Source: Xenophilus sp. L33
GTDB taxonomy: Bacteria; Pseudomonadota; Gammaproteobacteria; Burkholderiales; Burkholderiaceae_C
Length of the DNA stretch: 64,000 bases
Assembly (NCBI RefSeq): GCF_009765735.1
Contig: NZ_LMUW01000049.1
Location: 1 to 64,000 of the forward strand
Direction: 5' to 3'
The notes beneath the pieces are model-generated. The model made no database searches. It had not been told where the DNA came from and saw only the letters and a program-made list of their open reading frames with translations. This document shows, piece by piece, positions 1-64,000 of the stretch. How positions within the stretch are numbered: position 1 is the stretch's first letter; the number at the start of each line of letters is the position of its first letter. The position numbers were made by a program, and so were the translations under genes.

Positions 1-1
1 C

Positions 2-493
2 TCCGACCTCGGCCTCGCCGGCACCGAACTGCCCGAAGCGCTGGAGGGCCATGCGGCGACCGCGCTGGCGCGCCGGGTCGCCTCGCTGGCGCTGGTCGCC
101 TGCGGCCTGCGCCCGGACGAGGCGCAGGCACAACTCGAGCTGCCGCTGATCGGGCTGGTCAGCGCGCCCCAGGCGTCGCCGACGCTCGCGGGCGAGACCG
201 TCGCCGCCGATGCCGCCGACCTGTGCATCCGCATGCTGTCGAGCGGCCAGCCGCACCGCGCGCTGCCGGCCACCGGCTCGGTCTGCACCGCGGTGGCACT
301 GCGCATGCCCGGCACCGTGGTGCAGCGGCTCGCTCGGCCGGCGCGGGCCGGCGAGCCATCGCGCCTGGCCATGCCTTCGGGTGTGCTGGTGGTCGATGCC
401 GACGTCGCCGTGGAAGATGGCGAGCCGCTCGCGCGAAGCGGCACGCTCTACCGGACCGCGCGACGACTCTTCGACGGCTCGGTCTGCTACTGA
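2..493 (+). CDS. PrpF/DUF453-family isomerase, C-terminal part (cut by window start)
   Basis: The start lies outside the window; 163 residues are readable up to the TGA. Near residue 84 there is an HRALPATGSVCTAVA stretch followed by RMPGTVV, and near 124 an MPSG motif. These match the C-terminal half of PrpF/DUF453 proteins (2-methylaconitate isomerase, 4-oxalomesaconate tautomerase GalD), which share a diaminopimelate-epimerase-like fold and move double bonds in tricarboxylates. Which substrate this copy uses cannot be told from the fragment. A link to the RraA/LigI-like genes 13 kb downstream, which could act in the same 4-oxalomesaconate route, is only a guess. Confidence 0.65.
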   Translation, partial: SDLGLAGTELPEALEGHAATALARRVASLALVACGLRPDEAQAQLELPLIGLVSAPQASPTLAGETVAADAADLCIRMLSSGQPHRALPATGSVCTAVALRMPGTVVQRLARPARAGEPSRLAMPSGVLVVDADVAVEDGEPLARSGTLYRTARRLFDGSVCY

Positions 494-497
494 ACGG

Positions 498-1394
498 TCA
501 GCGCTGGATCAGCACCTGCTGGATCGAGCGGACCTCGTCGTAGCGCTGCTGCAGCACCGTCTGGATCTCGCTCTTCTGCAGCACCACGCCCAGGTCCAGC
601 GAGCCGGCCGGGTTGGCCGGATCGGCCGAATCGCGCACCTCGAAGGGTGACGGCGTGCTGGCCATCAGCTTGGCGATGCACAGGGTGTCGGCCAGCGTCT
701 CGGGCGGCACCATGATGTAGCCGCGCCATTGCCCGTCGATCGCCTCGACCACCTCGTCGGGCACCTGCAGCGCCGCGAGCAGGCGCCGCGCGCCGACCGC
801 GAGCACCGAGGAAGCCGCTTCCTCGTGCGTCGCCTGCACCTTCCCGACGACGCCGGCGACGTCGGGGCCGGTGAGGTCGACCACCTCGGAGGACTTCGAC
901 AGCAGGTAGAAGCCGGCGATCTCGTGGACGATGCCGACGAACATCGCGGTCTCCGGCGACGCCCGGGTGAAGCGGCGCGCGATCACCGAGGCCAGGGCCG
1001 CCACTTCGACGCTGTGCTGCCACAGGCGGTTCACCGACGGCTGGTTGACCTTCGCCGCCGAGTCGGCCAGCTGGCGCACCGCCGCCGCGCTGGCCACGGC
1101 CCTCAGCATGCCGAGCCCGACCAGGTTGAGCGCGTCGCGCACGCTGGTGACGCTGGTGCCGCGGTTGTAGGCGGCGCTGTTGGCCATCGACACCAGCTTG
1201 GCCGCGATCAGCGGTTCGCCCTGCGCCAGGTTGGCCGCTTCCTCGAGCGTGCAGGCGTCGCTGCTGGCCCGCTCGATCAGGCGGACCAGCCCCGACGACG
1301 ACGTGAGGAAATTGAGCGAGTCACCCGTGAGGCCGACGAATACCCGCTCGGCGATCTGGTCGCCGAGCGATGCCTTGTGAAACGCCAACTTCAT
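498..1394 (-). CDS. HDOD domain protein
   Basis: 298 residues. An HDOD domain (a catalytically reduced relative of HD phosphohydrolases) covers roughly residues 25-220, with the typical helix-rich pattern LAQGEPLIAAKLVSMANSA and a VGIVHEIAGFYLL segment. HDOD proteins are signalling adaptors in chemotaxis, cyclic-di-GMP and stress control; no output domain is attached here. The ATG at 1394 is preceded by AAGGAAA at good spacing. The gene is divergent from a second, membrane-anchored HDOD gene at 1539, so the two probably share a control region. Family assignment is firm; the pathway is unknown. Confidence 0.8.
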   Translation of the reverse strand: MKLAFHKASLGDQIAERVFVGLTGDSLNFLTSSSGLVRLIERASSDACTLEEAANLAQGEPLIAAKLVSMANSAAYNRGTSVTSVRDALNLVGLGMLRAVASAAAVRQLADSAAKVNQPSVNRLWQHSVEVAALASVIARRFTRASPETAMFVGIVHEIAGFYLLSKSSEVVDLTGPDVAGVVGKVQATHEEAASSVLAVGARRLLAALQVPDEVVEAIDGQWRGYIMVPPETLADTLCIAKLMASTPSPFEVRDSADPANPAGSLDLGVVLQKSEIQTVLQQRYDEVRSIQQVLIQR

Positions 1395-1538
1395 CTGGTT
1401 TCCTTTTCTTTCCTGGGGTGAGGACCCGAAATCGATTCAAGCTTTGTGCCCGGCTGCCGAAAAGGCAGGAGTGTCGGACAAGGACGCCCACGCGGCAAAG
1501 ACGTGGCGCCAACGACATCACGACCCGGGGAATTATCT

Positions 1539-2705
1539 ATGCTTGGATTTTGGATCGGATTGGCGCTGTTCGGCTTCGTGGCCACGTGGGGGCTGTTGCG
1601 CCGGCCCCTCGCCAAGTTCTCGATGGAGCCGTGGCTGCCGGCCGCGCGCGGCGCGGGTCCCGTCATCGACGAGCCGCCCGCGACGCCTGCAACGCCCGCC
1701 GCGCCGACGGCCGAGGCCCCGGCGCCCGCGACGAGCGACGCTACCGTGGCGCCCGCAGCGCCGGCAGAGGCCCCACCGGTCGACACCACGCCGCGGCCCA
1801 TGCCGCTGGCGCTGGAAAACTTCACGCTGCGCCAGTCCAGCGCGCTGCCGCACGAACGGCTGACCTGGACGCTCGAGCGGCTGCGCGAGATCCCGCATCC
1901 GCCCAGCGCGCTGCACCGCATGAGCTCGCTCGACTTCGTGGGCAAGTCGACCTCGGCCGAACTGGCGGACGTGGTGATGAGCGAGCCGCTGGTGGCCGCC
2001 CGGGTGATGGCGCGGGTGCATTCGCCGGTCTACGGCCTGCGGCAGTCGGTCGAGACGCTCGGCCAGGCGATCACCTTCATCGGCACCACGTCGGTGCGCA
2101 ACATCTGCATGCGCTATCTGCTGGAGGAGTGCTTCAAGACCGAGAGCGGCCACATCCGCAAGATCTTCGAGGCGCTCAGCGAGGCCAGCACGCTGGCGAG
2201 CGAACTCTGCCTGAAGCTGGCGCGGCAGATCCAGCTGCCCGACGCGCCGGCCCTGATGACCCGCGTGCTGCTCTCCTACACCGGCCACCTGGCGGCCACG
2301 GTGCTGCAGGTCGACCGCCGCGGCGGCACGTCGCGCACCCATGCGGTGTCGCTGCTGAGCCGCTGCTACGGCCAGCAGCAGGAGATCGGCCTGCCCGGCG
2401 CCGAGATCGGCACGCTGCTGATGCGCGAATGGAAGCTGCCCAAGTCGATGACCGACGACGTGGCGCTGCTCGACCGGGTGCTGGTGACGCCGGTCGAGAT
2501 GAGCCCGCCGGACCAGGCGGCCGAACTGGCCCTCGGCTACCTGTGCTGCCGGCTGGCCGACCGCATCATCGCGGGGCAGATCGCCGACACCCGCGAGATC
2601 GACGTCCTGATGGCGCAGGACCCGGACTTCCATCACCTGCCCGGCTACCTGGCGCTGCCGGCGCTGGCCGGCCTGCGCGAAGCGCTGCTGATGCACGACG
2701 CCTGA
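1539..2705 (+). CDS. membrane-anchored HDOD domain protein
   Basis: 388 residues from the ATG at 1539, chosen because the N-terminus then opens with a transmembrane helix (about residues 3-20, LGFWIGLALFGFVATWG) just after a GGGGAA ribosome-binding stretch. A Pro/Ala-rich linker (about 30-90) leads to an HDOD domain (about 100-300; ELADVVMSEPLVAARVMARV and a conserved VSLLSRCYGQQQEIG region). It probably tethers HDOD signalling to the inner membrane. The neighbour on the opposite strand, 498-1394, is a soluble HDOD protein, so this looks like a paired signalling locus. Partners are not visible. Confidence 0.78.
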   Translation: MLGFWIGLALFGFVATWGLLRRPLAKFSMEPWLPAARGAGPVIDEPPATPATPAAPTAEAPAPATSDATVAPAAPAEAPPVDTTPRPMPLALENFTLRQSSALPHERLTWTLERLREIPHPPSALHRMSSLDFVGKSTSAELADVVMSEPLVAARVMARVHSPVYGLRQSVETLGQAITFIGTTSVRNICMRYLLEECFKTESGHIRKIFEALSEASTLASELCLKLARQIQLPDAPALMTRVLLSYTGHLAATVLQVDRRGGTSRTHAVSLLSRCYGQQQEIGLPGAEIGTLLMREWKLPKSMTDDVALLDRVLVTPVEMSPPDQAAELALGYLCCRLADRIIAGQIADTREIDVLMAQDPDFHHLPGYLALPALAGLREALLMHDA

Positions 2706-2711
2706 CGAGGC

Positions 2712-3341
2712 TCAGCGTCGACGGCCGCGGCCCGCGGCGGTGGATGCCTCCGGCCTGGTGAAGATGCCCGCCGTCGCGATCGTGACGCGCCGGCGCGCCG
2801 CCGGCTGATCGTCGCCGAAGCGGTCGACGCCCCACGACAAGGTCGTGACCAGCTCGAAGACTTCCTCGGGCGTCACCGACTTCGATGCCGCGCCGTCCTG
2901 TTGCGCCGCCTTCAGGAGCACGCGGGTCTGCGCGATGAGCCGCGCATTGGCCGGGTTCATCGACGACTCCGGATCGCTTCTCGCGGAGGCGACGCAATAC
3001 GGCAGGTCATGCCAGATGCGCAGCTGCCAGGCCAGTTGCAGCAGCCACTCCACCAGCGCCTCGCGCGGCGCCAGCGTTTGCGAGAGCTGCCCGGCCTCGT
3101 CGATGGAGGCCACGATGTTGGCCTCCATGACCGCGGCGAGCAGGTCGTCGCGGGTCGGGAAGTTGCGGTAGAGCGTCGCGTTGCCGACGCCGGCACGCAC
3201 CGCGATGCCGTCGAGCGACGCCAGCACGCCCTCTTCCTCGAAGGTCTCGCGCGCGGCCACCAGGATGGCGTCGCGATTGCGCTGGGCATCGGCGCGCATC
3301 GCGCGAGGCGCCTTCACTGGAGAACCGCTGACGGCCGGCAT
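2712..3341 (-). CDS. TetR/AcrR-family repressor
   Basis: 209 residues. The N-terminal TetR helix-turn-helix is clear (RDAILVAARETFEEEG through AGVGNATLYRNFPTRDDLL, about residues 20-65), followed by a ligand domain ending in an Arg-rich tail. The ATG at 3341 is used; an internal Met 14 codons later is an alternative. The gene is divergent from the SDR at 3421. Two near-identical inverted repeats, GGGGA-N3-TCCCC, lie between them and over the SDR promoter, so it most likely represses the SDR and possibly itself until an inducer, perhaps the SDR substrate, is present. Confidence 0.88.
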   Translation of the reverse strand: MPAVSGSPVKAPRAMRADAQRNRDAILVAARETFEEEGVLASLDGIAVRAGVGNATLYRNFPTRDDLLAAVMEANIVASIDEAGQLSQTLAPREALVEWLLQLAWQLRIWHDLPYCVASARSDPESSMNPANARLIAQTRVLLKAAQQDGAASKSVTPEEVFELVTTLSWGVDRFGDDQPAARRRVTIATAGIFTRPEASTAAGRGRRR

Positions 3342-3351
3342 CGCATCCTTT

Positions 3352-3403
3352 TTGACAAAGTGGGGAATATCCCCATATATTCCTGATTCGGGGAGACTCC
3401 CCG
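3352..3403 (+). promoter_or_regulatory. sigma-70 promoter with two TetR operators
   Basis: TTGACA at 3352-3357 and TATATT at 3376-3381 are separated by 18 bp. Perfect inverted repeats sit in the spacer (GGGGA-ATA-TCCCC, 3362-3374) and just after the -10 box (CGGGGA-GAC-TCCCCG, 3389-3403). Their centres are 28 bp apart. The arrangement would block RNA polymerase directly. The neighbouring TetR gene (2712-3341) is the obvious candidate ligand; binding itself is inferred. Confidence 0.75.
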
Positions 3404-3420
3404 TTTCAACAGGAGAATAC

Positions 3421-4146
3421 ATGAAGCCATCCCTCGACGGCAGGACGGTACTGGTCACGGGCGCCAACGGCGGCATCGGCGAGCAGTTCGTGCGGCAGGC
3501 GCTGGAACGCGGCGCCCGCAAGGTGTTCGCAGCGGCCCGCAAGCCGAAGCACTGGGGCGATGCGCGGATCGTTCCCCTCGCGCTGGACATCACCAACGCC
3601 GAGGACATCGCCCGCGCCGTGGCCGCGGCGCCCGACGTCGACCTGCTGATCAACAACGCCGGCATCGCACCCGAGGGCGACTCCATCCTGGGGCCCGGCG
3701 ACCCGCTTCGGGCGATCTTCGAGACCAACTTCTTCGGCACGCTCGCGCTCTCGAATGCCTTCGCACCGGTGCTGGCGGCCCACGGCGGCGGCACGATGCT
3801 GAACATCCTGTCGGCGGCGGCCTGGCTCAGCGTGCCCACCGGCTACGCCGCGTCGAAGGCGGCGCTGTGGTCCGCGACCAATGCGCTGCGCGCGGCCCTG
3901 AAGGGCCAGGGCACGCAGGTGATCGGCCTGCTCGTCGGCATGGTCGACACGCCGATGACCGCGCGCTGGGAATTCCCGAAGGTCAGCGCCGCGAGCGTCG
4001 TCCAGAAGGCCTACGACGGCATCGCGGACGGCGCGCTGGAGATCCTCGCCGACGACGCCTCGGTCGACCTCAAGTCGCGGCTGGCCACCCGCGGCGAGGC
4101 GCTCTACCCGTGGATGGACGAGCAACTGCAGGGCTTCGTGGCCTGA
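3421..4146 (+). CDS. short-chain dehydrogenase/reductase
   Basis: 241 residues. A classical SDR: nucleotide-binding TGANGGIG near residue 14, NNAG near 78, and the catalytic YAASK near 142. An AGGAGA ribosome-binding site lies at 3411-3416. The substrate cannot be read from the sequence. Divergent TetR control with operators on its promoter suggests inducible expression by an aldehyde, ketone or xenobiotic. It runs tail to tail with the metallopeptidase-like gene, 10 bp apart. Confidence 0.88.
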   Translation: MKPSLDGRTVLVTGANGGIGEQFVRQALERGARKVFAAARKPKHWGDARIVPLALDITNAEDIARAVAAAPDVDLLINNAGIAPEGDSILGPGDPLRAIFETNFFGTLALSNAFAPVLAAHGGGTMLNILSAAAWLSVPTGYAASKAALWSATNALRAALKGQGTQVIGLLVGMVDTPMTARWEFPKVSAASVVQKAYDGIADGALEILADDASVDLKSRLATRGEALYPWMDEQLQGFVA

Positions 4147-4156
4147 GCCGCTTCGC

Positions 4157-5323
4157 TCAGCGCTTCCTGGTCGCGGTCGGCTTCGCCGTCGCGGCGGCCG
4201 GCGGCAGCGCGACAGCGGCAGGCGCGACCGGCACGCCCGCCTGACGCGGCCTGAAGTTCATCGCCACCTGCCCCGAAGCCGCGGCCCGCACCACGCGATG
4301 GATGAAGTCGAGCTTGCGCACCACCGGCTCGACGATGATGAACGGATAGCTGTCGTGCGCGCCCAGGCTGCGGTCCATCGCGTTGATGAACTGCGACACC
4401 GGCAGCCACTGGTCGACCACGGTGCGCTGGATCGATTCGGCGCCCGGGTCGATCGCGGCGGCCGCCAGCGGCGGCCCGCCCGGCGACGCGAAATCCAGCC
4501 GCATGCCCCAGGACGCCGCGGTCTCCAGGCCGTCGACCATGTGCAGGTAGTGCGACCAGGTCTCGGCCCAGTCTTCCCACGGATGCGCGCTGGCATAGAC
4601 GCTGATGAAGCGCTGCGGCCAGTCCATCGGCGGCCCCGCATAGTGCTGCTTGAGCGCCTCTGCGTAGTCGGCGCGTTCGTCGCCGAAGAGGCTGCGGTAT
4701 TCGTCGATCCACGGCGTGCCGCGCACCAGGCGGTCCCAGTAGTAGTGGCCGATCTCGTGCCGGAAATGACCGAGCAGCGTGCGATAGGGCTCGTGCATCG
4801 TCATGCGGATGCGCTCGCGCTGCGCATCGTCGGCCTCGACGATGTTGAGCGTGATGACGCCGTCGTCGTGGCCGGTGAGCACCCGCACCTCGGGGTCCAC
4901 CTCCTCCAGGAACTCGAACGAAAGGCCGTTGGCCGGATCCTCCAGCTTGTTCGGCACCGGCAGCACCAGTTCGATCAGCGTGTAGAAGAGCCGCCGCTTG
5001 GCCTGCTCCAGCGACGCCCAGAAGCCATGGTTCTCGGGCTTGGCCAGCTCCGGAATGGTGTGCGTGGTGCGGCACGACATGCAGTGCGAATGCCGACCCT
5101 GCGCCGGCACCATCCAGTTGCAGACCTCGGCCTGCCGGTTGACGCAGGGCCGGTAGGCGGTGCCCGGCTCGCCGAGCCGGCGCCAGGCGCCTTCGGGCAA
5201 GGGCTCGAAGGCCAGCATGCGCTGCTCCTCGGGCGCGTAGCCCAGGGTCGCGCCGCAGTTCTCGCAGCGCAGGTTCTCGAAGAAGACGCGGTTGGCGCAC
5301 CGGGAGCAGATCAGCGATTTCAT
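4157..5323 (-). CDS. zinc-ribbon, putative zinc-binding metallopeptidase family protein
   Basis: 388 residues from the ATG at 5323. The N-terminus carries a zinc ribbon (CSRCANRVFFENLRCENCG, about residues 5-23) and a second Cys/His group near residue 76 (HSHCMSCRTTH). A zincin-like motif HEIGHYYWDRL follows in the second half, with downstream acidic residues. The layout matches the uncharacterised COG4307-type family of putative zinc-dependent peptidases. The C-terminal 40 residues are Ala/Pro/Lys-rich and probably disordered. No signal peptide is seen, so it is likely cytoplasmic. Substrates are unknown. Confidence 0.7.
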   Translation of the reverse strand: MKSLICSRCANRVFFENLRCENCGATLGYAPEEQRMLAFEPLPEGAWRRLGEPGTAYRPCVNRQAEVCNWMVPAQGRHSHCMSCRTTHTIPELAKPENHGFWASLEQAKRRLFYTLIELVLPVPNKLEDPANGLSFEFLEEVDPEVRVLTGHDDGVITLNIVEADDAQRERIRMTMHEPYRTLLGHFRHEIGHYYWDRLVRGTPWIDEYRSLFGDERADYAEALKQHYAGPPMDWPQRFISVYASAHPWEDWAETWSHYLHMVDGLETAASWGMRLDFASPGGPPLAAAAIDPGAESIQRTVVDQWLPVSQFINAMDRSLGAHDSYPFIIVEPVVRKLDFIHRVVRAAASGQVAMNFRPRQAGVPVAPAAVALPPAAATAKPTATRKR

Positions 5324-5402
5324 GGGGTCCGTCCATCGGTGTGGGGGCAACCATTAACGCACGATCCGTTCCTGCCGCCGCACCGGCGGCCGCGCACGGC
5401 GG

Positions 5403-7706
5403 TCAGACCGACGCGCTGGCGCGCAGCCGCACCGGGATCGATTTCGCCGCCGGCACCTTGCTGCCTTCGGCATGGTGCGCCAGCGGCACCAGCGGGTTGC
5501 ATTCCGGGTAGTAGCCCGCCAGGCAGCCGGGCGGAATGTCGTAGGGCGTGAGCCGCATGCGGTCGACGCGGCGCTCCCGGCCGTCGTCCACCGCCGTCGT
5601 GATGTCGACCAGCGTGCCCTCGACGAAGCCGAGCCGCTCCATGTCTGCCCGGTTCATGAACACCACGCGCCGTGTTCCATAGACCCCGCGGAAGCGGTCG
5701 TCTAGGCTGTAGACGGTGGTGTTGAACTGGTCGTCGCCGCGCATCGTCATCAGGCGCAGCACGTCGGGGCCGGCCTCGGGCGTGTCGGGATCGGCCACCA
5801 GGCCCTGGTAGCCGAGGAAGGTGGCCTTGCCGCTCTCGGTCTTCCAGACCCGCTCGCGCGCGGGGATCGGCCGGTGGAAGCCGCCCGGCTCGGTGAAGCG
5901 CTTGTTGAAGTCGCGGAAGATCTCGGGGTAGGTCGCCTCGATCGCGTCGCGCACGAGCGCGTAGTCGCCGACCCAGGCCTGCCATGGCACCTTGGGGTTC
6001 GGCGGCAAGGTGGCTTGCGCGATGCCGGCGACGATCGCGGCCTCGGCCCGCAAGGTCTCGGCCGCGGGTTCGGCCATGCCCCTGGAGGCATGCATGAAGC
6101 CGGTCGAGTCCTCCACCGACACCAGCTGCTCGCCGGTGGCCTGCCGGTCGATCTCGATCCGGCCCAGGCACGGCAGCAAGTACGACACCTCGCCATGCAC
6201 CAGGTGGCTGCGGTTGAGCTTGGTGGCGATCTGCACCGTCAGGCGCAGGCGCTGCCAGGCGTCCTCGATGCGCGCGGTGTCCGGCACGGCGCGCACGAAG
6301 TTGCCGCCCAGGCCGATGAAGGCGCGCACCGTGCCGGCCAGCACGCCTTCGCAGGCCTCGACCGTGTTGAGCCCCTTCTTGCGCGGCGGCTCGAAGCCGT
6401 AGAGCGCGGCCAGCTTGTCCAGCGGCACCAGCTCGGGCTTCTCGCTGATGCCGACGGTGCGCTGGCCCTGCACGTTCGAATGGCCGCGCACCGGACAGAT
6501 GCCGGCGCCCGGCCGGCCGATGTGGCCGCCGAGCAGCAGCAGGTTCGACACCATCTGCACGTTCTGCACGCCCTTGCGATGCTGGGTCAGGCCCATGCCG
6601 TAGACCGCGATCACCGACTTCGCCTTCGCGAACGTATCGGCCGCCTGCTCCAGGTCGGTGCGCGAAAGGCCCGACTCGCGCTCGATCGCATCCCAGCCGG
6701 TCTCGCGCATCGCGGTGGCGAAGGCCTCGAAGCCGGTGGTGTGCTCGGCGATGAAGGCGGTGTCGAGCACGCGCCGGGTGCCCTCGCTCAGCGCCCGGTC
6801 GTCGGTCGCGATCAGCGCCTTGCACATGCCGGTGAGCGCGGCCAGGTCGCCGCCGATCTTCACCTGGAGGTACTGGGTGCTGATCTGCGTCTCGGCCGGC
6901 GTCAGCATGTCGATAGGCGACTGCGGATTGGCGAAGGCCACCAGGCCGCGTTCGCGCAGCGGATTGAAGGTGACGATCGGCACGCCGCGCTTGCGGGCGT
7001 CCTGCAGCGGGTGCAGCATGCGCGGGCTGTTGACGCCGACGTTCTGGCCGAAGAAGAAGATCGCGTCGGCCTGGTCGAAGTCGTCGAGCGTGACGGTGCC
7101 GACCGGCACGCCGATGGTCTTGGGCAGCGCCACGGACGTGCTCTCGTGGCACATGTTGGAGCTGTCCGGGAGGTTGTTGTTGCCGTAGAGGCGCGCCAGC
7201 AGCTGGTACATGTAGCTGGCCTCGAGCGAGGCCCGGCCCGAGGCATAGAACACCACCGACTCCGGATCCTGCGCGCGCAAGGCGCGCAGCTCGGCGCCGA
7301 TGTGGTCGAAGGCTTCCTGCCAGTCGACTTCGAGATATCTGTCGCTTTCCGCATCCCAGCGCATCGGCACGGTCAAACGGCCGCCCGCTTCCAGCTCGTG
7401 GTCGCCCCAGGTGGCCAGCTCGCTCACGGTGTGCGCGAGGAAGAAGTCGGCCGGCATCCGCTTGCTGGTCAGCTCCCAGGCCGTGGCCTTGGCGCCGTTC
7501 TCGCAGAACTCCGCCGCATGCGGCTTCTTCGGCTTGGCCCAGGCGCAGCTGACGCAGGCGAAGCCGTCGCTCTTGTTCTGGTGCCAGAGCGCCCGCGCAC
7601 CGAGGATCGGGATGTGCTCGCGCGCCAGGTAGGTGCTGACGGCCTTCAGTGAACCCCAGCCGCCGGCGGGGCGGTCGTAGGTCTCGAATTTCGGTGCTTC
7701 GCTCAT
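5403..7706 (-). CDS. FdhF/YdeP-type molybdopterin oxidoreductase
   Basis: 767 residues from the ATG at 7706. It matches the alpha-subunit fold of molybdopterin oxidoreductases: an N-terminal Cys-containing segment (CVSCAWAKPKKPHAAEFC, about residues 49-66), a NMCHESTS segment that would place a Cys as molybdenum ligand, a central domain with GMGLTQHRKGV and GGHIGRPGAGICPVRGHS, and a C-terminal molydopterin dinucleotide-binding domain. The pattern fits YdeP-like proteins of unclear substrate, implicated in acid resistance in enterobacteria, rather than true formate dehydrogenase. No fdhD or electron-transfer subunit is adjacent. Confidence 0.82.
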   Translation of the reverse strand: MSEAPKFETYDRPAGGWGSLKAVSTYLAREHIPILGARALWHQNKSDGFACVSCAWAKPKKPHAAEFCENGAKATAWELTSKRMPADFFLAHTVSELATWGDHELEAGGRLTVPMRWDAESDRYLEVDWQEAFDHIGAELRALRAQDPESVVFYASGRASLEASYMYQLLARLYGNNNLPDSSNMCHESTSVALPKTIGVPVGTVTLDDFDQADAIFFFGQNVGVNSPRMLHPLQDARKRGVPIVTFNPLRERGLVAFANPQSPIDMLTPAETQISTQYLQVKIGGDLAALTGMCKALIATDDRALSEGTRRVLDTAFIAEHTTGFEAFATAMRETGWDAIERESGLSRTDLEQAADTFAKAKSVIAVYGMGLTQHRKGVQNVQMVSNLLLLGGHIGRPGAGICPVRGHSNVQGQRTVGISEKPELVPLDKLAALYGFEPPRKKGLNTVEACEGVLAGTVRAFIGLGGNFVRAVPDTARIEDAWQRLRLTVQIATKLNRSHLVHGEVSYLLPCLGRIEIDRQATGEQLVSVEDSTGFMHASRGMAEPAAETLRAEAAIVAGIAQATLPPNPKVPWQAWVGDYALVRDAIEATYPEIFRDFNKRFTEPGGFHRPIPARERVWKTESGKATFLGYQGLVADPDTPEAGPDVLRLMTMRGDDQFNTTVYSLDDRFRGVYGTRRVVFMNRADMERLGFVEGTLVDITTAVDDGRERRVDRMRLTPYDIPPGCLAGYYPECNPLVPLAHHAEGSKVPAAKSIPVRLRASASV

Positions 7707-7951
7707 GGACGGATGTTGGGTCGCGCTGTCGAGGCCGGCGGTGCGCGCAAGGCGCGTGCGCGTGTAGGAGGTACGTGCAGGGTGGGATGACGCAGGCGCG
7801 CAACGTCCATGTTGCAAGGTTGTTCAAGCCTGCTTAGGGCGAGCTGTGCGACGGCCGAGTCCCACAAGCCCTGCTGACGCTAGCCGACGCCCGCCGGCCG
7901 GCCCGCCGCCCACCATCGGGCGATCATGACTCCCAGCATGACTCGCAGCCC

Positions 7952-9982
7952 ATGACGACCGATACGCACGCCCTGCGCCGCCATCCCTGGTGGACCGGCT
8001 TCGGCATCGTGGTGCTGGCGCTGGTCGCGCTCGTCGTGCTCTTCGACTGGAACTGGGTGCGGCCGCCGATCGAGCGCTACATCTCGAAGAAGACCGAGCG
8101 CGAGTTCCGCATGTCCGACCTGCACGTCAAGCTCGGCCTGACGCCGACCATCCGCATGCGCGACGTGTATTTCGGCAACCCGCCGTGGGCGCAGGAAAAG
8201 GCGATGGCGCAGATCAAGCAGCTCGAATTCTCGGTCTCGCTGATGGACCTGCCCGACAAGATCCTGATCCCGCGGGTGGCGCTGACCCAGCCGAACTTCG
8301 ACTTCGAGCGGCTGCCCGACAACCGCAAGAACTGGATCATCGCGGAGCCCGACGCGACCCGGCCGAGCAAGCTGCGCATCAGCACGCTGTCGGTGGACAA
8401 CGGGCGCCTGCGCTATGCCGACCACGGCATGCCCTTCGAGCTGGACGTGCTGGCCAGCACCTTCGACCCGGCCAGCCAGGCCAAGGTGAAGGACGCCAAG
8501 GCCAAGCCCGAGAACAACCGCTACACCACGCAATACACCTTCAAGGGCACCTACCACGGCGCGGGTTTCAGCGGCTCAGCGCTCACGGGCGAGGTGCTGA
8601 GCTTCCAGGAATCGGGCGTGCCCTTCCCGCTCAAGGGCAGCTTGGTCGCCGGCACGACCAAGGTCGACGTCGAAGGCACGATCGCCGACGCGGCAAACAT
8701 CTCGGCGATCGACACACGGCTTCGCATCGAAGGCAAGACGCTGGCGAACCTCTACCCCTTCCTGCTGCTGCCGCTGCCGGCCTCGCCGCCCTACCAGCTT
8801 CAGGGCCACCTCGTGCTGGACGGCAAGCACTACACGATGGACGACCTGGTCGGCAAGATCGGCTCGACCGATGTCACCGGCAAGGGCTCCTATGTGGAGA
8901 AGGAACCGCGGCCGCTGTTGACTGCCGAGCTGCACAGCAAGCTGCTCAAGGTGGCCGACCTCGGGCCGCTGGTCGGGGTGCAGACCAAGGAAACCGACGG
9001 CAAGCCGGCCGCATCGCAGGCCGACACCAGCAACCGCCCCGCCGCCAAGGCCAGCGAGCAGGCCACCTCGACCGACCATCTGCTGCCCTCAGGCACCTTC
9101 GACGGCAGCCGCCTTCAGAAGATCGATGCCGACGTCACGCTGGTCGCGGCGCGCCTGGAGGTGCCGAACGCGCTGCCGCTGGAAAGCATCAACGCCGCCC
9201 TGCACCTGCACGACTCGGTGCTGAAACTGGCGCCGCTCGACTTCGGCTTCGCCGGCGGCACCATTGCCTCCAATGTCACCCTCGATGCGCGCAAGCCCAC
9301 CCTGCAGTCGCAAGTCGACCTGCAGCTGCAGGGCGTGCACTTCGACCAGCTGGTGCCCAAGAGCAAGACGCTGGCCAACGGCGCGGGCCGGGTCGGCGCG
9401 GTCATGCAGCTCAAGGGCAGCGGCAACTCGATCGCCGACGCCGCCGCCGTGGCCGACGGCCGCATCGCGGTGACCATCGCCAACGGCCGCATCTCCAACC
9501 TGCTCGATGCCGCCAGCGGCCTCAACGGCGGCAAGATCATCGAGCTGCTGGTGAGCGGCGACAAGGACATCCAGGTCAATTGCGGCGGCATCGCCTTCGA
9601 CGTCAAGGACGGCCGCGGCACCTCCAGGCTCTTCGTGGTCGACACCGAGCAGACGCAGATCCTCGGCACCGGCTGGTTCGACCTGGGCAAGGAACGCTTC
9701 GACATGACCGTCGCGCCCAAGCCCAAGCATGTCGGCCTGCTGTCGCTGCGCACGCCGGTGCGGGTCTACGGCAGCTTCAAGCAGCCCGACTACCAGATCG
9801 ACAAGGGCCCGCTGCTGGCCCGCGCCGGCGGCGCCGTCGCGCTGGCTGCCGCGGCGCCCTTCGCTGCGCTGCTGCCGCTGGTCGAGACCGGCCCGGGCCA
9901 GACCACCAACTGCAGCGCCGTCGAGCAGCAGGTCGGCACCGCCGCCAAGGAAGCCACGATGACACCGAAGCGCACCCGGTAG
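7952..9982 (+). CDS. AsmA family protein
   Basis: 676 residues. One N-terminal transmembrane helix (about 14-33) is followed by a long periplasmic region. AsmA signatures are visible at both ends: the stretch around IERYISKKTEREFRMSDLHV, and the conserved C-terminal beta-rich domain with GRISNLLDAASGLNGG and a LGTGWFDLGKERFDM stretch. AsmA-like proteins are thought to help move or order phospholipid at the cell envelope. A Lys/Ala/Thr-rich insert near residue 350 is probably a disordered linker. The DUF1622 gene follows on the same strand after 62 bp. Confidence 0.85.
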   Translation: MTTDTHALRRHPWWTGFGIVVLALVALVVLFDWNWVRPPIERYISKKTEREFRMSDLHVKLGLTPTIRMRDVYFGNPPWAQEKAMAQIKQLEFSVSLMDLPDKILIPRVALTQPNFDFERLPDNRKNWIIAEPDATRPSKLRISTLSVDNGRLRYADHGMPFELDVLASTFDPASQAKVKDAKAKPENNRYTTQYTFKGTYHGAGFSGSALTGEVLSFQESGVPFPLKGSLVAGTTKVDVEGTIADAANISAIDTRLRIEGKTLANLYPFLLLPLPASPPYQLQGHLVLDGKHYTMDDLVGKIGSTDVTGKGSYVEKEPRPLLTAELHSKLLKVADLGPLVGVQTKETDGKPAASQADTSNRPAAKASEQATSTDHLLPSGTFDGSRLQKIDADVTLVAARLEVPNALPLESINAALHLHDSVLKLAPLDFGFAGGTIASNVTLDARKPTLQSQVDLQLQGVHFDQLVPKSKTLANGAGRVGAVMQLKGSGNSIADAAAVADGRIAVTIANGRISNLLDAASGLNGGKIIELLVSGDKDIQVNCGGIAFDVKDGRGTSRLFVVDTEQTQILGTGWFDLGKERFDMTVAPKPKHVGLLSLRTPVRVYGSFKQPDYQIDKGPLLARAGGAVALAAAAPFAALLPLVETGPGQTTNCSAVEQQVGTAAKEATMTPKRTR

Positions 9983-10044
9983 ACGCAACCGGGCCGGCCG
10001 GCCAAACTGTTAGGCTCGGCGCCGCCCTCGTCACTGGAACTTCG

Positions 10045-10431
10045 ATGGAATCGACCTTGCACGAATCCGCAGCCTTCGTCTCCCGCCTGCTGGAAGCGGC
10101 GACGCTGCTGCTGCTCCTCGCCGGCGCGGTGCTGGCCTTCAAGAACCTGGTGGTCGGCCTGTCCCGCGGCGTGAAGACCGACGACGTCGTGCTCAACGTC
10201 TGGCAGGGCTTCTCGCGCTGGCTGATGGTGGGACTGGAATTCCTGGTCGCCGCAGACCTGGTGTCGACCGTGGTGTCGCCGACCTGGGACGAACTGGGCC
10301 GGTTGGCCACCATCGCGGCGATCCGTACCCTGCTCGGCTATTTCCTCGGCAGGGACCTGGAAGCGGCCCGCCGCATCGCGCGGGAGAACGCGGAGATGGC
10401 GGCGCAGCTCGCGGAACGCAAGCTGCCCTGA
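10045..10431 (+). CDS. DUF1622 membrane protein
   Basis: 128 residues. Hydrophobic helices lie at about 15-35 (LLLLLAGAVLAFKNLVVGL), 55-75 and probably 85-105, with the conserved LGYFLGRDLE segment before a charged coiled C-terminus (REIARENAEM-like). This matches DUF1622, a small inner-membrane family of unknown function. It is convergent with the MFS gene, leaving 13 bp between stops. Confidence 0.72.
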   Translation: MESTLHESAAFVSRLLEAATLLLLLAGAVLAFKNLVVGLSRGVKTDDVVLNVWQGFSRWLMVGLEFLVAADLVSTVVSPTWDELGRLATIAAIRTLLGYFLGRDLEAARRIARENAEMAAQLAERKLP

Positions 10432-10444
10432 GAGCCTCTTTCGG

Positions 10445-11770
10445 CTACGCCGGATCCGCCGCCGCTGCGGTCGCCACCGGCCGGGAGGCCTTCGCCGCCG
10501 CACCCGGCTTGCGGATCAGCAGCACCAGCACCGCCGCCAGCAGGCAGGCCGCGCCCGCGGTGTAGAGCGCCGGGTTGTAGGTCAGGAGCATCGTGCGGGC
10601 CAGGCCGCCGCCGTAGGCCGCCACGGCCGCGCCGAGCTGGTGGCCGGCGAAGATCCAGCCGAAGGCCAGGCCCACCTTGGCCGGGCCGAAGGAGGCGCCG
10701 GCGAGCTTGACCGTCGGTGGCACGGTGGCGATCCAGTCGAGGCCGTAGAACATCGCGAAGAGGCTGAGGCCGTAGATCGTGAACTGCGAATGCGGCAGCC
10801 AGAAGAGCGACAGGCCGCGCAGGCCGTAATACCAGAAGAGCAGCTTTCGGTTGTCGTAGCGGTCCGAGAGCCAGCCGGACATGATCGTGCCGACGAAGTC
10901 GAAGGCGCCCATCATCGCCAGCACCGAGGCCGCGGGCACCGCCGACAGGCCGTTGTCGCCGCACAGCGAGATGAAGTGGGTCTGCACCAATCCGTTGGTG
11001 CTCAGGCCGCAGATGAAGAAGGTACCGAACAGCACCCAGAAGGTCTTGTTGGTCGAGAACTCCTTGAGCACCAGGAAGGGCGTGCGGAAGGTCATCGGCG
11101 CGGCCGCTGGAGCCGCGGCGGCAGGCTTCAACGCCGGCACCTCGCCGAAGGGCAGCAGGCCGAGGTCCTGCGGCCGGTTGCGCATGAACAGCAGCGCCAG
11201 CACGCCGAGCGCGATGCTGCCGACGAACACCGGCACCGTGGCCGAGCGCCAGCCCCAGTGCTCGATCATCCAGGCCGCGAACGGCAGGAAGGCCAGCTGG
11301 CCGGTGGCCGAACTGGCGCTCAGCATGCCGATCACCAGACCGCGCCGGGCCACGAACCAGCGGTTCGCGACCACCGCGCCGAGCACCAGCGCGGTCATGC
11401 CGGTGCCGAGGCCGAGCATCAGGCTCCAGAGGATGAAGAGATGCCACAGCTGCGTGGCCTGGGTGACCAGCGCCATGCCCCCGCCGACCAGCGCCAGGCC
11501 GGTGCAGATGACGGCACGCAGGCCGTACTTCTCCATCAGCACCGCGGCAAAGGGCCCCATCAGGCCGAACAGCGCGAAGCGCACCGCGAGCGCCGAGGAG
11601 ATCTGCTCGGTGGTCCAGCCGAACTCCTTGCCCAGCGGCTGCATCATCGCGCCCGGCAGGCCGAGCGCGGCCGACATGGTGAGCATCGTCAGGAAGGTGA
11701 TGCCGGCGACCACCCAGCCGTAGTGGACGCCGCGGCGCATCAGCCAGTCGGACAACTTTTGAGCAAACAT
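10445..11770 (-). CDS. MFS transporter (OFA/monocarboxylate-like)
   Basis: 441 residues with about twelve hydrophobic segments. The N-terminal pattern HYGWVVAGITFLTMLTMS and the charged loop LMEKYGLRAV between helices 2 and 3 fit the major facilitator superfamily, closest in feel to monocarboxylate or oxalate:formate-type carriers. A central loop (about 205-230) is Pro/Ala-rich. The MarR gene 50 bp upstream reads in the same direction and probably controls it. Substrate unknown. Confidence 0.82.
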   Translation of the reverse strand: MFAQKLSDWLMRRGVHYGWVVAGITFLTMLTMSAALGLPGAMMQPLGKEFGWTTEQISSALAVRFALFGLMGPFAAVLMEKYGLRAVICTGLALVGGGMALVTQATQLWHLFILWSLMLGLGTGMTALVLGAVVANRWFVARRGLVIGMLSASSATGQLAFLPFAAWMIEHWGWRSATVPVFVGSIALGVLALLFMRNRPQDLGLLPFGEVPALKPAAAAPAAAPMTFRTPFLVLKEFSTNKTFWVLFGTFFICGLSTNGLVQTHFISLCGDNGLSAVPAASVLAMMGAFDFVGTIMSGWLSDRYDNRKLLFWYYGLRGLSLFWLPHSQFTIYGLSLFAMFYGLDWIATVPPTVKLAGASFGPAKVGLAFGWIFAGHQLGAAVAAYGGGLARTMLLTYNPALYTAGAACLLAAVLVLLIRKPGAAAKASRPVATAAAADPA

Positions 11771-11820
11771 GAAGCGGTTCCCGAAGGTTCTTGAAAAGGG
11801 TTGGTTCGGCAGGAAAGGAA

Positions 11821-12279
11821 TCAGGCGTCCGGATCGGCCTTGCCGGTGTCCGGGCCGAGCAGTTCGAGCGACTCGTCGATCAGCGCGTGCAGCGCCAGCA
11901 CCCGCTCGGGGCCCATCTGCGTGTTGAGCGATCGCTGGGCCTGGCGCCAGTAGCGCAGGGCCTCCTCACGCTTGGCCTCGCCGGCGGCCGTGACCGCCAC
12001 CAGGTGGCTGCGCGCATTGGCGCCCGGCCTGACCTCGATCCAGCCGGCCTCGATCAGCGGCTGGAGGTTGCGGCTCAGGGTCGAGGCGGTCATCTTCATG
12101 GCGCGGGCCAGGTCGACCGGCTTCACCGGCCCCAGCCGTGCGGTGTTGCTGAGCAATGAATACTGGCTGTTGCGCAGGCCCGCCCGCGACACCTCGGCGT
12201 CGTAGTGCTGGGTGAGGCGGCGCATCAACTGGCGCACCTTGGCATCGGTGCAGCCGTGGATTCGGGATTCGTTGGACAT
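11821..12279 (-). CDS. MarR-family regulator
   Basis: 152 residues from the ATG at 12279. It has the winged-helix core of MarR proteins: RNSQYSLLSNTARLGPVKPVDLARAM, then the recognition helix TASTLSRNLQPLIEAGWIEV and the wing RSHLVAVTAAG. Helices at both ends form the dimer interface. It precedes the MFS gene on the same strand and is divergent from the LysR gene at 12395. An ATGCATATGCA-like palindrome in the shared 115-bp gap is a possible operator. Confidence 0.87.
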   Translation of the reverse strand: MSNESRIHGCTDAKVRQLMRRLTQHYDAEVSRAGLRNSQYSLLSNTARLGPVKPVDLARAMKMTASTLSRNLQPLIEAGWIEVRPGANARSHLVAVTAAGEAKREEALRYWRQAQRSLNTQMGPERVLALHALIDESLELLGPDTGKADPDA

Positions 12280-12305
12280 CGGGGCGCGATTGTAGCAGTG
12301 ATTGA

Positions 12306-12330
12306 TGCATATGCAACGATTACATTGCAA
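12306..12330. promoter_or_regulatory. candidate MarR operator
   Basis: The gap between divergent marR and lysR genes contains a perfect 10-bp palindrome TGCATATGCA (12306-12315), and a TTGCAA half-site-like word at 12325-12330. MarR proteins often bind TTGC-N-GCAA-type palindromes. The call rests only on position and symmetry. Confidence 0.35.
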
Positions 12331-12394
12331 CCTTAGGATGTCTTCATCATCTTGTCTGTCGTCGAAGAACAAAGAGCGCGGCTCGCGAACTCGC

Positions 12395-13300
12395 ATGGAT
12401 CTGAAACAGCTCGAGTATTTCATCCAGGTCGCCGAACTTGGCAGCTTCACCCGCGCCGCCGAATACCTCGGTGTGGCGCAGTCGGCTCTCAGTCGCCATG
12501 TGCGCAAGCTGGAGGTCGAGCTTCGCCAGAATCTTCTGCACCGTGACGGCCGCGGGGCGGTTCCGACCATTGCAGGCAAACGGCTGTTGGCGCATGGCCG
12601 GGCAATCCTGCTGCAGATTCAACGTGCCACCGAGGACATGTCCCAGAACCGGGACACGCCGGTCGGCCACGTGGTCGTCGGCTTGCCGCATTCGCTCGGG
12701 CGGATTCTTACCGTGCCTTTCGTGCTCGAGTTCAAGCGTGAATTTCCGCTCGCGACCTTGAGCATCACCGAAGGTTTGACGATCCACCTGCATGAATGGC
12801 TGACAAGCAGCCGATTGGACCTGGCGCTGCTGCACGATCCGACGCCATCCTCCGCGCTCGAAACGGTTCCCATTCAGCGCGACGAGCTGTTCTTGCTGAG
12901 TCCGGCCAAGTCGCGGCCACGCAGGAAATCGGTCTCGTTGGACGAGCTCGCGTCGATCCCGCTCATCCTTCCACGACCTCCGCATCCCTTGCGGATGCTC
13001 ATCGAGACTCGCCTTGCCAACATCGGAAAGCGGCCCGTGGTGACGCTCGAGATCGACGCCGTCCCTGCGATCGCCGACCTTGTCGCGCAGGACGTGGGCT
13101 TCGCCGTGGTGACCAGGAATGCAGCAAGGGTCGCGGGCGAAGCCGAGAGGTTCCATTTCAGCCGGATCGTCGCCCCCGACCTGGGAAGCACCCTTGTGCT
13201 CGCACGCTCGGCCGAGCGCCCCGCTACCGCGTTGACGTTGCGCGTGCACGCGCTGCTTCGGGAATTCGTGCCGCTTCATCTGCAGCGGGCAAACCCCTAG
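12395..13300 (+). CDS. LysR-family transcriptional regulator
   Basis: 301 residues from ATG 12395. The N-terminal winged helix is typical (MDLKQLEYFIQVAELGSFT, then AAEYLGVAQSALSRHVRKLE), and a periplasmic-binding-like effector domain fills residues 90-290. It reads in the same direction as the RraA/amidohydrolase/Bug genes that start 150 bp downstream, and is the likely activator of that islet. Codon third positions are less GC-biased than in the flanking genes, consistent with recent acquisition together with the downstream genes. Confidence 0.88.
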   Translation: MDLKQLEYFIQVAELGSFTRAAEYLGVAQSALSRHVRKLEVELRQNLLHRDGRGAVPTIAGKRLLAHGRAILLQIQRATEDMSQNRDTPVGHVVVGLPHSLGRILTVPFVLEFKREFPLATLSITEGLTIHLHEWLTSSRLDLALLHDPTPSSALETVPIQRDELFLLSPAKSRPRRKSVSLDELASIPLILPRPPHPLRMLIETRLANIGKRPVVTLEIDAVPAIADLVAQDVGFAVVTRNAARVAGEAERFHFSRIVAPDLGSTLVLARSAERPATALTLRVHALLREFVPLHLQRANP

Positions 13301-13452
13301 ACGTTATCTCGGCAACGACTTTCAGCTATTCCGGTTTTGCCGTTTACGCGGGACGTCGAGGTTTCTACATTCGAATGCGAGGCAGCGTCGGGCGCTGCCG
13401 GAGCCGAAGAGTCGCTACCGATCCGAAGCGAGGGGCACATGGAGAATTCTCG

Positions 13453-14130
13453 ATGTCAATTGGTTTCAGAATCCTGAGCCGGGTCCGGCTCGTGGACCGC
13501 GCTCTGGTGGAGCGCTATCGGGCCGTCCCCGTAGCGACGGTCAGCGATTCGATGGCGCGCATGAGCGCCAGCGGATCGGGTCTGCGTCCCATGTATGCCG
13601 GCGGCACGATGGCCGGGCCGGCGTTGACGGTCAAGGCCCGCCCGGGCGACAACCTCATGGTGCACAAGGCGTTGGACATGGCCGAGCCTGGCGACATCGT
13701 CGTGGTCGATGCCGCTGGCGATCTGACCAATGCGCTGATCGGGGAGCTGATGGTGGCGCATGCGAGCCAAAGGGGAATCGGCGGCATCGTGATTCATGGC
13801 GCCGTCCGGGACAGTGCGGCCCTTCGGCAAGGAAGCTTTCCGATATTCGCCGCCGGCATCACGCACCGGGGCCCTTACAAGGATGGTCCCGGCGAGATCA
13901 ACGTGCCCATCGCGATCGAAGGCATGGTGATCGAACCTGGGGATCTTGTCGTCGGCGACGCGGACGGGCTCGTCTGTGTGCCCTTCGACGACGCCGCCGC
14001 TGTATTGGTCGCCGCCGAGCACAAGTTCCAGGCCGAGCAAAAGCAGATGGAGAAGATCGCGACGGGCACCAACGACCGAAGCTGGGTCGACGACACCCTG
14101 CGGCGCCTGGGCTGCGAGATCGCCCCATAG
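13453..14130 (+). CDS. RraA-family aldolase-like protein
   Basis: 225 residues, ATG 13453 preceded by GGAGAA. The RraA fold signatures are present: RYRAVPVATVSDSM near the start, GDIVVVDAAG in the middle, and HGAVRDS, whose Arg-Asp pair is catalytic in 4-hydroxy-4-methyl-2-oxoglutarate/4-carboxy-4-hydroxy-2-oxoadipate aldolases. Such enzymes split the aldol to pyruvate plus pyruvate or oxaloacetate. The companion amidohydrolase makes a role in a protocatechuate-4,5-cleavage-like pathway plausible. RNase E inhibition (true RraA) is less likely given the catabolic context. Confidence 0.78.
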   Translation: MSIGFRILSRVRLVDRALVERYRAVPVATVSDSMARMSASGSGLRPMYAGGTMAGPALTVKARPGDNLMVHKALDMAEPGDIVVVDAAGDLTNALIGELMVAHASQRGIGGIVIHGAVRDSAALRQGSFPIFAAGITHRGPYKDGPGEINVPIAIEGMVIEPGDLVVGDADGLVCVPFDDAAAVLVAAEHKFQAEQKQMEKIATGTNDRSWVDDTLRRLGCEIAP

Positions 14131-14156
14131 ACCACAAGCCGTTCAGGTGCCTTTTT

Positions 14157-15059
14157 ATGATCATCACAGACTCGCAGATCCATCTTTGGGAAGCCCATCG
14201 TCCGGAGCGACCCTGGCCCGCCGAAGAAGTAGGCAGCAAGGTGTTCGTCGCGGCCCCCGGAGCCCGCCCGCACCGCGAAGAGCCGCTCGGCGCGGAAGAA
14301 ATGGTGGGCATGATGAATGCCGTGGGCGTGACCCGCGCCGTGATCGTCCCGCCTTCGCCGGCAGGCGATCGAAACGACACGGCCCTCGAGGCGGTCGCTC
14401 GCTACCCGACGCGCTACGGCATCATGGGCCGCTTCAACCCTGTCGCGCCCAACGCCCGAGACAGCCTGCAATCCTGGCTGAGGCAACCCGGGATGCTGGG
14501 CATCCGGATGACCTTCCACAAGCCCCAATGGTCGTCCTGGCTCACGGACGGCTCGCTCGACTGGTTCTGGGGCGACTGCGAGCGACTCGGGATTCCGGTG
14601 ATGGCGCTGTTGCCCGGGCGCTTGGACACCGTGCCGGCCATCGCACAGCGATACCCGGGCCTTACCTTGATGCTGGACCACATGGCAAGGCGCAGTGCGG
14701 CGCGCGACGACGACTGCTTCTCCGACCTCGACGAGCTTCTGGCCCTGGCCCGATTCCCCAATGTTTCGATCAAGGCTTCATCGGCACCGTGCTACAGCAC
14801 GCAGCCCTTTCCCTTCGCCAATCTCACGCCATACCTGCACCGCATCTTCGACGCGTTCGGCCCGCGGCGAACGATGTGGGGGTCGGATGTCACTCGCTTG
14901 CAATGCACCTACGCCGAGTGTGTTCAGCACTTCCTCGGACATCTCGACTTTCTGCGAGGCAACGACCTGGAATGGGTCATGGGCAAGGCCATCGCAGCGC
15001 TCCTGAATTGGCCCGAACCGACAACTGTTCCCGGTCCCTGCGCGACGGAGCACGCATGA
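14157..15059 (+). CDS. amidohydrolase-family (TIM-barrel) hydrolase
   Basis: 300 residues. The N-terminal IITDSQIHLWE and C-terminal RTMWGSDVTRL, with LMLDHMARRS in between, fit the COG3618/PF04909 branch of amidohydrolases, which includes lactonases such as 2-pyrone-4,6-dicarboxylate hydrolase. The usual HxH at the end of strand 1 appears as QxH, a variant common in this branch. The gene is 26 bp after the RraA-like gene and its TGA overlaps the ATG of the next (ATGA), so the three are one operon. The lactone or amide substrate is unknown. Confidence 0.75.
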   Translation: MIITDSQIHLWEAHRPERPWPAEEVGSKVFVAAPGARPHREEPLGAEEMVGMMNAVGVTRAVIVPPSPAGDRNDTALEAVARYPTRYGIMGRFNPVAPNARDSLQSWLRQPGMLGIRMTFHKPQWSSWLTDGSLDWFWGDCERLGIPVMALLPGRLDTVPAIAQRYPGLTLMLDHMARRSAARDDDCFSDLDELLALARFPNVSIKASSAPCYSTQPFPFANLTPYLHRIFDAFGPRRTMWGSDVTRLQCTYAECVQHFLGHLDFLRGNDLEWVMGKAIAALLNWPEPTTVPGPCATEHA

Positions 15060-16048
15060 CTCGCCGCGCGCTCTCGCTCGCCTTCATTGCTTTTGCAGCC
15101 GTTTGCGCCGGCGTTTTCGCAGGGCCGTCATTCGCGGCACCATCGGTCGACAACTATCCGAGCAAGCCGATCAGGTTGGTGGTGCCGTTTCCAGCCGGCG
15201 GGGCGGTGGACATCCTGGCTCGTCTGATCGGACAGCAACTGACGCTGCAGATGGGCCAACCCGTGATCGTCGAGAACCGACCCGGCGCCAACGGGAACGT
15301 GGCGACGGAGGCGATGGCCAAGGCTCCGGCGGACGGCTACAACCTGCTGATCGCGGGCAACGGGTTGGCAACCAACACGGCGCTGTATCCCGATGCCGGC
15401 TACGACATGATGCGCGACCTCGCGCCCGTGGCCTATGTCGGCTATGCGCCGCTCATCATGGTCGTGCCGGCCGAGTCCCGCGCGCATTCGCTCCAGGACA
15501 TCATCGACCAGGCCCGAAAGACGCCCGGCTCAGTGACATTCGCCTCGGCTGGCAACGGCAGTGCCGCGCATCTGGGCTCCGAGCTGCTCAACTTCACTGC
15601 CAAGATCGACATGTTGCATGTGCCCTACAAGGGCGGCGCGCCTGCGATCGTGGACCTCATCGGCAACCGGGTGTCCTTCATGTTGCTCGATCCGCCGCAA
15701 TCGATGCCGCAGATCAGGTCCGGAAAGCTGCGTGCCCTGGTCGTCGGCAGCCCCAAGCGATTCGACCTGCTGCCCGATGTTCCAACCACCGCCGAAGCCG
15801 GCTATCCGCAACTCGAGACCACCGTCTGGTGGGGCGTCGTTGCCCCGGCAGGGACGCCCGCACCGATCGTGGCCAAGCTCAACGCCGAGATCGACAAGGC
15901 CCTCAAGCTGCCAGCGGTCGATGGTCGACTGGCGGATCTGGGAGTGACCCCTCAACCGGAATCCGTGACGCAATTCGACGGCTATCTGCGCAGCGAGATC
16001 GCCAAGTGGCAGGCCGTGGTCAAGCGTGCGGGGATCCGAGGCGACTGA
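15056..16048 (+). CDS. Bug/TctC-family tripartite tricarboxylate receptor
   Basis: 330 residues with a signal peptide (about 1-27, cleavage after SFA). The mature part begins with the Bug hallmark YPSKPIRLVVPFPAGG and contains GQPVIVENRPGANG, ADGYNLLIAG and HVPYKGGAPAIVDL. Bug proteins bind carboxylates or aromatics in the periplasm and feed TctAB-type carriers or sensors. No TctA/TctB genes are in this window, as is usual for the many orphan Bugs of Burkholderiales. It is translationally coupled to the amidohydrolase. Confidence 0.9.
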   Translation: MTRRALSLAFIAFAAVCAGVFAGPSFAAPSVDNYPSKPIRLVVPFPAGGAVDILARLIGQQLTLQMGQPVIVENRPGANGNVATEAMAKAPADGYNLLIAGNGLATNTALYPDAGYDMMRDLAPVAYVGYAPLIMVVPAESRAHSLQDIIDQARKTPGSVTFASAGNGSAAHLGSELLNFTAKIDMLHVPYKGGAPAIVDLIGNRVSFMLLDPPQSMPQIRSGKLRALVVGSPKRFDLLPDVPTTAEAGYPQLETTVWWGVVAPAGTPAPIVAKLNAEIDKALKLPAVDGRLADLGVTPQPESVTQFDGYLRSEIAKWQAVVKRAGIRGD

Positions 16049-16089
16049 CGGCGCTTCGGCATCGAATTCGCGACGCCGAGCAAACCGAG

Positions 16090-16971
16090 CTACGGGCGCC
16101 CGTAGAGCCGTTCGGGGTTGTCGACGAGGATCATCTGGCGGGTAGCGGCATCGGGAATCCATTCGCCGATCAGATCCACCAGATCGCCGTCGTTCGGCAT
16201 GCCTCTGCCCATCTTCATGACGTGGGGCCAGTTCGATCCCCACAGCAGGCGCTCTGGCGCGTGGCGAACCAGCGCACGCGCAAACGGGGTGACCGCGGCA
16301 AAAGGGTAGTCCTCACGCGTGCAGAAACCCGGGTTGGAGAGCATGACCCAGACGCGACCGGTATCGAGAAGCTCCAGCAGCGCCGTGAAGCCGGGGTGAT
16401 CGAGCCCCTGCGTCGCGTCGAATCGACCGAAATGATCGATGACGATGGTGTTCGGCAACGCGAGGAAAAGCGCCTTCTCCGCATCCAGTCCGCCGGGCGT
16501 GAAGGTGAGGAATTCCAGATGCAGGTCGGCGTCGGCAAGCTTGCGTGCGATGTCGGGTGAAGGCTTGGGCAAGTGGGCGTAGGCAGGCCCTCCGGCGAAG
16601 CGGGCGCCACGCAGTCCCTGCTCGCGCAGCGATGCAAGGGCGGCGGGTCGAATGTCGGGTTCGACATACGTGACGCCGCGAAACCGCTTCGGATAGCGTG
16701 CCAGCGTTTCGAGCAGGTAGCGGTTGTCGCTGCCGTAGCCGGCGCCGTTGACGATCACCGCCTTGTCGATCCCCAGGAAGTCGTGCTGCGCGATGATCCT
16801 CTCGGGCAGCGCCGGCTCGGATCGGTACGGATTAAGGGGATGAAACGGGTACTCCTGCGCCGGCCCATACACGTGTATCAGGCAATCCCAGGCGCCTTTC
16901 GGCAGTTGGAGCGTCGGCTTGCGTGGATGAGGATCGGGCGGGTCGGTGAGAGGCTTCGGATCGTCGGACAT
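16090..16971 (-). CDS. amidohydrolase-family hydrolase (LigI-like)
   Basis: 293 residues. The WDCLIHVYGP strand-1 motif, FLGIDKAVIVNGAGYG, IDHFGRFDA and LLWGSNWPHVM place it with PF04909 amidohydrolases near 2-pyrone-4,6-dicarboxylate lactonase. Two usual metal or catalytic positions differ: the first His of HxH is Leu, and the Asp of GSDWP is Asn. Since PDC lactonase works without a metal, activity is still possible. It lies downstream of the Bug gene at 16986-17981 on the same strand and is convergent with the plus-strand part of the islet. Confidence 0.72.
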   Translation of the reverse strand: MSDDPKPLTDPPDPHPRKPTLQLPKGAWDCLIHVYGPAQEYPFHPLNPYRSEPALPERIIAQHDFLGIDKAVIVNGAGYGSDNRYLLETLARYPKRFRGVTYVEPDIRPAALASLREQGLRGARFAGGPAYAHLPKPSPDIARKLADADLHLEFLTFTPGGLDAEKALFLALPNTIVIDHFGRFDATQGLDHPGFTALLELLDTGRVWVMLSNPGFCTREDYPFAAVTPFARALVRHAPERLLWGSNWPHVMKMGRGMPNDGDLVDLIGEWIPDAATRQMILVDNPERLYGRP

Positions 16972-16985
16972 GGGATGGAACTCGC

Positions 16986-17981
16986 TCAGTCGTTGAGTGA
17001 AATATGGGCCTTCTCGGCCACAGTCTTCCAGCGTGCGGATTCGGTTCGCACCATGGAGTCGAATTGCGCGGGAGTCATCGGCTGGTGACTCATGCTTCCC
17101 GCGACCAGTTGCTTCTTGCCTTCCGGACTGGCGAAATAGGCCAGCACCTCATGGTTGATTTTTTCCACCACGTCGGCAGGCGTGCCGGCAGGAGCGAAAA
17201 GACCGATCCACGAGCCGATCTCGAAGCCGGGCATGCCCTGCTCGGCGAGCGTCGGGACCTCGGGCAATGCGGGCGATCGGACGGCGTCGAGCGTCGCGAT
17301 GGCCTTGAGTTCGCCGCCTCGAACCAGCGGGATCGCCACGGGTGCCGTGAGCATGTTGAACGAAACGACACCGCCGACCAGGTCGGGGATCGAGGAACCG
17401 TCTCCCTTGTAGGGAACGTGCACGATGTCTGTTTGGGTACCCAGCTTGAAATACTCGCCACCCATGTGGTTGAGCGTGCCGTTGCCGGCGCTCGCATAGC
17501 TCAGCTTGCCGGGCTGAGCCTTGGCTGCCGCAACCAGTTCGGGCCCGGTGTTGAAGGGCTGAGACTTGCCTGCGACCAGCACGAACGGAAAGCGTGCGGC
17601 CATGACGACCGGCACGAACGCCTTCAGAGGATCCAGACGAACCGGCTTGCGAACGTTGGGCTCGAGCGTGATGGCGCCGCTGGCCGACACGAACAAGGTG
17701 TAGCCATCCGCGGGACTCGACATCACGTAGCGGGCTGCAATGGCGCCATTCGCACCGGCCCGGTTGTCGACGATGAAGGGCTGGCCCAGCTGAATGGTCA
17801 GCGCCTTTCCGATCAGTCGCGCGACGAGATCCGCGGCGCCTCCGGGCGCAAACCCCACGACGAGATGGACGGGCTTGTTGGGGTATCCGTCTGCCCAGCT
17901 CGGCCCGATGCACGAAATGCCGACGGCAATGGCGCAGGCGATACGAAAGCCCACGAAGCGGTGGGAAAAGATCGAATGCAT
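16986..17981 (-). CDS. Bug/TctC-family tripartite tricarboxylate receptor
   Basis: 331 residues with a signal peptide ending near SWA (about residue 30). Hallmarks: YPNKPVHLVVGFAPGGAADL, GQPFIVDNRAGANG, ADGYTLFVSA, HVPYKGDGSSIPDL. The ATG at 17981 follows AGGAGACGAA. It is the first gene of a two-gene unit with the LigI-like hydrolase (14 bp gap), mirroring the plus-strand amidohydrolase-Bug pair. The two pairs may handle related carboxylated substrates. Confidence 0.9.
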   Translation of the reverse strand: MHSIFSHRFVGFRIACAIAVGISCIGPSWADGYPNKPVHLVVGFAPGGAADLVARLIGKALTIQLGQPFIVDNRAGANGAIAARYVMSSPADGYTLFVSASGAITLEPNVRKPVRLDPLKAFVPVVMAARFPFVLVAGKSQPFNTGPELVAAAKAQPGKLSYASAGNGTLNHMGGEYFKLGTQTDIVHVPYKGDGSSIPDLVGGVVSFNMLTAPVAIPLVRGGELKAIATLDAVRSPALPEVPTLAEQGMPGFEIGSWIGLFAPAGTPADVVEKINHEVLAYFASPEGKKQLVAGSMSHQPMTPAQFDSMVRTESARWKTVAEKAHISLND

Positions 17982-18155
17982 TTCGTCTCCTGGTGACCCG
18001 ACAGGCCCAATGCGCACTTTGAAACGATGAATGGTAGGTGTTCAAAGGGATATCAAGAAGATCAGTCGAGAGCTAGCTGAAATGCGGATGCGAGATAGCT
18101 CTGCGAAGTCGCTGGGTGCTTGCCGGACAATCACGAACGACACGCCAAACTCGCC

Positions 18156-19199
18156 ATGAAGTCGCGCATCCGCTCCCTCCTCCCAGCCCTCATCTACGCC
18201 GCCACGGGATTGGCACACGCAGCAGCGACCGACGCACCCGCCTGCGACACCGCAGCCTCGACCGCCTGCTTCTTCTCCTTCCAACCCCGCAGCGCCAGCG
18301 GCGCCCTGCACTTCTACGCCTCGCGCGATCCCGCTCCCGATGCGGCAGCCTCGGGCGCCGCGCCGACCTCCGCGCTCATCGCCATCCACGGCCATTCGCA
18401 CGACGCCGACAAGACCTTCGACGCCGCGCTGAAGACCGTCCGGCAAGCCGGCGCGCTCGACTCGACCCTGGTCGTCGCGCCGCTGTTCCAGGTCGCGCCG
18501 GCACGCGCGGGCCGCTGCAGCACCGCCGGCGTGCCCGAGGCCAGGGAAGGCGACCTCCTGTGGACCTGCACGTCGTGGGCCGAAGGCGGCGCCGCCGTCA
18601 ACGACGCAGCGCTGACCTCGTTCGCGGCGCTCGACGCGCTGGTGGCACGACTCGTGGCGCGCTGGCCGAGTGTGCACACCGTCACGGTCGCCGGCTTCTC
18701 GGCGGGGGCGCAGATGGTGCAGCATTCGATCGGCTTCGCCAACGTGCCGGCAGGCGCCAAGGTCACGCTGCGCTACGTGGTGGCGGACCCGGGCACCTGG
18801 CTCTACTTCGACCCTGGCCGACCCCAGCCGGCCGACGCCGGCAGTTGCCCCGAGCAGAACCGCTGGAAGTACGGCACCGACGGCCTGCCCGCCGCCCTCG
18901 GCCGCAGCGCGGCCGACGCCCGCGCGCGCTATGCCGCGGCCGAGATCCACTATCTGGAAGGCGCGCTCGACGACGATGCCGCACGAGGCACCGCCTACCG
19001 GGTGCTCGACAGGTCCTGCGGCGCGCAGGCCCAAGGGCCTTACCGCCTGCAGCGCGGCCTGGCCTATGCCGCGTACGACCGCACGCTGCTCGCGCCCGAG
19101 CGCCAGCGGCAGGTCGTGGTCGTGCCGGGTTGCGCGCACGACGTGGCCTGCGTGTTCCCGTCCGACGCGGCCCGCGCGCTGCTGGTGCCACCGCGCTGA
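18156..19199 (+). CDS. secreted alpha/beta-hydrolase-like protein
   Basis: 347 residues. A signal peptide (about 1-23, ending GLAHAAA) is followed by a domain with the nucleophile elbow VAGFSAGAQM and an upstream IAIHGHSHDADKTF segment that could form the oxyanion hole. A late PGCAHDVACVF gives a candidate catalytic His. Several Cys residues suggest disulfides in the periplasm or outside the cell. The family has no name I recognise; an esterase or depolymerase role is likely but unproven. An AraC regulator follows 49 bp downstream on the same strand. Confidence 0.65.
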   Translation: MKSRIRSLLPALIYAATGLAHAAATDAPACDTAASTACFFSFQPRSASGALHFYASRDPAPDAAASGAAPTSALIAIHGHSHDADKTFDAALKTVRQAGALDSTLVVAPLFQVAPARAGRCSTAGVPEAREGDLLWTCTSWAEGGAAVNDAALTSFAALDALVARLVARWPSVHTVTVAGFSAGAQMVQHSIGFANVPAGAKVTLRYVVADPGTWLYFDPGRPQPADAGSCPEQNRWKYGTDGLPAALGRSAADARARYAAAEIHYLEGALDDDAARGTAYRVLDRSCGAQAQGPYRLQRGLAYAAYDRTLLAPERQRQVVVVPGCAHDVACVFPSDAARALLVPPR

Positions 19200-19248
19200 A
19201 CCGATCGGCTGCGCGCATGCAGGCCGGGCCGGAGCAGAATCCGCGACC

Positions 19249-20202
19249 ATGAAGTCGCCGCCCCTCGCACGGATCTCGCCGCCCGAGCTGAACAGCCTGA
19301 TGTCGCTGCTCGACGTCGAGGTCGTGGCCCTCTCCGAATGCCTGGTCGATGCGGGGTTCTGGCTGCAGCTCGACGGCCACCCGGCGCCGGGCATCCACTA
19401 CATCCTGAAAGGCAGCGGCCGCATGTCGCTGCGCGGCGGACCGAGCTTCGACTTCGCGCCGCACACGCTGATCGTCGTGCCGCCGGACTGCCCGCTCACG
19501 ATGGAGTGCGCGCCCGAAGACCACTCGGCCAAGCCCATCGAGGGGCAGCAGCGATCGAGGCTGGTCGATTCGGTCAAGCGCTTCCACGCGGGCAGCGATG
19601 CCGAAGAACCGCAGGCCGTGATGATCTGCGGCTTCTTCAAGGCGCACTACGGCGCGGCCACCGGCCTGTTCGAGACGCTCGCCGCACCCATCGTCGAGCA
19701 GTTCGCACCCAAGGACCGGCTCGACGACAAGCTGAGGTCCGCCTTCGAGGAGTTGCTGGCGCAGGAAATCGGCGCCGGCGCGATGAGCGCCGCGCTGCTC
19801 AAGCAGGTGCTGGTGGCCCTGCTGCGCCGCTCGATGGCCTCGATCGACACCTGGGTCGAGCGTTTCGCGCTGCTCAGCGACCCGGCCATCGCGCGCGCCT
19901 TCGCCGCGATGGTGGCGCACCCCGGCGCGGCGCATTCGATCGAGAGCCTCGCCGAGAGCGCCTTCCTCAGCCGCTCCGCGTTCATGGCGCGCTTTTCGCA
20001 AGTGGTCGGCCGTTCGCCGATGGCGGTGCTGCGCGACCTGCGCATGCGGCAGGCGGCGGCGCAACTGAGTGCCGGCGCGAGCGTCGACGCCGTCGTGCGC
20101 AACGCCGGCTATGCGAGCCGCAGCAGCTTCGTGCGGACCTTCCGGCAAGCGCACGGCACCGACCCGAGCGCCTGGCGCGAGACGCGATCGGCCGGCGGCT
20201 GA
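19249..20202 (+). CDS. AraC-family transcriptional regulator
   Basis: 317 residues. An N-terminal cupin-like sensor (HYILKGSGRMSLRGG, about 45-60) is followed by a C-terminal double helix-turn-helix: SIESLAESAFLSRSAFMARF and the classical VDAVVRNAGYASRSSFVRTF. This architecture (cupin plus AraC) is common in regulators of catabolic or stress genes. Targets are probably the flanking secreted hydrolase or the downstream fucU-like operon. Confidence 0.87.
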   Translation: MKSPPLARISPPELNSLMSLLDVEVVALSECLVDAGFWLQLDGHPAPGIHYILKGSGRMSLRGGPSFDFAPHTLIVVPPDCPLTMECAPEDHSAKPIEGQQRSRLVDSVKRFHAGSDAEEPQAVMICGFFKAHYGAATGLFETLAAPIVEQFAPKDRLDDKLRSAFEELLAQEIGAGAMSAALLKQVLVALLRRSMASIDTWVERFALLSDPAIARAFAAMVAHPGAAHSIESLAESAFLSRSAFMARFSQVVGRSPMAVLRDLRMRQAAAQLSAGASVDAVVRNAGYASRSSFVRTFRQAHGTDPSAWRETRSAGG

Positions 20203-20305
20203 GGCGCGTTGTTTTGCCGGACTGCAGGACCACGATTCGGGACTCCCTGCACGGCGATCGCTCCTAGGATCGAGTCCACCCGATTCAATCCTTCGAAGGA
20301 CGTAC

Positions 20306-20818
20306 ATGCTGAGAAACATCGATCCCCTGCTGACCCCCGACCTGTTGCACGCGCTGTGCGCCATGGGCCATGGCGACGAGATCGCCGTCGTCGACGCGCA
20401 CTACCCGGCCGATGCCGCCGGCCGCGCCTCGTCGGTCGGCAAGGCGCTGCGCATCGACGGCGCGGATTCCGCGCGCGCCATCAAGGCGATCCTCTCCGTG
20501 CTTCCGCTCGACAGCTTCGTCGAGAGCCCGGCGCAACGCATGATGGTCGACGGCCAACCCGACGAATGGCCCCACGTGCAGCGCGAAGCCCAGCACGAAG
20601 TCGACCGAGGCAACGGCAAGCCGACACCGATGACCGCCGTGCCCCGCAAGACCTACTACGAACGCGCCCGCCAGGCGTACGCGGTGGTCATCACCGGCGA
20701 GACGCGCGGCTGGGGCTGCTTCATCTTCAAGAAGGGCCTGGACGTCACGCCCGACGTGCCGTCGAGCGAAGGCCGTGCCCACATCTCCAGCTACCTTGCA
20801 CGAGGCGACCTGCCATGA
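20306..20818 (+). CDS. RbsD/FucU-family sugar mutarotase
   Basis: 170 residues. The opening MLRNIDPLLTPDLLHAL and AMGHGDEIAVVDAHYPA are diagnostic of RbsD/FucU proteins, which interconvert anomers of fucose or ribose; FYERARQAYAVVITGE-like and a late WGCFIFKKG complete the family pattern. The last 25 residues (to GDLP) extend beyond the usual end. The stop overlaps the ATG of the ogt-like gene (ATGA). No fucose catabolic genes are nearby, so the physiological sugar is uncertain. Confidence 0.8.
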   Translation: MLRNIDPLLTPDLLHALCAMGHGDEIAVVDAHYPADAAGRASSVGKALRIDGADSARAIKAILSVLPLDSFVESPAQRMMVDGQPDEWPHVQREAQHEVDRGNGKPTPMTAVPRKTYYERARQAYAVVITGETRGWGCFIFKKGLDVTPDVPSSEGRAHISSYLARGDLP

Positions 20819-21397
20819 ACTGCTTTTACAAGACCATCGACTCGCCCATCGGCCGGCTCAAGCTGGTCGCGCGCGGCCAGCGGCTGGCGGCCATTCTCTG
20901 GGAGCATGAACGGGAAGGCCGGGTACCGCTCGGGCCGATGACCGAAGACGCCGAGCACCCGGGCCTGGTCGAGGCGGCACGCCAGCTGCACGAATACTTC
21001 GACGGCCGACGCAGCCGATTCGATCTGGAACTGGACTTCGCCGGCACCACCTTCCAGTGCAATGGTATGGGCGGCGCTGCTGACGATCCCCTTCGGCGAA
21101 CCCCGCAGCTACGGCGAGATCGCCGAGCAGATCGGCCACGCCAAGGCCGCGCGTGCCGTCGGTGCCGCCAACGGGCGCAACCCGATCGCGATCGTCGCGC
21201 CCTGCCACCGCGTGATCGGCGCCAGCGGCGACCTCACGGGCTTCGCGGGCGGCCTGCGTGCCAAGCAGGCGCTGCTCACCATCGAGGGTCACGACCCGAA
21301 GCCGGCCAGGCGGCCGCATGCCTATCCCTATCGTGAGCAGATGGCGGCGCCGCTGCCACGCCCATTCCCGCAGGCGGATCAACGAGGACTTTCATGA
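20815..21397 (+). pseudogene. ogt: methylated-DNA-[protein]-cysteine methyltransferase, frameshifted
   Basis: Two frames together encode an O6-alkylguanine repair protein. The first frame (from ATG 20815) gives the N-terminal domain up to FAGTTFQCN; the second resumes with [20 protein letters not shown] and holds the active site PCHRVIG with the acceptor Cys. The junction reads TGCAATGGTATGG. Dropping one T (about 21063) restores TGC-AAG-GTA-TGG, the family-typical FQ-x-x-VW. So a single-base insertion breaks an otherwise intact gene; a sequencing error is equally possible. It is coupled by ATGA overlaps to fucU-like and ridA genes. Confidence 0.82.
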
Positions 21398-21780
21398 ACC
21401 ACACTCCCCGCAACATCGGCGTTTCCCGTCACATCGGCACGTACAGCGACGCCGTCGAGGTCACGCGCAGCCCGCGCTGGCTCTACACGGCGGGCACGCC
21501 GGGCATGCATCCGGACGGTCACCTGCCGGAAGGCATCGAGGCCCAGTCGCGGCAGGCCTGGGACAACGTCAAGGCGGTGCTGGCGAAGGCCGGCATGGGC
21601 CTCGAGGACATCGTGAAGGTCAACACCACGCTCACGCGTGCCGACGCCATCCCCGCCTATGCCAAGGTGCGGGCCGAGACGATGGGCGAGTTGCGGCCCG
21701 CCTTCATGCTGCAGATCGTCGAGCAGCTGATCAAGCCGGAGCTCCTCGTCGAGATCGAGGTCGTGGCCGCCAATGCGTAG
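21394..21780 (+). CDS. RidA-family protein
   Basis: 128 residues of the RidA/YjgF/UK114 family, small trimeric proteins that hydrolyse reactive enamine/imine intermediates or act in catabolic pathways. Visible marks are [14 protein letters not shown], the [23 protein letters not shown] segment typical of the family, and [23 protein letters not shown]. The Arg that binds the imine carboxylate in archetypal RidA is not clearly present at the end (RPA is), so this may be a divergent subgroup. Start overlaps the ogt stop by ATGA. Confidence 0.82.
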
Positions 21781-21868
21781 CGCGGCAGTCCCCCATGCGG
21801 GTGCCCCCACGCCGAACCCGCCCATGCACCTGTCGGCAGAATGCGTCGCACCCCATCGAAAGGACACC

Positions 21869-22570
21869 ATGCCCGACATCCCCTACAAGAGCGCGCTCAT
21901 CGTCGGCGCGGGGCCCGGCATCAGCGCCTCGCTGACCCGGCAGCTGCGCGCGGCCGGCATCCCGGTCGTGATCGCGGCGCGCAACGTCGACAAGCTGGCC
22001 GCGCTGGTCGCGGAGTCGGGCGCCATCGCACTGCCGGTGGACGCCACGCAGCCCGCAGAGGTCGAACGGCTCTTCGCCGAGACCGAGGCCCGCATCGGCG
22101 CACCGGAGATCGTGGTCTACAACGCCAGCGGCCGCGTGCGAGGACCGATCGCGGAACTCGATGCCGCGCAAGTCGAACGGGCCGTGGCGGTGACCGCGCT
22201 CGGCGCCTTCTACACGGTGCAGCAGGCGGCCCGCCGCATGGTGCCGGCCGGCAAGGGCGCGATCGTGCTGACCGGCGCGACCGCGGGCGTGAAGGGCTTC
22301 GCGCTCTCCGCGCCTTTCGCCATGGGCAAGTTCGCGTTGCGGGGGCTGGCGCAGAGCGCGGCGCGCGAACTGATGCCCAAGGGCATCCACGTGGCACACA
22401 TCGTGGTCGACGGCGGCGTGCGTGCGGCGCACCGGCCCGTGCCCGCGGACCAGCCGGACAGCCTGCTCGACCCCGATGCGATCGCGCAGTCCTGCATCGA
22501 CCTGCTGCGCCAGCATCGCAGCGCCTGGACCACGGAGCTGGAAATCAGGCCCTGGGTCGAGAAGTTCTAG
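21869..22570 (+). CDS. SDR-family protein with Phe in place of catalytic Tyr
   Basis: 233 residues from ATG 21869 (AAAGGA upstream). The Rossmann N-terminus has ALIVGAGPGISASL, and VYNASG stands at the NNAG position. The active-site motif YxxxK reads FAMGK, so the catalytic Tyr is Phe while Lys stays. The C-terminal WTTELEIRPWVEKF is shared with the SDR at 44132-44872 (YELDLRPWNERW), which also has Phe (FAGAK). Both therefore belong to one non-canonical SDR subgroup, whose reaction may not be a normal oxidoreduction. Confidence 0.82.
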   Translation: MPDIPYKSALIVGAGPGISASLTRQLRAAGIPVVIAARNVDKLAALVAESGAIALPVDATQPAEVERLFAETEARIGAPEIVVYNASGRVRGPIAELDAAQVERAVAVTALGAFYTVQQAARRMVPAGKGAIVLTGATAGVKGFALSAPFAMGKFALRGLAQSAARELMPKGIHVAHIVVDGGVRAAHRPVPADQPDSLLDPDAIAQSCIDLLRQHRSAWTTELEIRPWVEKF

Positions 22571-22609
22571 GGCCTCGCTTGGGCCACGTCGCGCCGCGTC
22601 GCGAAGCGC

Positions 22610-22810
22610 TCAGGCGTTGCGAACCTCGACCGTGACGTGCGACAAGGCGCCGAGCGGCGCCACCCGCTCGCGGTAGAAGTCCGGCGTGCGGTCGCGCGCG
22701 GTATCGATGGCCAGCACCGCGCCGAGGTGCCCCGGCCCGAGCCGCCAGAGATGCAGGTCGGTCAGGCGGTCGCCGTCGGCCGCCTTCGCAAGGCGGCCCA
22801 CACGGGTCAC
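22610..22810 (-). pseudogene. dmeF: C-terminal remnant of a DmeF-like cation diffusion facilitator
   Basis: A 66-codon open frame starting with a GTG (GTGA overlap with the upstream FadR-type gene stop). DGDRLTDLHLWRLGPGHL and the ending LSHVTVEVRNA match the cytoplasmic C-terminal tail of DmeF-type Co/Ni exporters of the CDF family. The five to six membrane helices that make up most of such proteins are absent upstream, where the regulator gene begins. It is best read as a truncated relic left when the operon was inserted or rearranged. Confidence 0.55.
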
Positions 22811-23517
22811 AGGGATTCGACCCGCCGTTTTTTCGCCGCCTTGGCAAAGTGCGCATGCAGCTTGTCGAGGTGGTCGGACATCAGCATCGCCGCCTTGTCG
22901 GCATCGCGCGCGCGCAGGCAGCGCAGGATCTGTCGATGGGTCCGGACCGTGGTCGCACGCGGCTGCACCTGGTGGCGGGCCAGCAGCTTGAGCACCAGGT
23001 CGGTCAGCGAGCCCACCAGCAGTTGCATCACCTCGTTGTGTGTGGCCTCCGCGAGCAATCGGTAGAAGTTGAGCAGCTGCACGCGGCGCTCCTCCAGACG
23101 GCCTTCGAGCGTCAGCGCCTCGGTGCGGTCGATGCTTTGCTCGAGCAGGTCGAAATCAGCCTCCGTGCCACGCGCAGCGGCCAGCCGCACCACCGCGCCC
23201 TGCACGATGGTCCGGCTCTCGGTCAGGCTGTCGATGCTGACGCCGCCCATGCACAGCAGGTCGTCGAGCGAACGGGTGACCTGGGTCGCATCGGCGCGCG
23301 CGATGTAGGTGCCGCCCTTGACGCCTTTGCGCAACTCGACCACGCCACCGCGCTCCAGGCTGCGCAGCGCCTCGCGCACCGCGGCGCGCGAGGCGCCGAA
23401 GCTCTCGGCCAGGTCGCGTTCGGAGGGGAGCTTGTCGCCGGTCTTCAGTTCGCCCCGGGCCAGCCGGGCGCGGACCTCGTCGCAGATGCTCTCGAAGACG
23501 CGCGGCGGCGCCGTCAT
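22807..23517 (-). CDS. FadR/GntR-family regulator of the aromatic operon
   Basis: 236 residues. N-terminal GntR winged helix (GDKLPSERDLAESFGASRAAVREALRSL, about 27-55) and an all-helical FCD ligand domain (TESRTIVQGAVVRLAAARG; late THRQILRCLRARDADKA). It is the last gene of the minus-strand operon, its ATG overlapping the stop of the Bug gene (ATGA). The operon promoter carries two perfect TTGGTCNGACCAA palindromes matching the FadR-subfamily consensus TNGTNNNACNA, so it most likely represses its own operon. Confidence 0.9.
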   Translation of the reverse strand: MTAPPRVFESICDEVRARLARGELKTGDKLPSERDLAESFGASRAAVREALRSLERGGVVELRKGVKGGTYIARADATQVTRSLDDLLCMGGVSIDSLTESRTIVQGAVVRLAAARGTEADFDLLEQSIDRTEALTLEGRLEERRVQLLNFYRLLAEATHNEVMQLLVGSLTDLVLKLLARHQVQPRATTVRTHRQILRCLRARDADKAAMLMSDHLDKLHAHFAKAAKKRRVESL

Positions 23518-24488
23518 TCCGCGACGACCCCGGCGGCCTTGATCATGGCGCCGGTGGTCCGGGTCTCTTCCTGGATGGTGTCGCGCAACTGGCTGCCGTC
23601 GCCGGCGACCACGCTCAGGCCGCGGGCGGCGACCTGCTCCTCGACGAAGCCGGGATCGGCCAGCACCGCCTGGACCGCCTTGCGGATCTCGTCGACCACC
23701 GCGGCCGGCGTTCCCGCCGGCGCGAAGAGCCCGTACCAGATCGAGATCTTGGCGTAGGGAAAGCCTTGCTCGGTGGTGGTCGGAACGTCGGGGAACTGGC
23801 TCACCCGCGCATCGCCCGCGACCGCGATCGGCTTGACCTTGCCGGTCTGGATGAAGGGAAGCACCACGCCAGCGCTGGCACTGCCCAGCTGCACGTCGCC
23901 GGCCGCCACCGCGGTGAGGTTGGGCGTGATGCCGTTGTAGGGGATGTGGGTCAGCTTGATCTTCTCGTTCTCGTCGATGACCGAGAACAGCAGATGCGGC
24001 TGGCTGCCATTGCCGTAGGAGCCGTAGTTGATCGTGCCCGGCTTCGCCTTCGCGAGCGCGACGATGTCCTTGAGCGACTTCGCCGGCAGCTGCGCGTTGG
24101 CCACGATGACCTGGTCGGCCTTCACCATCATCGTGATCGGCGCGAAGCTCCTGTCGATGTCGTAGGGCAGGCTCTTGTAGAGGAAGCGGTTGCCGACCAT
24201 CGTCTGGTTCACCGTCGCCAGCAGCGTGTAGCCGTCGGCGGGCGCACGCGCCACGTAGGCCGCGCCGATGAGCGAACCCGCGCCGGTCTTGTTCTCGACC
24301 ACCACCGACTGGTTCCAGCGCTGCGAGAGCTTCACGCCCATCGCACGCATCAGCACGTCGATGCCGCCGCCGGGCGCGAAGGGGACGATCACCGTCACCG
24401 GCTTCGATGGATAGGCCTGCGCCGCGGCGCCGTGATGCAGCCCCAGCAGCGCGATGGCCATGCCGAGCGCCTTCAACAGATGCTTCAT
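23514..24488 (-). CDS. Bug/TctC-family tripartite tricarboxylate receptor
   Basis: 324 residues, signal peptide ending near AAAQA. Motifs: YPSKPVTVIVPFAPGGGIDV, VVENKTGAGSLIGAAYVA, ADGYTLLATV, HIPYNGITPNLTAVAAGDV. It probably captures the aromatic or carboxylated substrate of the operon in the periplasm. No cognate TctAB is linked. It is placed between the fumarylacetoacetase-like gene (13 bp) and the regulator (4-bp overlap). Confidence 0.9.
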   Translation of the reverse strand: MKHLLKALGMAIALLGLHHGAAAQAYPSKPVTVIVPFAPGGGIDVLMRAMGVKLSQRWNQSVVVENKTGAGSLIGAAYVARAPADGYTLLATVNQTMVGNRFLYKSLPYDIDRSFAPITMMVKADQVIVANAQLPAKSLKDIVALAKAKPGTINYGSYGNGSQPHLLFSVIDENEKIKLTHIPYNGITPNLTAVAAGDVQLGSASAGVVLPFIQTGKVKPIAVAGDARVSQFPDVPTTTEQGFPYAKISIWYGLFAPAGTPAAVVDEIRKAVQAVLADPGFVEEQVAARGLSVVAGDGSQLRDTIQEETRTTGAMIKAAGVVAE

Positions 24489-24501
24489 CGTCGATGCCTC
24501 C

Positions 24502-25389
24502 TCAATAGGGCCGCGGCGCCTGGCGTTCGCATTCCCGGACTTCGAGCGTCATCGAACCGATCGATTCGATCTCGATGCGCACCCGGTCGCCCGGCGCGAT
24601 CGGGCCGACGCCGTCCGGCGTGCCGCTGGCGATGACGTCGCCCGGCTGCAGCGGCAGCACCGACGACACCAGCTCGATCAACTCGGCGATGCCGACGATC
24701 ATCTCGCTGGTATCGGCCTGCTGGCGCAGTTCGTCGTTGACCCACAGGCGATTGGCCAGTGCGCCCGGATCGGCCACCGCGTCGGCGGTCACGATGTACG
24801 GGCCCATCGGCGTAAAGGTCTCGAAGGACTTGCGCATCGAGCGCTCTTCTTCCGCCACGCCGGGTTCGATGCGCATGGTGGCGTCGATCAGGCAGGCATA
24901 GCCGAAGACGTACGACATGGCCTCCTCGCGCGGCACGTTGCGCGCGGCGCGGCCGATGACCACCGCCAGCTCCGACTCGTGGTCGAAGCGCCGGCTCGAT
25001 CCGCGCGGCAGCAGGATCGGCTCGCCCGCGCCCGACAGCGAACCCGGCGCCTTCAGGAAGAAGCCCTGCTCGCGCGCGCTGCGACCGGCCTTGGTCACGG
25101 TGCGCGCGCCCAGCTCGCCGATGTGCTTGCGGTAGTTGGCCGGCGCCGCGAAGACGTGCTGCGGCGCCGGGTTGGGCGCGAGCAGGCGGACCTCCTGCAG
25201 CGGCCGCGCCGCGCCGCGTCGCGCCGGGTCGGCGAAGACCGCGGCCATCTCGTCCCAATGCGCGATCAGCCAGTTCACGCGCTGCCGCGGCAGCGCGTCG
25301 AGGAAGGCGGGGAGCGCCGCGGTCATGTCGAAGACCTGCCGGTCCTCGACGATGCCGACGCGCAGGTCGTCGAACGAGGCGATCTTCAT
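24502..25389 (-). CDS. fumarylacetoacetate hydrolase-family protein
   Basis: 295 residues from ATG 25389, which overlaps the dioxygenase stop (ATGA). The FAH catalytic domain covers about residues 80-290: VFAAPANYRKHIGE, the acidic metal ligands in FDHESELAVVIG, GYACLIDATMR, and the ending LQPGDVIASGTPDGVGP. In gentisate-type pathways this family hydrolyses maleylpyruvate or fumarylpyruvate to pyruvate and a C4 acid, which fits its place after a ring-cleaving dioxygenase. Confidence 0.85.
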   Translation of the reverse strand: MKIASFDDLRVGIVEDRQVFDMTAALPAFLDALPRQRVNWLIAHWDEMAAVFADPARRGAARPLQEVRLLAPNPAPQHVFAAPANYRKHIGELGARTVTKAGRSAREQGFFLKAPGSLSGAGEPILLPRGSSRRFDHESELAVVIGRAARNVPREEAMSYVFGYACLIDATMRIEPGVAEEERSMRKSFETFTPMGPYIVTADAVADPGALANRLWVNDELRQQADTSEMIVGIAELIELVSSVLPLQPGDVIASGTPDGVGPIAPGDRVRIEIESIGSMTLEVRECERQAPRPY

Positions 25390-26438
25390 GCGGGCCTTTC
25401 TTCGCGGTAGTAGCCCAGCGCTTCCATCGCCGGGAAATCGTTGACCTGGAACAGCACCGCCTCCTGGTCGGCCGAGCGATTGAGGTGCTCGTGCAGCGCC
25501 CACGGCCGCACCGTCATGAAGTCGCCGCGGCTCCATTCGTAGGGCACGCCGTCGACGATGGTCGTGCCCTCGCCCTGAACGACGTAGTAGAGCTTGCTGC
25601 CGGTGTGGCGGCGCGGCTTGCAGTGCACGCCCGGGCGGATCATCTGCAGCCGCATGCCCATGGTCTTCATCGCCGGGCCGCCGGTGACCGGGTTGCGGTA
25701 TTCGAGGATCACGTCGTCGCATGGGTCGGGCTCCAGCCCGGCGGCCTGCCGCAGGGCGCTCATCGCGGTCTCGCGGGAATAGACCAGGAGCGGGTTGTGG
25801 GCCAGCGAAGGCGGCCGGCCCGGCGGGCTCATGAGGCCGCTGCCGTACTGGCGGAAGGACCGGTCGGGCACCGGGCCGACAGGCCGCTGCAGCTCCTTGG
25901 AGCCTTCGAAGAAGGTCGCGTGCATCGCCTGCATCAGCGAGATGTCGAGCACGTCCAGCCAGATCATCGGCGTGTCGCCGCGGTATTCGTGGTCGTGCCA
26001 CATCATCCCGGGCGTCAGCACCAGGTCGCCCTCGTTCATCGCGTAGCGTTCGCCCTCGACCGTGGTGGTGGCGCCGTTGCCGTGCATGATGAAGCGGAAG
26101 GCGTTGGCCGTATGGCGGTGGGCGCTCGCGATCTCGCCGGGCAGGATCACCTGGATCGAGGCCCAGAAGGTGTGGGTAGTGCCGAAGGCCAGGCCCGGAT
26201 TGGCCAGCCGCAAGGTGCGGCGCTGGCCGCCAGCCTCCAGGCTGAGCTGCTGTCCGAGCCGCTCCAGCAGCGGCTCGAGGTCCTTCCAGCGCCACAGCAC
26301 GGTCTCCACCGAAGACTCCGGCACGCGCGTGAAGAGCGGCGGATCGTCCGGCTGGTGCACCCGGCAATGGAAGCGCGCCAGGTCCTCCTTCAGGGCGCGG
26401 CGCGCGTCGGCGTCCTGCATCGTCTGGAGCTCGGCCAT
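25386..26438 (-). CDS. gentisate 1,2-dioxygenase-like bicupin
   Basis: 350 residues with two cupin domains. The first carries the Fe(II) ligand set: HRHT (107-110) and HDHEY (148-152). The second retains MIRPGVHCKPRRHTGSKLYYVV and ALHEH. Overall length, FEGSKELQRP and the C-terminal DFPAMEALGYYREE are typical of gentisate 1,2-dioxygenases and salicylate-type relatives, which open a hydroxylated ring between carboxyl- and hydroxyl-bearing carbons. The true substrate could be gentisate or a substituted analogue. Confidence 0.85.
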   Translation of the reverse strand: MAELQTMQDADARRALKEDLARFHCRVHQPDDPPLFTRVPESSVETVLWRWKDLEPLLERLGQQLSLEAGGQRRTLRLANPGLAFGTTHTFWASIQVILPGEIASAHRHTANAFRFIMHGNGATTTVEGERYAMNEGDLVLTPGMMWHDHEYRGDTPMIWLDVLDISLMQAMHATFFEGSKELQRPVGPVPDRSFRQYGSGLMSPPGRPPSLAHNPLLVYSRETAMSALRQAAGLEPDPCDDVILEYRNPVTGGPAMKTMGMRLQMIRPGVHCKPRRHTGSKLYYVVQGEGTTIVDGVPYEWSRGDFMTVRPWALHEHLNRSADQEAVLFQVNDFPAMEALGYYREERPA

Positions 26439-26439
26439 C

Positions 26440-28113
26440 TCAGTTCTCCTGGTCGGCGGCCAGCGCCGGTTCGGGGTCGCTTGCCGCGTCGGTCGCGGCG
26501 CCGCGCACCGTGTCGATCAGCGCCGCCGGGTCGTCGGGCAAGGCGTCGGCCCGCCATGCGACCTGTCCGTCGGGCCGCACCAGCACCAGCCGCCGCTCGT
26601 ACAGCGCCTCGGCTTCCTCGTTCAGGATGTCGACCACCTCGAAGGGCAGGCCGGCGCGCGCCGCCTCGGCCGCCAGCGCATCGACCGACGGCGGCGCGGC
26701 GCCGAAACGCAGCAGCACGAAGCCGCGGCCGAAGAGGTCGATGATGGAACGGCCCTCGGCCAGCCAGACGTGCGGTGCGCGCGAGCCGGGTCGGGCGGTC
26801 GGTGCGTAGCTGGAGACCTCGTCGGGCGGACGCGGCGTGCCGTCCGGCACCACGATCGGCGAGCCCTCGTAGACGTAGCCGAGATGGATGCCCATCGAGA
26901 ACCATTCGCGCCGCATCATCTCGGTGTAGCGGGCGCCGTAGTCGCGGCGCGCGGCTTCCATCTCGGGATTGTCCTGCTCGAACACCGCCGCATCGGGCCT
27001 GAGCACGCGCGGCGAGAGCATGCGCTTGAGGTTCTCGCCGGCCTCGCCGACGTTGCGCACCGCGACCGGCCGCTGCTCGGTCTCGTAGCTGGCCAGCAAT
27101 TGCGGGCCACCCCAGCCCTCGAGCGTGCCGGCCAGCTTCCACGACAGGTTGACCACGTCGAGCAGCCCGGTGTTCATGCCGAAGCCGCCGGTCGGCGAAG
27201 TGAGGTGCGCCGCGTCGCCGGCGATGAAGACACGGCCCTTGCCGTATTCACGTGCCACCAGCTGCCGCCGCACCCAGGGCAGCATCGACAGGATCTCGAA
27301 GTCGAAGGGCTTGCCGATCGCCCGCACGATCGCGCGCCGCGCCTCGTCCTCGCCGAGCGTGCGCATCTGGTCGTCGCCGATCAGTGAGAAGCGCCATTGG
27401 TCGCGGCCGTTGATCGCCACCAGCGTGGCCCAGGTGCCTTCGGGGCCGATGAAGATGTAGCGGTAGGCCGGCGCCTTGTCGTGGAGCTGCTCGAGCCCCT
27501 CGCAGCGGAAGATGACGTTGGTGGTGTAGGTGAGGACGGCGTCGCCTTCCATCTCGATGCCCAGGCCGCGCCGCACCTGGCTGGCGCCGCCGTCGCAGCC
27601 GACCAGGTAGGCAGCCTCGATCTCGCGCAACGCGCCGCTCGCGAGATCGCGCACACGGGCCAGCACATGGTCGCCGCGGTCGTCGAAGGACTCCAGCTCG
27701 GTCTCGAAGCGCAGCCGCACCTCGGGTGAACGCTCGGCGAAGCGCCGCAGCACCGGATCGAAGAAGTTCTGCGGGCAGCGCTCGCGCTTTTGCGGGCTCT
27801 GCCGCGGCGGCTTCTCCTGGCTCGGGGGCACGAAGGGCTCGCGGCCGAATTCGTAGCCGTTGAGGTTGGTGACCCAGGCGCAATCCTGCGGATAGTCGCG
27901 GTTGTAGCCGGCGCCCTCGACCCAGGGCACGATGCCCCAGCGCCGGCAGAACTCCATCGACCGGATGCCCACCATGTCCATCTTGGGCTGGCCGATGCTG
28001 CCGTCGCCCCGCTCCAGCAGCATGCAGGTGGTGCCGCGCCACCCGAGGTCGCCCGCCAGGGCCAGGCCGACCGGCCCGCCGCCCACGATCAATATTCCGG
28101 TCTTGTCTCGCAT
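26440..28113 (-). CDS. FAD-dependent aromatic monooxygenase (MhpA/PheA class)
   Basis: 557 residues from ATG 28113. Group A flavoprotein hydroxylase signatures: ILIVGGGPVGLALAGDL (about 7-23), a DG motif in LVGCDGGASQVRRGLGIEM, and the second FAD motif GRVFIAGDAAHLTSPTGGFG. A thioredoxin-like C-terminal domain (about 440-540) is typical of MhpA-like members. It is first in the operon and probably hydroxylates the aromatic substrate to the gentisate-like ring that the next gene cleaves. The stop and next ATG are one base apart. Confidence 0.88.
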   Translation of the reverse strand: MRDKTGILIVGGGPVGLALAGDLGWRGTTCMLLERGDGSIGQPKMDMVGIRSMEFCRRWGIVPWVEGAGYNRDYPQDCAWVTNLNGYEFGREPFVPPSQEKPPRQSPQKRERCPQNFFDPVLRRFAERSPEVRLRFETELESFDDRGDHVLARVRDLASGALREIEAAYLVGCDGGASQVRRGLGIEMEGDAVLTYTTNVIFRCEGLEQLHDKAPAYRYIFIGPEGTWATLVAINGRDQWRFSLIGDDQMRTLGEDEARRAIVRAIGKPFDFEILSMLPWVRRQLVAREYGKGRVFIAGDAAHLTSPTGGFGMNTGLLDVVNLSWKLAGTLEGWGGPQLLASYETEQRPVAVRNVGEAGENLKRMLSPRVLRPDAAVFEQDNPEMEAARRDYGARYTEMMRREWFSMGIHLGYVYEGSPIVVPDGTPRPPDEVSSYAPTARPGSRAPHVWLAEGRSIIDLFGRGFVLLRFGAAPPSVDALAAEAARAGLPFEVVDILNEEAEALYERRLVLVRPDGQVAWRADALPDDPAALIDTVRGAATDAASDPEPALAADQEN

Positions 28114-28140
28114 CGTCGTCCCCGGCTCATGCCTGCCCGC

Positions 28141-28195
28141 TTGGTCTGACCAACTTGGTCGGACCAATTCTAGGAAGGGCCAATCGGCCTGTCAA
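28141..28195 (-). promoter_or_regulatory. promoter and paired FadR-type operators of the aromatic operon
   Basis: Read on the minus strand: TTGACA (28195-28190), 17-bp spacer, TAGAAT (28172-28167), then two perfect 13-bp palindromes TTGGTC-G-GACCAA (28167-28155) and TTGGTC-T-GACCAA (28153-28141), 14 bp centre to centre. They cover the expected transcription start. The words satisfy the FadR-subfamily consensus TNGTNNNACNA, and the regulator at 22807-23517 belongs to that subfamily. Repression relieved by an inducer is inferred. Confidence 0.85.
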
Positions 28196-28211
28196 CGATG
28201 CTTGCGACGGG

Positions 28212-28844
28212 TCATGGGCCCGCGAATCCGCCCTGCTTCCTGGCATTGCACATCAGCGACCGCACCAGCGGCGCGATGTCGGCCGCCTTGACGCAATAGC
28301 GCGGATGGCCGTGCTGGACCGTGTGCATCGGCATCTTCGGCTCGGCGGCGTCGTCGGGCGTCTGCACGATGCCCACGCCGCCCGCTGCCTCGATGTCCAG
28401 CATGCCCTGCGCGCCGTCCCGGGTGTCGCCGCTGAGGATGATCCCGATGACCCGGCGGCCGTAGGCCGCCGCCGCCGAGGCGAACAGCCGGTTGATCGAG
28501 GGCCGCGCACCGTCGAAGGCGCTGCCGTCGTCGACCTTGAGCAGGCCGCCGGCGCCGACGACCAGGTGCCGGTGCGGCGGCGACAGGTAGATGCGCCGCG
28601 GCTCGAGGATCTCGTCCGGCTCGGGGTACGACACCGACACCGGCGAATAGCCACGCAGCATCTCCAGCACGCTGGTCGGCGGCATCGACTGCGCGGCGAG
28701 GGCCACCAGCACGGTGGCCGGCAGCTCGCAGGGCCAGTCCTTCGCGATCTTCACCATGCCGGTGACGCCGCCGAGTGCCGCGCCGACGACCACGATGTGC
28801 TGACCCTGGTCGATCTTCATTCCTCTGTCGCTCCCGAATCTCAT
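28212..28844 (-). CDS. CheB-like protein lacking catalytic Ser and His
   Basis: 210 residues from ATG 28844 (GGAG at five bases; 28820 and an upstream start are alternatives). The methylesterase domain of CheB is recognisable end to end: IVVVGAALGG, AAQSMPP, RIYLSPPHRHL, RPSINRLFASAA, GIILSGDTRDGAQG. In active CheB these are GASTGG with the nucleophile Ser and QHMP with the catalytic His; here they are Ala and Ser. Only the Asp remains. No receiver domain is present. It is likely a non-enzymatic relative that binds a partner. Confidence 0.8.
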   Translation of the reverse strand: MRFGSDRGMKIDQGQHIVVVGAALGGVTGMVKIAKDWPCELPATVLVALAAQSMPPTSVLEMLRGYSPVSVSYPEPDEILEPRRIYLSPPHRHLVVGAGGLLKVDDGSAFDGARPSINRLFASAAAAYGRRVIGIILSGDTRDGAQGMLDIEAAGGVGIVQTPDDAAEPKMPMHTVQHGHPRYCVKAADIAPLVRSLMCNARKQGGFAGP

Positions 28845-29019
28845 GTCTGCTCCGATGTGTGGATGCATCGAATCTAGAAGCTCGGGGTCGATCTTCGCGT
28901 CCATGCATCGCACGACCCGGGTCCGGGGCACGGTGGCCGCCGTGACATTGATCACTCTCTCGGAGGCAATGCTCGCAGCTGAATGACTTAGGTTTAGTTC
29001 GGCGAGTCGGCAGCGCGTC

Positions 29020-29538
29020 TCAATCGGTCGGATTGCCGCTGGCCGCGTCGAGCAGGCGGGCCACGATCGAGGCCGACATCTCCAGGCGCTTGAGCTTCAG
29101 GTCGTCGAGCTGCGCATTCGGCGCCATGCTGAAGCAGCACAGCGTGCCGTAGACGCTGCCGTCCCGCAGGCGCACCGGCACACCGGCGTGCGCGCCCATC
29201 GAGCCGATCGCCTCGGGCAGTGCGAGTTGCGCGCGCACGGCCTGCACGTCGTTGATGACGGGGGGCAGGCTGCCGTCGACCACGCGCTGGCAGAGGCTTT
29301 CGTCGAGGGGATGCGAATCGCCGGGCTGTACCAGGTTGCCGACGGGTCCGTCGACCGCGTCGACATGGCGGAACACCCGCCGCCCTTCGACGAATTCGGC
29401 CACGAACGCCACGTCCATGTGCAGTTCGCTGCGGATCAGCCGAAGCAGGTCCTGCAACGCCTCGTCGATTCGGGCATCCGCCAGATCGGGTGTGGCGATC
29501 AGCAGATCGGGTGCCATCGGTGGGCCGGGCGGGGTCAT
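29020..29538 (-). CDS. GAF-domain sensory protein
   Basis: 172 residues from ATG 29538; a GTG at 29589 is an alternative giving 17 more. A single GAF domain (about 30-165) is indicated by LRLIRSELHMDVAFVAEF, FRHVDAVDG, SLCQRVVDGSLPPVINDV and GAHAGVPVRLRDGSVYGTLC, a pattern seen in GAF domains before EAL or kinase modules. No output domain is attached. It sits among stress and sensory genes. Confidence 0.75.
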   Translation of the reverse strand: MTPPGPPMAPDLLIATPDLADARIDEALQDLLRLIRSELHMDVAFVAEFVEGRRVFRHVDAVDGPVGNLVQPGDSHPLDESLCQRVVDGSLPPVINDVQAVRAQLALPEAIGSMGAHAGVPVRLRDGSVYGTLCCFSMAPNAQLDDLKLKRLEMSASIVARLLDAASGNPTD

Positions 29539-29595
29539 GGCCCGTTGTACGAAGTCGGCAGACCCATGTCTGTCCGATACCGTACGCACGAGCGG

Positions 29596-29970
29596 TCAAT
29601 GACGTCCCGACAACACCACCGCGGCCACCGAGACCGACACCAGCATCGCGCAGACCGATCCGATGAACCAGACCACGGTCTTCTTGTAGGTCGCCTCGTC
29701 GTCGTCGGCCACCAGCATCGCGCGGTAGAGCGTGTAGATCTGCACGAGGATCGGAACGATGAGCACGACGAGCGCGAACACCGACCGGGCCGTCCAGTCG
29801 CCGGGTGCCTCGAACGCCCAGTAGCGCACGAAGGACAGCGAGAAGCCGATGATGACCGTGATCGCGGTGATCGCGCCTTCGCGATAGCCGGGCGGCAACG
29901 GCTTGCGTCCTCCGCTGCCCGGTGGCTGCAGCGGTTCGACGGACGGCGGCGCTTTGCGTTCATCGCTCAT
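29596..29970 (-). CDS. small membrane protein, three predicted helices
   Basis: 124 residues. A Pro-rich cytoplasmic N-terminus (1-30) precedes three hydrophobic segments: about 33-52 (AITAITVIIGFSLSF), 62-84 (FALVVLIVPILVQIYTLY) and 97-121 (VVWFIGSVCAMLVSVSVAAVV). I do not recognise a named family. It is transcribed in the same direction as the GAF gene downstream and the HPF-like gene upstream. Confidence 0.6.
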   Translation of the reverse strand: MSDERKAPPSVEPLQPPGSGGRKPLPPGYREGAITAITVIIGFSLSFVRYWAFEAPGDWTARSVFALVVLIVPILVQIYTLYRAMLVADDDEATYKKTVVWFIGSVCAMLVSVSVAAVVLSGRH

Positions 29971-30062
29971 GGCGGGATACCGATCGGCTCGAAGGGGAGC
30001 GCGAATGATATCGGCTCGCCTTTCGTGCAGCGTGACAGGACCCGCCCAGGACGCCCAGACGC

Positions 30063-30413
30063 CTAGGCGGCGTCCGGCAGTGCGGCCCCGATGCGCCGGC
30101 TCTCGCGCAGCGGCCGCTGGCGCCGGCGCCAGGTGCGCAGCACGCCGCGCGCCGCGCTGGCCAGCGCCCCTTCGAGCGCACTGCGCCAGTCGCGCGCCAC
30201 CGAGGTGATGACCACCTGGCCGGCGCCGTCGGTGCTCAACACCAGCCGGCAGCGCTTGTCGACGCCGCCGCGCGGGCCGTTGACGTCGAAGAACTGGACC
30301 TTGGCGCGCGGCACCAGCCAGCTGAAGCGCCGGAAGGCGAAGCGGATCCGTTCGTCGGCCAGTTGGCGCAGTCCGGCGGCATCGCGGCTGCGGGTCTCGA
30401 AGATCACTTGCAT
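30063..30413 (-). CDS. HPF/RaiA-like ribosome-associated protein
   Basis: 116 residues. MQVIFETRSRDAAGLRQLADERIRFAFRR-type beginning and the beta-alpha-beta-beta pattern, with AKVQFFDVNGPRGGVDKRC and VVITSVARDWRSALEGAL, resemble the short HPF/RaiA domain that binds stalled ribosomes. A basic tail (RTWRRRQRPLRESRR) could contact RNA. These small Burkholderiales paralogues often lie with stress genes rather than rpoN, and their action on ribosomes is untested. Confidence 0.72.
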   Translation of the reverse strand: MQVIFETRSRDAAGLRQLADERIRFAFRRFSWLVPRAKVQFFDVNGPRGGVDKRCRLVLSTDGAGQVVITSVARDWRSALEGALASAARGVLRTWRRRQRPLRESRRIGAALPDAA

Positions 30414-30455
30414 GTCGAATTCCCCTTGTGCTGTCGAAGATGGGTTGCGTGGTAC

Positions 30456-30788
30456 TCAGCCGTGATGCCTGTCCCAGTGGCAGGCCGCGCCATGGCGGTC
30501 CCACGGTTCGACCAGGATCCATTCGCCGGCCGGCACCATCAGCACGTCGCCGACGTGCAGCACGATGTCGTCGCAAGGCGCCTGCTCGGAGAGGTAGCGG
30601 GTGACCCAGAGGCGGCCCCGAAAGACCTCCAGCGAGGCGGTGGCGCGTGCCTGCAGCGTGATCACCTGGCCGAAGTCGAGCCAGTAGCTTCCCGGCGGAA
30701 TCGGCGGCTCGTACGCGGTCTCTGGCTTCGCGCGCGGCACGTGGAAGGTCGGCACGGGATGGAAGGAACTGGCATTGAAACGGTACAT
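30456..30788 (-). CDS. DUF2917 protein
   Basis: 110 residues. The core matches DUF2917, a short cupin-like family: ITLQARATASLEVFRGRLWVTR, then DDIVLHVGDVLMVPAGEWILVEPW. The function is unknown; members are common beside regulators in Burkholderiales. The C-terminus is His-rich (WDRHGAACHWDRHHG), hinting at metal binding. Confidence 0.72.
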   Translation of the reverse strand: MYRFNASSFHPVPTFHVPRAKPETAYEPPIPPGSYWLDFGQVITLQARATASLEVFRGRLWVTRYLSEQAPCDDIVLHVGDVLMVPAGEWILVEPWDRHGAACHWDRHHG

Positions 30789-30892
30789 CGCGGACTCCTT
30801 GGTTTGAATCGCGGCGCGGTCGTCGAACCCGCCACGAGATCGACTGTAGGAAGCCCGTCCGACAGCCGGCCGCGCGGCAGATTACAAATCTG

Positions 30893-32212
30893 TCACGTCG
30901 CGACCGCGAAGGCGATCTCGGTCCAGCCATCGGCCGAGCGGGCGGCGGTGCTGCCGCCGTGCATGCGCGCGACCGCGGCGACGATCGCCAGCCCGAGGCC
31001 ATGGTGATCCGCCGATCCCGGCCGCGACGCCTCGGCCCGGAAGAAGCGCTTGAAGATGAGCGGCAGCAGCTCCGGCGGAATCGCCTCGCCGCGGTTGCGC
31101 ACGCGGATCCAGCACAGCGCCTTCTCGGCATCGTTGACGGCCTCGACGACGACCTCGATCGCGCCGCCCGGCGTCGCGTAGCGGATCGCATTGCCGACCA
31201 GGTTGGAGATCGCGCGCCGCACCAGCGGCACGTCGACCTTCGCGTCGGCATGGCCGTGCACCTCGATGCGCAGCCCGGCGCGCTCCATCTCGATCTCGTG
31301 GAATGCGGCGACCGCGTGGACCTCCTGCGCCAGGTCGACCCGGCGCGCGCGCCGGGCCACGCCGCCCGCATCCGCGTGCGAGAGGAAGAGCATGTCGGCC
31401 ACGATCGACGACAGGCGGCGCACGTCCTCCAGGTTCGCTTCGATCGCGTCGAGCAGTTGCTCGGCGCCACGCGGATGCGCCAGTTCGGTCTCCATGCCGG
31501 TGATCAGGTTGGCCAGCGGCGTGCGCAGTTCGTGCGCGACGTCGGCGTTGAAGGCTTCCAGTTGGCGATAGGCCTCTTCGGCGCGGACGAGCAGTTCGTT
31601 GAATTGCCCGATCCACGGCGACATCTCGCCCGGGTAGCGCGAGGCGTCGATCCGGCGCCCCGGAAAGGCCGGGCCGGTGGATGCGGTCTCCGCCGCCAAC
31701 GCGCCCAGGGGCCGCAGGCCGCGGCGCACCAGCCGGGCGCCGCTCGCCGAGATCAGCATCGCGCCGACCAGCACCACGTAGACGAGGCTCAGTGCGAGGC
31801 CGCGCAGCTGCTCGTCGTCTTCCCTCGCATCGATGCCGATGCGCAGGCTGGCCGCGCCGCTGTCGCCGGCCATCGGCAGGGTCTGCTGCATCCAGACCCA
31901 GCGCGGCTCGGCGCGCGACGGCGTCCTGTCGTAGAGGAGCCGGTCGCCCAGCGCCAGCACGACGGCGGTGTCGTCGTGCGCGCGCGCGAAGTCGTCGAGC
32001 TTGTCGCGCAGCGACGTGTCGCGGCTGTCGGTGCGCGACTGCGCGGCCCAGTCGCGAATGATGTCGGCGTATTGCGCGAGATGCCGCTGCTGGCGCACCG
32101 AGAAGCTGTGGGCATCGATCGCATAGATCGCCAGGCAGATGAGGCCGAGGCCGGCGATGCCCTGGACCGCGAACCACAGGGTCAGCTGCCTGCGGATCGT
32201 GCCCCGCGTCAC
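30893..32212 (-). CDS. sensor histidine kinase (heavy-metal/QseC class)
   Basis: 439 residues from a GTG that overlaps the regulator stop (GTGA). Two transmembrane helices (about 13-33 and 138-158) flank a periplasmic sensor domain of about 100 residues, followed by HAMP, the phosphoacceptor box FNADVAHELRTPL with His227, and ATPase boxes NLVGNAIRYA and HHGLGLAIV. The architecture fits CusS/IrlS-type kinases. The signal is unknown: no metal exporter lies next to it. Confidence 0.9.
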   Translation of the reverse strand: MTRGTIRRQLTLWFAVQGIAGLGLICLAIYAIDAHSFSVRQQRHLAQYADIIRDWAAQSRTDSRDTSLRDKLDDFARAHDDTAVVLALGDRLLYDRTPSRAEPRWVWMQQTLPMAGDSGAASLRIGIDAREDDEQLRGLALSLVYVVLVGAMLISASGARLVRRGLRPLGALAAETASTGPAFPGRRIDASRYPGEMSPWIGQFNELLVRAEEAYRQLEAFNADVAHELRTPLANLITGMETELAHPRGAEQLLDAIEANLEDVRRLSSIVADMLFLSHADAGGVARRARRVDLAQEVHAVAAFHEIEMERAGLRIEVHGHADAKVDVPLVRRAISNLVGNAIRYATPGGAIEVVVEAVNDAEKALCWIRVRNRGEAIPPELLPLIFKRFFRAEASRPGSADHHGLGLAIVAAVARMHGGSTAARSADGWTEIAFAVAT

Positions 32213-32892
32213 TGTCGGTCTTCCGCCCGGCTCTCGAGCACGTAGCCCATGCCGCGCACCGTGTGGATCAGCTTGTCGGGAAAGGCGTCGTCGATCTTGG
32301 CGCGCAGGCGGCGCACCGTCACCTCGACCACGTTGGTCTCGCTGTCGAAGTTCATGCCCCAGACCTGCTCGGCCAGCACCGTGCGCGCGAGCACCTGGCC
32401 CTGGCGCTTGAGCATCAGCGCCAGCAGCGAGAACTCCTTGGCGGTGAGGTCCAGGCGCTGGCCGTCGCGCGACGCCTTGCGGGTCGTCAGGTCGATCTCG
32501 AGGCCCTTGTGCGCGTAGCGAGTGGTCTCCTGGAGCTGACCGCGGCGCAGCAGCGCCTGCAGCCGCGCCAGCAGCTCCGAGAAGGCGAAGGGCTTGCCCA
32601 GGTAGTCGTCCGCGCCGCTCTGCAGGCCGCGCACCCGGTCTTCGACATCGGAGCGGGCCGTGAGCATCAGCACCGGCAGCGACTTGACCTGGCGCACCGC
32701 GCGCAGCACCTCGAAGCCGTCGAGCCCGGGCAGCATGACGTCGAGAACCATGGCGCCGTAGTCGCCTTGGATCGCCAGGTCGCGGCCCTGGATGCCGGTG
32801 ACAGCCAGGTCGACCACGAAGCCGCTCTCGGAGAGCCCGCGCTGCAGGTACTGGCCGAGCTTGGGCTCGTCCTCGACGACCAGGATTCGCAC
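32209..32892 (-). CDS. OmpR-family response regulator
   Basis: 227 residues if it starts at the GTG at 32892; a TTG at 32931 would add 13 residues that do not fit the family. The receiver domain shows VEDEP, phospho-Asp51 in VLDVMLPG, and TAR/GKPF signatures; the C-terminal winged helix ends HTVRGMGYVL. It belongs to the CusR/IrlR group and forms a translationally coupled pair with the kinase. The opposite-strand DUF3606 gene begins 195 bp away. Confidence 0.9.
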   Translation of the reverse strand: MRILVVEDEPKLGQYLQRGLSESGFVVDLAVTGIQGRDLAIQGDYGAMVLDVMLPGLDGFEVLRAVRQVKSLPVLMLTARSDVEDRVRGLQSGADDYLGKPFAFSELLARLQALLRRGQLQETTRYAHKGLEIDLTTRKASRDGQRLDLTAKEFSLLALMLKRQGQVLARTVLAEQVWGMNFDSETNVVEVTVRRLRAKIDDAFPDKLIHTVRGMGYVLESRAEDRQ

Positions 32893-33087
32893 GTTGTGGG
32901 GATGGTTGAAGGGCAGGTATCGGAGCAACAAATGTACGGCGAAGCCATTCGCGCCGCCATGGCAGAGGCTTCGTGGCTTTCGGCCTGCGCGATTTTCCTG
33001 TCACGGAACCCAGGAAATTCCCCATACCCGCACCCCGTTCGCAGGTCCAGACTTTTGCACCACCCGAAGAAAAGTCAGGAGACGACC

Positions 33088-33261
33088 ATGGCAGACGACC
33101 CGAAGAAGACCGGCTTGGACCGCAAGCTCATCTCCCTGAACGAGGCGCACGAGGTGCGCAGCTGGACCGTCCGGTTCCATTGCACCGAGGCCGAATTGCG
33201 CGAGGCGGTGGCCAAGGTGGGCCACTCGGTGGAGAAGGTCCAGGAATACTTGCACAGGTAG
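33088..33261 (+). CDS. DUF3606 small protein
   Basis: 57 residues with AGGAGACGACC before the ATG. The pattern DRKLISLNEAHEVRSWTVRF and CTEAELREAVAKVGHSVEKV is that of DUF3606, a helix-rich protein family of unknown function frequent in proteobacterial stress regions. It is followed after four bases by another small gene. Confidence 0.8.
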   Translation: MADDPKKTGLDRKLISLNEAHEVRSWTVRFHCTEAELREAVAKVGHSVEKVQEYLHR

Positions 33262-33265
33262 CGCC

Positions 33266-33520
33266 ATGATTCCCGGCACTGCGACTCACTTCGAGTACCG
33301 CGGGTGGATCGTCCGGCTGGAGGTGACCGGCGCCGGCGGTGAATTCGCCGGCCGCGCGGAGCTGGCACACGACGGCAAGCTGCAGACCACCGTGACCCTC
33401 GACAGCCCGCGGGCGGACGCATCCAGCGCGCGTTGGGCGCTCGATTCGAAGGCGCGCGACTTCATCGACGCCTGGAAGGGACGGCCGCGCGCGGGGCCTT
33501 CGGGCTTCCAGGAACTCTGA
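33266..33520 (+). CDS. hypothetical small protein
   Basis: 84 residues, no recognised family. The first half is predicted beta-rich (THFEYRGWIVRLEVTG, GRAELAHDG) and the second half a helix (SSARWALDSKARDFIDAW). Tight spacing to the DUF3606 gene (four bases) and good codon use support it as real and co-transcribed. Confidence 0.6.
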   Translation: MIPGTATHFEYRGWIVRLEVTGAGGEFAGRAELAHDGKLQTTVTLDSPRADASSARWALDSKARDFIDAWKGRPRAGPSGFQEL

Positions 33521-33536
33521 GGCCGCGACAGAACCG

Positions 33537-34181
33537 CTAGCCCCGGCCCGCGATCACGAAGTCGGTGAAGTGGGTCAGCGTCTCGCGCATGTGGGCGCGG
33601 CGCGCCTTCAGGCCTGGCATCTGCAAGCCGAGCGGGCCGTCGACGAGCAGGAAGGCCAGCCCGTGCACCTGCGCCCACAAGGTGCTCGCCAGGCTGTCGC
33701 TGTAGTCGCCGTGGAAGACCACTTGCACCAGGCGCACGAGCTGGTCGTACGCCAGCTTGGACGCGGCCATCGCTTCCGGGAAGCGGGTCGCGTCGCACAG
33801 TTCCGGGCGGAACATGATGCGAAACACGCCCGGGTGCTCGATCGCGAAACCCACGTAGGCCTCGCCCGCGGCCAGCAGCGCGGCATGCCGGCCAACGCGC
33901 TCTGCGCGGTCGTTGGCCAGCGACATGCGGTGAGCCATCTGCTCGAAGCCGCGGGCCACCAGGCTGGCGAGGATGGTCTCGCGATCGGCGAAATGGTGGT
34001 ACGGCGCCTGGTGCGTGACGCCGGTGCGCCGCGCCACTTCCCGCATGCTCAAGGCCGACAGGCCTTCGCTCTCGAGCAGCTCCTCGCTGGCGTCGAGGAT
34101 GCGCTGGCGAAGGTCGGGTGCGGGTGCGGGTATTGGTGCGGGTGCGACCGTGCGGGTCTTGCGCGCGGGTCGAGTGGTCAC
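33537..34181 (-). CDS. TetR-family regulator with WHG-type C-terminal domain
   Basis: 214 residues. An Ala/Pro-rich leader (1-24) precedes the TetR helix-turn-helix: LRQRILDASEELLESEG, then MREVARRTGVTHQAPYHHF. The C-terminal part contains VHGLAFLLVDGPLG, resembling the WHG-motif effector domain. It is divergent from the DUF4188 gene at 34288; two direct repeats containing GACA-N-TGTC in the gap are probable operators. Confidence 0.88.
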   Translation of the reverse strand: MTTRPARKTRTVAPAPIPAPAPDLRQRILDASEELLESEGLSALSMREVARRTGVTHQAPYHHFADRETILASLVARGFEQMAHRMSLANDRAERVGRHAALLAAGEAYVGFAIEHPGVFRIMFRPELCDATRFPEAMAASKLAYDQLVRLVQVVFHGDYSDSLASTLWAQVHGLAFLLVDGPLGLQMPGLKARRAHMRETLTHFTDFVIAGRG

Positions 34182-34198
34182 GGCGATTCCAGGTTGAC

Positions 34199-34255
34199 TT
34201 GACAGTGTCTAGTGTAGCGGCTATCTTTCGCCACATCGACTTGACACTGTCTAGT
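34199..34255. promoter_or_regulatory. paired TetR operators and candidate promoter
   Basis: Two 15-mers, TTGACAGTGTCTAGT (34199-34213) and TTGACACTGTCTAGT (34241-34255), differ at one base and lie 42 bp apart, about four helical turns. Each contains a 9-bp palindrome GACA-N-TGTC. The first also supplies a TTGACA box with TATCTT (34222-34227) 17 bp on, a promoter for the DUF4188 gene. Binding by the divergent TetR protein is inferred. Confidence 0.72.
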
Positions 34256-34287
34256 CAAACACGCGAAACCGCTGAAAGGATCCCGCC

Positions 34288-34794
34288 ATGACCCGCAATG
34301 AACGCCTCACCGCCAGCCTCGATGGCGACTTCGTCGTCTTCCTCATCGGCGCGCGCATCAACAAGCCATGGCGGGTCGACAAGTGGCTGCCGGTGGCGCG
34401 CGCCATGCCGCGCATGCTCAAGGAACTGGCGCAGCAACCCGAGCTGGGCCTGCTGCATGCCGAGATGTGGTTCTCGCGCACGCTGATCCTGGTGCAGTAC
34501 TGGCGCTCGATGGACCAGCTGATGGCCTACGCCAAGAGCAAGGAGCGCGAGCATCTGCCGGCCTGGCGCGACTTCAATCGCGCGGTAGGCACCGACGGTT
34601 CGGTCGGCATCTGGCACGAGACCTATGCGGCCTCGCCGGGCTCGCACGAGAACATCTACGTGAACATGCCGCCCTTCGGCCTCGGCAAGGCCGGCACCCT
34701 GCACAAGGCGGTCGGCCGCCGGCAATCGGCGGGCGGCCGCCTCCAGCCTGCAGACGCACCGGCACCTGCAGAGGTCGAGGAATCGACGGTGTAG
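34288..34794 (+). CDS. DUF4188 protein
   Basis: 168 residues. DFVVFLIGARINKPWRVDKW, GLLHAEMWFSRTLILVQYW and the ending VGIWHETYAASPGSHENIYV are the DUF4188 pattern, a haem-free ferredoxin-like fold related to monooxygenase-type proteins. The function is unknown. The C-terminal 35 residues are low complexity. Divergent TetR control suggests induction by a small molecule. Confidence 0.75.
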   Translation: MTRNERLTASLDGDFVVFLIGARINKPWRVDKWLPVARAMPRMLKELAQQPELGLLHAEMWFSRTLILVQYWRSMDQLMAYAKSKEREHLPAWRDFNRAVGTDGSVGIWHETYAASPGSHENIYVNMPPFGLGKAGTLHKAVGRRQSAGGRLQPADAPAPAEVEESTV

Positions 34795-34816
34795 CGAACG
34801 CGCCGGCGCTTGGCCT

Positions 34817-35272
34817 TCAACCGTGCCAGGCGCCCTTGGCCCAGGCCCAGTTGCCGTTCTCCGGGCGCCAGACCCAGTGGCCGGGCACCCAGTAGCTGTG
34901 CATCGCGGGCGGCGGCGACATCTGCTCGACGATGACGGTGGGCATCGGGGGCACCGCCTGGTGCACCCAGTGGCCGGTCGCCCAGGACCAGTCGTTGCCG
35001 GCCCAGCGCCAGTGCCCCGGCACCCAGTTCCAGCCCGGCCCGGGCGCGGGTCCGCGGTCTTCGTGCACCGGCGGCGGCATGTAGCGGATCTGCTGCTGTT
35101 GCGGCGGCGGCGGCGCGGGGCGTTCGACCACCTGCTCGCGCACCACGACGCGCTGCGGCGGCGGTGGCGGCGCGGCGCAGCCGGTGAGGGCCAAGGCCGC
35201 GATCGACGCCGCGGCGAAGGTCCAGGCGCCGAAGGTCTTGTTGCGTTGAATCGTGCGATTCATGTCAGTCAT
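34817..35272 (-). CDS. YXWGXW-type lipoprotein
   Basis: 151 residues (or 148 from the ATG at 35263). The signal peptide ends in a lipobox LALTGC near residue 33, so Cys is probably lipidated. A Pro/Gln-rich linker precedes repeated Trp-rich units (WNWVPGHWRWAGNDWSWATG, then YWVPGHWVWRPENGNWAWAK), the pattern of YXWGXW repeat proteins. These are outer-membrane-associated with no known function. Confidence 0.78.
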   Translation of the reverse strand: MTDMNRTIQRNKTFGAWTFAAASIAALALTGCAAPPPPPQRVVVREQVVERPAPPPPQQQQIRYMPPPVHEDRGPAPGPGWNWVPGHWRWAGNDWSWATGHWVHQAVPPMPTVIVEQMSPPPAMHSYWVPGHWVWRPENGNWAWAKGAWHG

Positions 35273-35353
35273 GTGGGATGTGCCTCTGGTTCGAATGGAA
35301 GGGGACGCCTCGAATCAACGCATCGGCACCCCATCCAGCTGACCGCAGCGGCC

Positions 35354-35638
35354 TCACTTCTTGTCGGCAGGCGCTTGCGGCGCAGGTGTCGCCGTTTGGG
35401 CGTTGGCGTTGGTCTGTGCCTGTGCCTGTGCTTGTGCCTTCTGCTTCTTGGCCGCTTCGTGATGGCCGATGGCACAGCCGCCGGCCGCACCGAGCACCGC
35501 ATGGTCGCCGGCGACGTGGCCCGCCACGCCGCCCACCGCGGCACCCTCCAGGCAGCCCTTCGCGCTCGCCGCGCCACTGGCCAGTGCACCAGTCAGTGCG
35601 AATGACACCACCACCAGGCCCATGAGCTTGTTCTTCAT
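35354..35638 (-). CDS. secreted glycine-zipper protein
   Basis: 94 residues from ATG 35638, chosen because GGAG lies six bases upstream. A signal peptide (about 1-26, cleavage after ASA) is followed by a Gly/Ala-rich zipper (GAAVGGVAGHVAGDHAVLGAAGG, about 30-52; note two short His positions) and a Gln/Ala repeat tail (KAQAQAQAQTNANAQT). Glycine zippers insert in or cross the outer membrane. A perfect 11-bp palindrome GGGAACTTCCC lies 22 bp upstream of the start (35660-35670). Confidence 0.7.
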   Translation of the reverse strand: MKNKLMGLVVVSFALTGALASGAASAKGCLEGAAVGGVAGHVAGDHAVLGAAGGCAIGHHEAAKKQKAQAQAQAQTNANAQTATPAPQAPADKK

Positions 35639-35761
35639 GATCGACTCCATCGTTGTTGCGGGAACTTCCCCGTGCAGCCCATGCTACGCAGCGCCGGCTC
35701 GCGACACCGGGAACGACGACGGCTTCGCGGGTAGGCCGCGACGCCGTCGAGGCGTGCGGCT

Positions 35762-36580
35762 TCAGCAGATCGCGTGGCGGTCGCCGCCGCGCAGCGCGTC
35801 GCTGAGCCGCATGAAGGCGTCGAGAACCTGATCGAATTCGTCAGACACGAGTTGCGGGAAGTGATGTTCGGAACGAATCACCTTGCGCTCGCCGCCACCG
35901 AGCGCCGCGACCGTGTCGGCGGTGGCCTCGAAGGCCGGGCTCCAGCCGCCGGTGACCACCAGCAGCGGCAGTCGCGCGCGCTGGACCACGCGCAGCTCGC
36001 GCTCCAGCACCCGCTTGGACGGCAGCTTGAGCCGGGTGATGGCGCGGCCCATGCGCTCCAACTCGGCCGCATCGGAGCCGCCGCGAATCTCCGGCGGGAT
36101 GTGCAGCAGCTGCGCGAAGCGCCGCGCCCGCGCTTCGGCCGAGCCCGAGAACAGCATCACCTTCATCATCTGCAGGCCGAAGCGACGCACGCTCGGGTCG
36201 CGCATCGCCATCTTCTGCATGCCGGGCTCGATCAGCGTCAGCGAATGGACCGCCTCGGGTCGGCGCGCGGCGGCAGCCAGCGCGACGCAGCCGCCGAAGG
36301 AATGGCCGACCAGGTGCGCACCGTCGCCGAGCAATTCGGCCACCCATTCGCCATCGGCCTCGGCATCGTCGGGTCGCCCGGGCGAAGGGCTGCGGCCATG
36401 GCCGGGCCGGTCCGGCGCGATCAGCTGCCAGCCGCGATCGGCCAGGGCTTGCTGGGCGGCGAAGTGGCGGTCGCCGCCGACCCGGCTGCCCTGCGCGCCG
36501 CCGTGCACCAGGACGACCGTCGGGCCGCTGCGGCCCCAGCGCGTGAGATGGATCGAAGCGCGGATCGAATCGGCTTGCAT
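35762..36580 (-). CDS. alpha/beta hydrolase
   Basis: 272 residues from ATG 36580, which has GGGAGG five bases upstream. Alpha/beta-hydrolase marks: VVLVHGGAQG (oxyanion hole region), PDRPGHGRS, nucleophile elbow HLVGHSFGGCV, and a late SEHHFPQLV with the candidate catalytic His. It is 49 bp downstream of chaC on the same strand. Substrate unknown. Confidence 0.85.
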   Translation of the reverse strand: MQADSIRASIHLTRWGRSGPTVVLVHGGAQGSRVGGDRHFAAQQALADRGWQLIAPDRPGHGRSPSPGRPDDAEADGEWVAELLGDGAHLVGHSFGGCVALAAAARRPEAVHSLTLIEPGMQKMAMRDPSVRRFGLQMMKVMLFSGSAEARARRFAQLLHIPPEIRGGSDAAELERMGRAITRLKLPSKRVLERELRVVQRARLPLLVVTGGWSPAFEATADTVAALGGGERKVIRSEHHFPQLVSDEFDQVLDAFMRLSDALRGGDRHAIC

Positions 36581-36629
36581 GACGGCCTCCCGATGCACCG
36601 GCTCGGGACGAGCCAGTCGAGCCGCATTC

Positions 36630-37376
36630 TCAGGGCAACGGCGGCGGCGCGATGTCGGCCACCGGCTGCAGCCGGCGCCGTTCGACGAAGGCCAGGCGCA
36701 GGCGCTCGATGCCGGCGTCCTTGATCCGCAGGCCCTCCAGCGCGGCCAGGGTGGCCTCGAAGTAGGCCGAGCAGGTGCCGAGCCGGCCTTGCCCGGTGGC
36801 GATGAAGCCGACGATCTCGGCCGCGGTCAGCGCGCGGGCGTAGCGCGGATGGCGGCGGTTGGCCACGAAGGTCAGGGCCCGCACCGGCTGCTTGTCGACC
36901 AGGGCGCCGACCCAGCGCGCATCGTAGGCGCCGGTGAGCATCTCGCGGCGCCAGAGCAGGCCGAGTTCGTGCCGCACGTCGGCGGCGGCGATCCGGAACA
37001 GCATGCCGTTGCAGGCGCCGCCGCGGTCGAGCGCCAGCATCAGGCCGGGCTTCTCGGGCGTGCCGCGCGCCATGTGCAGCCAGAGGCAGAAGCGGCGGCT
37101 CCAGCCGTTGACCCGGCCCTTGACCGCCTCGGCGTAATGAAAGGCGGGGTTCCACATCAGGGAGCCGTAGCCGAAGAGCCAGATGTCGTCGCTGCCGTTC
37201 CAGTCGCGCAACGTGTCCTCGACCGAGGCGTCGAGCTCGGCATCGCTGCGCATCACGGTGCCGGCCGGGGCGTTGGCGCGGATCGCCGCCAGCATCGAGC
37301 CATCGACGAGGCTGTCGCGGGTGAAGCCTGTTTCGGACGGCGGCCGGGCGGACAGGGGCGGCTGGATGGGCACCAT
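36630..37376 (-). CDS. ChaC-family gamma-glutamylcyclotransferase
   Basis: 248 residues from ATG 37376. The YGSL motif typical of this fold is present in DDIWLFGYGSLMWNP, followed by GWSRRFCLWLHMARGTPEKPG. ChaC enzymes cleave gamma-glutamyl from glutathione to 5-oxoproline plus Cys-Gly. The catalytic Glu expected in the second half would fall in the LLWRREMLTGAYD segment, which reads R-R-E-M as in ChaC. It is transcribed away from the ABC operon. Confidence 0.87.
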   Translation of the reverse strand: MVPIQPPLSARPPSETGFTRDSLVDGSMLAAIRANAPAGTVMRSDAELDASVEDTLRDWNGSDDIWLFGYGSLMWNPAFHYAEAVKGRVNGWSRRFCLWLHMARGTPEKPGLMLALDRGGACNGMLFRIAAADVRHELGLLWRREMLTGAYDARWVGALVDKQPVRALTFVANRRHPRYARALTAAEIVGFIATGQGRLGTCSAYFEATLAALEGLRIKDAGIERLRLAFVERRRLQPVADIAPPPLP

Positions 37377-37569
37377 GGAAGTGGTTCTCGGCTCCGGGAT
37401 TCTGGCGCAAACGGGTCCCGATCCATCAAGCAAATCCCGGGCCGGCGTGAAACCGTGCGCGCTTTTCGCGCGCGGATCGACGCCCGGCGTCGGGACGGAC
37501 GCCACAGGCAGCCGGTCCCGCGCGCGACACGCTAGGGGCATTCCACTAGGCACGCGGCCCCACCGGCCG

Positions 37570-37634
37570 TTGACCGCCCATTCCCCGCTGTCTATAGTCC
37601 GTCGCTTGAGACAACGATCGTTCAGTTAACGATC
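37570..37634 (+). promoter_or_regulatory. promoter and TetR operator of the ABC transporter operon
   Basis: TTGACC (37570-37575), a 17-bp spacer, TATAGT (37593-37598), then a perfect 10-bp palindrome AACGATCGTT (37613-37622) and a further half-site AACGATC (37628-37634), both downstream of the expected start. The same word recurs upstream of the genes at 44132-44872 and 45637, around the TetR gene 44973-45533. Together these define a small regulon. Confidence 0.8.
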
Positions 37635-37654
37635 ACAATCTAAAAAACCATCCA

Positions 37655-38539
37655 ATGACCGAGTTCTGGACACAGGGGACGCAGCTGGCGCTCCAAGGGG
37701 TATCGATCGGCGCGATCTACAGCCTGGTCGCGCTCGGCCTGGTGCTCAGCTACAAGGCCACCGAGGTGCTCAACTTCGCGCAGGGCGACCTGGTCATGCT
37801 GTCGGCCTTCCTCGGCTGGTGGCTGATCGCCGACGTCGGCCTCGGCTTCTGGGTGGCGCTGCCCTGCGTGGTGCTGCTGGCCGCCGGCGCCAGCTACGCG
37901 CTGGAGGCGCGCATCATGCGGCGCATCGTCGGCCAGCCGCAGTTCGCCGGCGTGATCCTGACGATCGGCATCTCCTTCATGATCCGCGGCGCGGTCAGCA
38001 TGGTCTTCGGGCCCGAATCGCGCACTTACGCCACGCCCTGGACCGACCAGACCTTGCGCCTGGGCGGCGTCGCCGTGGGCGAGCTGAACCTGGTGATCCT
38101 GGCGGCCGCGCTCGGCGTCACCGCCCTGCTCTTCGTCTTCCTGCGCCGCACCTCGCTCGGCGTGGCGGTGCAGGCGGCCTCGCAGAACCAGCTGGCGGCC
38201 TACCTCGCCGGCGTGCGGGTCAAGCGCCTGAATTCGCTGGTCTGGGGCATCTCGGGCGGCATCGCCGCGGTCTGCGGGCTGCTGCTGGCGCCGATCACGC
38301 TGGTCGACCTGGGGCTCTCGTCGGTGCTGCTGAAGGCGCTCGCCGCGCTGGTGCTCGGCGGCTTCGGCAGCGTGCCGGGCGCGATCCTCGGCGGCCTGCT
38401 GCTCGGGCTGGTGGAGCAGTTCTCGGGCGTCTTCCTGCCCGACGGCTTCAAGGACGTGATGCCCTACCTGGTGCTCATCGCAGTGCTGGTGCTGCGCCCG
38501 CACGGCCTTCTCGGCGACAGCCACGGACGGCGGGTCTGA
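37655..38539 (+). CDS. livH: branched-chain-type ABC transporter permease
   Basis: 294 residues with about eight hydrophobic helices, typical LivH: VSIGAIYSLVALGLVLSYKA, VLNFAQGDLVM, ILTIGISFMIRG and ISGGIAAVCGLLLAP. It is the first gene of a six-gene operon (permease, permease, two ATPases, receptor, ligase-like). Its TGA shares a base with the ATG of livM. The family moves branched-chain amino acids, aromatic acids or urea; the acyl-CoA genes nearby favour an organic acid. Confidence 0.92.
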   Translation: MTEFWTQGTQLALQGVSIGAIYSLVALGLVLSYKATEVLNFAQGDLVMLSAFLGWWLIADVGLGFWVALPCVVLLAAGASYALEARIMRRIVGQPQFAGVILTIGISFMIRGAVSMVFGPESRTYATPWTDQTLRLGGVAVGELNLVILAAALGVTALLFVFLRRTSLGVAVQAASQNQLAAYLAGVRVKRLNSLVWGISGGIAAVCGLLLAPITLVDLGLSSVLLKALAALVLGGFGSVPGAILGGLLLGLVEQFSGVFLPDGFKDVMPYLVLIAVLVLRPHGLLGDSHGRRV

Positions 38540-39609
38540 TGGCCTACCTGACCGACTACGGCCAGGGCCGCGCGCTGGTGCGCGGGCCGCGCCAGCGCGC
38601 CGGCCTCGCCGCCTCGGCCGTGCTGCTGGCGCTGCTGCCCTTCGTGCTGCCGGGCTACTACGTGGGCGAGCTGAGCTTCATCCTGATCATGTGCGTGGCC
38701 AGCCTCGGGCTGATGGTGCTGACCGGCTTCACCGGCCAGGTCTCGCTCGGGCAGGCGGCCTTCGTCGCCATCGGGGCCTACGCCCATGCGCTGCTCCTGA
38801 CGCAGGGCGTGCCGCTGGTGCTGTCGCTGCTGTGCGCCGGCGCGATCGCCGGCCTGGCCGGGCTGCTGATCGGGCTGCCGGCGATCCGGGTCTCGGGCCT
38901 GCACCTGGCGATGGTGACGCTCGCCTTCTCGATCGTCACCGAGCATGCGATCGGCCGCTGGACCTCGCTCACCGGCGGCAGCAGCGGCCTGGCGGTGCCC
39001 GACCCGACGCTCTTCGGCTTCAACCTCGGCGGCACCCGCGCCTTCTACTTCCTGTGCCTGGCGGTGCTGGTGCTGGTGCTGCTCGGCCTCCTGAACCTGA
39101 TGCGTTCGGCCACCGGCCGCGCGCTGGTCGGCGTGCGCGACTCCGAGGCCGCGGCGCAGGGCCTGGGCATCGCGGTGGCCCGCTACAAGGTGCTGGCCTT
39201 CGTGATCTCGGCGGTCATCTCCGGCTTCGCCGGCGGGCTCCTGGCGCACCAGACGCAGTTCATCACGCCCGAGGGCTTCGGCCTGTCGCTGTCCCTGCAG
39301 CTGGTGCTGATGGTCTTCATCGGCGGCATGGGCAGCCTGCGCGGCGCGATCCTCGGCGCGGTGCTGATCGGCCTGCTGCCTTCCTTCATCTCGTGGATCA
39401 AGCCTTTCCTGCCGGCGCGCATCGGCGGCTCCTTCGGCCTGGAGATGTTCGTCTACGGCGCGGTGCTGACGCTCTTCGTGCTGCTGGAGCCGCGCGGGCT
39501 CAACGGCCGCTGGCTCAAGTTCAGCGCCTTCGTCTCCAGCTTCCCGCTCTACCGCCGCGGCACCTACAAGCGCACCAAGGCCTACATGCAGTCGGAGCGC
39601 TACCGGTGA
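38539..39609 (+). CDS. livM: branched-chain-type ABC transporter permease
   Basis: 356 residues, LivM class: LSFILIMCVASLGLMVLTGF, GQVSLGQAAFVAIGAYAHAL and GQ-rich coupling loop GRALVGVRDSEAAAQGLGI. The C-terminus (RRGTYKRTKAYMQSERYR) extends past the last helix and is basic. It overlaps livH by one base and the GTG of livG by four (GTGA). Confidence 0.92.
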   Translation: MAYLTDYGQGRALVRGPRQRAGLAASAVLLALLPFVLPGYYVGELSFILIMCVASLGLMVLTGFTGQVSLGQAAFVAIGAYAHALLLTQGVPLVLSLLCAGAIAGLAGLLIGLPAIRVSGLHLAMVTLAFSIVTEHAIGRWTSLTGGSSGLAVPDPTLFGFNLGGTRAFYFLCLAVLVLVLLGLLNLMRSATGRALVGVRDSEAAAQGLGIAVARYKVLAFVISAVISGFAGGLLAHQTQFITPEGFGLSLSLQLVLMVFIGGMGSLRGAILGAVLIGLLPSFISWIKPFLPARIGGSFGLEMFVYGAVLTLFVLLEPRGLNGRWLKFSAFVSSFPLYRRGTYKRTKAYMQSERYR

Positions 39610-40373
39610 GCGGCCCGCCCTTCTTCGAGGTCGAGCGGCTGAGCCTGGCCTTCGGCGGCGTCAAGGCGGTGCGCGACGTCAGCTTCGAGGTCACGCGCGG
39701 CGAGGTGTTCGCGATCATCGGTCCCAACGGCGCCGGCAAGACCTCGCTCTTCAACCTGGTCACGCGGGTCTTCGACGCCAGCGCCGGCGACGTGCGCATC
39801 GAGGGCCGCTCGATCGCGCGGGTCGCACGCCACGACGTGGTGCGCCACGGCATCGCGCGCACCTTCCAGAACATCGAGCTCTTCGAAGGCGCGACGGTGC
39901 TCGACAACCTGCTGCTCGGTCGCCATCGCGCACCGCACGGCGGTTTCTTCGCGCAGCTCTTCAACATGCCCTCGGTGCGGCGCGCCGAGACGCTCACGCG
40001 CGAGCGCATCGAGGACGTGATCGAGCTGCTCGAACTGGCGCCCTACCGCGACCAGCGGGTGGCCGGCCTGCCCTACGGGGTGCGCAAGGTGGTCGAGCTG
40101 GCGCGGGCGCTGGCCGCAGAGCCCCGACTGCTGCTGCTCGACGAACCGGCTTCCGGCCTCAATCCGGAAGAGACGCACGAGCTCGGCTACTGGATCGAGG
40201 ACATCCAGCGCGAACTCGGCATCACGGTGGTGATGGTCGAGCACGACATGTCGCTGGTCTCGGCGGTGGCCGACCGGGTGCTGGTGATGGAGCAAGGGCA
40301 GGTGCTGACCATCGGCACGCCGGCCGAAGTGCAGAGCGACCCGCGGGTCATCGCGGCCTATCTCGGCGCATGA
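39606..40373 (+). CDS. livG: ABC transporter ATPase
   Basis: 255 residues from a GTG that overlaps the livM stop. Walker A GPNGAGKTS, Walker B LLLLDEP, H-loop in MVEHDMS. The signature segment reads LPYGVRKVVELARAL instead of LSxGxxR, the Tyr variant usual for this family. The C-terminal extension (YLGA) is LivG-typical. The start codon GTG and tight coupling suggest balanced translation with livM. Confidence 0.92.
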   Translation: MSGPPFFEVERLSLAFGGVKAVRDVSFEVTRGEVFAIIGPNGAGKTSLFNLVTRVFDASAGDVRIEGRSIARVARHDVVRHGIARTFQNIELFEGATVLDNLLLGRHRAPHGGFFAQLFNMPSVRRAETLTRERIEDVIELLELAPYRDQRVAGLPYGVRKVVELARALAAEPRLLLLDEPASGLNPEETHELGYWIEDIQRELGITVVMVEHDMSLVSAVADRVLVMEQGQVLTIGTPAEVQSDPRVIAAYLGA

Positions 40374-40389
40374 CCTGGAGCCTGAACCC

Positions 40390-41178
40390 ATGAGCGCATT
40401 GCTTTCCGTCTCCAGCATCGAGACCTGGTACGGCCCGGTGAACGCGATCCGCGGCGTCAGCCTGGAGGTGCAGCCGGGCCGCATCGTCACCGTGCTTGGC
40501 GCCAACGGCGCCGGCAAGACGACACTGCTCAACACCATCGCCGGCGTGATCGATCCGGCCAAGGGCAGCGTCGTCTTCGAGGGCCGGCCGATCCACGGGC
40601 TGGACGCCGACGAGGTCTGCCGCCGCGGCCTGGTGCTGGTGCCCGAGGGCCGCCAGCTCTTTCCCTTCCTCACCGTGGCCGAGAACCTGGCGATGGGCGC
40701 CTTCGCGCGCAAGCGCGGCGACCCGCAGGTGGCGCGCGACCTCGAGCGGGTCTACCAGTGGTTCCCGCGGCTGGCCGAGCGCCGCGGCCAGCAGGCCGGA
40801 CTGCTGTCCGGCGGCGAGCAGCAGATGGTCGCGATCGGCCGGGCCTTCATGAGCCAGCCGCGGCTGCTGCTGCTCGACGAGCCATCGCTCGGCCTCTCGC
40901 CGCTCCTGACCAAGGAGATCTTCGCGATCGTGCGGCAGATCAACCGCGAGACCGGCACCGCGGTGCTGGTGGTCGAGCAGAACGCATCGATCGCGCTGGC
41001 CACCGCCGACGACGGCTACATCGTCGAGCTGGGCCGGGTGGTCGCCGCCGACACCTGCGCCAACCTGTCGATGAAGGCCGACGTCAAGGAGTTCTACCTG
41101 GGCGCCGCCGCACCCAAGGACGCCGATCCGGCCCGCGCCGGCCTCCGCCGCACCGCGCGCCGCAAGAGCTGGCGCTGA
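40390..41178 (+). CDS. livF: ABC transporter ATPase
   Basis: 262 residues. Walker A GANGAGKTT, signature LLSGGEQQM, Walker B LLLLDEP, H-loop not as HD but VVVEQNAS, as in LivF. A basic C-terminal tail of about 20 residues (LRRTARRKSWR) exceeds the family length and could mediate contacts. The livG stop is 16 bp upstream. Confidence 0.92.
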   Translation: MSALLSVSSIETWYGPVNAIRGVSLEVQPGRIVTVLGANGAGKTTLLNTIAGVIDPAKGSVVFEGRPIHGLDADEVCRRGLVLVPEGRQLFPFLTVAENLAMGAFARKRGDPQVARDLERVYQWFPRLAERRGQQAGLLSGGEQQMVAIGRAFMSQPRLLLLDEPSLGLSPLLTKEIFAIVRQINRETGTAVLVVEQNASIALATADDGYIVELGRVVAADTCANLSMKADVKEFYLGAAAPKDADPARAGLRRTARRKSWR

Positions 41179-41216
41179 GCTTCTTCCATCCAGACAACCA
41201 CTCCAGGAGACTCGCA

Positions 41217-42422
41217 ATGAACATCCGCCGACGCACCGTCCTCTCCGGCGCCCTGTCCAGCACCCTCGCCGGCCTCGCGCCCGCGCTCTTCACCGGCAGC
41301 GCGCGCGCCGCCGGCGTCAGCGACAAGGAACTGCTGCTGGGCACGCACCTCGACCTCTCCGGCCCGGTCGCGGTGGCGATCCCGCCGGTGCGCAACGGCC
41401 TGGAGATGCGCATCGCCGAAGCCAACGAGGCGGGCGGCATCCAGGGCCGCAAGATCCGCCTGGTGGTGGAAGACAACGCCAGCCAGCCGGCGCAGGCGGT
41501 GCGCGCGGTCGACAAGCTGCTCAAGAAGGACGAGGTCTTCGCGATGCTCTGTCCCTTCGGTTCCGGCGCCAATGTCGCCACCGCCAAGCGGGTGCTCGAC
41601 GCCGGCGTGCTGGTCTTCGCGCCCTACGGCGCCTCGGCGCTGATCCGCCAGGCCGCCGGCGACAACCCGCTGCTCTTCACCACCAACCTCGACTACGACA
41701 CCACCACCGCGGCCGGCGTGCGCTGGGCGATCGCGCAGCTCGGCAGCAAGAAGGTCGGGCTGATCTACCAGGAAGGCTCCTTCGGCGAGCTGGTCGGCAA
41801 GGGCGTGAAGGCGGCGCTGAGCGGCCGCAACATGACGCTCGCGGCCGAGGCCAGCTACAAGGTCGGCGACATCGACTTCTCCTCGCAGGTGGCGCGCATG
41901 AAGGCGGCCGGCGTCGACCTGGTGGTGGGTGCGACCACCACCCGCGAGACGGTCGCGGTGTCGGCCGAGATCAAGAAGCTGGCCTGGACCGAGGCGAAGT
42001 TCCTCACCGCCAGCCCGGGGCGCGCCGGCATCACGATCGACGTCGGCAAGGCCTCGGTCGAAGGCCTCTACGGCGTCGGCAGCTGGAAGATCACGCCGCC
42101 CGACCAATGGAGCGCCAAGGACAAGGCCTGGGTCGAAAGCTACCGCCGTCGCTTCAATGCCGAGCCGAACGACACCTCGATGCTGTTCTACGACTATGCC
42201 GACTGGTTCCTGCAGGAAGTCAACAACGTCGGCCGCGACCTCACGGTCGAGAAGCTGGCGCAGGCGCTGGCGAAGTCGAAGTTCAAGGGCATGGCCTCCT
42301 ACGACACCCAGCACTTCGAGCACAACCACATCGCGCCGGAATGGATCCGTGTCGAGCAGGTGGCGAACGGCCAATGGGTCGGCCGCTCCGAGGTCATCGA
42401 TCCGGCCCGGCAGGCGACGTGA
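41217..42422 (+). CDS. ABC transporter substrate-binding protein (LivJ-like)
   Basis: 401 residues with a Tat-type leader (RRRTVLSGALS; cleavage near ARA, residue 35). The mature part is a type I periplasmic binding fold: GTHLDLSGPVAVAIPPVRNG, NEAGGIQGRKIRLVVEDN, and VDKLLKKDEVFAM. Export in folded form is unusual for this family in many bacteria but common in Burkholderiales. AGGAGA precedes the ATG. The stop shares a base with the next ATG. Confidence 0.9.
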   Translation: MNIRRRTVLSGALSSTLAGLAPALFTGSARAAGVSDKELLLGTHLDLSGPVAVAIPPVRNGLEMRIAEANEAGGIQGRKIRLVVEDNASQPAQAVRAVDKLLKKDEVFAMLCPFGSGANVATAKRVLDAGVLVFAPYGASALIRQAAGDNPLLFTTNLDYDTTTAAGVRWAIAQLGSKKVGLIYQEGSFGELVGKGVKAALSGRNMTLAAEASYKVGDIDFSSQVARMKAAGVDLVVGATTTRETVAVSAEIKKLAWTEAKFLTASPGRAGITIDVGKASVEGLYGVGSWKITPPDQWSAKDKAWVESYRRRFNAEPNDTSMLFYDYADWFLQEVNNVGRDLTVEKLAQALAKSKFKGMASYDTQHFEHNHIAPEWIRVEQVANGQWVGRSEVIDPARQAT

Positions 42423-44128
42423 TGGCGCAGCTGCCGCACGCCAGCCTGCCGCAGTGGTGGCGCGACGCCTGCCGCGAACGCGGCGCCCAGCCGGCGCTGA
42501 GGCAGAAGCGGCGCGGCCTCTGGACCACCTCGAGCTGGGCCGACTGGTATGCGCGTTCGCGCGCGCTGGGCCTGGCGCTGGCTGCGCGCGGACTGCAGCC
42601 GGGCGAGGTGGTGTCGCTGCTGTCGGAGAACCGGGTCGAGTGGCTGGTGGCCGACCTCGCGGTGCAGGCGGTCGGCGGCATCGCCCACGGCCTCTATCCG
42701 AGCACCTCGGCCGCGGAACTGGCGCGCGTGCTGGGCGACGCCGGAACGCGCGTGCTGGTGGTCGACGGCGCGGCCCAGCTGGGCAAGTGGCTGGAGGTGC
42801 GCGCGCGATGTCCGTCGCTGCGGCAGGTGGTGGTGATGGACCCGCGCGGCCTGCGCGACTTCGCCGACCCGCAGGTGATCGGCCTGGCCGCCTTGATGGC
42901 CGAAGGCGAGGCACTCGCCGCCAGCGACGCCGGGGCCTTCGAGCGTGCGATCGATGCCGGTGTCGCCGAGCAGCCGGCGATGCTGGTGTCGTCCGCCGGC
43001 AGCACCGGGCCGGCCGGCCTCTCGATGATCCGCCAGCGTGGCGTGCTGCAGCAGATGCGCACCGCGCCGCGCTGGCTCGAGATCGACGCCGGCGAGCGCA
43101 GTCTGTCGCTGGTCTCGCTGGCCCATTCCGGCGAACGCATGCTGGCCATCGGTGCGCCGCTGGCCACCGGCTGCATCGTGCACTTTCCCGAAAGCCGCGC
43201 CACGGTGCTCAACGACCTGCGCGAGGTCGCGCCGCAACTGGTCTTCGCGACGCCGCGCTTCTGGCGCCAGCTGCAGCAGCGCATCGAGCTCGCGATGCGC
43301 GGCTCGATCCCGCTGGCGCGCCGCGCCTATGGCCGGGCGCTGGCGCGGCGCGGCGGCTGGCTCGGCCGCGCCGCCCTGCACAACCTGCGCCGATCGCTCG
43401 GGCTGCAGCACATGCGCATGGCGATCAGCGGCGGCGCGGCGCTCGACGATGCGCAGGTCGACTGGTATGCCGCGCTGGAGGTGCCGCTCTTCGACGCCTA
43501 CGGACTGGCACAGACCGCGGGCTTCTGCAGCGTGACGCGCATGCATCGCGCGAATGCGTCGCAAGGACACGGCACGCCGTTGCGGCTCGACGAGAACGGC
43601 CAGGTGCTGGTGCGCGGTGCCGGGCTGGTGGCCGAGGCCTGGGGGCAAGGCCCGGCGCATGCCGACGCGAGCGAAGCCGAAGGCTGGTTCGCCACGGGCG
43701 ACCACGGCACGCAGGACGCCGACGGCCGCGTCCGGATCCTCGGCCGGCTGGGTTCGGCCGGTGCGCCCAGCATCGCCGAACGCGCATTGCGGCAGAGGAG
43801 CTTCATCGCGGATGCGCTGGTCTTCGATGCCGGCGTGGCGATCGTCGCGCTGGACGAGGAACGGGTGGGCCATCACGCCCAGGAGCATCAGCTGGCATTC
43901 ACCGACCCGGCGAGCCTGGCACGCCACCCGGGGGTCGTGGCCTGCATCGCGGCCGAGGTCGAGGCGGTGAACCGGGCCCTGCCCGCATCGCAGCGGGTGC
44001 ACGCCTTCCGCATCATCGAGCGCTCGCTGTCGGAAGAGGACGAGGAACTGGCGCCGACGCTGCAGCTGCGCCGGCATGCGGTGGAGCGGCTCTACGCGCC
44101 GCTCATTGCAGAGAGGCGCGGCGGCTAG
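42422..44128 (+). CDS. AMP-binding ligase-like protein with degraded motifs
   Basis: 568 residues. The fold is that of long-chain acyl-CoA synthetases: SLLSENRVEWLVADLAVQ, GGIAHGLYPSTSAAEL, GWFATGDHGTQDADGRVRI. Key positions differ from consensus: the P-loop TSGTTGxPKG reads SSAGSTGPAGLS (190-201, no Lys), YGxTE reads YGLAQT, and the A10 Lys of TPTLKLRR is Gln (APTLQLRR). These changes would weaken ATP binding and adenylation. It may be an altered ligase, or have a binding or regulatory role. Last gene of the operon. Confidence 0.82.
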   Translation: MAQLPHASLPQWWRDACRERGAQPALRQKRRGLWTTSSWADWYARSRALGLALAARGLQPGEVVSLLSENRVEWLVADLAVQAVGGIAHGLYPSTSAAELARVLGDAGTRVLVVDGAAQLGKWLEVRARCPSLRQVVVMDPRGLRDFADPQVIGLAALMAEGEALAASDAGAFERAIDAGVAEQPAMLVSSAGSTGPAGLSMIRQRGVLQQMRTAPRWLEIDAGERSLSLVSLAHSGERMLAIGAPLATGCIVHFPESRATVLNDLREVAPQLVFATPRFWRQLQQRIELAMRGSIPLARRAYGRALARRGGWLGRAALHNLRRSLGLQHMRMAISGGAALDDAQVDWYAALEVPLFDAYGLAQTAGFCSVTRMHRANASQGHGTPLRLDENGQVLVRGAGLVAEAWGQGPAHADASEAEGWFATGDHGTQDADGRVRILGRLGSAGAPSIAERALRQRSFIADALVFDAGVAIVALDEERVGHHAQEHQLAFTDPASLARHPGVVACIAAEVEAVNRALPASQRVHAFRIIERSLSEEDEELAPTLQLRRHAVERLYAPLIAERRGG

Positions 44129-44131
44129 GAC

Positions 44132-44872
44132 CTACCAGCGCTCGTTCCAGGGCCTGAGGTCGAGCTCGTAGGTCCAGGCGTCGCGCGGCTGGTTGTGCAG
44201 GAACCAGTAGTTCTCGGCGATGTGCTCCGGGTTCAGGATGCCGTCCTGGTCCTTGGTGGCGTACTTCTCGGGGAAGTTGGTGCGGATGAACTCGGTGTCG
44301 ATCGAGCCGTCGACCACCACGTGCGCGACGTGCACGTTCTTCGGACCCAGCTCGCGCGCCATGCTCTGCGACAGCGCCCGCAGCGCGTGCTTGGCACCGG
44401 CGAAGGCCGAGAAGGTTGCGGCGCCGCGCAAGGCCGCGGTGGCGCCGGTGAAGATCACCGTGCCGCGGCCGCGCGCGCTCATGCGGCGCGCGGCTTCACG
44501 GCCGTTCAGGAAGCCGCTGAAGCAGGCCATCTCCCAGATCTTGAAATACTTGCGCGCGGTCTCGTCGACCACGGTCGACGGCACGTTGGCGCCGATGTTG
44601 AAGACCAGCACCTCGACCGGACCGATCTCGGCCTCGATCCGGTCCCACAACGCGATCACCTGTTCTTCCTTGCGGGCGTCGGAGCCGAAGGCGACGGCCT
44701 TGCCGCCGGCAGCCTCGATGCTCTGCACCAGCGGCTGCAGCTTCTCGGCGTCGCGGCGGGTGACGCAGGCGGTGTAGCCGCCAGCGGCGAAGCGCTTGGC
44801 GATCGCACCGCCGGTGGAGTCACCGGCGCCGATCACGAGCGCCACCTTGGCGCGGGGAGTTTCCGAGGTCAT
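44132..44872 (-). CDS. SDR-family protein with Phe in place of catalytic Tyr
   Basis: 246 residues, AAGGAGACGAC before the ATG. KVALVIGAGDSTGGAIA at the N-terminus and VLVFNIGANV at the NNAG position identify the fold. The YxxxK site reads FAGAK. The end YELDLRPWNERW parallels the SDR at 21869-22570. It is convergent with the ligase-like gene (three bases apart), and its upstream region carries an AACG-GT-CGTT operator, so it belongs to the TetR regulon. Confidence 0.83.
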   Translation of the reverse strand: MTSETPRAKVALVIGAGDSTGGAIAKRFAAGGYTACVTRRDAEKLQPLVQSIEAAGGKAVAFGSDARKEEQVIALWDRIEAEIGPVEVLVFNIGANVPSTVVDETARKYFKIWEMACFSGFLNGREAARRMSARGRGTVIFTGATAALRGAATFSAFAGAKHALRALSQSMARELGPKNVHVAHVVVDGSIDTEFIRTNFPEKYATKDQDGILNPEHIAENYWFLHNQPRDAWTYELDLRPWNERW

Positions 44873-44888
44873 GTCGTCTCCTTTGAAA

Positions 44889-44898
44889 AACGGTCGTT
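44889..44898. promoter_or_regulatory. TetR operator (AACGGTCGTT) upstream of the SDR gene
   Basis: AACGGTCGTT matches the AACG-NN-CGTT box; the outer four bases on each side are perfectly symmetric, the central two are not. It sits 17 bp upstream of the SDR start codon, where it would block expression. A second TAACGTCC word (44911-44918 on the reverse strand) is close by. The regulator is inferred to be the TetR protein just upstream. Confidence 0.6.
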
Positions 44899-44972
44899 AG
44901 GTCATTGGACGTTAAGCGAGGGCGCCGGCGCTGTCAATCGAAGCAGCCGCGCTCGCTGGCACATCGGGGACC

Positions 44973-45533
44973 TCAGGACAGGTGCGTCTTGTCGATCGAG
45001 CGGCGGGTCGACGCCAGGATCTCCTGGCGGGTGCGGTCGCTCTCGACGATGCGCGCCATGACGAGCGCGCCGACGCACTGGGCCATCACCGCCCAGGCCG
45101 CGTCGGGGTCGTCGCCGAGCCGGCTGCTCCAGCTCTTGTGCACCTTCTTGAGCGAACGCTCGACCACCGTCTTGATGGCCGGCTCGGCGCGCGCGATCTC
45201 GGCGCCGAGCGTGGGCAGCACGCAGCCGGTTTCTGGGTGCAGCGCATGGGCGCTGCTGAGGTAGCTGCGCAGGCACTTGGCGACATGGTCGGGCGGCGAA
45301 TCGGGCGTGCCGGCGAGCATGTCGTTGCTGTTCTCGAGTTCGCGCTCGACCAGGGCGGCGAACAGCTCGTTCTTCGAGCCGAAGTGGCTGTAGAACGCAC
45401 CGCCCGTGAGACCGACCGCGGCCATCAGGGTGTCGACGCCGGTGCTCGCGAAGCCGTCCTTCTTGACGATCGCGCGGCTGCTCTCGAGCAGCTTCTCGCG
45501 GGTTTCCTGCTTGTGGTTGCTGGCGTAGCGCAT
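44973..45533 (-). CDS. TetR-family repressor of the acyl-CoA regulon
   Basis: 186 residues. The helix-turn-helix is typical: TREKLLESSRAIVKKDG, then VDTLMAAVGLTGGAFYSHFGSKNEL. The ligand domain contains LHPETGCVLPTLGAEIAR, a pattern of the NemR/AcuR-like group. It is divergent from the DsbA-family gene; the shared gap holds a perfect AAACGATCGTTT. The same core occurs at the ABC operon promoter, and a close match before the SDR gene, so one regulator probably governs all three units plus itself. Confidence 0.9.
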   Translation of the reverse strand: MRYASNHKQETREKLLESSRAIVKKDGFASTGVDTLMAAVGLTGGAFYSHFGSKNELFAALVERELENSNDMLAGTPDSPPDHVAKCLRSYLSSAHALHPETGCVLPTLGAEIARAEPAIKTVVERSLKKVHKSWSSRLGDDPDAAWAVMAQCVGALVMARIVESDRTRQEILASTRRSIDKTHLS

Positions 45534-45593
45534 CGATGACTCCTGGGCTCAGGGTTTCCCCGTTGACATGGGCATGCACCTTAACATATCGTC

Positions 45594-45613
45594 CGTTTGC
45601 CAAACGATCGTTT
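45594..45613. promoter_or_regulatory. overlapping TetR operators between tetR and the DsbA-family gene
   Basis: A 13-bp palindrome CGTTTG-C-CAAACG (45594-45606) overlaps a perfect 12-bp palindrome AAACGATCGTTT (45602-45613), giving three CAAACG-type half-sites in one turn each. A TTGACA box (45563-45568) lies upstream but no good -10 follows at 17 bp. The position would allow control of both divergent genes. Confidence 0.78.
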
Positions 45614-45636
45614 ATCTAATAAGGAAAGTCGCATCC

Positions 45637-46227
45637 ATGAGCCGGCAGGTGGAATTCTTCTTCGACGTCGGCAGCCCCGCGTCCTATCTCGCGTGGACCC
45701 AGTTGCCCGCGCTGTGCGCCGAGGCGGGCGCCACGCTGGTCCATCGGCCGATGCTGCTCGGCGGCGTCTTCCAGGCCACCGGCAACGCCTCGCCGGCCGC
45801 AGTGCCGGTCAAGGGCGCCTACAGCCGCGTCGACCTCGGCCGCTACGCCAGGCGCTATGGCGTGCCGCTGCAACAAAACCCGCACTTCCCCATCATCACG
45901 CTGATGCTGATGCGCGCCGCCACCGGCGTGCAGATGCGCACGCCCGAGCGCTTCCAGGACTTCCTGCGCACCGTCTTCACAGGCCTCTGGGTCGATGCGC
46001 TCGACCTCAACCAGCCCGCGATCACCGCCTCGGTGCTGGCAGGCGGCGGCTTCGATCCGGCGGCCATCCTCGCGCTGGCCAACGACCCCGAAGTCAAGGC
46101 GCAGTTGCGCGCGACCACCGACGAGGCGGTCGCCCGCAAGGTCTTCGGCGCGCCGACCATGTTCGTCGGCGACCAGATGTTCTTCGGCCAGGACCGGCTC
46201 GACTTCGTGCGCGAAGCGCTCGCCTGA
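45637..46227 (+). CDS. DsbA-family isomerase (2-hydroxychromene-2-carboxylate isomerase-like)
   Basis: 196 residues with AAGGAAAG upstream. VEFFFDVGSPASYLAW is the start of the HCCA isomerase branch of the DsbA fold; the Ser in GSP replaces the redox Cys pair and contacts glutathione in characterised members. KVFGAPTMFVGDQMFFGQDRL is the conserved C-terminal loop. HCCA isomerases act in naphthalene-type pathways, but many homologues lie in unrelated acyl-CoA operons, as here. It starts the three-gene unit with a ligase and a dehydrogenase. Confidence 0.83.
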   Translation: MSRQVEFFFDVGSPASYLAWTQLPALCAEAGATLVHRPMLLGGVFQATGNASPAAVPVKGAYSRVDLGRYARRYGVPLQQNPHFPIITLMLMRAATGVQMRTPERFQDFLRTVFTGLWVDALDLNQPAITASVLAGGGFDPAAILALANDPEVKAQLRATTDEAVARKVFGAPTMFVGDQMFFGQDRLDFVREALA

Positions 46228-46264
46228 GCCCGCGCGCCACACCAGAAAGCTCAAGAGACACCCC

Positions 46265-47908
46265 ATGCAAGCACGCCCCTGGCATTCGAGCTACCCGATC
46301 GGCATGCCGCACGAAGCGCCGATCGAACCCGGCCTCACCCTGCCCGAATTGATGCAGCGCAGCTTCGAGCGCTTCCCGGAGCAGGTCGCCTTCACCTGCG
46401 GCGAAGCGGGCCTGCGCTACCGCGAACTGGCGCAGCATTCGCTCGCCTTCGCGGCGTACCTGCAAGGCCTCGGCCTCGCACCCGGCGACCGCATCGCGCT
46501 GATGCTGCCCAACAGCCTGGTGTATCCGGTGGCGCTGGTCGCGGCCCTGCGTGCCGGCCTGGTGGTGGTGAGCGTGAATCCGCTCTACACCGCGCGCGAA
46601 CTGGCCTATCAGTTGCAGGACTCCGGCGCCCGCGCGATCGTCACCACCGAGGCGGTGCTGCCGCTGCTGGCCCCGCTGCGCGCCGAGCTGCCCCTGGCGC
46701 ACGTGGTCTTCGCGAACGCCGACGAACTGCAGCCGGCCGGCGCGCACTGGCCGCTCGCGCGCGACGCCGAGCCGAGCGACGGCGCCGTGCCCTTCGGCCG
46801 CGCACTGGCGCTCGGCGAGGGCCGGCCATTCGCTGCGCCGCGCATCGCGACCACCGACGTCGCCTTCCTGCAATACACCGGCGGCACCACCGGCGTCGCC
46901 AAGGGCGCCGCCCTCAGCCAGGCCAACATGGTCGCCAGCACGGTGCAGATGCTGACCTGGCTCGACAGCATCTTCCCGCCCGGCAACTGCTCGTGCGTGA
47001 CGCCGCTGCCGCTCTATCACATCTATCCGATCAACGTCGCGCTGATGCTCTTCTCGCGCGGCGGCACCAACCGCCTCCTGGCCAACGCGCGCGACATCTC
47101 GACCGTGCTGGCCGAGTTCCGGCGCGCGACCTTCAGCATCCTGATCGGGGTCAACACGCTCTTCAACGGGCTGCTCGCGAGCGGCGGCCTGCGCCGGGAG
47201 GACTTCGCCGGCACTGGCACCGTGATCGGCGCCGGCGCCACCATCCAGCAGGCGGTGGCCGAGCGCTGGAAGGCCGCCACCGGCGTGCCGATCCGCGAAG
47301 GCTACGGCCTGACCGAATGCTCGCCCTGCGTGGCCTTCAACGTGCTGGGCGGCGCCGACTGGACCGGCAGCATCGGCGTGCCGATGCCTTCGACCGACGT
47401 CAGGCTGATCGACGAGCAAGGCCGCGAAGTGCCGGTCGGCGAACGCGGCGAGCTCTGCATCAAGGGCCCGCAGGTGTTCTCCGGCTACTGGCAGCGGCCC
47501 GAAGACAGCGCCCGCGCCTTCACCGCCGACGGCTGGTTCCGCACCGGCGACGTCGTGACCATGGATGCGCGCGGCTTCCTCTACGTGGTCGACCGGCTGA
47601 AGGACATGATCCTGGTGTCGGGCTTCAACGTCTATCCGAACGAGATCGAGGCGGTGGTCGCGCTGATGCCCTCGGTGCTCGAATCGGCCTGCATCGGGAT
47701 CCCCGACGATCGCTCGGGCGAGGTGCCGCACCTGTTCGTGGTGCCCAGGGACGAGACCCTCACCGCCGCACAGGTCGAAGCGCACTGCCGCGCCAACCTC
47801 ACCGCCTACAAGGTGCCGCGGCGCGTCAGCTTCGTCGACGCGCTGCCGAAGTCGGCGGTGGGCAAGATCCTGCGCAAGGAATTGCGCACCTTGCAGCCGG
47901 CGGCGTGA
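46265..47908 (+). CDS. long-chain acyl-CoA synthetase-like AMP ligase
   Basis: 547 residues with all canonical ANL motifs intact: P-loop YTGGTTGVAKGA, YGLTECSP, GWFRTGD, and the A10 Lys in KSAVGKILRKEL. It resembles FadD-type ligases that activate fatty or aryl-alkanoic acids to CoA thioesters. Its intact motifs contrast with the degraded ligase at 42422-44128. The next gene starts by sharing one base with its stop, so activation and dehydrogenation are co-expressed. Confidence 0.9.
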   Translation: MQARPWHSSYPIGMPHEAPIEPGLTLPELMQRSFERFPEQVAFTCGEAGLRYRELAQHSLAFAAYLQGLGLAPGDRIALMLPNSLVYPVALVAALRAGLVVVSVNPLYTARELAYQLQDSGARAIVTTEAVLPLLAPLRAELPLAHVVFANADELQPAGAHWPLARDAEPSDGAVPFGRALALGEGRPFAAPRIATTDVAFLQYTGGTTGVAKGAALSQANMVASTVQMLTWLDSIFPPGNCSCVTPLPLYHIYPINVALMLFSRGGTNRLLANARDISTVLAEFRRATFSILIGVNTLFNGLLASGGLRREDFAGTGTVIGAGATIQQAVAERWKAATGVPIREGYGLTECSPCVAFNVLGGADWTGSIGVPMPSTDVRLIDEQGREVPVGERGELCIKGPQVFSGYWQRPEDSARAFTADGWFRTGDVVTMDARGFLYVVDRLKDMILVSGFNVYPNEIEAVVALMPSVLESACIGIPDDRSGEVPHLFVVPRDETLTAAQVEAHCRANLTAYKVPRRVSFVDALPKSAVGKILRKELRTLQPAA

Positions 47909-49660
47909 TGAGCGCCTACGCGCCGCCGCTGCGCGACCTGCGCTTCGTGCTCGACGAACTGCTGGCGGTGCCCGCGCTGCTGCAGCGCTGCGGCCGCGGT
48001 GAACTGGACGCCGACACCATCGACCAGGTGCTCGAAGGCGCGGGCCGCTTCGCGGCCGAGGTCATCGCGCCGCTCAACGCCGGCGGCGACCGGCAAGGCT
48101 GCAGCATGCCGCGGCCGGGCGAGGTCCGCACACCCGACGGCTTCCCGGACGCCTACCGTTCCTTCGTCGACGCCGGCTGGACCGGCCTCGGCTGCAGCAC
48201 CGACTTCGGCGGGCAGGCCCTGCCGCTCGCGATCGGCAGCGCGGTCAACGAGATGCTGAGCGGCGCCAACATGGCTTGGGCCGCCTATCCGGGCATGTCG
48301 CATGCCGCCTACCTGTGCATCGAGGCCAACGGCAGCGATGCGCAGAAGGCGCTCTACCTGCCGCGCATCGCGAGCGGCGACTGGGCCGGCACCATGTGCC
48401 TGACCGAACCCCACTGCGGCACCGACCTCGGCCTGCTGCGCACGCGCGCGCTGGCGGCCGCCGACGGCAGCTACCGGATCACCGGCAGCAAGATCTTCAT
48501 CTCGGGTGGCGAGCAGGACCTCACCGGCAACATCGTCCACCTGGTGCTGGCGCGGCTCGAGGATGCGCCGCCGGGCGTGAAGGGCATCTCGCTCTTCGTG
48601 GTGCCCAAGCGGCTGCCCGATGCGGAGGGCCAACCCGGCGCGCGCAACCCGGTCCACTGCAGCGGCATCGAGCAGAAGATGGGCATCCACGGCAACGCCA
48701 CCTGCACGCTGGACTTCGATGCGGCGACCGGCTGGCTGCTGGGCCAGCCGAACCAGGGGCTGGCGGCGATGTTCGTGATGATGAACCACGCGCGGGTCGC
48801 CGTCGGCGTCAATGCGGTCGGGCTGATGGAAGCGGCGCGCCAGAAGTCGCTGGCCTATGCCAGGGAGCGCGAGCAGGGCCGTGCGGCCGTGCGCATCGGC
48901 GGCGCGGCCGACCCGATCATCGCGCACGCCGACGTACGGCGGATGCTGCTGACGCAGAAGGCCTGGGTCGAGGGCGCGCGGGCGCTGGCGCTCTGGGCGA
49001 CCACGCTGATCGACAGCCAGCACCTCGACCCCGATGCCGCGGAACGCCACCGCGCCGGCCAGCTGCTCGCGATCGCCACGCCGGTGGTGAAGGCCTTCTG
49101 CAGCGACCTGGCGGTCGAGTCGATCGGGCTGGCGATGCAATGCTTCGGCGGCCACGGCTACATCCGCGACAACGGCGTCGAGCAGCACCTGCGCGACGCC
49201 CGCATCATTCCGCTCTACGAAGGCACCAACGGCGTGCAGGCGATGGACCTGCTGGACCGCAAGGTGATCGCGGATGGCGGTCGCGGGCTCGACGTGCTCC
49301 TGGGCTGCATCGACGACTGGGTCGCTTCGCAGGCGCAGGTGCCCGCGCTGCGCGAGTTCTGCCTGCCGCTCTCCGCGCTGGCGGCCGAGCTGCGCGCGGT
49401 GACGGCGGCGGTGCTGGCCGAATCCGAGACGGATCCCCAGGCGATCGGCGCGGCGGCCGCGCCCTACCTGCGGCTGGTCGGGCATCTGCTGCTGGCGTGG
49501 ATGTGGGCGCGCATGGCGGCGCTGTCGATCGATCGCATCGCGCGCGACGGCGGCGAGCCGATCCATGCCGCCAAGCTGGCGACCGCGCGCTTCTACGTCG
49601 AGCGGCTGCTGCCGGAGGTGCAGGCGCGCTGCGCGGAAATCCGCGCCGGCGCCGCCAGCC

Positions 49661-49689
<29 letters not shown>
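47908..49689 (+). CDS. acyl-CoA dehydrogenase with C-terminal extension
   Basis: 593 residues, longer than the 380-residue standard because of an extra C-terminal helical domain, as in FadE-like and DmdC-like members. FAD and substrate motifs: MCLTEPHCGTDLG, GITGSKIFISGGEQDL-like region, and the catalytic base Glu in LYEGTNGVQAMDLL. It likely dehydrogenates the CoA ester made by the preceding ligase. Its last 29 bases overlap the end of aroG on the other strand. Confidence 0.92.
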
Positions 49690-50797
<1,108 letters not shown>

Positions 50798-50816
50798 GTG
50801 TGTCTCGGTCTGTCCG

Positions 50817-51827
50817 TCAGGCGCCGGAGCGGGCGGTGGCTCGCCGCTTCGCAGCGCGGCGTGCGGGCGATGGGGCGGGCGCGACCGTCGAAGCGGGCGC
50901 GACCGGCAACGGCCGGTGCGCATCGAAGCGCGCCGCGATGAAGGCGCGCAGGCGCTCGTGGAAAGGCGGCGCCGAGCGACCGGCCAGGCGCACCAGGCCG
51001 AAGCGGGAGTCGACGCCATCGACATCGAGGCGCAGCGCGGCCAGCCGGCCGCTCTCGATCAGCTCGCGGCCGCAGGCGAGCACGCCCAGCACGACCGCAT
51101 CGCTGCGGAGCGCCACTTCCAGCAGGCTGGCGACGTCCTCGCACAGGAGCCGGATCAGCTCGTCCGGATGCGCGCCGGGGCCGAAGGCGGTGACCATGCG
51201 GCGCACCACTTCCTCGCTCCAGTGCGTGCTGGCGATCGGGTAGGCGCGCAGGTCGTCGAAGCGAACCTGGCCGCCGCGCCGGACCAGCGGATGGTCCGGC
51301 CGGCACATCAGGCCGGCGGGCAGGTCGGCGAGATGGTCGATGTGCAGGTCCGGCGTCGGCAGCACCGATCGCAGGTCGACCACCAGGGCGTCGAGCCGGC
51401 GTTCGCGCAGGCGCGCCACCTGCTCCTCCACCGGCCCGCGCGACAGGCTGAACTGCAGGCGGGGGAACTGGTTGGCGACGAAGGCCAGCATCTCGACGTT
51501 CAGCAGCGCGGCCGGCGTGGCGCCGATGCCGAGCCGGAAGCGGCCGCTCTCGCCCTGTGCATGCACCGACACGCAGCGCGCCAGTTCGTCGGCATCGACC
51601 ACCACGTGCCGTGCGTGGTCGAGCACCGCCTCGCCGACCGCGGTCAGTTCGGCCCGCTTGCCGATGCGGTCGACCAGCGTCGCGCCGAGGTCCTGCTCCA
51701 GCGCCGCGATGCTGCGGCTCAGCGCCGACTGGGTCAGGTTGCAGAGGCTGGCCGCGCGGGTGAAGGAGCGCGCCTCGGCGAGCGCCACGAAGTGCCTGAA
51801 CTGCCGGATCGTCGCCGAGGAGTTCAT
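50817..51827 (-). CDS. LysR-family transcriptional regulator
   Basis: 336 residues from ATG 51827. IRQFRHFVALAEARSFTRAA and LTQSALSRSIAALEQDLGA form the winged helix; the effector domain spans about 90-290. A Pro/Ala/Arg-rich tail of some 40 residues (to ARSGA) is longer than usual. It lies 19 bp before aroG on the same strand; since aroG is not usually LysR-controlled here, the target may be elsewhere. Confidence 0.87.
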   Translation of the reverse strand: MNSSATIRQFRHFVALAEARSFTRAASLCNLTQSALSRSIAALEQDLGATLVDRIGKRAELTAVGEAVLDHARHVVVDADELARCVSVHAQGESGRFRLGIGATPAALLNVEMLAFVANQFPRLQFSLSRGPVEEQVARLRERRLDALVVDLRSVLPTPDLHIDHLADLPAGLMCRPDHPLVRRGGQVRFDDLRAYPIASTHWSEEVVRRMVTAFGPGAHPDELIRLLCEDVASLLEVALRSDAVVLGVLACGRELIESGRLAALRLDVDGVDSRFGLVRLAGRSAPPFHERLRAFIAARFDAHRPLPVAPASTVAPAPSPARRAAKRRATARSGA

Positions 51828-51938
51828 GGGGTCACCGGAGGAAGGCCGCACCGTCGATTCATGGGTCGACGATGTTGCCACAGCCGGGTGGGCGGCTGGG
51901 CGGTCACGCCTTGAAAAAGACTCGAATCGCCTGCTGCG

Positions 51939-52469
51939 TCAATTGATGTCGAAGACTCCGACGATCTTCCAATGACCGTTCACTTTTTTCAGTTGCACCG
52001 CCACCTTGGTCGAGAGATCCCGGTCCTGAAGACTGGCCACCACGGTGGCCTCGTTCCCAATCCGCTCAGTGGCCCGCACGGAGATGTTGTCGGCCCAAGT
52101 GTCCGAGAAGTCCTGTGCCTTGATGAAATAGTCGCTGTCGAGCGACTGGGCCTTGGCCCATGCGATGAGCTTGCGGTGCAAGTCCTTGGCAATGAATTGG
52201 TCTATGGCCTGCTTTCCGTCGTCCAGCGGTTCTTGCATTGCTACCAGTTCCTTCATATACCACTGGTAGAACTTCAATGTGGCGGCCTCTTCGGGCAGCG
52301 GGTCCCTTGCAAAGGAAGACAAAGCCGATGCGGCCAGTGCAAGGCCGACGATCCATTTCTTGGCGGCCACTTCCGGCGCCATTCCGCCGTAGGCGGCGCA
52401 CTTGCTCCTGCTGTTCGCCCCGGCATTTTCTCTCAGTGCAGCGACGGTTTTGTCCAGATCCCAACTCAT
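51939..52469 (-). CDS. chimeric orphan: T6SS amidase N-terminus fused to DUF3828-like immunity protein
   Basis: 176 residues from ATG 52469, with an excellent AAGGAGGGG ribosome-binding site. Residues 1-28 (SWDLDKTVAALRENA, ending SKCAAY) look like the beginning of type VI-associated peptidoglycan amidases, stopping at their catalytic Cys. From an internal Met at 52382 the protein reads as a separate periplasmic protein: a signal peptide (KKWIVGLALAASALSSFA) and a DUF3828-like domain, the kind used as immunity to such amidases. Base composition is lower in GC than both neighbours. Deletion fusing effector start to immunity gene is inferred. Confidence 0.6.
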   Translation of the reverse strand: MSWDLDKTVAALRENAGANSRSKCAAYGGMAPEVAAKKWIVGLALAASALSSFARDPLPEEAATLKFYQWYMKELVAMQEPLDDGKQAIDQFIAKDLHRKLIAWAKAQSLDSDYFIKAQDFSDTWADNISVRATERIGNEATVVASLQDRDLSTKVAVQLKKVNGHWKIVGVFDIN

Positions 52470-52591
52470 GTTCCCCTCCTTCAGAAAGCCCAATGGCTTC
52501 GGCTGAAGGATGGTCCGCGCCGGACTCGATCATTGGCATGAGAAGAATCTGAGTCTTGCAGCGCGCGAGTCGAAACCCGACGCGCCCGTCT

Positions 52592-53884
52592 TCAAGCCAC
52601 GACGCGGGTCGAAGGCTTCGATTTCTCACCTGCTGTCGCCCGCATCGACCGCAACTCGTCGATCCGCTCCGCCAGGTACGTGGCGTCCCGCGCCACCCCC
52701 GAGAAGCGCCCCGAGCCCCAGGTGTGCAGCCACGGCAGGCCGAGGAAGTAGAGGCCGGGCACGCCGGTCACGCCGCGCAGGTGCACCGGCTCGCCGCGGC
52801 CGTTGAAGACCGGGGCGTCGACCCAGGCGAAGTCGGGCAGGAAGCCGATGCACCAGACCACGCTGGTGATGCCGGAGGCGCGCAGGCCGAGCGTGGTGCG
52901 CTCCTCCTTCGGCTCCCAGACCGGCTGGTAGACCTCGCCCGGCGGCGCCTCGATGCCGTTGGCGGCGATGTAGCGGTCGATCGAGGCGTTGATGCCGTTG
53001 AAGATGCCGTCGGCGTGGTCGAGGTGCGCGCGCAGGTTGGGCTGGAACTGCAGGGTGTCGCCGTCGAGGCCGGTCATCAGGCCGTACAGCTCCATGCCCT
53101 CGGCGGCGAAGCGGCGCAGGTCGATGTCGCGGCCGCCGTCGCGGCCGGTGACGTAGTGGTTGGTGTTGTCTCGCACGCCTTCGCGCAGCGGATGCTGGGT
53201 CACCGGCATGTCGTAGTAGTTCATGTCGGCCAGCCAGTCGACCACGTCCTTGCCGCGGTAGAAGCGCGCGCAGCGCGGCGCGTTGCCGGTGGCCAGGTAG
53301 ACCTTGCGGCCGGCCAGGTGCAGGTCCTCTGCGATCTGCGCGCCCGACTGGCCGCAGCCGACCACCAGCACCGCGCCTTCGGGCAGCTGCGCCGGGTTGC
53401 GGTATTGCGCCGAGTGGTATTGGGCGATGGACGGCGGCAGCCGCTCGGCCATGCGCGGCACCACCGGCTTGTGATAGCCGCCCGAGGCCACCACCACCTG
53501 GTCGGCGGTGAAGTTGCCGGCGCTGGTCTCGACCGCGTAGCGGTCCGACTCGCCGGTGCGCGAGACCTTCTCGACCGACACGCCCTCGATCGCCGGCGCC
53601 TGCACGTGCTCGACGAAGCCGGCCAGCCAGGCGTTGATCTCGTCCTTGACCATGAAGCCGTGCGGATCGGTGCCCTGGTAGGACCAGCCCGGCAGGTTGC
53701 ATTGCCAGTTGGGCGTGACCAGGCAGAAGGAATCCCAGCGCTGGGTGCGCCAGCTGTGCACCAGGTGGCGCTTCTCGATCACGAGGTGGTCGATGCCGCG
53801 CTGCTGCAGGCAGTGGCTGAGCGACAGGCCGGACTGGCCGCCGCCGACGATGATGACGCTGTAGTGGGTGGGTCGGGTGTTCAT
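52592..53884 (-). CDS. MSMEG_0569-family flavin-dependent oxidoreductase (Nit1C)
   Basis: 430 residues from ATG 53884. Two dinucleotide folds: FAD site VIIVGGGQSGLSLS (about 10-23) and NADPH-type VLVVGCGQSGAQIAEDL in the middle, as in flavin monooxygenases. The WDSFCLVTPNWQCNLPGW segment is characteristic of the nitrilase-cluster type. It is the last gene of an eight-gene operon. In the cyanide-assimilation clusters of pseudomonads the flavoprotein is among the conserved members; its reaction is not established. Confidence 0.88.
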   Translation of the reverse strand: MNTRPTHYSVIIVGGGQSGLSLSHCLQQRGIDHLVIEKRHLVHSWRTQRWDSFCLVTPNWQCNLPGWSYQGTDPHGFMVKDEINAWLAGFVEHVQAPAIEGVSVEKVSRTGESDRYAVETSAGNFTADQVVVASGGYHKPVVPRMAERLPPSIAQYHSAQYRNPAQLPEGAVLVVGCGQSGAQIAEDLHLAGRKVYLATGNAPRCARFYRGKDVVDWLADMNYYDMPVTQHPLREGVRDNTNHYVTGRDGGRDIDLRRFAAEGMELYGLMTGLDGDTLQFQPNLRAHLDHADGIFNGINASIDRYIAANGIEAPPGEVYQPVWEPKEERTTLGLRASGITSVVWCIGFLPDFAWVDAPVFNGRGEPVHLRGVTGVPGLYFLGLPWLHTWGSGRFSGVARDATYLAERIDELRSMRATAGEKSKPSTRVVA

Positions 53885-53919
53885 GGAAAAGCCTCCGGGA
53901 GTGCCGGTGTGGTGTGAAG

Positions 53920-54204
53920 TCAATCGAAGCGCAGGACGGTGACCTGCGGATCGGGCCTGGATTCGAAGCGGCTCGCGATGGCCTCGATTTCCGCGAGTTG
54001 GTCCATCGCCTGGGAGCAGGCGAAGCCGTACTTGGCGCGCACCCGCTCGGAGGCGATGCCGAGCGCCTCGCGGGTGCGGGCCACGAAGTCGTCGAGCGCA
54101 TAGGCCTGGCCGGGCAGCAGGAAGTCCTGCACCACCAGCGAGGGCGAGTAGCAACGGGTCTCGCTGCTGTCGGGCCAGCGGACGTGGAAATGCATGACGG
54201 GCAC
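53920..54204 (-). CDS. MSMEG_0570-family small protein (Nit1C)
   Basis: 94 residues. MHFHVRWPDSSETRCYSPS, VQDFLLPGQAYALDDFVART and the ending VTVLRFD are the signature of a short protein found only in nitrilase (Nit1C) clusters and named for nitrogen-starvation response. The function is unknown. It lies 11 bp after the glycosyltransferase stop and 35 bp before the oxidoreductase. Confidence 0.87.
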   Translation of the reverse strand: MPVMHFHVRWPDSSETRCYSPSLVVQDFLLPGQAYALDDFVARTREALGIASERVRAKYGFACSQAMDQLAEIEAIASRFESRPDPQVTVLRFD

Positions 54205-54215
54205 GGAGCGCTCCT

Positions 54216-55427
54216 TCAGGTCGTGACGCAGTCTTCGAGCCGCGCGCGCTGGGCGCGGGCGAGCCCTTGCCGGTACAGGTGGATGTGGCGGGCAGCGCTG
54301 GCCGGCCAGCTGAAGCGCTCGGCCAGTCGCGCCGCGGAGGCGGCGATGCGGTGCGGATCGCGCACCGCAATCGCGGTGTGCACCGCGTCGGCGATCGATG
54401 CCGCATCGAGCGGATCGGCCCAGTGCACCTCGCCGTCGCGCAGGTATTCGGTGAAGGGGGCGATGCGCGAGACCACCACCGGCGCGCCGCTGGCCAGCGC
54501 CTCCAGCACCACCAGCCCGAAGCCTTCGTTGAGCGAAGGCATGGCGACCGCGTCGGCCAGCCGGTAGAGCGCGGGCATCTCCGCATCGGCCAGCGTGCCG
54601 GTGAGCACGATCGGCTGGCCCTGACCGATGGCGAGGCCGGCCGCCGCGGCGGTCGCTGCGAAGTCGCGCTGGTACTGCGCATGGTCGAGCAGGCTGGCGC
54701 CGCCGGCGATCACCAGTTGCGCCTCGGGCGACTGCGCCCGGAAGCGGATGAAGGCCTGCAGCAGGCGCAGCGTGTTCTTGCGTTCCTCGACGCCGCCGAC
54801 CGCCAGCAGCACCGGCGCGCCCCTGCGCACGCCGAGCCGCCGCGCCAGCACGGCGTCGGCCGCCTCGGGCGCGGGACCGAAGCGCTCGGCGTCGATGCCG
54901 TTGGCCACTTCCTCCACCACCGCGCCGTGTTCGCCCGCCAGCTTGTCGCGCCAGAGCCGGCTCACGCAGAACAGCTGGCTCGCGCTGCGCCAGCCGCGCG
55001 CCTGCCAGGCCATCAACTGCGGCGCCTCGAAATGCTCCAGGTGATGCACCGTGCGGACGAAGCCGTCGATCAGGCCTTGCGCCTGCAGGTCGGCCAGCGC
55101 ATTGGCGCCGATCGGGTCCTGTGCATGCAGCACGTCGAAATGCGCACGCGGGCGCAGCGCGGCGATCGTGCTGCGGAAGGCCTCGATGCGCGTGCCGACC
55201 ATCTCGACCATGTCGCGCGGCGCCGGCGCGGCCGGCACCATGCAGGTGGCGCAGCGCACCGGCCGGAAGAATTCCTGGCCCTTCGATGCCGGCGCGAACA
55301 CGGTCACCCGATGGCCGGCGTCGTGCAGCGCATGGGCCAGCTCCAGCGTGTGGACCACGCCGCCGCGCGGATTCACCGAATGGGTCAGGAGGCCGATGCG
55401 CAGCGGCCGCGGCGCGACGTCACGCAT
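54216..55427 (-). CDS. MSMEG_0565-family glycosyltransferase (Nit1C)
   Basis: 403 residues, a GT4/GT-B glycosyltransferase: N-terminal GLLTHSVNPRGGVVHTLELA with the Gly-rich loop, an EXE-like PSLNEGFGLVVLEALASGAP in the C-terminal half that binds the nucleotide sugar, and LLAVGGVEERKN. Its start overlaps the AIR-synthase-like stop by eight bases. Glycosyltransferases are found in some Nit1C clusters but not the original seven-gene set; the acceptor is unknown. Confidence 0.88.
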   Translation of the reverse strand: MRDVAPRPLRIGLLTHSVNPRGGVVHTLELAHALHDAGHRVTVFAPASKGQEFFRPVRCATCMVPAAPAPRDMVEMVGTRIEAFRSTIAALRPRAHFDVLHAQDPIGANALADLQAQGLIDGFVRTVHHLEHFEAPQLMAWQARGWRSASQLFCVSRLWRDKLAGEHGAVVEEVANGIDAERFGPAPEAADAVLARRLGVRRGAPVLLAVGGVEERKNTLRLLQAFIRFRAQSPEAQLVIAGGASLLDHAQYQRDFAATAAAAGLAIGQGQPIVLTGTLADAEMPALYRLADAVAMPSLNEGFGLVVLEALASGAPVVVSRIAPFTEYLRDGEVHWADPLDAASIADAVHTAIAVRDPHRIAASAARLAERFSWPASAARHIHLYRQGLARAQRARLEDCVTT

Positions 55428-56418
55428 GGAGCGCCTGCGCTTCGGCAGCCTCGCAGATGAAGGCGTCGCGGTTCAGGTCCCACAGCAGTTCGCGCTCGCC
55501 GCCCTGCCGCAGGTTCAGGGTGCGCGAGTCGTCGACCTCGCCGATCACGCCGCAGGCGATGTCGCGGGCGGCGAAGCGGGTCAGCACCTCGCCGAGCCGG
55601 TCGGGCCGCACGCTGAGGATGAAGCCGAAGCTCGGGAAGGCGCTGAGCCAGCGCAGGAGGTTGGTGCCTTCGGGCCGCGGGATCGCGTCGAGGTCGATGG
55701 TGGCGCCGGCCTGCGAGCATTCGAGCAGCATCAGCGCGGTGCCGATGGCGCCGGCCATGCTGATGTCCTTGGCCGCGTCGCAGAGGCCCGCCTCGGCCAG
55801 GGTCGGCAGCAGTTCGAGGTCGGCGCGCAGGCGCGCCGCCGGTGCGTGGCTGGAGGCGTCCCAGAACGGGAACGGGTCCTGGAAGGCGCCGCGCAGGTCG
55901 ACCGCCATCACCAGCAGGTCGCCGGGCCGGGCGGAGAAGCTGGTGAGCAGCTTGCGCGCGCGGCCGAGGATCGCCACCGCCAGTTGCGGGCGCAGGCTGC
56001 GCTGGTTGCTGTGGCCGCCGACGATCGGCACGCCGTACTTGGCGGCCGCCTCGGCCATGCCGGCCAGCATCTGGTCGGCATGCTGCATGCCGGCGCTCCA
56101 GATGGCGTCGACCACCGCGGTCGGGCGGCCGCCCATCGCGTAGATGTCGCTGACGTTGACCATCACGCCCGAGTAGCCGGCGAAGCGCGGCATGCGCTCG
56201 ATGAAGTCTTCCACCAGGCCCTCGATCGCGAACAGCAGGTAGCCGCCCTGCCCGTCCAGGATCGCCGCGCAGTCGTCCCCGACCGGCACCGCCTGCGCCA
56301 GGTCGGCGGCGCCGCCGGGCAGGCCGTGGCCAAGCGCGGCGACCACCGCGCTGATGTCCTTCTTGTGCGCGAAGCCGCGGCTCTCGCGCAGCGCGTCGGC
56401 GATGTCCGAGAGGCTCAT
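55420..56418 (-). CDS. Sll0787-family AIR synthase-like protein (Nit1C)
   Basis: 332 residues, ATG overlapping the stop of the acetyltransferase gene (ATGA). It is a PurM/AIR-synthase fold: GDDCAAILDGQGGYLLFAIEG with the metal/ATP-binding loop, MVNVSDIYAMGGRPTAVVDA, and LCDAAKDISMAGAIGTALML. PurM-like proteins use ATP to activate amides or formyl groups. In Nit1C it may activate the amide or acid that arises from the nitrile. Confidence 0.88.
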   Translation of the reverse strand: MSLSDIADALRESRGFAHKKDISAVVAALGHGLPGGAADLAQAVPVGDDCAAILDGQGGYLLFAIEGLVEDFIERMPRFAGYSGVMVNVSDIYAMGGRPTAVVDAIWSAGMQHADQMLAGMAEAAAKYGVPIVGGHSNQRSLRPQLAVAILGRARKLLTSFSARPGDLLVMAVDLRGAFQDPFPFWDASSHAPAARLRADLELLPTLAEAGLCDAAKDISMAGAIGTALMLLECSQAGATIDLDAIPRPEGTNLLRWLSAFPSFGFILSVRPDRLGEVLTRFAARDIACGVIGEVDDSRTLNLRQGGERELLWDLNRDAFICEAAEAQALHA

Positions 56419-56972
56419 TTCACGCTCCTCGCGCGCGAGACGAAGCCGCTGGCGGCGTCGTGGCAGGGTGGATAGAAGTCGAGCGAGGCCTGCATCTCGG
56501 TGTGCGGCCGGCCGTGGATCGACAGCTCGGCGAGGCTTCGCCAATGCAGCTTGTGGAAGAGCGGCACGTTCTGCGACTGCACGTGCGCCAGGAAGGTGTG
56601 GCAGCCCTGCGCATTGGCACGCGACACCGCCAGCCGGATCAGGGTCGCGCCCAGGTGGCCCTGGCTGCGGAAAGCCGGGTGCACCGCCAGCCGCGAGCCC
56701 CACCACAGGCCGGGCTCGGGCTGGTGGATGCGCACCGTGCCGACCAACTGGTCGGGCATGCCGCCGATGCAGGCCATCGCGACCAGCAGTTGCGCGCGCT
56801 CGTCGATCGCGTCGCGGTCGTCGCCGGCGAACAGGCCCTGCTCGATGCAGAAGACCGCGCGGCGCAGCGCGAAGGCCTCGTCACGCTCCCATTGCTGCGC
56901 GGCTTCGCGCACCAGGAACTCGACCGGCGCATAGACCGCGACCGGCTCGTCCAGATCGTCGATGCAGCTCAT
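56415..56972 (-). CDS. MSMEG_0567/Sll0786-family N-acetyltransferase (Nit1C)
   Basis: 185 residues. The GNAT fold is visible in RRAVFCIEQGLFAGDDRD (start) and RLAVHPAFRSQGHLGATLIR, the acetyl-CoA-binding A motif (Q/R-x-x-G-x-G/A variant). Its end overlaps the AIR-synthase-like ATG by four bases. The protein acylates a small amine or a nitrogen intermediate, by analogy; no substrate is known. Confidence 0.88.
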   Translation of the reverse strand: MSCIDDLDEPVAVYAPVEFLVREAAQQWERDEAFALRRAVFCIEQGLFAGDDRDAIDERAQLLVAMACIGGMPDQLVGTVRIHQPEPGLWWGSRLAVHPAFRSQGHLGATLIRLAVSRANAQGCHTFLAHVQSQNVPLFHKLHWRSLAELSIHGRPHTEMQASLDFYPPCHDAASGFVSRARSVK

Positions 56973-56988
56973 TTCGCGCTCCTTCGCT

Positions 56989-58095
56989 TCAGGACTCGTA
57001 GACCGACAGCGACGAGCAGGCGCCGCACTTGCCGCAGCCGGCCTTGATGTCGGCCGAGCGCAGCCGGGCCGCCGACACGCTCTGCCCGAGCGGCTCGAGG
57101 ATCGACTTCATGAACTCGGGCGACGGGGCCGGATGGTCTTCGAGCGGCGTGCCGCTGATCGGCACGAAGGGCACCACGAAGGGATAGACGCCGATCGCCA
57201 GCAGCTGGTCGCAGATCTGCAGGATCTCCTCGCGGCTGTCGCCCAGCCCGGCCAGGATGTAGGTGCTGACCTGGCCGCGGCCGAAGACGCCGACCGCCGC
57301 CTCGAAGGCGCTCATGTAGCGCGACACCGGCACCGTCGCCTTGCCCGGCATGATGCGTTCGCGCACGGCCTGCGACACCACCTCCAGGTGCATGCCGAGC
57401 GTGTCGATGCCGGCTGCGTGCATTCGGTGGAACCACTGGTCGTCGTCCGGCGGCTCGCACTGGCCCTGGATCGGGATGTCGACCGCGGCCTTGATCGCGA
57501 AGGCGCTCTCGCACAGGATGGCGGCGCCGCGGTCGGTGGCGTTCGGCGTGCCGGTGGTCATGACCATGTGCTTGACGCCGTCGAGCAGCACCGCGGCGCG
57601 GGCCACCTCGGCCAGTTGCTCCGGCGTCTTGCGGGCGATGGTGCGGCCGGCCGCCAGCGACTGGCCGATCGCGCAGAACTTGCAGCTCTTCTTCCGGCTC
57701 TCGTAGCGGATGCAGGTCTGCAGCACCGTGGTGGCCAGCACGTCGGCGCCGTGCAGGGTCGCGATGTGCGAATAGGGCACGCCGTCGAAGGTCTGCATCC
57801 GGTAGAAGCGCGGCTGCTTCGGGAAGCTGATGTTCGCGATCGGGATGCTGCCGCGCATCACCCGGCTCACGCCTTGCGCGTCGGGCGCCTCGGCGGTGAA
57901 GGGCGAGCTCCAGGCGGTCGAGGTGTGGACCGGCACCATGATCGTGTGGCCGTCGACCGTGACCGCCTTGTGGTCCGACGGCCCGGCGCCGCCGCGCCGG
58001 CTCGAAGCGCCCGCGCTCGGATCAACCAGCCGCAACCCGAAGGACTGCAACTCGGTCATCAACTGCCGGCTGGACGGGATCGTGGTGGGGTTCAT
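56989..58095 (-). CDS. MSMEG_0568-family radical SAM protein (Nit1C)
   Basis: 368 residues from ATG 58095. A (beta/alpha) barrel with an unusual iron-sulphur ligand spacing: C128-x9-C138-x2-C141 ([18 protein letters not shown]) instead of CxxxCxxC. The C-terminus adds [10 protein letters not shown], candidates for a second cluster. Its first 74 bases overlap the nitrilase gene in another frame. This family occurs only in nitrilase clusters; a role in modifying the nitrogen substrate is likely. Confidence 0.88.
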
Positions 58096-59077
58096 GGCGG
58101 GTGCTCCGGAGGTCGGTGGAAGGGGTGTCCGCGGCCGGCATCGGCAGCGTGGTGCTGGCAGGGCGTTCGTTGATCGCCAGGGAAAGGAGTTCGGGCCGGG
58201 CGTAGTGGCCGACCGAATCCATCATTCGCTTGCGCTTGGTGATCAGCGCCATGTCGAGGTCGGCGATCAGCATGCCTTCGCCCTCGGTCAGCGGTGGCGC
58301 CAGGTGCTTGCCTTCGGGCGAGACGATCGCGGTGTGGCAGCCGCCGCGCAGCGCCTTCTGCAGGCCGGCGTCGGGGGTGATCGCCTGGATCTGCGCATCG
58401 GTCAGCCAGCCGGTGGCGTTGATCACGAAGCAGCCCGACTCCAGCGCGTGATGGCGGATGGTGACTTCCATCTGCTCGGCGAAGATCGGGCCCACCAGCG
58501 AGCCCGGGAACTGCGCGCAGTGGATCTCCTCGTGCTGCGCCATCAGCGCGTAGCGGGCCAGCGGGTTGTAGTGCTCCCAGCAGGCCAGCGCGCCGACGCG
58601 GCCGACCCGCGTGTCGACCACCTTGAGGCCGGCGCCGTCGCCCTGGCCCCAGACCATGCGCTCGTGGTAGGTCGGCGTGATCTTGCGGCGCTTGAGCACC
58701 ATGCTGCCGTCGGCGTCGAAGACCAGCTGCGTGTTGTAGAGGCTGCCGTGGTCGCGCTCGTTGACGCCGAGCACCACCACGACGCCGCGGGCACGGGCCC
58801 GCTCGGCGACGGCCAGGGTCACCGGCCCCGGCACCGCCACCGCCCGCTCCATCAGCCGGATGTGGGCCGGCCCCTGCAGCACCGGCGGCTGCACGAAGGA
58901 GAAGTACGGGTAGTAGGGCACGAAGGTCTCGGGAAAGACCACGATCTGCGCGCCCTTGGAAGCGGCCTCGTCGATCGCCTCGCAGACCCGGTTCAAGGTG
59001 CCGTCGGGCGCCTCGAAGTCCGGCGCGATCTGGACCGCGGCGGCACGGACGATGCGGGAAGTTCCGGAGGTGGTCAT
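58022..59077 (-). CDS. Nit6803-type nitrilase (Nit1C)
   Basis: 351 residues from ATG 59077. The nitrilase triad is complete: Glu50 in [15 protein letters not shown], Lys132 in [11 protein letters not shown], Cys166 in [17 protein letters not shown]. It hydrolyses nitriles R-CN to the acid plus ammonia. Homologues in pseudomonads are required for growth on cyanide as nitrogen source, via 2-hydroxynitriles formed from cyanide and keto acids. The C-terminal tail (about 25 residues) runs into the radical SAM gene. Confidence 0.92.
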
Positions 59078-59091
59078 GGCCGCCTCTCGCC

Positions 59092-59574
59092 TCACAGGGT
59101 CCAGGTGTCGAGGATGAAGGCGTTGGCCTTGCGGTGCAGCAGGATGATGTCCAGCACGTCGAGCGGGTTGATCGGCTTGATGCCTTCGATCAGCGCGCCT
59201 TCGCCGTGGCCGTAAAGCGCCTGCAGCGCGAAGCGGCAGGCGTAGACCTTGCCGCCCTCTTCCATGAACTTCGTGATCTGCTTGTTGAAGTTCTGGTGGC
59301 CCGGGAAGGCCTCGTCGCCGAGCGTCGGGAAGCCGCGCTGAACGCCCAGCGTCACGCCCGGGCCGTACAGCAGGATGGAGGTCTCGAAGCCCTTGCGCTT
59401 CAGGCGTGTCGCCTGCAGCAGGTTGACGAAGCCGATCGAGCCTTCGAAGGCCACGGTGTGGAAGGTGACCAGCGCTTTCTCGCCGGGCTCGGCCTTCACG
59501 TCCTCGAAGACCTTCTCTTCGTAGTCGACCAGGTGTTCGCCGGACACGTTCTTGGGTTTGGTGACGATGGGCAT
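59092..59574 (-). CDS. MSMEG_0572/Sll0783-family protein (Nit1C, first gene)
   Basis: 160 residues from ATG 59574. [40 protein letters not shown] and HKANAF-type ending [10 protein letters not shown] identify the small protein that begins nitrilase clusters and that is upregulated on nitrogen starvation in cyanobacteria. The fold resembles DsrE/peroxiredoxin-like small proteins. It opens the operon; the MocR gene starts 364 bp away in the opposite direction. Confidence 0.9.
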
Positions 59575-59938
59575 TGAATGACTCCGATGGTGAAAGATTG
59601 AATGGATGGGTTGCGCGCCCTTTTCATTCGCATGCGATGTGCCAGCCGCGCGGCGCCCGGATGCGATCAATGCGCGATCAATGCGCCTGCACGCCATCCG
59701 CGGCACCGAAAATTTTTTTGGCGGCCTCTTCCGACGGGCTCCAGCAGCGGTTCGGACGCGGTTTTCGCACTCGATCGATGCGTTTTCGATGCGATCAATG
59801 CACCCGATCAAGGGTCGTTCATGCACGCGATCCATGCATCCAGGGCCTGGCGCGACGTCCGGCGGCCGGCATGCTTCATGCATTCATTCGACGGCATCGA
59901 TGCAATCAATGGATGCGATCAACTCAAGGCCACCCACC
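59575..59938. promoter_or_regulatory. repeat-rich control region between Nit1C operon and MocR gene
   Basis: No gene in these 364 bp. The 12-mer GCGATCAATGCG and close variants occur at 59663-59674, 59674-59685 (direct repeat, 11 bp), 59791-59802, 59827-59838 (one mismatch beyond A/G end), 59902-59913, 59915-59926 and 59771-59782 (two mismatches). Spacings of one turn and multiple copies fit cooperative binding of a dimeric GntR/MocR regulator. Promoters for both flanking units should lie here but I could not fix a -35/-10 pair. Confidence 0.75.
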
Positions 59939-61330
59939 ATGGACAAGAACACCCAGCGCTGGCAGAAGCGCCTCGAGGCCAGCGACCGGCCGGCCTACCT
60001 GCTCCTGGCCGACCTGCTCGGCGAGGACATCCGCACCGGCCGCCTCACGGCGCGCGACAAGCTGCCGACCCTGCGCGACCTGGCGGCCGACCTGCGGCTG
60101 AACTACACGACGGTCGCCCGCGGCTATGCCGAGGCCCGCAAGCGCGGCCTGATCGACTCGCGCGCCGGCACCGGCACCTTCATCCGCGGCACCAGCCCGG
60201 CGGTGCCGCTGCGTGGCGGCAGCGGCGCCGAGATGACCATGAACCTGCCGCCGGAGCCGCAGGACGCCGCCCTGCTGGAGCGCATGCACGAGAGCGCCGC
60301 CCGCCTGATGGGCGAGACCGACCTCTACAGCCTGCTGCGCTACCAGGACTTCGGCGGTTCGGCGCGCGACCGCGAGGCCGCCATGGCCTGGCTGCGCCCG
60401 CGGGTGCCGGACTGCACCATCGACCAGATGCTGGTCTGCCCCGGCATCCACAGCGTGCTGGCCGCGCTGTTCTCGCAGCTGGCGCGCCCGGGCGAGCTGA
60501 TCTGCGTCGAGGCGCTGACCTACCCCGGCGTGAAGGCGATCGCGACCCAGCTGGGCATCCAGCTGCATGCGCTGCCGCTGGACGAGGAAGGACCGATGGG
60601 CGAATCCTTCGAGCACGCCTGCAAGACGCTCAAGCCGAAGGCGCTCTACATCAACCCCACGTTGAACAACCCGACCACCGCGACCGTCTCGCGGGCCCGG
60701 CGCGAGGCCCTGGCGGACATCGCGCTGCGCTTCGCGATCCCGATCATCGAGGACGACGCCTATGCGCTGCTGCCGCGCCAGATGCCGCCCACGCTCGCGA
60801 CCCTGGCCCCCGACCTCACCTACTACATCACCGGCTTCTCGAAGACGCTGGGCGCGGGCCTGCGCAACGCTTACGTGCGCTCACCGAGCGCGCGGCAGTC
60901 GCAGCGGCTGGCCGGCGCGCTGCGCGCCACCACCGTGATGGCCTCGCCGATCACCAACGCGCTGTCGACCCTGTGGGTCGAGGACGGCACCGCCGAGTCG
61001 ATGCTGCAGGCGGTGCGCAACGAATCCAACGCCCGCCAGGTGCTGGCGCTCAAGCACCTGGGGCCCTACGGCGTGGTGGCGCCGAGCGACTGCTTCCATC
61101 TCTGGCTGCCGCTCAGCTCGGCCTGGAGCATGGTCGAGTTCGCATCCTTCCTGCGCACCCGCAACGTCGGCGTGGTCGCCAGCGTGGCCTTCTCGACCGA
61201 CAGCATGCCGCCGGAGGCGGTACGGATCTGCCTGGGTGGCCCGATGTCACGCGACGAATGCGACGACGCGCTGCGGCTGATCGCGGACACGCTGGCGCAC
61301 CCGATGCATCCGCACGCGACGGTGATGTGA
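59939..61330 (+). CDS. MocR-type GntR regulator with aminotransferase domain
   Basis: 463 residues. A GntR winged helix (DKLPTLRDLAADLRLNYTTVARGYAEA, about 42-68) is fused to a fold-type I aminotransferase domain; the PLP Lys lies in YYITGFSKTLGAGLRN. MocR proteins sense PLP-bound amino or aldehyde ligands and activate adjacent genes. It is divergent from the Nit1C operon and the obvious regulator; the repeats between them would be its sites. Confidence 0.9.
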   Translation: MDKNTQRWQKRLEASDRPAYLLLADLLGEDIRTGRLTARDKLPTLRDLAADLRLNYTTVARGYAEARKRGLIDSRAGTGTFIRGTSPAVPLRGGSGAEMTMNLPPEPQDAALLERMHESAARLMGETDLYSLLRYQDFGGSARDREAAMAWLRPRVPDCTIDQMLVCPGIHSVLAALFSQLARPGELICVEALTYPGVKAIATQLGIQLHALPLDEEGPMGESFEHACKTLKPKALYINPTLNNPTTATVSRARREALADIALRFAIPIIEDDAYALLPRQMPPTLATLAPDLTYYITGFSKTLGAGLRNAYVRSPSARQSQRLAGALRATTVMASPITNALSTLWVEDGTAESMLQAVRNESNARQVLALKHLGPYGVVAPSDCFHLWLPLSSAWSMVEFASFLRTRNVGVVASVAFSTDSMPPEAVRICLGGPMSRDECDDALRLIADTLAHPMHPHATVM

Positions 61331-61343
61331 GGGCTTCCCCGGC

Positions 61344-61877
61344 TCAGGCCACGAGGCCGAGCGCCCGCTCGATCGGCGGCACCTCGCGCGCATCCGGTTC
61401 CCAGCCCTGCGGCACGAACCAGGCGCGCTGCGCCGCCAGCAGCGCCGCCGCCGCATCCAGCACCCGGGCCTCGATGCGATGCCGCACCGGCGCCTCAGCC
61501 TCGGCCGCGGTGCGCACCAGCGCGACCGCGATGCCGGCCAGCCGCCGCGTCGCCTCTTGCAGCGCCGGCAGGCGCGCGCCGGGCGAGTCGTACAGGCGCT
61601 GGCCCTCGGCGATCGCGCCGTCGAAAGCCTGGGCGATCGCGGGCGAGACGCTGGCGGCGTCGGCCGCCAGCGCACGCGCCAGGTCCAGGTAGTGGCGCAG
61701 CTCGAAGCGGTTGCGGTCGTAGGCCAGGTCGTTGCGCTCGACGAAGAGCTTCAGGTACTTCGCGACCAGCCGGGCCTGCTCGCCGGCCAGCGGATGGGTC
61801 GGATCGACCGCGCCGATGACCACCTCGTCCATCGCCCGGGCGGCGGCGCGCAATGCATTCAGGGTGTGGTCGGCCAT
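61344..61877 (-). CDS. hypothetical protein of the phosphotransferase operon
   Basis: 177 residues from ATG 61877, overlapping the phosphotransferase stop (ATGA). All-helical and Ala-rich (NALRAAARAMDEVVIGAV, AKYLKLFVERNDLAYDRN, RHYLDLARALAAD). It has no family I recognise, but its tight coupling to an APH-like gene, as in many actinobacteria and Comamonadaceae, suggests a joint complex or pathway. Confidence 0.65.
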   Translation of the reverse strand: MADHTLNALRAAARAMDEVVIGAVDPTHPLAGEQARLVAKYLKLFVERNDLAYDRNRFELRHYLDLARALAADAASVSPAIAQAFDGAIAEGQRLYDSPGARLPALQEATRRLAGIAVALVRTAAEAEAPVRHRIEARVLDAAAALLAAQRAWFVPQGWEPDAREVPPIERALGLVA

Positions 61878-63139
61878 CAGTGAACCTCCGCCAGCGCGCG
61901 GCGCATGTCTTCGGCGATCGTGTAGACGATGCCCTCGATCCAGGTCAGCAGCACGTCCTGGTGCGAACGGCCCAGCCGCGCCACCCGGTAGGCGGTGCCC
62001 AGCGAGGACGCGATCAGCTGGTAGCCGTTCAGGATGCGGTAGTAGCGCAGCTTGTCGGCGTCGACCTTCAGCCCCGAGGCCCGCTCGTAGCCGGCGTAGA
62101 AGTCGGCCAGCGGCACCAGGCCCGACACCAGGAAGGTCTTGCCGTCCTCGGCGTAGTGGCCGAAGAGCGGCAGCGTGATCCAGGCCAGGTCGCGATGGCG
62201 GTCGCCGACGTAGCCGCGCTCCCAGTCGAGCCAGGCGGTGATCTTGCCGCTCGGCTCGTCGAACAGGAAGTTGCCGGCCCGGTAGTCGCCGTGCAGGATG
62301 CTGGCGTGGTCGAGCGTCGGCGGGTGGCGCGCCAGCCAGTTGGCCGCGACTTCCATGAAGGGCAGTTCCTCGCCGCGGTCTTCTTCCCAGATGCGCCGTG
62401 CGCGGTTGAGCTGCCAGAGAGCCGTCTCGGTGCTGCCGACCGCCGGGATGTCGAAGGCGCTCAGGTCGCGGCCGCGGAAGTCGAAGGTGTGGATCGTCGC
62501 CAGGTGCTCGACGAACTGCCGGCCGAGGATCGGCCGCAGCCGCGCGCCGAAGTCGCTGCCGACGCCGCCGACCCGGCCCTCGACCGCGCTCGGCTTGGTC
62601 ACGCCCTTGGCGAAGGCGTAGATGAGCGAGGGCTCCGGGAACCATTCGCCCTCGGCGTCGACCCAGTAGACCCGCGGCACCGGCAGCGTGCCGGCGAAGG
62701 CGCCCAGCAACTGCGACTCGCGCCGCCGGCTGGTGGCGCTGAGCGACTCCTGCGGCTCCATGCGGATCACCATCGGCGTCTCGGTGGCGGCGCCGAGCGC
62801 GGGGTCGGTCCAGTGCAGCACGAAGGCCAGCTGGATCTTCGAGCCGCCGCCGGACATCCAGCGCAACTGCCGCACCTCGAAGCCGCCTTCCACATGCACC
62901 CGCAGGAAGCGGTCGATGCAGGCGGCGAAGTCGGCCAGCGACAGCGTGCCGGCGCGCGGCATCGAACGCCGCTGCTGCTTGCGGGTGAGCATCGCGTCGA
63001 ATTCGCGCTCGGTGGGATAGCGCTCGCGCATCGCCTCGATGAAGACGGCGTCGGGCGCGTCGCGCTGGGCGTCTCCGACCTCGAGCACGCGGCGCAGCTG
63101 CTCGACGCCGGGGTCGATCCGGGCTTGGGTGGCCTGCAT
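61877..63139 (-). CDS. APH-like phosphotransferase family protein
   Basis: 420 residues from ATG 63139, chosen for the ideal GGAGGTGA five bases upstream; a GTG at 63148 is nine bases earlier. The aminoglycoside-phosphotransferase/ACAD10-like kinase fold is visible: catalytic loop HASILHGDYRAGNFLF, and the metal-binding D in AWLDWERGYVGDRHRDL. These proteins phosphorylate hydroxyls, sometimes of acyl-CoA-linked 4-hydroxy acids. Resistance activity is not implied. Confidence 0.82.
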   Translation of the reverse strand: MQATQARIDPGVEQLRRVLEVGDAQRDAPDAVFIEAMRERYPTEREFDAMLTRKQQRRSMPRAGTLSLADFAACIDRFLRVHVEGGFEVRQLRWMSGGGSKIQLAFVLHWTDPALGAATETPMVIRMEPQESLSATSRRRESQLLGAFAGTLPVPRVYWVDAEGEWFPEPSLIYAFAKGVTKPSAVEGRVGGVGSDFGARLRPILGRQFVEHLATIHTFDFRGRDLSAFDIPAVGSTETALWQLNRARRIWEEDRGEELPFMEVAANWLARHPPTLDHASILHGDYRAGNFLFDEPSGKITAWLDWERGYVGDRHRDLAWITLPLFGHYAEDGKTFLVSGLVPLADFYAGYERASGLKVDADKLRYYRILNGYQLIASSLGTAYRVARLGRSHQDVLLTWIEGIVYTIAEDMRRALAEVH

Positions 63140-63155
63140 CGCATTCACCTCCGTG

Positions 63156-64000
63156 TCAGTGGCCGAGCACCGGGCCGCCGGCGCGCGGCGTGCCGGCGGC
63201 GCCCGGGTCCGGCCGCACCACCGCCAGCACCAGGATGCAGCCGAAGACCAGCAGGCCCGAGATGACGTAGAGCCCGGCGGTGAGCGAGCCGGTGGCGTCG
63301 CTGATCGCGCCGACCATCGTCGGCGAGACGAAGCCGGCGAGGTTGCCGACCGAGTTGATCAGCGCGATGCCGCCGGCCGCCGCGACGCTGGTGAGCAGCC
63401 GGGTCGGCAGGGTCCAGAAGATCGGCGACATGGTGAGGATCGCGGAGGTCGCGACCGAGAACAGCGCGATCGCCGCCACCAGGCTCGTGACCTGCGTGGT
63501 GAGCAGCAGCGACACCACGCCGACGACGCCGCAGGTGACGATGTGCCAGCGCCGCTCCATCTTGCGGTCCGAGTGACCGGCGATGACGATCATCGAGATC
63601 GCGGCGCACAGGTATGGGATCGCGATCAGCAGCCCCAGCTGCCAGGCCGGCAGGTTGCTCGCCGCGGTGAGCTTCTTGATCAGCGTGGGCAGCCAGAAGC
63701 TGATCAGGTAGGCGCCGGAGGCGGTCGTGAAGTAGATCGCGCACAGCGCGTAGACCCGTGGGTCGCGCAGCGCGCCGGCGAAGGACAGGTGCGTCTGCGT
63801 CGCATGCTCCACGTCGGCGGCCAGCGCGCGCTGGATGGCGGCCTTCTCGCCGTCGTCGAGCCAGGCGGCATCCGCCGGCCGGTCGGCCAGTACGCGGAAC
63901 ACCATGAGACCCAGCACGATCGCCGGCAGCCCCTCGAGCAGGAACATCCATTGCCAGCCCGCCATGCCGCCCAGGCCTTCGGTGAACGACAGGATCGCGC
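63156..64000 (-). CDS. MFS transporter, C-terminal part (cut by window end)
   Basis: The frame runs open to the window edge. About 280 residues are visible with some seven hydrophobic segments: WQWMFLLEGLPAIVLGLMVF with the conserved GxxxAxxLG pattern of anion:cation symporters, HSDRKMERRWHI loop between helices, and a C-terminal pair. This matches the MFS group that carries organic anions such as 4-hydroxyphenylacetate or tartrate. It precedes the phosphotransferase gene (16 bp), likely co-transcribed. Confidence 0.85.
   Translation of the reverse strand, partial: AILSFTEGLGGMAGWQWMFLLEGLPAIVLGLMVFRVLADRPADAAWLDDGEKAAIQRALAADVEHATQTHLSFAGALRDPRVYALCAIYFTTASGAYLISFWLPTLIKKLTAASNLPAWQLGLLIAIPYLCAAISMIVIAGHSDRKMERRWHIVTCGVVGVVSLLLTTQVTSLVAAIALFSVATSAILTMSPIFWTLPTRLLTSVAAAGGIALINSVGNLAGFVSPTMVGAISDATGSLTAGLYVISGLLVFGCILVLAVVRPDPGAAGTPRAGGPVLGH

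Follow-up and report, generated by a model that had tools for sequence, protein, structure and literature searches.

The Nit1C gene cluster was described by Podar et al. (2005), who placed a glycosyltransferase gene of the betaproteobacterial form between genes 5 and 6. According to PMC11049912, Pseudomonas pseudoalcaligenes/oleovorans CECT5344 cannot assimilate cyanide without NitC of its nit1C cluster, and Nit1C of P. fluorescens NCIMB 11764 is linked with the same process. In the Pseudomonas literature, a 2-hydroxynitrile arises from cyanide non-enzymatically, and its hydrolysis by nitrilase yields ammonia and a carboxylic acid. For the eight ORFs of the gpr cluster MSMEG_0565-0572 of Mycobacterium smegmatis, which is under GlnR, PMC6039565 reports nitrogen-starvation-linked peroxide resistance, and hence cyanide use is not the sole reading of such clusters.

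According to PMC10790758, MpaR of P. aeruginosa is a MocR-type regulator that responds to cyanide as its signal and acts on adjacent genes; its activity depends on the lysine predicted to bind PLP, although the lysine mutant also contained less MpaR protein. In CECT5344, a mocR mutant expresses the cio cluster constitutively, which PMC8567248 gives as unpublished data. This MocR-type gene is divergent from a cyanide-related cluster, but is tied to cio/nit4 rather than to nit1C and apparently acts as a repressor.

We analysed a window of 64,000 nucleotides from Xenophilus sp. L33, in which the cluster comprises the following genes, from first to last.

59092-59574, minus strand: MSMEG_0572/Sll0783 family protein, first gene (TIGR04044, 282.6 bits, cut-off 109.85)
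58022-59077, minus strand: Nit6803 family nitrilase (TIGR04048, 586.9 bits, cut-off 502.6)
56989-58095, minus strand: MSMEG_0568 family radical SAM protein (TIGR04043, 610.5 bits, cut-off 303.7)
56415-56972, minus strand: MSMEG_0567/Sll0786 family GNAT acetyltransferase (TIGR04045, 233.9 bits, cut-off 68.45)
55420-56418, minus strand: sll0787 family AIR synthase-like protein (TIGR04049, 473.7 bits, cut-off 321.3; Pfam AIRS and AIRS_C)
54216-55427, minus strand: MSMEG_0565 family GT4 glycosyltransferase (TIGR04047, 493.2 bits, cut-off 259.85; glycosyltransferase Pfam domains)
53920-54204, minus strand: MSMEG_0570 family small protein, GTG start (TIGR04042, 136.6 bits, cut-off 79.85)
52592-53884, minus strand: MSMEG_0569 family flavin-dependent oxidoreductase, last gene (TIGR04046, 676.3 bits, cut-off 498.35)

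All seven core Nit1C families thus exceed their NCBIfam cut-offs within 52592-59574, as does the glycosyltransferase, which bears out the complete eight-gene cluster of uniform strand and short gaps or overlaps described in the initial annotation. Neighbouring genes, all on the minus strand, overlap or are separated by at most 35 bp, and the overlaps are 74 bp (nitrilase/radical SAM), 4 bp (GNAT/AIR-like) and 8 bp (AIR-like/glycosyltransferase), lengths that depend on the gene starts we picked from the open reading frames. The cluster is likely a single operon. The best solved relative of the nitrilase is 3WUY at 508.6 bits, while the next solved match reaches 229.3; the MSMEG_0570 family protein had no Pfam family match, and its predicted structure has a pLDDT of 93.4. 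Six of the eight NCBIfam models matched bear names from the MSMEG_0565-0572 range, and it is through these model names that the likeness to the gpr cluster is seen.

Gene order and strand are those of the published proteobacterial Nit1C form. Gene kinds, the flavoprotein in last position and the placing of the glycosyltransferase after gene 5 and before gene 6 are shared with the betaproteobacterial form, so the gene content is ordinary and the cluster as such is already known. What goes beyond the cluster of Podar et al. is a conserved tandem repeat and a divergently paired MocR, both missed by the initial annotation. Both lie just beyond the span which that annotation covered.

59660-59684, plus strand: third pair of GATCAATGC half-sites, with a spacing of 11 bp, 85 bp away from the first gene (direct repeat family D1; outside the scoring model, which is for 13-bp spacing)
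59789-59812, plus strand: main putative operator, a tandem site 214 bp upstream of the ATG of the first gene (score 37.1, best in the window)
59900-59923, plus strand: second putative operator, also a tandem site, 15 bp ahead of the ATG of the MocR gene (score 31.0; two mismatches to the pattern)
59939-61330, plus strand: divergent MocR-type regulator with GntR HTH and aminotransferase-like domain (PF00392, PF00155)

With CECT5344 nit1C the locus shares the core genes nitB-nitH and a divergent regulator gene upstream. The regulator described there is NitA, a Fis-family, sigma-54-dependent protein; opposite the first gene here we found no NitA-type gene, as the divergent gene at 59939-61330 is MocR-type. 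The available description of CECT5344 nit1C names no glycosyltransferase, whereas one is present here. The organisms with a known phenotype are Pseudomonas, and there the accounts available have the cluster run by NitA and not by a MocR, an observation that counts against MocR control of a cyanide-assimilating cluster here.

The MocR gene and the first gene of the cluster have a 364-bp intergenic region in common. Both domains of the regulator are above their cut-offs (PF00392, 39.2 bits, cut-off 27; PF00155, 81.2 bits, cut-off 19.7). The model of the ectoine regulator EhuR (NF052286) gave 372 bits, below its cut-off of 480, and was rejected. Lysine 302, kept in 74 of 74 aligned sequences, matches in alignment the SK(T/I) segment of aminotransferases of known structure, and we take it to be the position that holds PLP in those enzymes. 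Like MpaR, as far as PMC10790758 describes it, the protein is GntR/MocR-type and adjoins its presumed target genes; MpaR differs in that it activates respiratory genes rather than Nit1C and in its motif, ATCTGAT.

PMC5320631 describes MocR operators as made of two to four repeated sequences. The intergenic region contains tandem repeats that may be operators of this kind. These GATCAA repeats have almost no counterpart elsewhere in the 6.9-Mb genome, in which the site at 59789-59812 is the only exact match to the pattern. One 8-mer occurs in 53 of 67 intergenic regions, whereas no 8-mer exceeded 18 in 30 shuffles. With a scoring model trained on 67 of the counted regions, which are mutually related, a score of 20 gave 66 sites in the DNA upstream of the first gene (47 of 80 loci, 33 kb) against one elsewhere (1.39 Mb). 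In family loci a score of at least 16 was reached in 28 of 30; once the window itself and loci that duplicate training loci were set aside, 20 of the 21 left still reached it. Moreover, in all six loci where the MocR lies downstream, none of them used in training, the first gene still has the site 221-234 bp ahead of it, and the 400 bp before the relocated MocR hold nothing scoring above 2.7. Across the wider kin of the window the repeats are conserved, and their spacing to the first gene hardly varies. They are not universal: of the 72 first-set loci whose MocR is adjacent or has moved, 22 have no site of score 16, and in the phylum sample such a site is missing in 10 of 13 MocR loci, including 8 of the 9 outside the class of the window.

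The pairing itself is close to exclusive in the family. Among 250 family genomes, a MocR of at least 52% identity occurs in 30 of 30 genomes carrying the first gene of the cluster (TIGR04044 above cut-off) and in 1 of the 220 others. These 31 genomes cover identities of 52-100%, and the next best match is at 39%. In all 30 family loci the MocR is divergent and adjacent, at 296-477 bp measured from alignment to alignment. In the best 80 record loci of 429 confirmed relatives, a choice biased to near kin, the MocR is divergent and adjacent in 66, downstream in six, non-adjacent in one and not found in seven. In the phylum sample of 398 genomes, TIGR04044 is above cut-off in 16, including two that the family set contains as well; the divergent MocR is present in all but one of these 16.

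Nit1C-linked MocRs form one lineage. In a tree that took 25 of the 73 MocR loci of the first set, hand-picked for spread with 48 left out, 39 Nit1C-linked MocRs and one orphan are split from 36 paralogs by a branch valued at 99 by a quick method; the sequences in this tree include neither MpaR nor the CECT5344 MocR. In keeping with a cyanide link, the nearest paralogs are divergent from DUF983 genes in four of four loci, with cytochrome bd oxidase genes next in two of them, both from one genus. By our reading, the intergenic regions of these oxidase-linked sisters carry TGTATG-type repeats and not the GATCAA operator.

The initial annotation connected Nit1C with use of cyanide or nitriles, and the Pseudomonas link in PMC11049912 supports this connection; its view of the glycosyltransferase as a new addition does not stand, for this is a regular named member (MSMEG_0565 family) already described in 2005. 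In the survey of synteny that it called for, the gene is present in 51 of 65 comparable clusters and absent in 14, and is thus regular without being needed. This count leaves out 15 of the 80 loci, in which the AIR-like or 0570 gene was not found; ten of the 15 have the AIR-like gene, and in four of these ten gene 0569 precedes the first gene. A biosynthetic role, with a glycosylated nitrile-derived metabolite as product, is suggested by the run of radical SAM, GNAT, flavoprotein and GT4 enzymes, and had been raised as an alternative before. The absence of the glycosyltransferase gene from 14 of 65 clusters leaves a need for glycosylation unsupported, and its presence has changed at least seven times on the tree. 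In a plasmid collection, the first gene occurs in 373 Klebsiella and 30 Escherichia records. A glycosyltransferase match was seen in 56 records, of which 53 are named after other organisms, so that at most three could be Klebsiella or Escherichia. We regard the biosynthetic role as improbable.

Instead of using cyanide, the cluster may act as a general module for nitrogen starvation and redox functions, whose MocR senses an amino compound from the pathway or one reporting nitrogen status. MSMEG_0565-0572 shows strong GlnR induction under nitrogen limitation, higher NADPH/NADP and peroxide resistance (PMC6039565), Synechocystis sll0783 was studied in nitrogen-starvation metabolism (PMC3901256), and assigned MocR regulons mostly concern PLP, GABA, taurine or ectoine (PMC5320631). 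This role appears unlikely, though it deserves serious attention, given the stated essentiality of NitC for cyanide assimilation in CECT5344 and the cyanide-related genes that adjoin the MocRs of known cyanide link (PMC8567248, PMC10790758). Weak repeats in many MocR-bearing loci would also be expected if the MocR were a mere neighbour, its adjacency inherited by chance and the repeats belonging to another regulator. The co-occurrence of 30/30 versus 1/220, the single lineage of Nit1C-linked MocRs and the retention of the repeats at the target when the MocR moves make this very improbable. Furthermore, where no MocR was found, the score does not exceed 8.8 in the six clusters whose contig has no nearby break; another such locus, L044, with its contig cut 453 bp upstream, scores 35.1.

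For control of a cyanide-assimilating cluster by the MocR, we propose the following mechanism. Binding of the MocR at 59789-59812 would govern the cluster, and binding at 59900-59923 the MocR gene itself. Its aminotransferase-like domain would hold PLP on lysine 302, and may sense cyanide as a PLP-cyanide adduct, as proposed for MpaR, or a related amino-nitrile. The nitrilase would hydrolyse the 2-hydroxynitrile to ammonia and a carboxylic acid, as in Pseudomonas. The MocR and the repeats would together form a predicted cyanide- or nitrile-responsive switch, and the paired MocR lends circumstantial support to such a signal. Judged from the DNA, we see an even chance that this complete Nit1C cluster, probably as one operon, serves to obtain nitrogen from cyanide-derived nitriles under MocR control through the tandem GATCAA repeats. 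More tentatively, Nit1C may across the Pseudomonadota be under one dedicated cyanide-sensing MocR lineage, sister to MocRs beside cytochrome bd oxidase genes. The same kind of vitamin B6 sensor would turn on both cyanide-tolerant respiration and cyanide assimilation, and the sigma-54 control of Pseudomonas would be the exception.

In the literature available since 2005, agreed roles are still missing for most Nit1C genes, and a regulator paired with the cluster, together with a defined DNA site, offers a direct handle on the natural inducer. If this inducer is cyanide, the poorly known group of bacterial cyanide sensors would be extended, and cyanide use would be predicted for many environmental bacteria.

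The Nit1C cluster of the window faces a divergent regulator gene across an intergenic region of 364 bp, which contains two operator-like sites:

52592-59574, minus strand: Nit1C cluster, ending with the MSMEG_0569 flavoprotein gene
53920-54204, minus strand: MSMEG_0570 family gene of the cluster
56989-58095, minus strand: radical SAM gene of the cluster
59092-59574, minus strand: first cluster gene, MSMEG_0572/Sll0783 family
59789-59812 and 59900-59923: operator-like sites
59939-61330, plus strand: regulator gene in divergent orientation to the first cluster gene, with the GntR and aminotransferase-like domains of MocR regulators

Lysine 302 of this MocR is kept in 74 of 74 aligned proteins, and no further match in the window's genome reaches E 1e-20. 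The protein scores below the EhuR cut-off (372, cut-off 480).

Data from 250 genomes of the family, searched for the first cluster gene (NCBIfam TIGR04044 cut-off) and then for MocR at E 1e-60, showed two groups of MocR identity, 52-100% in 31 genomes versus at most 39% in the rest. Judged by this first gene alone of the eight, the cluster is present in 30 genomes, all within the 31, and MocR is divergent and adjacent in 30/30, including one genome (G175) with a TGA inside the MocR frame. The sole exception, G105, has MocR with no cluster gene within the 16 kb inspected; its MocR adjoins an MFS-type transporter, and a related repeat is kept (score 14.0). Among the best 80 of 429 record loci, MocR was divergent and adjacent in 66, downstream on the same strand in 6, non-adjacent in 1 and not found in 7, one of which (L044) lies on a contig ending 453 bp upstream. 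In the Methyloversatilis-type loci L012, L021 and L033, an uncharacterised open frame of ~290-300 residues separates the flavoprotein gene from the relocated MocR gene. Across the phylum, the first gene passed its cut-off in 16 of 398 genomes. Two of these, G122 and the genome of the window, also belong to the family set; the loci of the other 14 were inspected. Each of the 14 has matches for nitrilase, radical SAM, GNAT, AIR-like, 0570 and 0569 next to the first gene, and 13 had a divergent MocR. At the fourteenth (G437), a frame that by eye opens like a PAS protein takes the place of MocR, which would fit a NitA arrangement. In addition, one locus (G169:C40:42961-47590) carries the MSMEG_0572-type gene twice, ~4 kb apart, with equal scores.

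In a tree of 76 MocR proteins, made by a quick method with SH-aLRT as the sole support measure and with several paralogs on long branches, a branch of support 99 split 39 Nit1C-linked proteins (the window, 25 chosen from 73 loci of the first set, and 13 of the phylum sample) and one orphan from 36 paralogs. MocR paralogs at five of five inspected loci (L209-L213) are divergent from DUF983 genes; at L209 the genes that follow encode 5-aminolevulinate synthase and the two subunits of cytochrome bd oxidase, and at L211 oxidase subunit I comes next. Two genomes (G398, G354) carry a second MocR, of this DUF983-divergent type, within ~15 kb of the Nit1C cluster.

The sequence GATCAATGC is repeated in the intergenic region of the window. 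Of 67 intergenic regions, one from the window and 66 from other loci, 53 contain the 8-mer ATTGATCG; in 30 shuffles any 8-mer was present in at most 18. The motif, a direct repeat with 13-bp spacing, has the consensus ATGCGATCAATGCACCCGATCAAT. At a score of 20, 66 sites lie upstream, in 47/80 loci (33,181 bp), versus one elsewhere (1,391,017 bp); at 16, upstream sites occur in 51/80 loci, with 6 sites elsewhere. The window's genome contains only its two sites at up to two mismatches to the pattern, and one more at three. In all six relocated-MocR loci, which were outside the training set of the motif, the site persists 221-234 bp upstream of the first gene (scores 32.8-39.1), and the 400 bp before their MocR genes hold no score above 2.7. 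The best repeat score was 8.8 in six clusters without MocR, 10.7 where MocR is not adjacent (L073) and 35.1 at the cut contig L044. Moreover, scores of at least 16 were reached in 28/30 family genomes, or 20/21 after removal of copies of the training loci and the window. Counting against an operator reading are the low scores, with this model, of many Burkholderia, Cupriavidus and alphaproteobacterial loci and of the phylum sample, where a score of 16 was reached by 3/13 MocR loci and, beyond the window's class, by one of nine. A literature search, covering mainly result listings and selected passages, found no earlier description of a paired MocR and operator.

The Nit1C gene cluster itself is known and ordinary. 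Its eight genes lie where the initial annotation placed them, and 8/8 proteins exceed the curated NCBIfam cut-offs of the cluster families; from 59574 down to 52592 on the minus strand, genes overlap or are separated by at most 35 bp, and the nitrilase gene shares the largest overlap, 74 bp, with the radical SAM gene. The nitrilase aligns with the solved nitrilase 3WUY over 307 residues (508.6 bits). The radical SAM protein has a cysteine spacing of C-x9-C-x2-C in the translated frame, the usual radical SAM spacing being C-x3-C-x2-C, and passes the NCBIfam 'variant_rSAM' model (164.4, cut-off 125). For the MSMEG_0570 family protein, the predicted structure is confident (pLDDT 93.4), a search of solved structures for relatives found no clear one, and cysteine 63 and Y19-S-P-S22 are invariant across 35 aligned rows.

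The same annotation called the glycosyltransferase (TIGR04047, 'MSMEG_0565 family glycosyltransferase') inserted or added, and took it to suggest a glycosylated product. Podar et al. 2005 (PMC1199592) report a glycosyltransferase gene in Burkholderia and Rubrivivax that lies between genes 5 and 6, the same position as in the window. In our survey, counting loci where both flanking genes were found (n=65), the gene is present in 51/65 and absent in 14/65. Thus the wording is misleading, and retention of the cluster need not require a glycosylated product. On a tree of four concatenated proteins (65 loci and the window), its distribution needs 7 changes versus at least 10 in shuffles. The two rows that branch off earliest (L051, L083) carry the gene too, which makes loss the easier reading, although the tree is rooted only at its midpoint.

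Among 72,556 plasmid records, 508 match the first gene (373 from Klebsiella, 30 from Escherichia and 24 from Agrobacterium) and 505 match MocR at E 1e-100 (369, 30 and 24, respectively). These near-equal counts suggest that the pair moves on enterobacterial plasmids; in NZ_CP134198.1, the one record whose co-location was inspected, the two lie together, 404 bp apart. The ten names most frequent among first-gene records include Acetobacter, Acinetobacter and Komagataeibacter, which are absent from the corresponding ten for MocR. Glycosyltransferase matches occur on 56 plasmid records, at most 3 from Klebsiella or Escherichia.

As for the signal, M. smegmatis offers one indication: its cluster is targeted by GlnR and has a phenotype related to redox (PMC6039565), and for this reason amino compounds tied to nitrogen status are a possible signal of MocR. 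Other evidence points to cyanide. MpaR, a MocR-type regulator of P. aeruginosa, needs its predicted PLP lysine to activate neighbouring genes (the lysine mutant also had less protein) and depends on endogenous cyanide for its full effect; a PLP-cyanide adduct as its signal is a hypothesis of the authors of that study (PMC10790758). In a mocR mutant of CECT5344, expression of the cio cluster along with nit4 is constitutive, a result given as unpublished in PMC8567248, and the mutant shows improved growth on 3-cyanoalanine. The paralogs closest to the Nit1C-linked lineage (L193, L194, L196, L197) are divergent from a DUF983 gene in 4/4, with cytochrome bd oxidase genes next in 2/4, both of one genus. 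On the basis of MpaR, the CECT5344 mutant and these oxidase-linked paralogs, our best guess is that cyanide may be the signal of the MocR paired with Nit1C.
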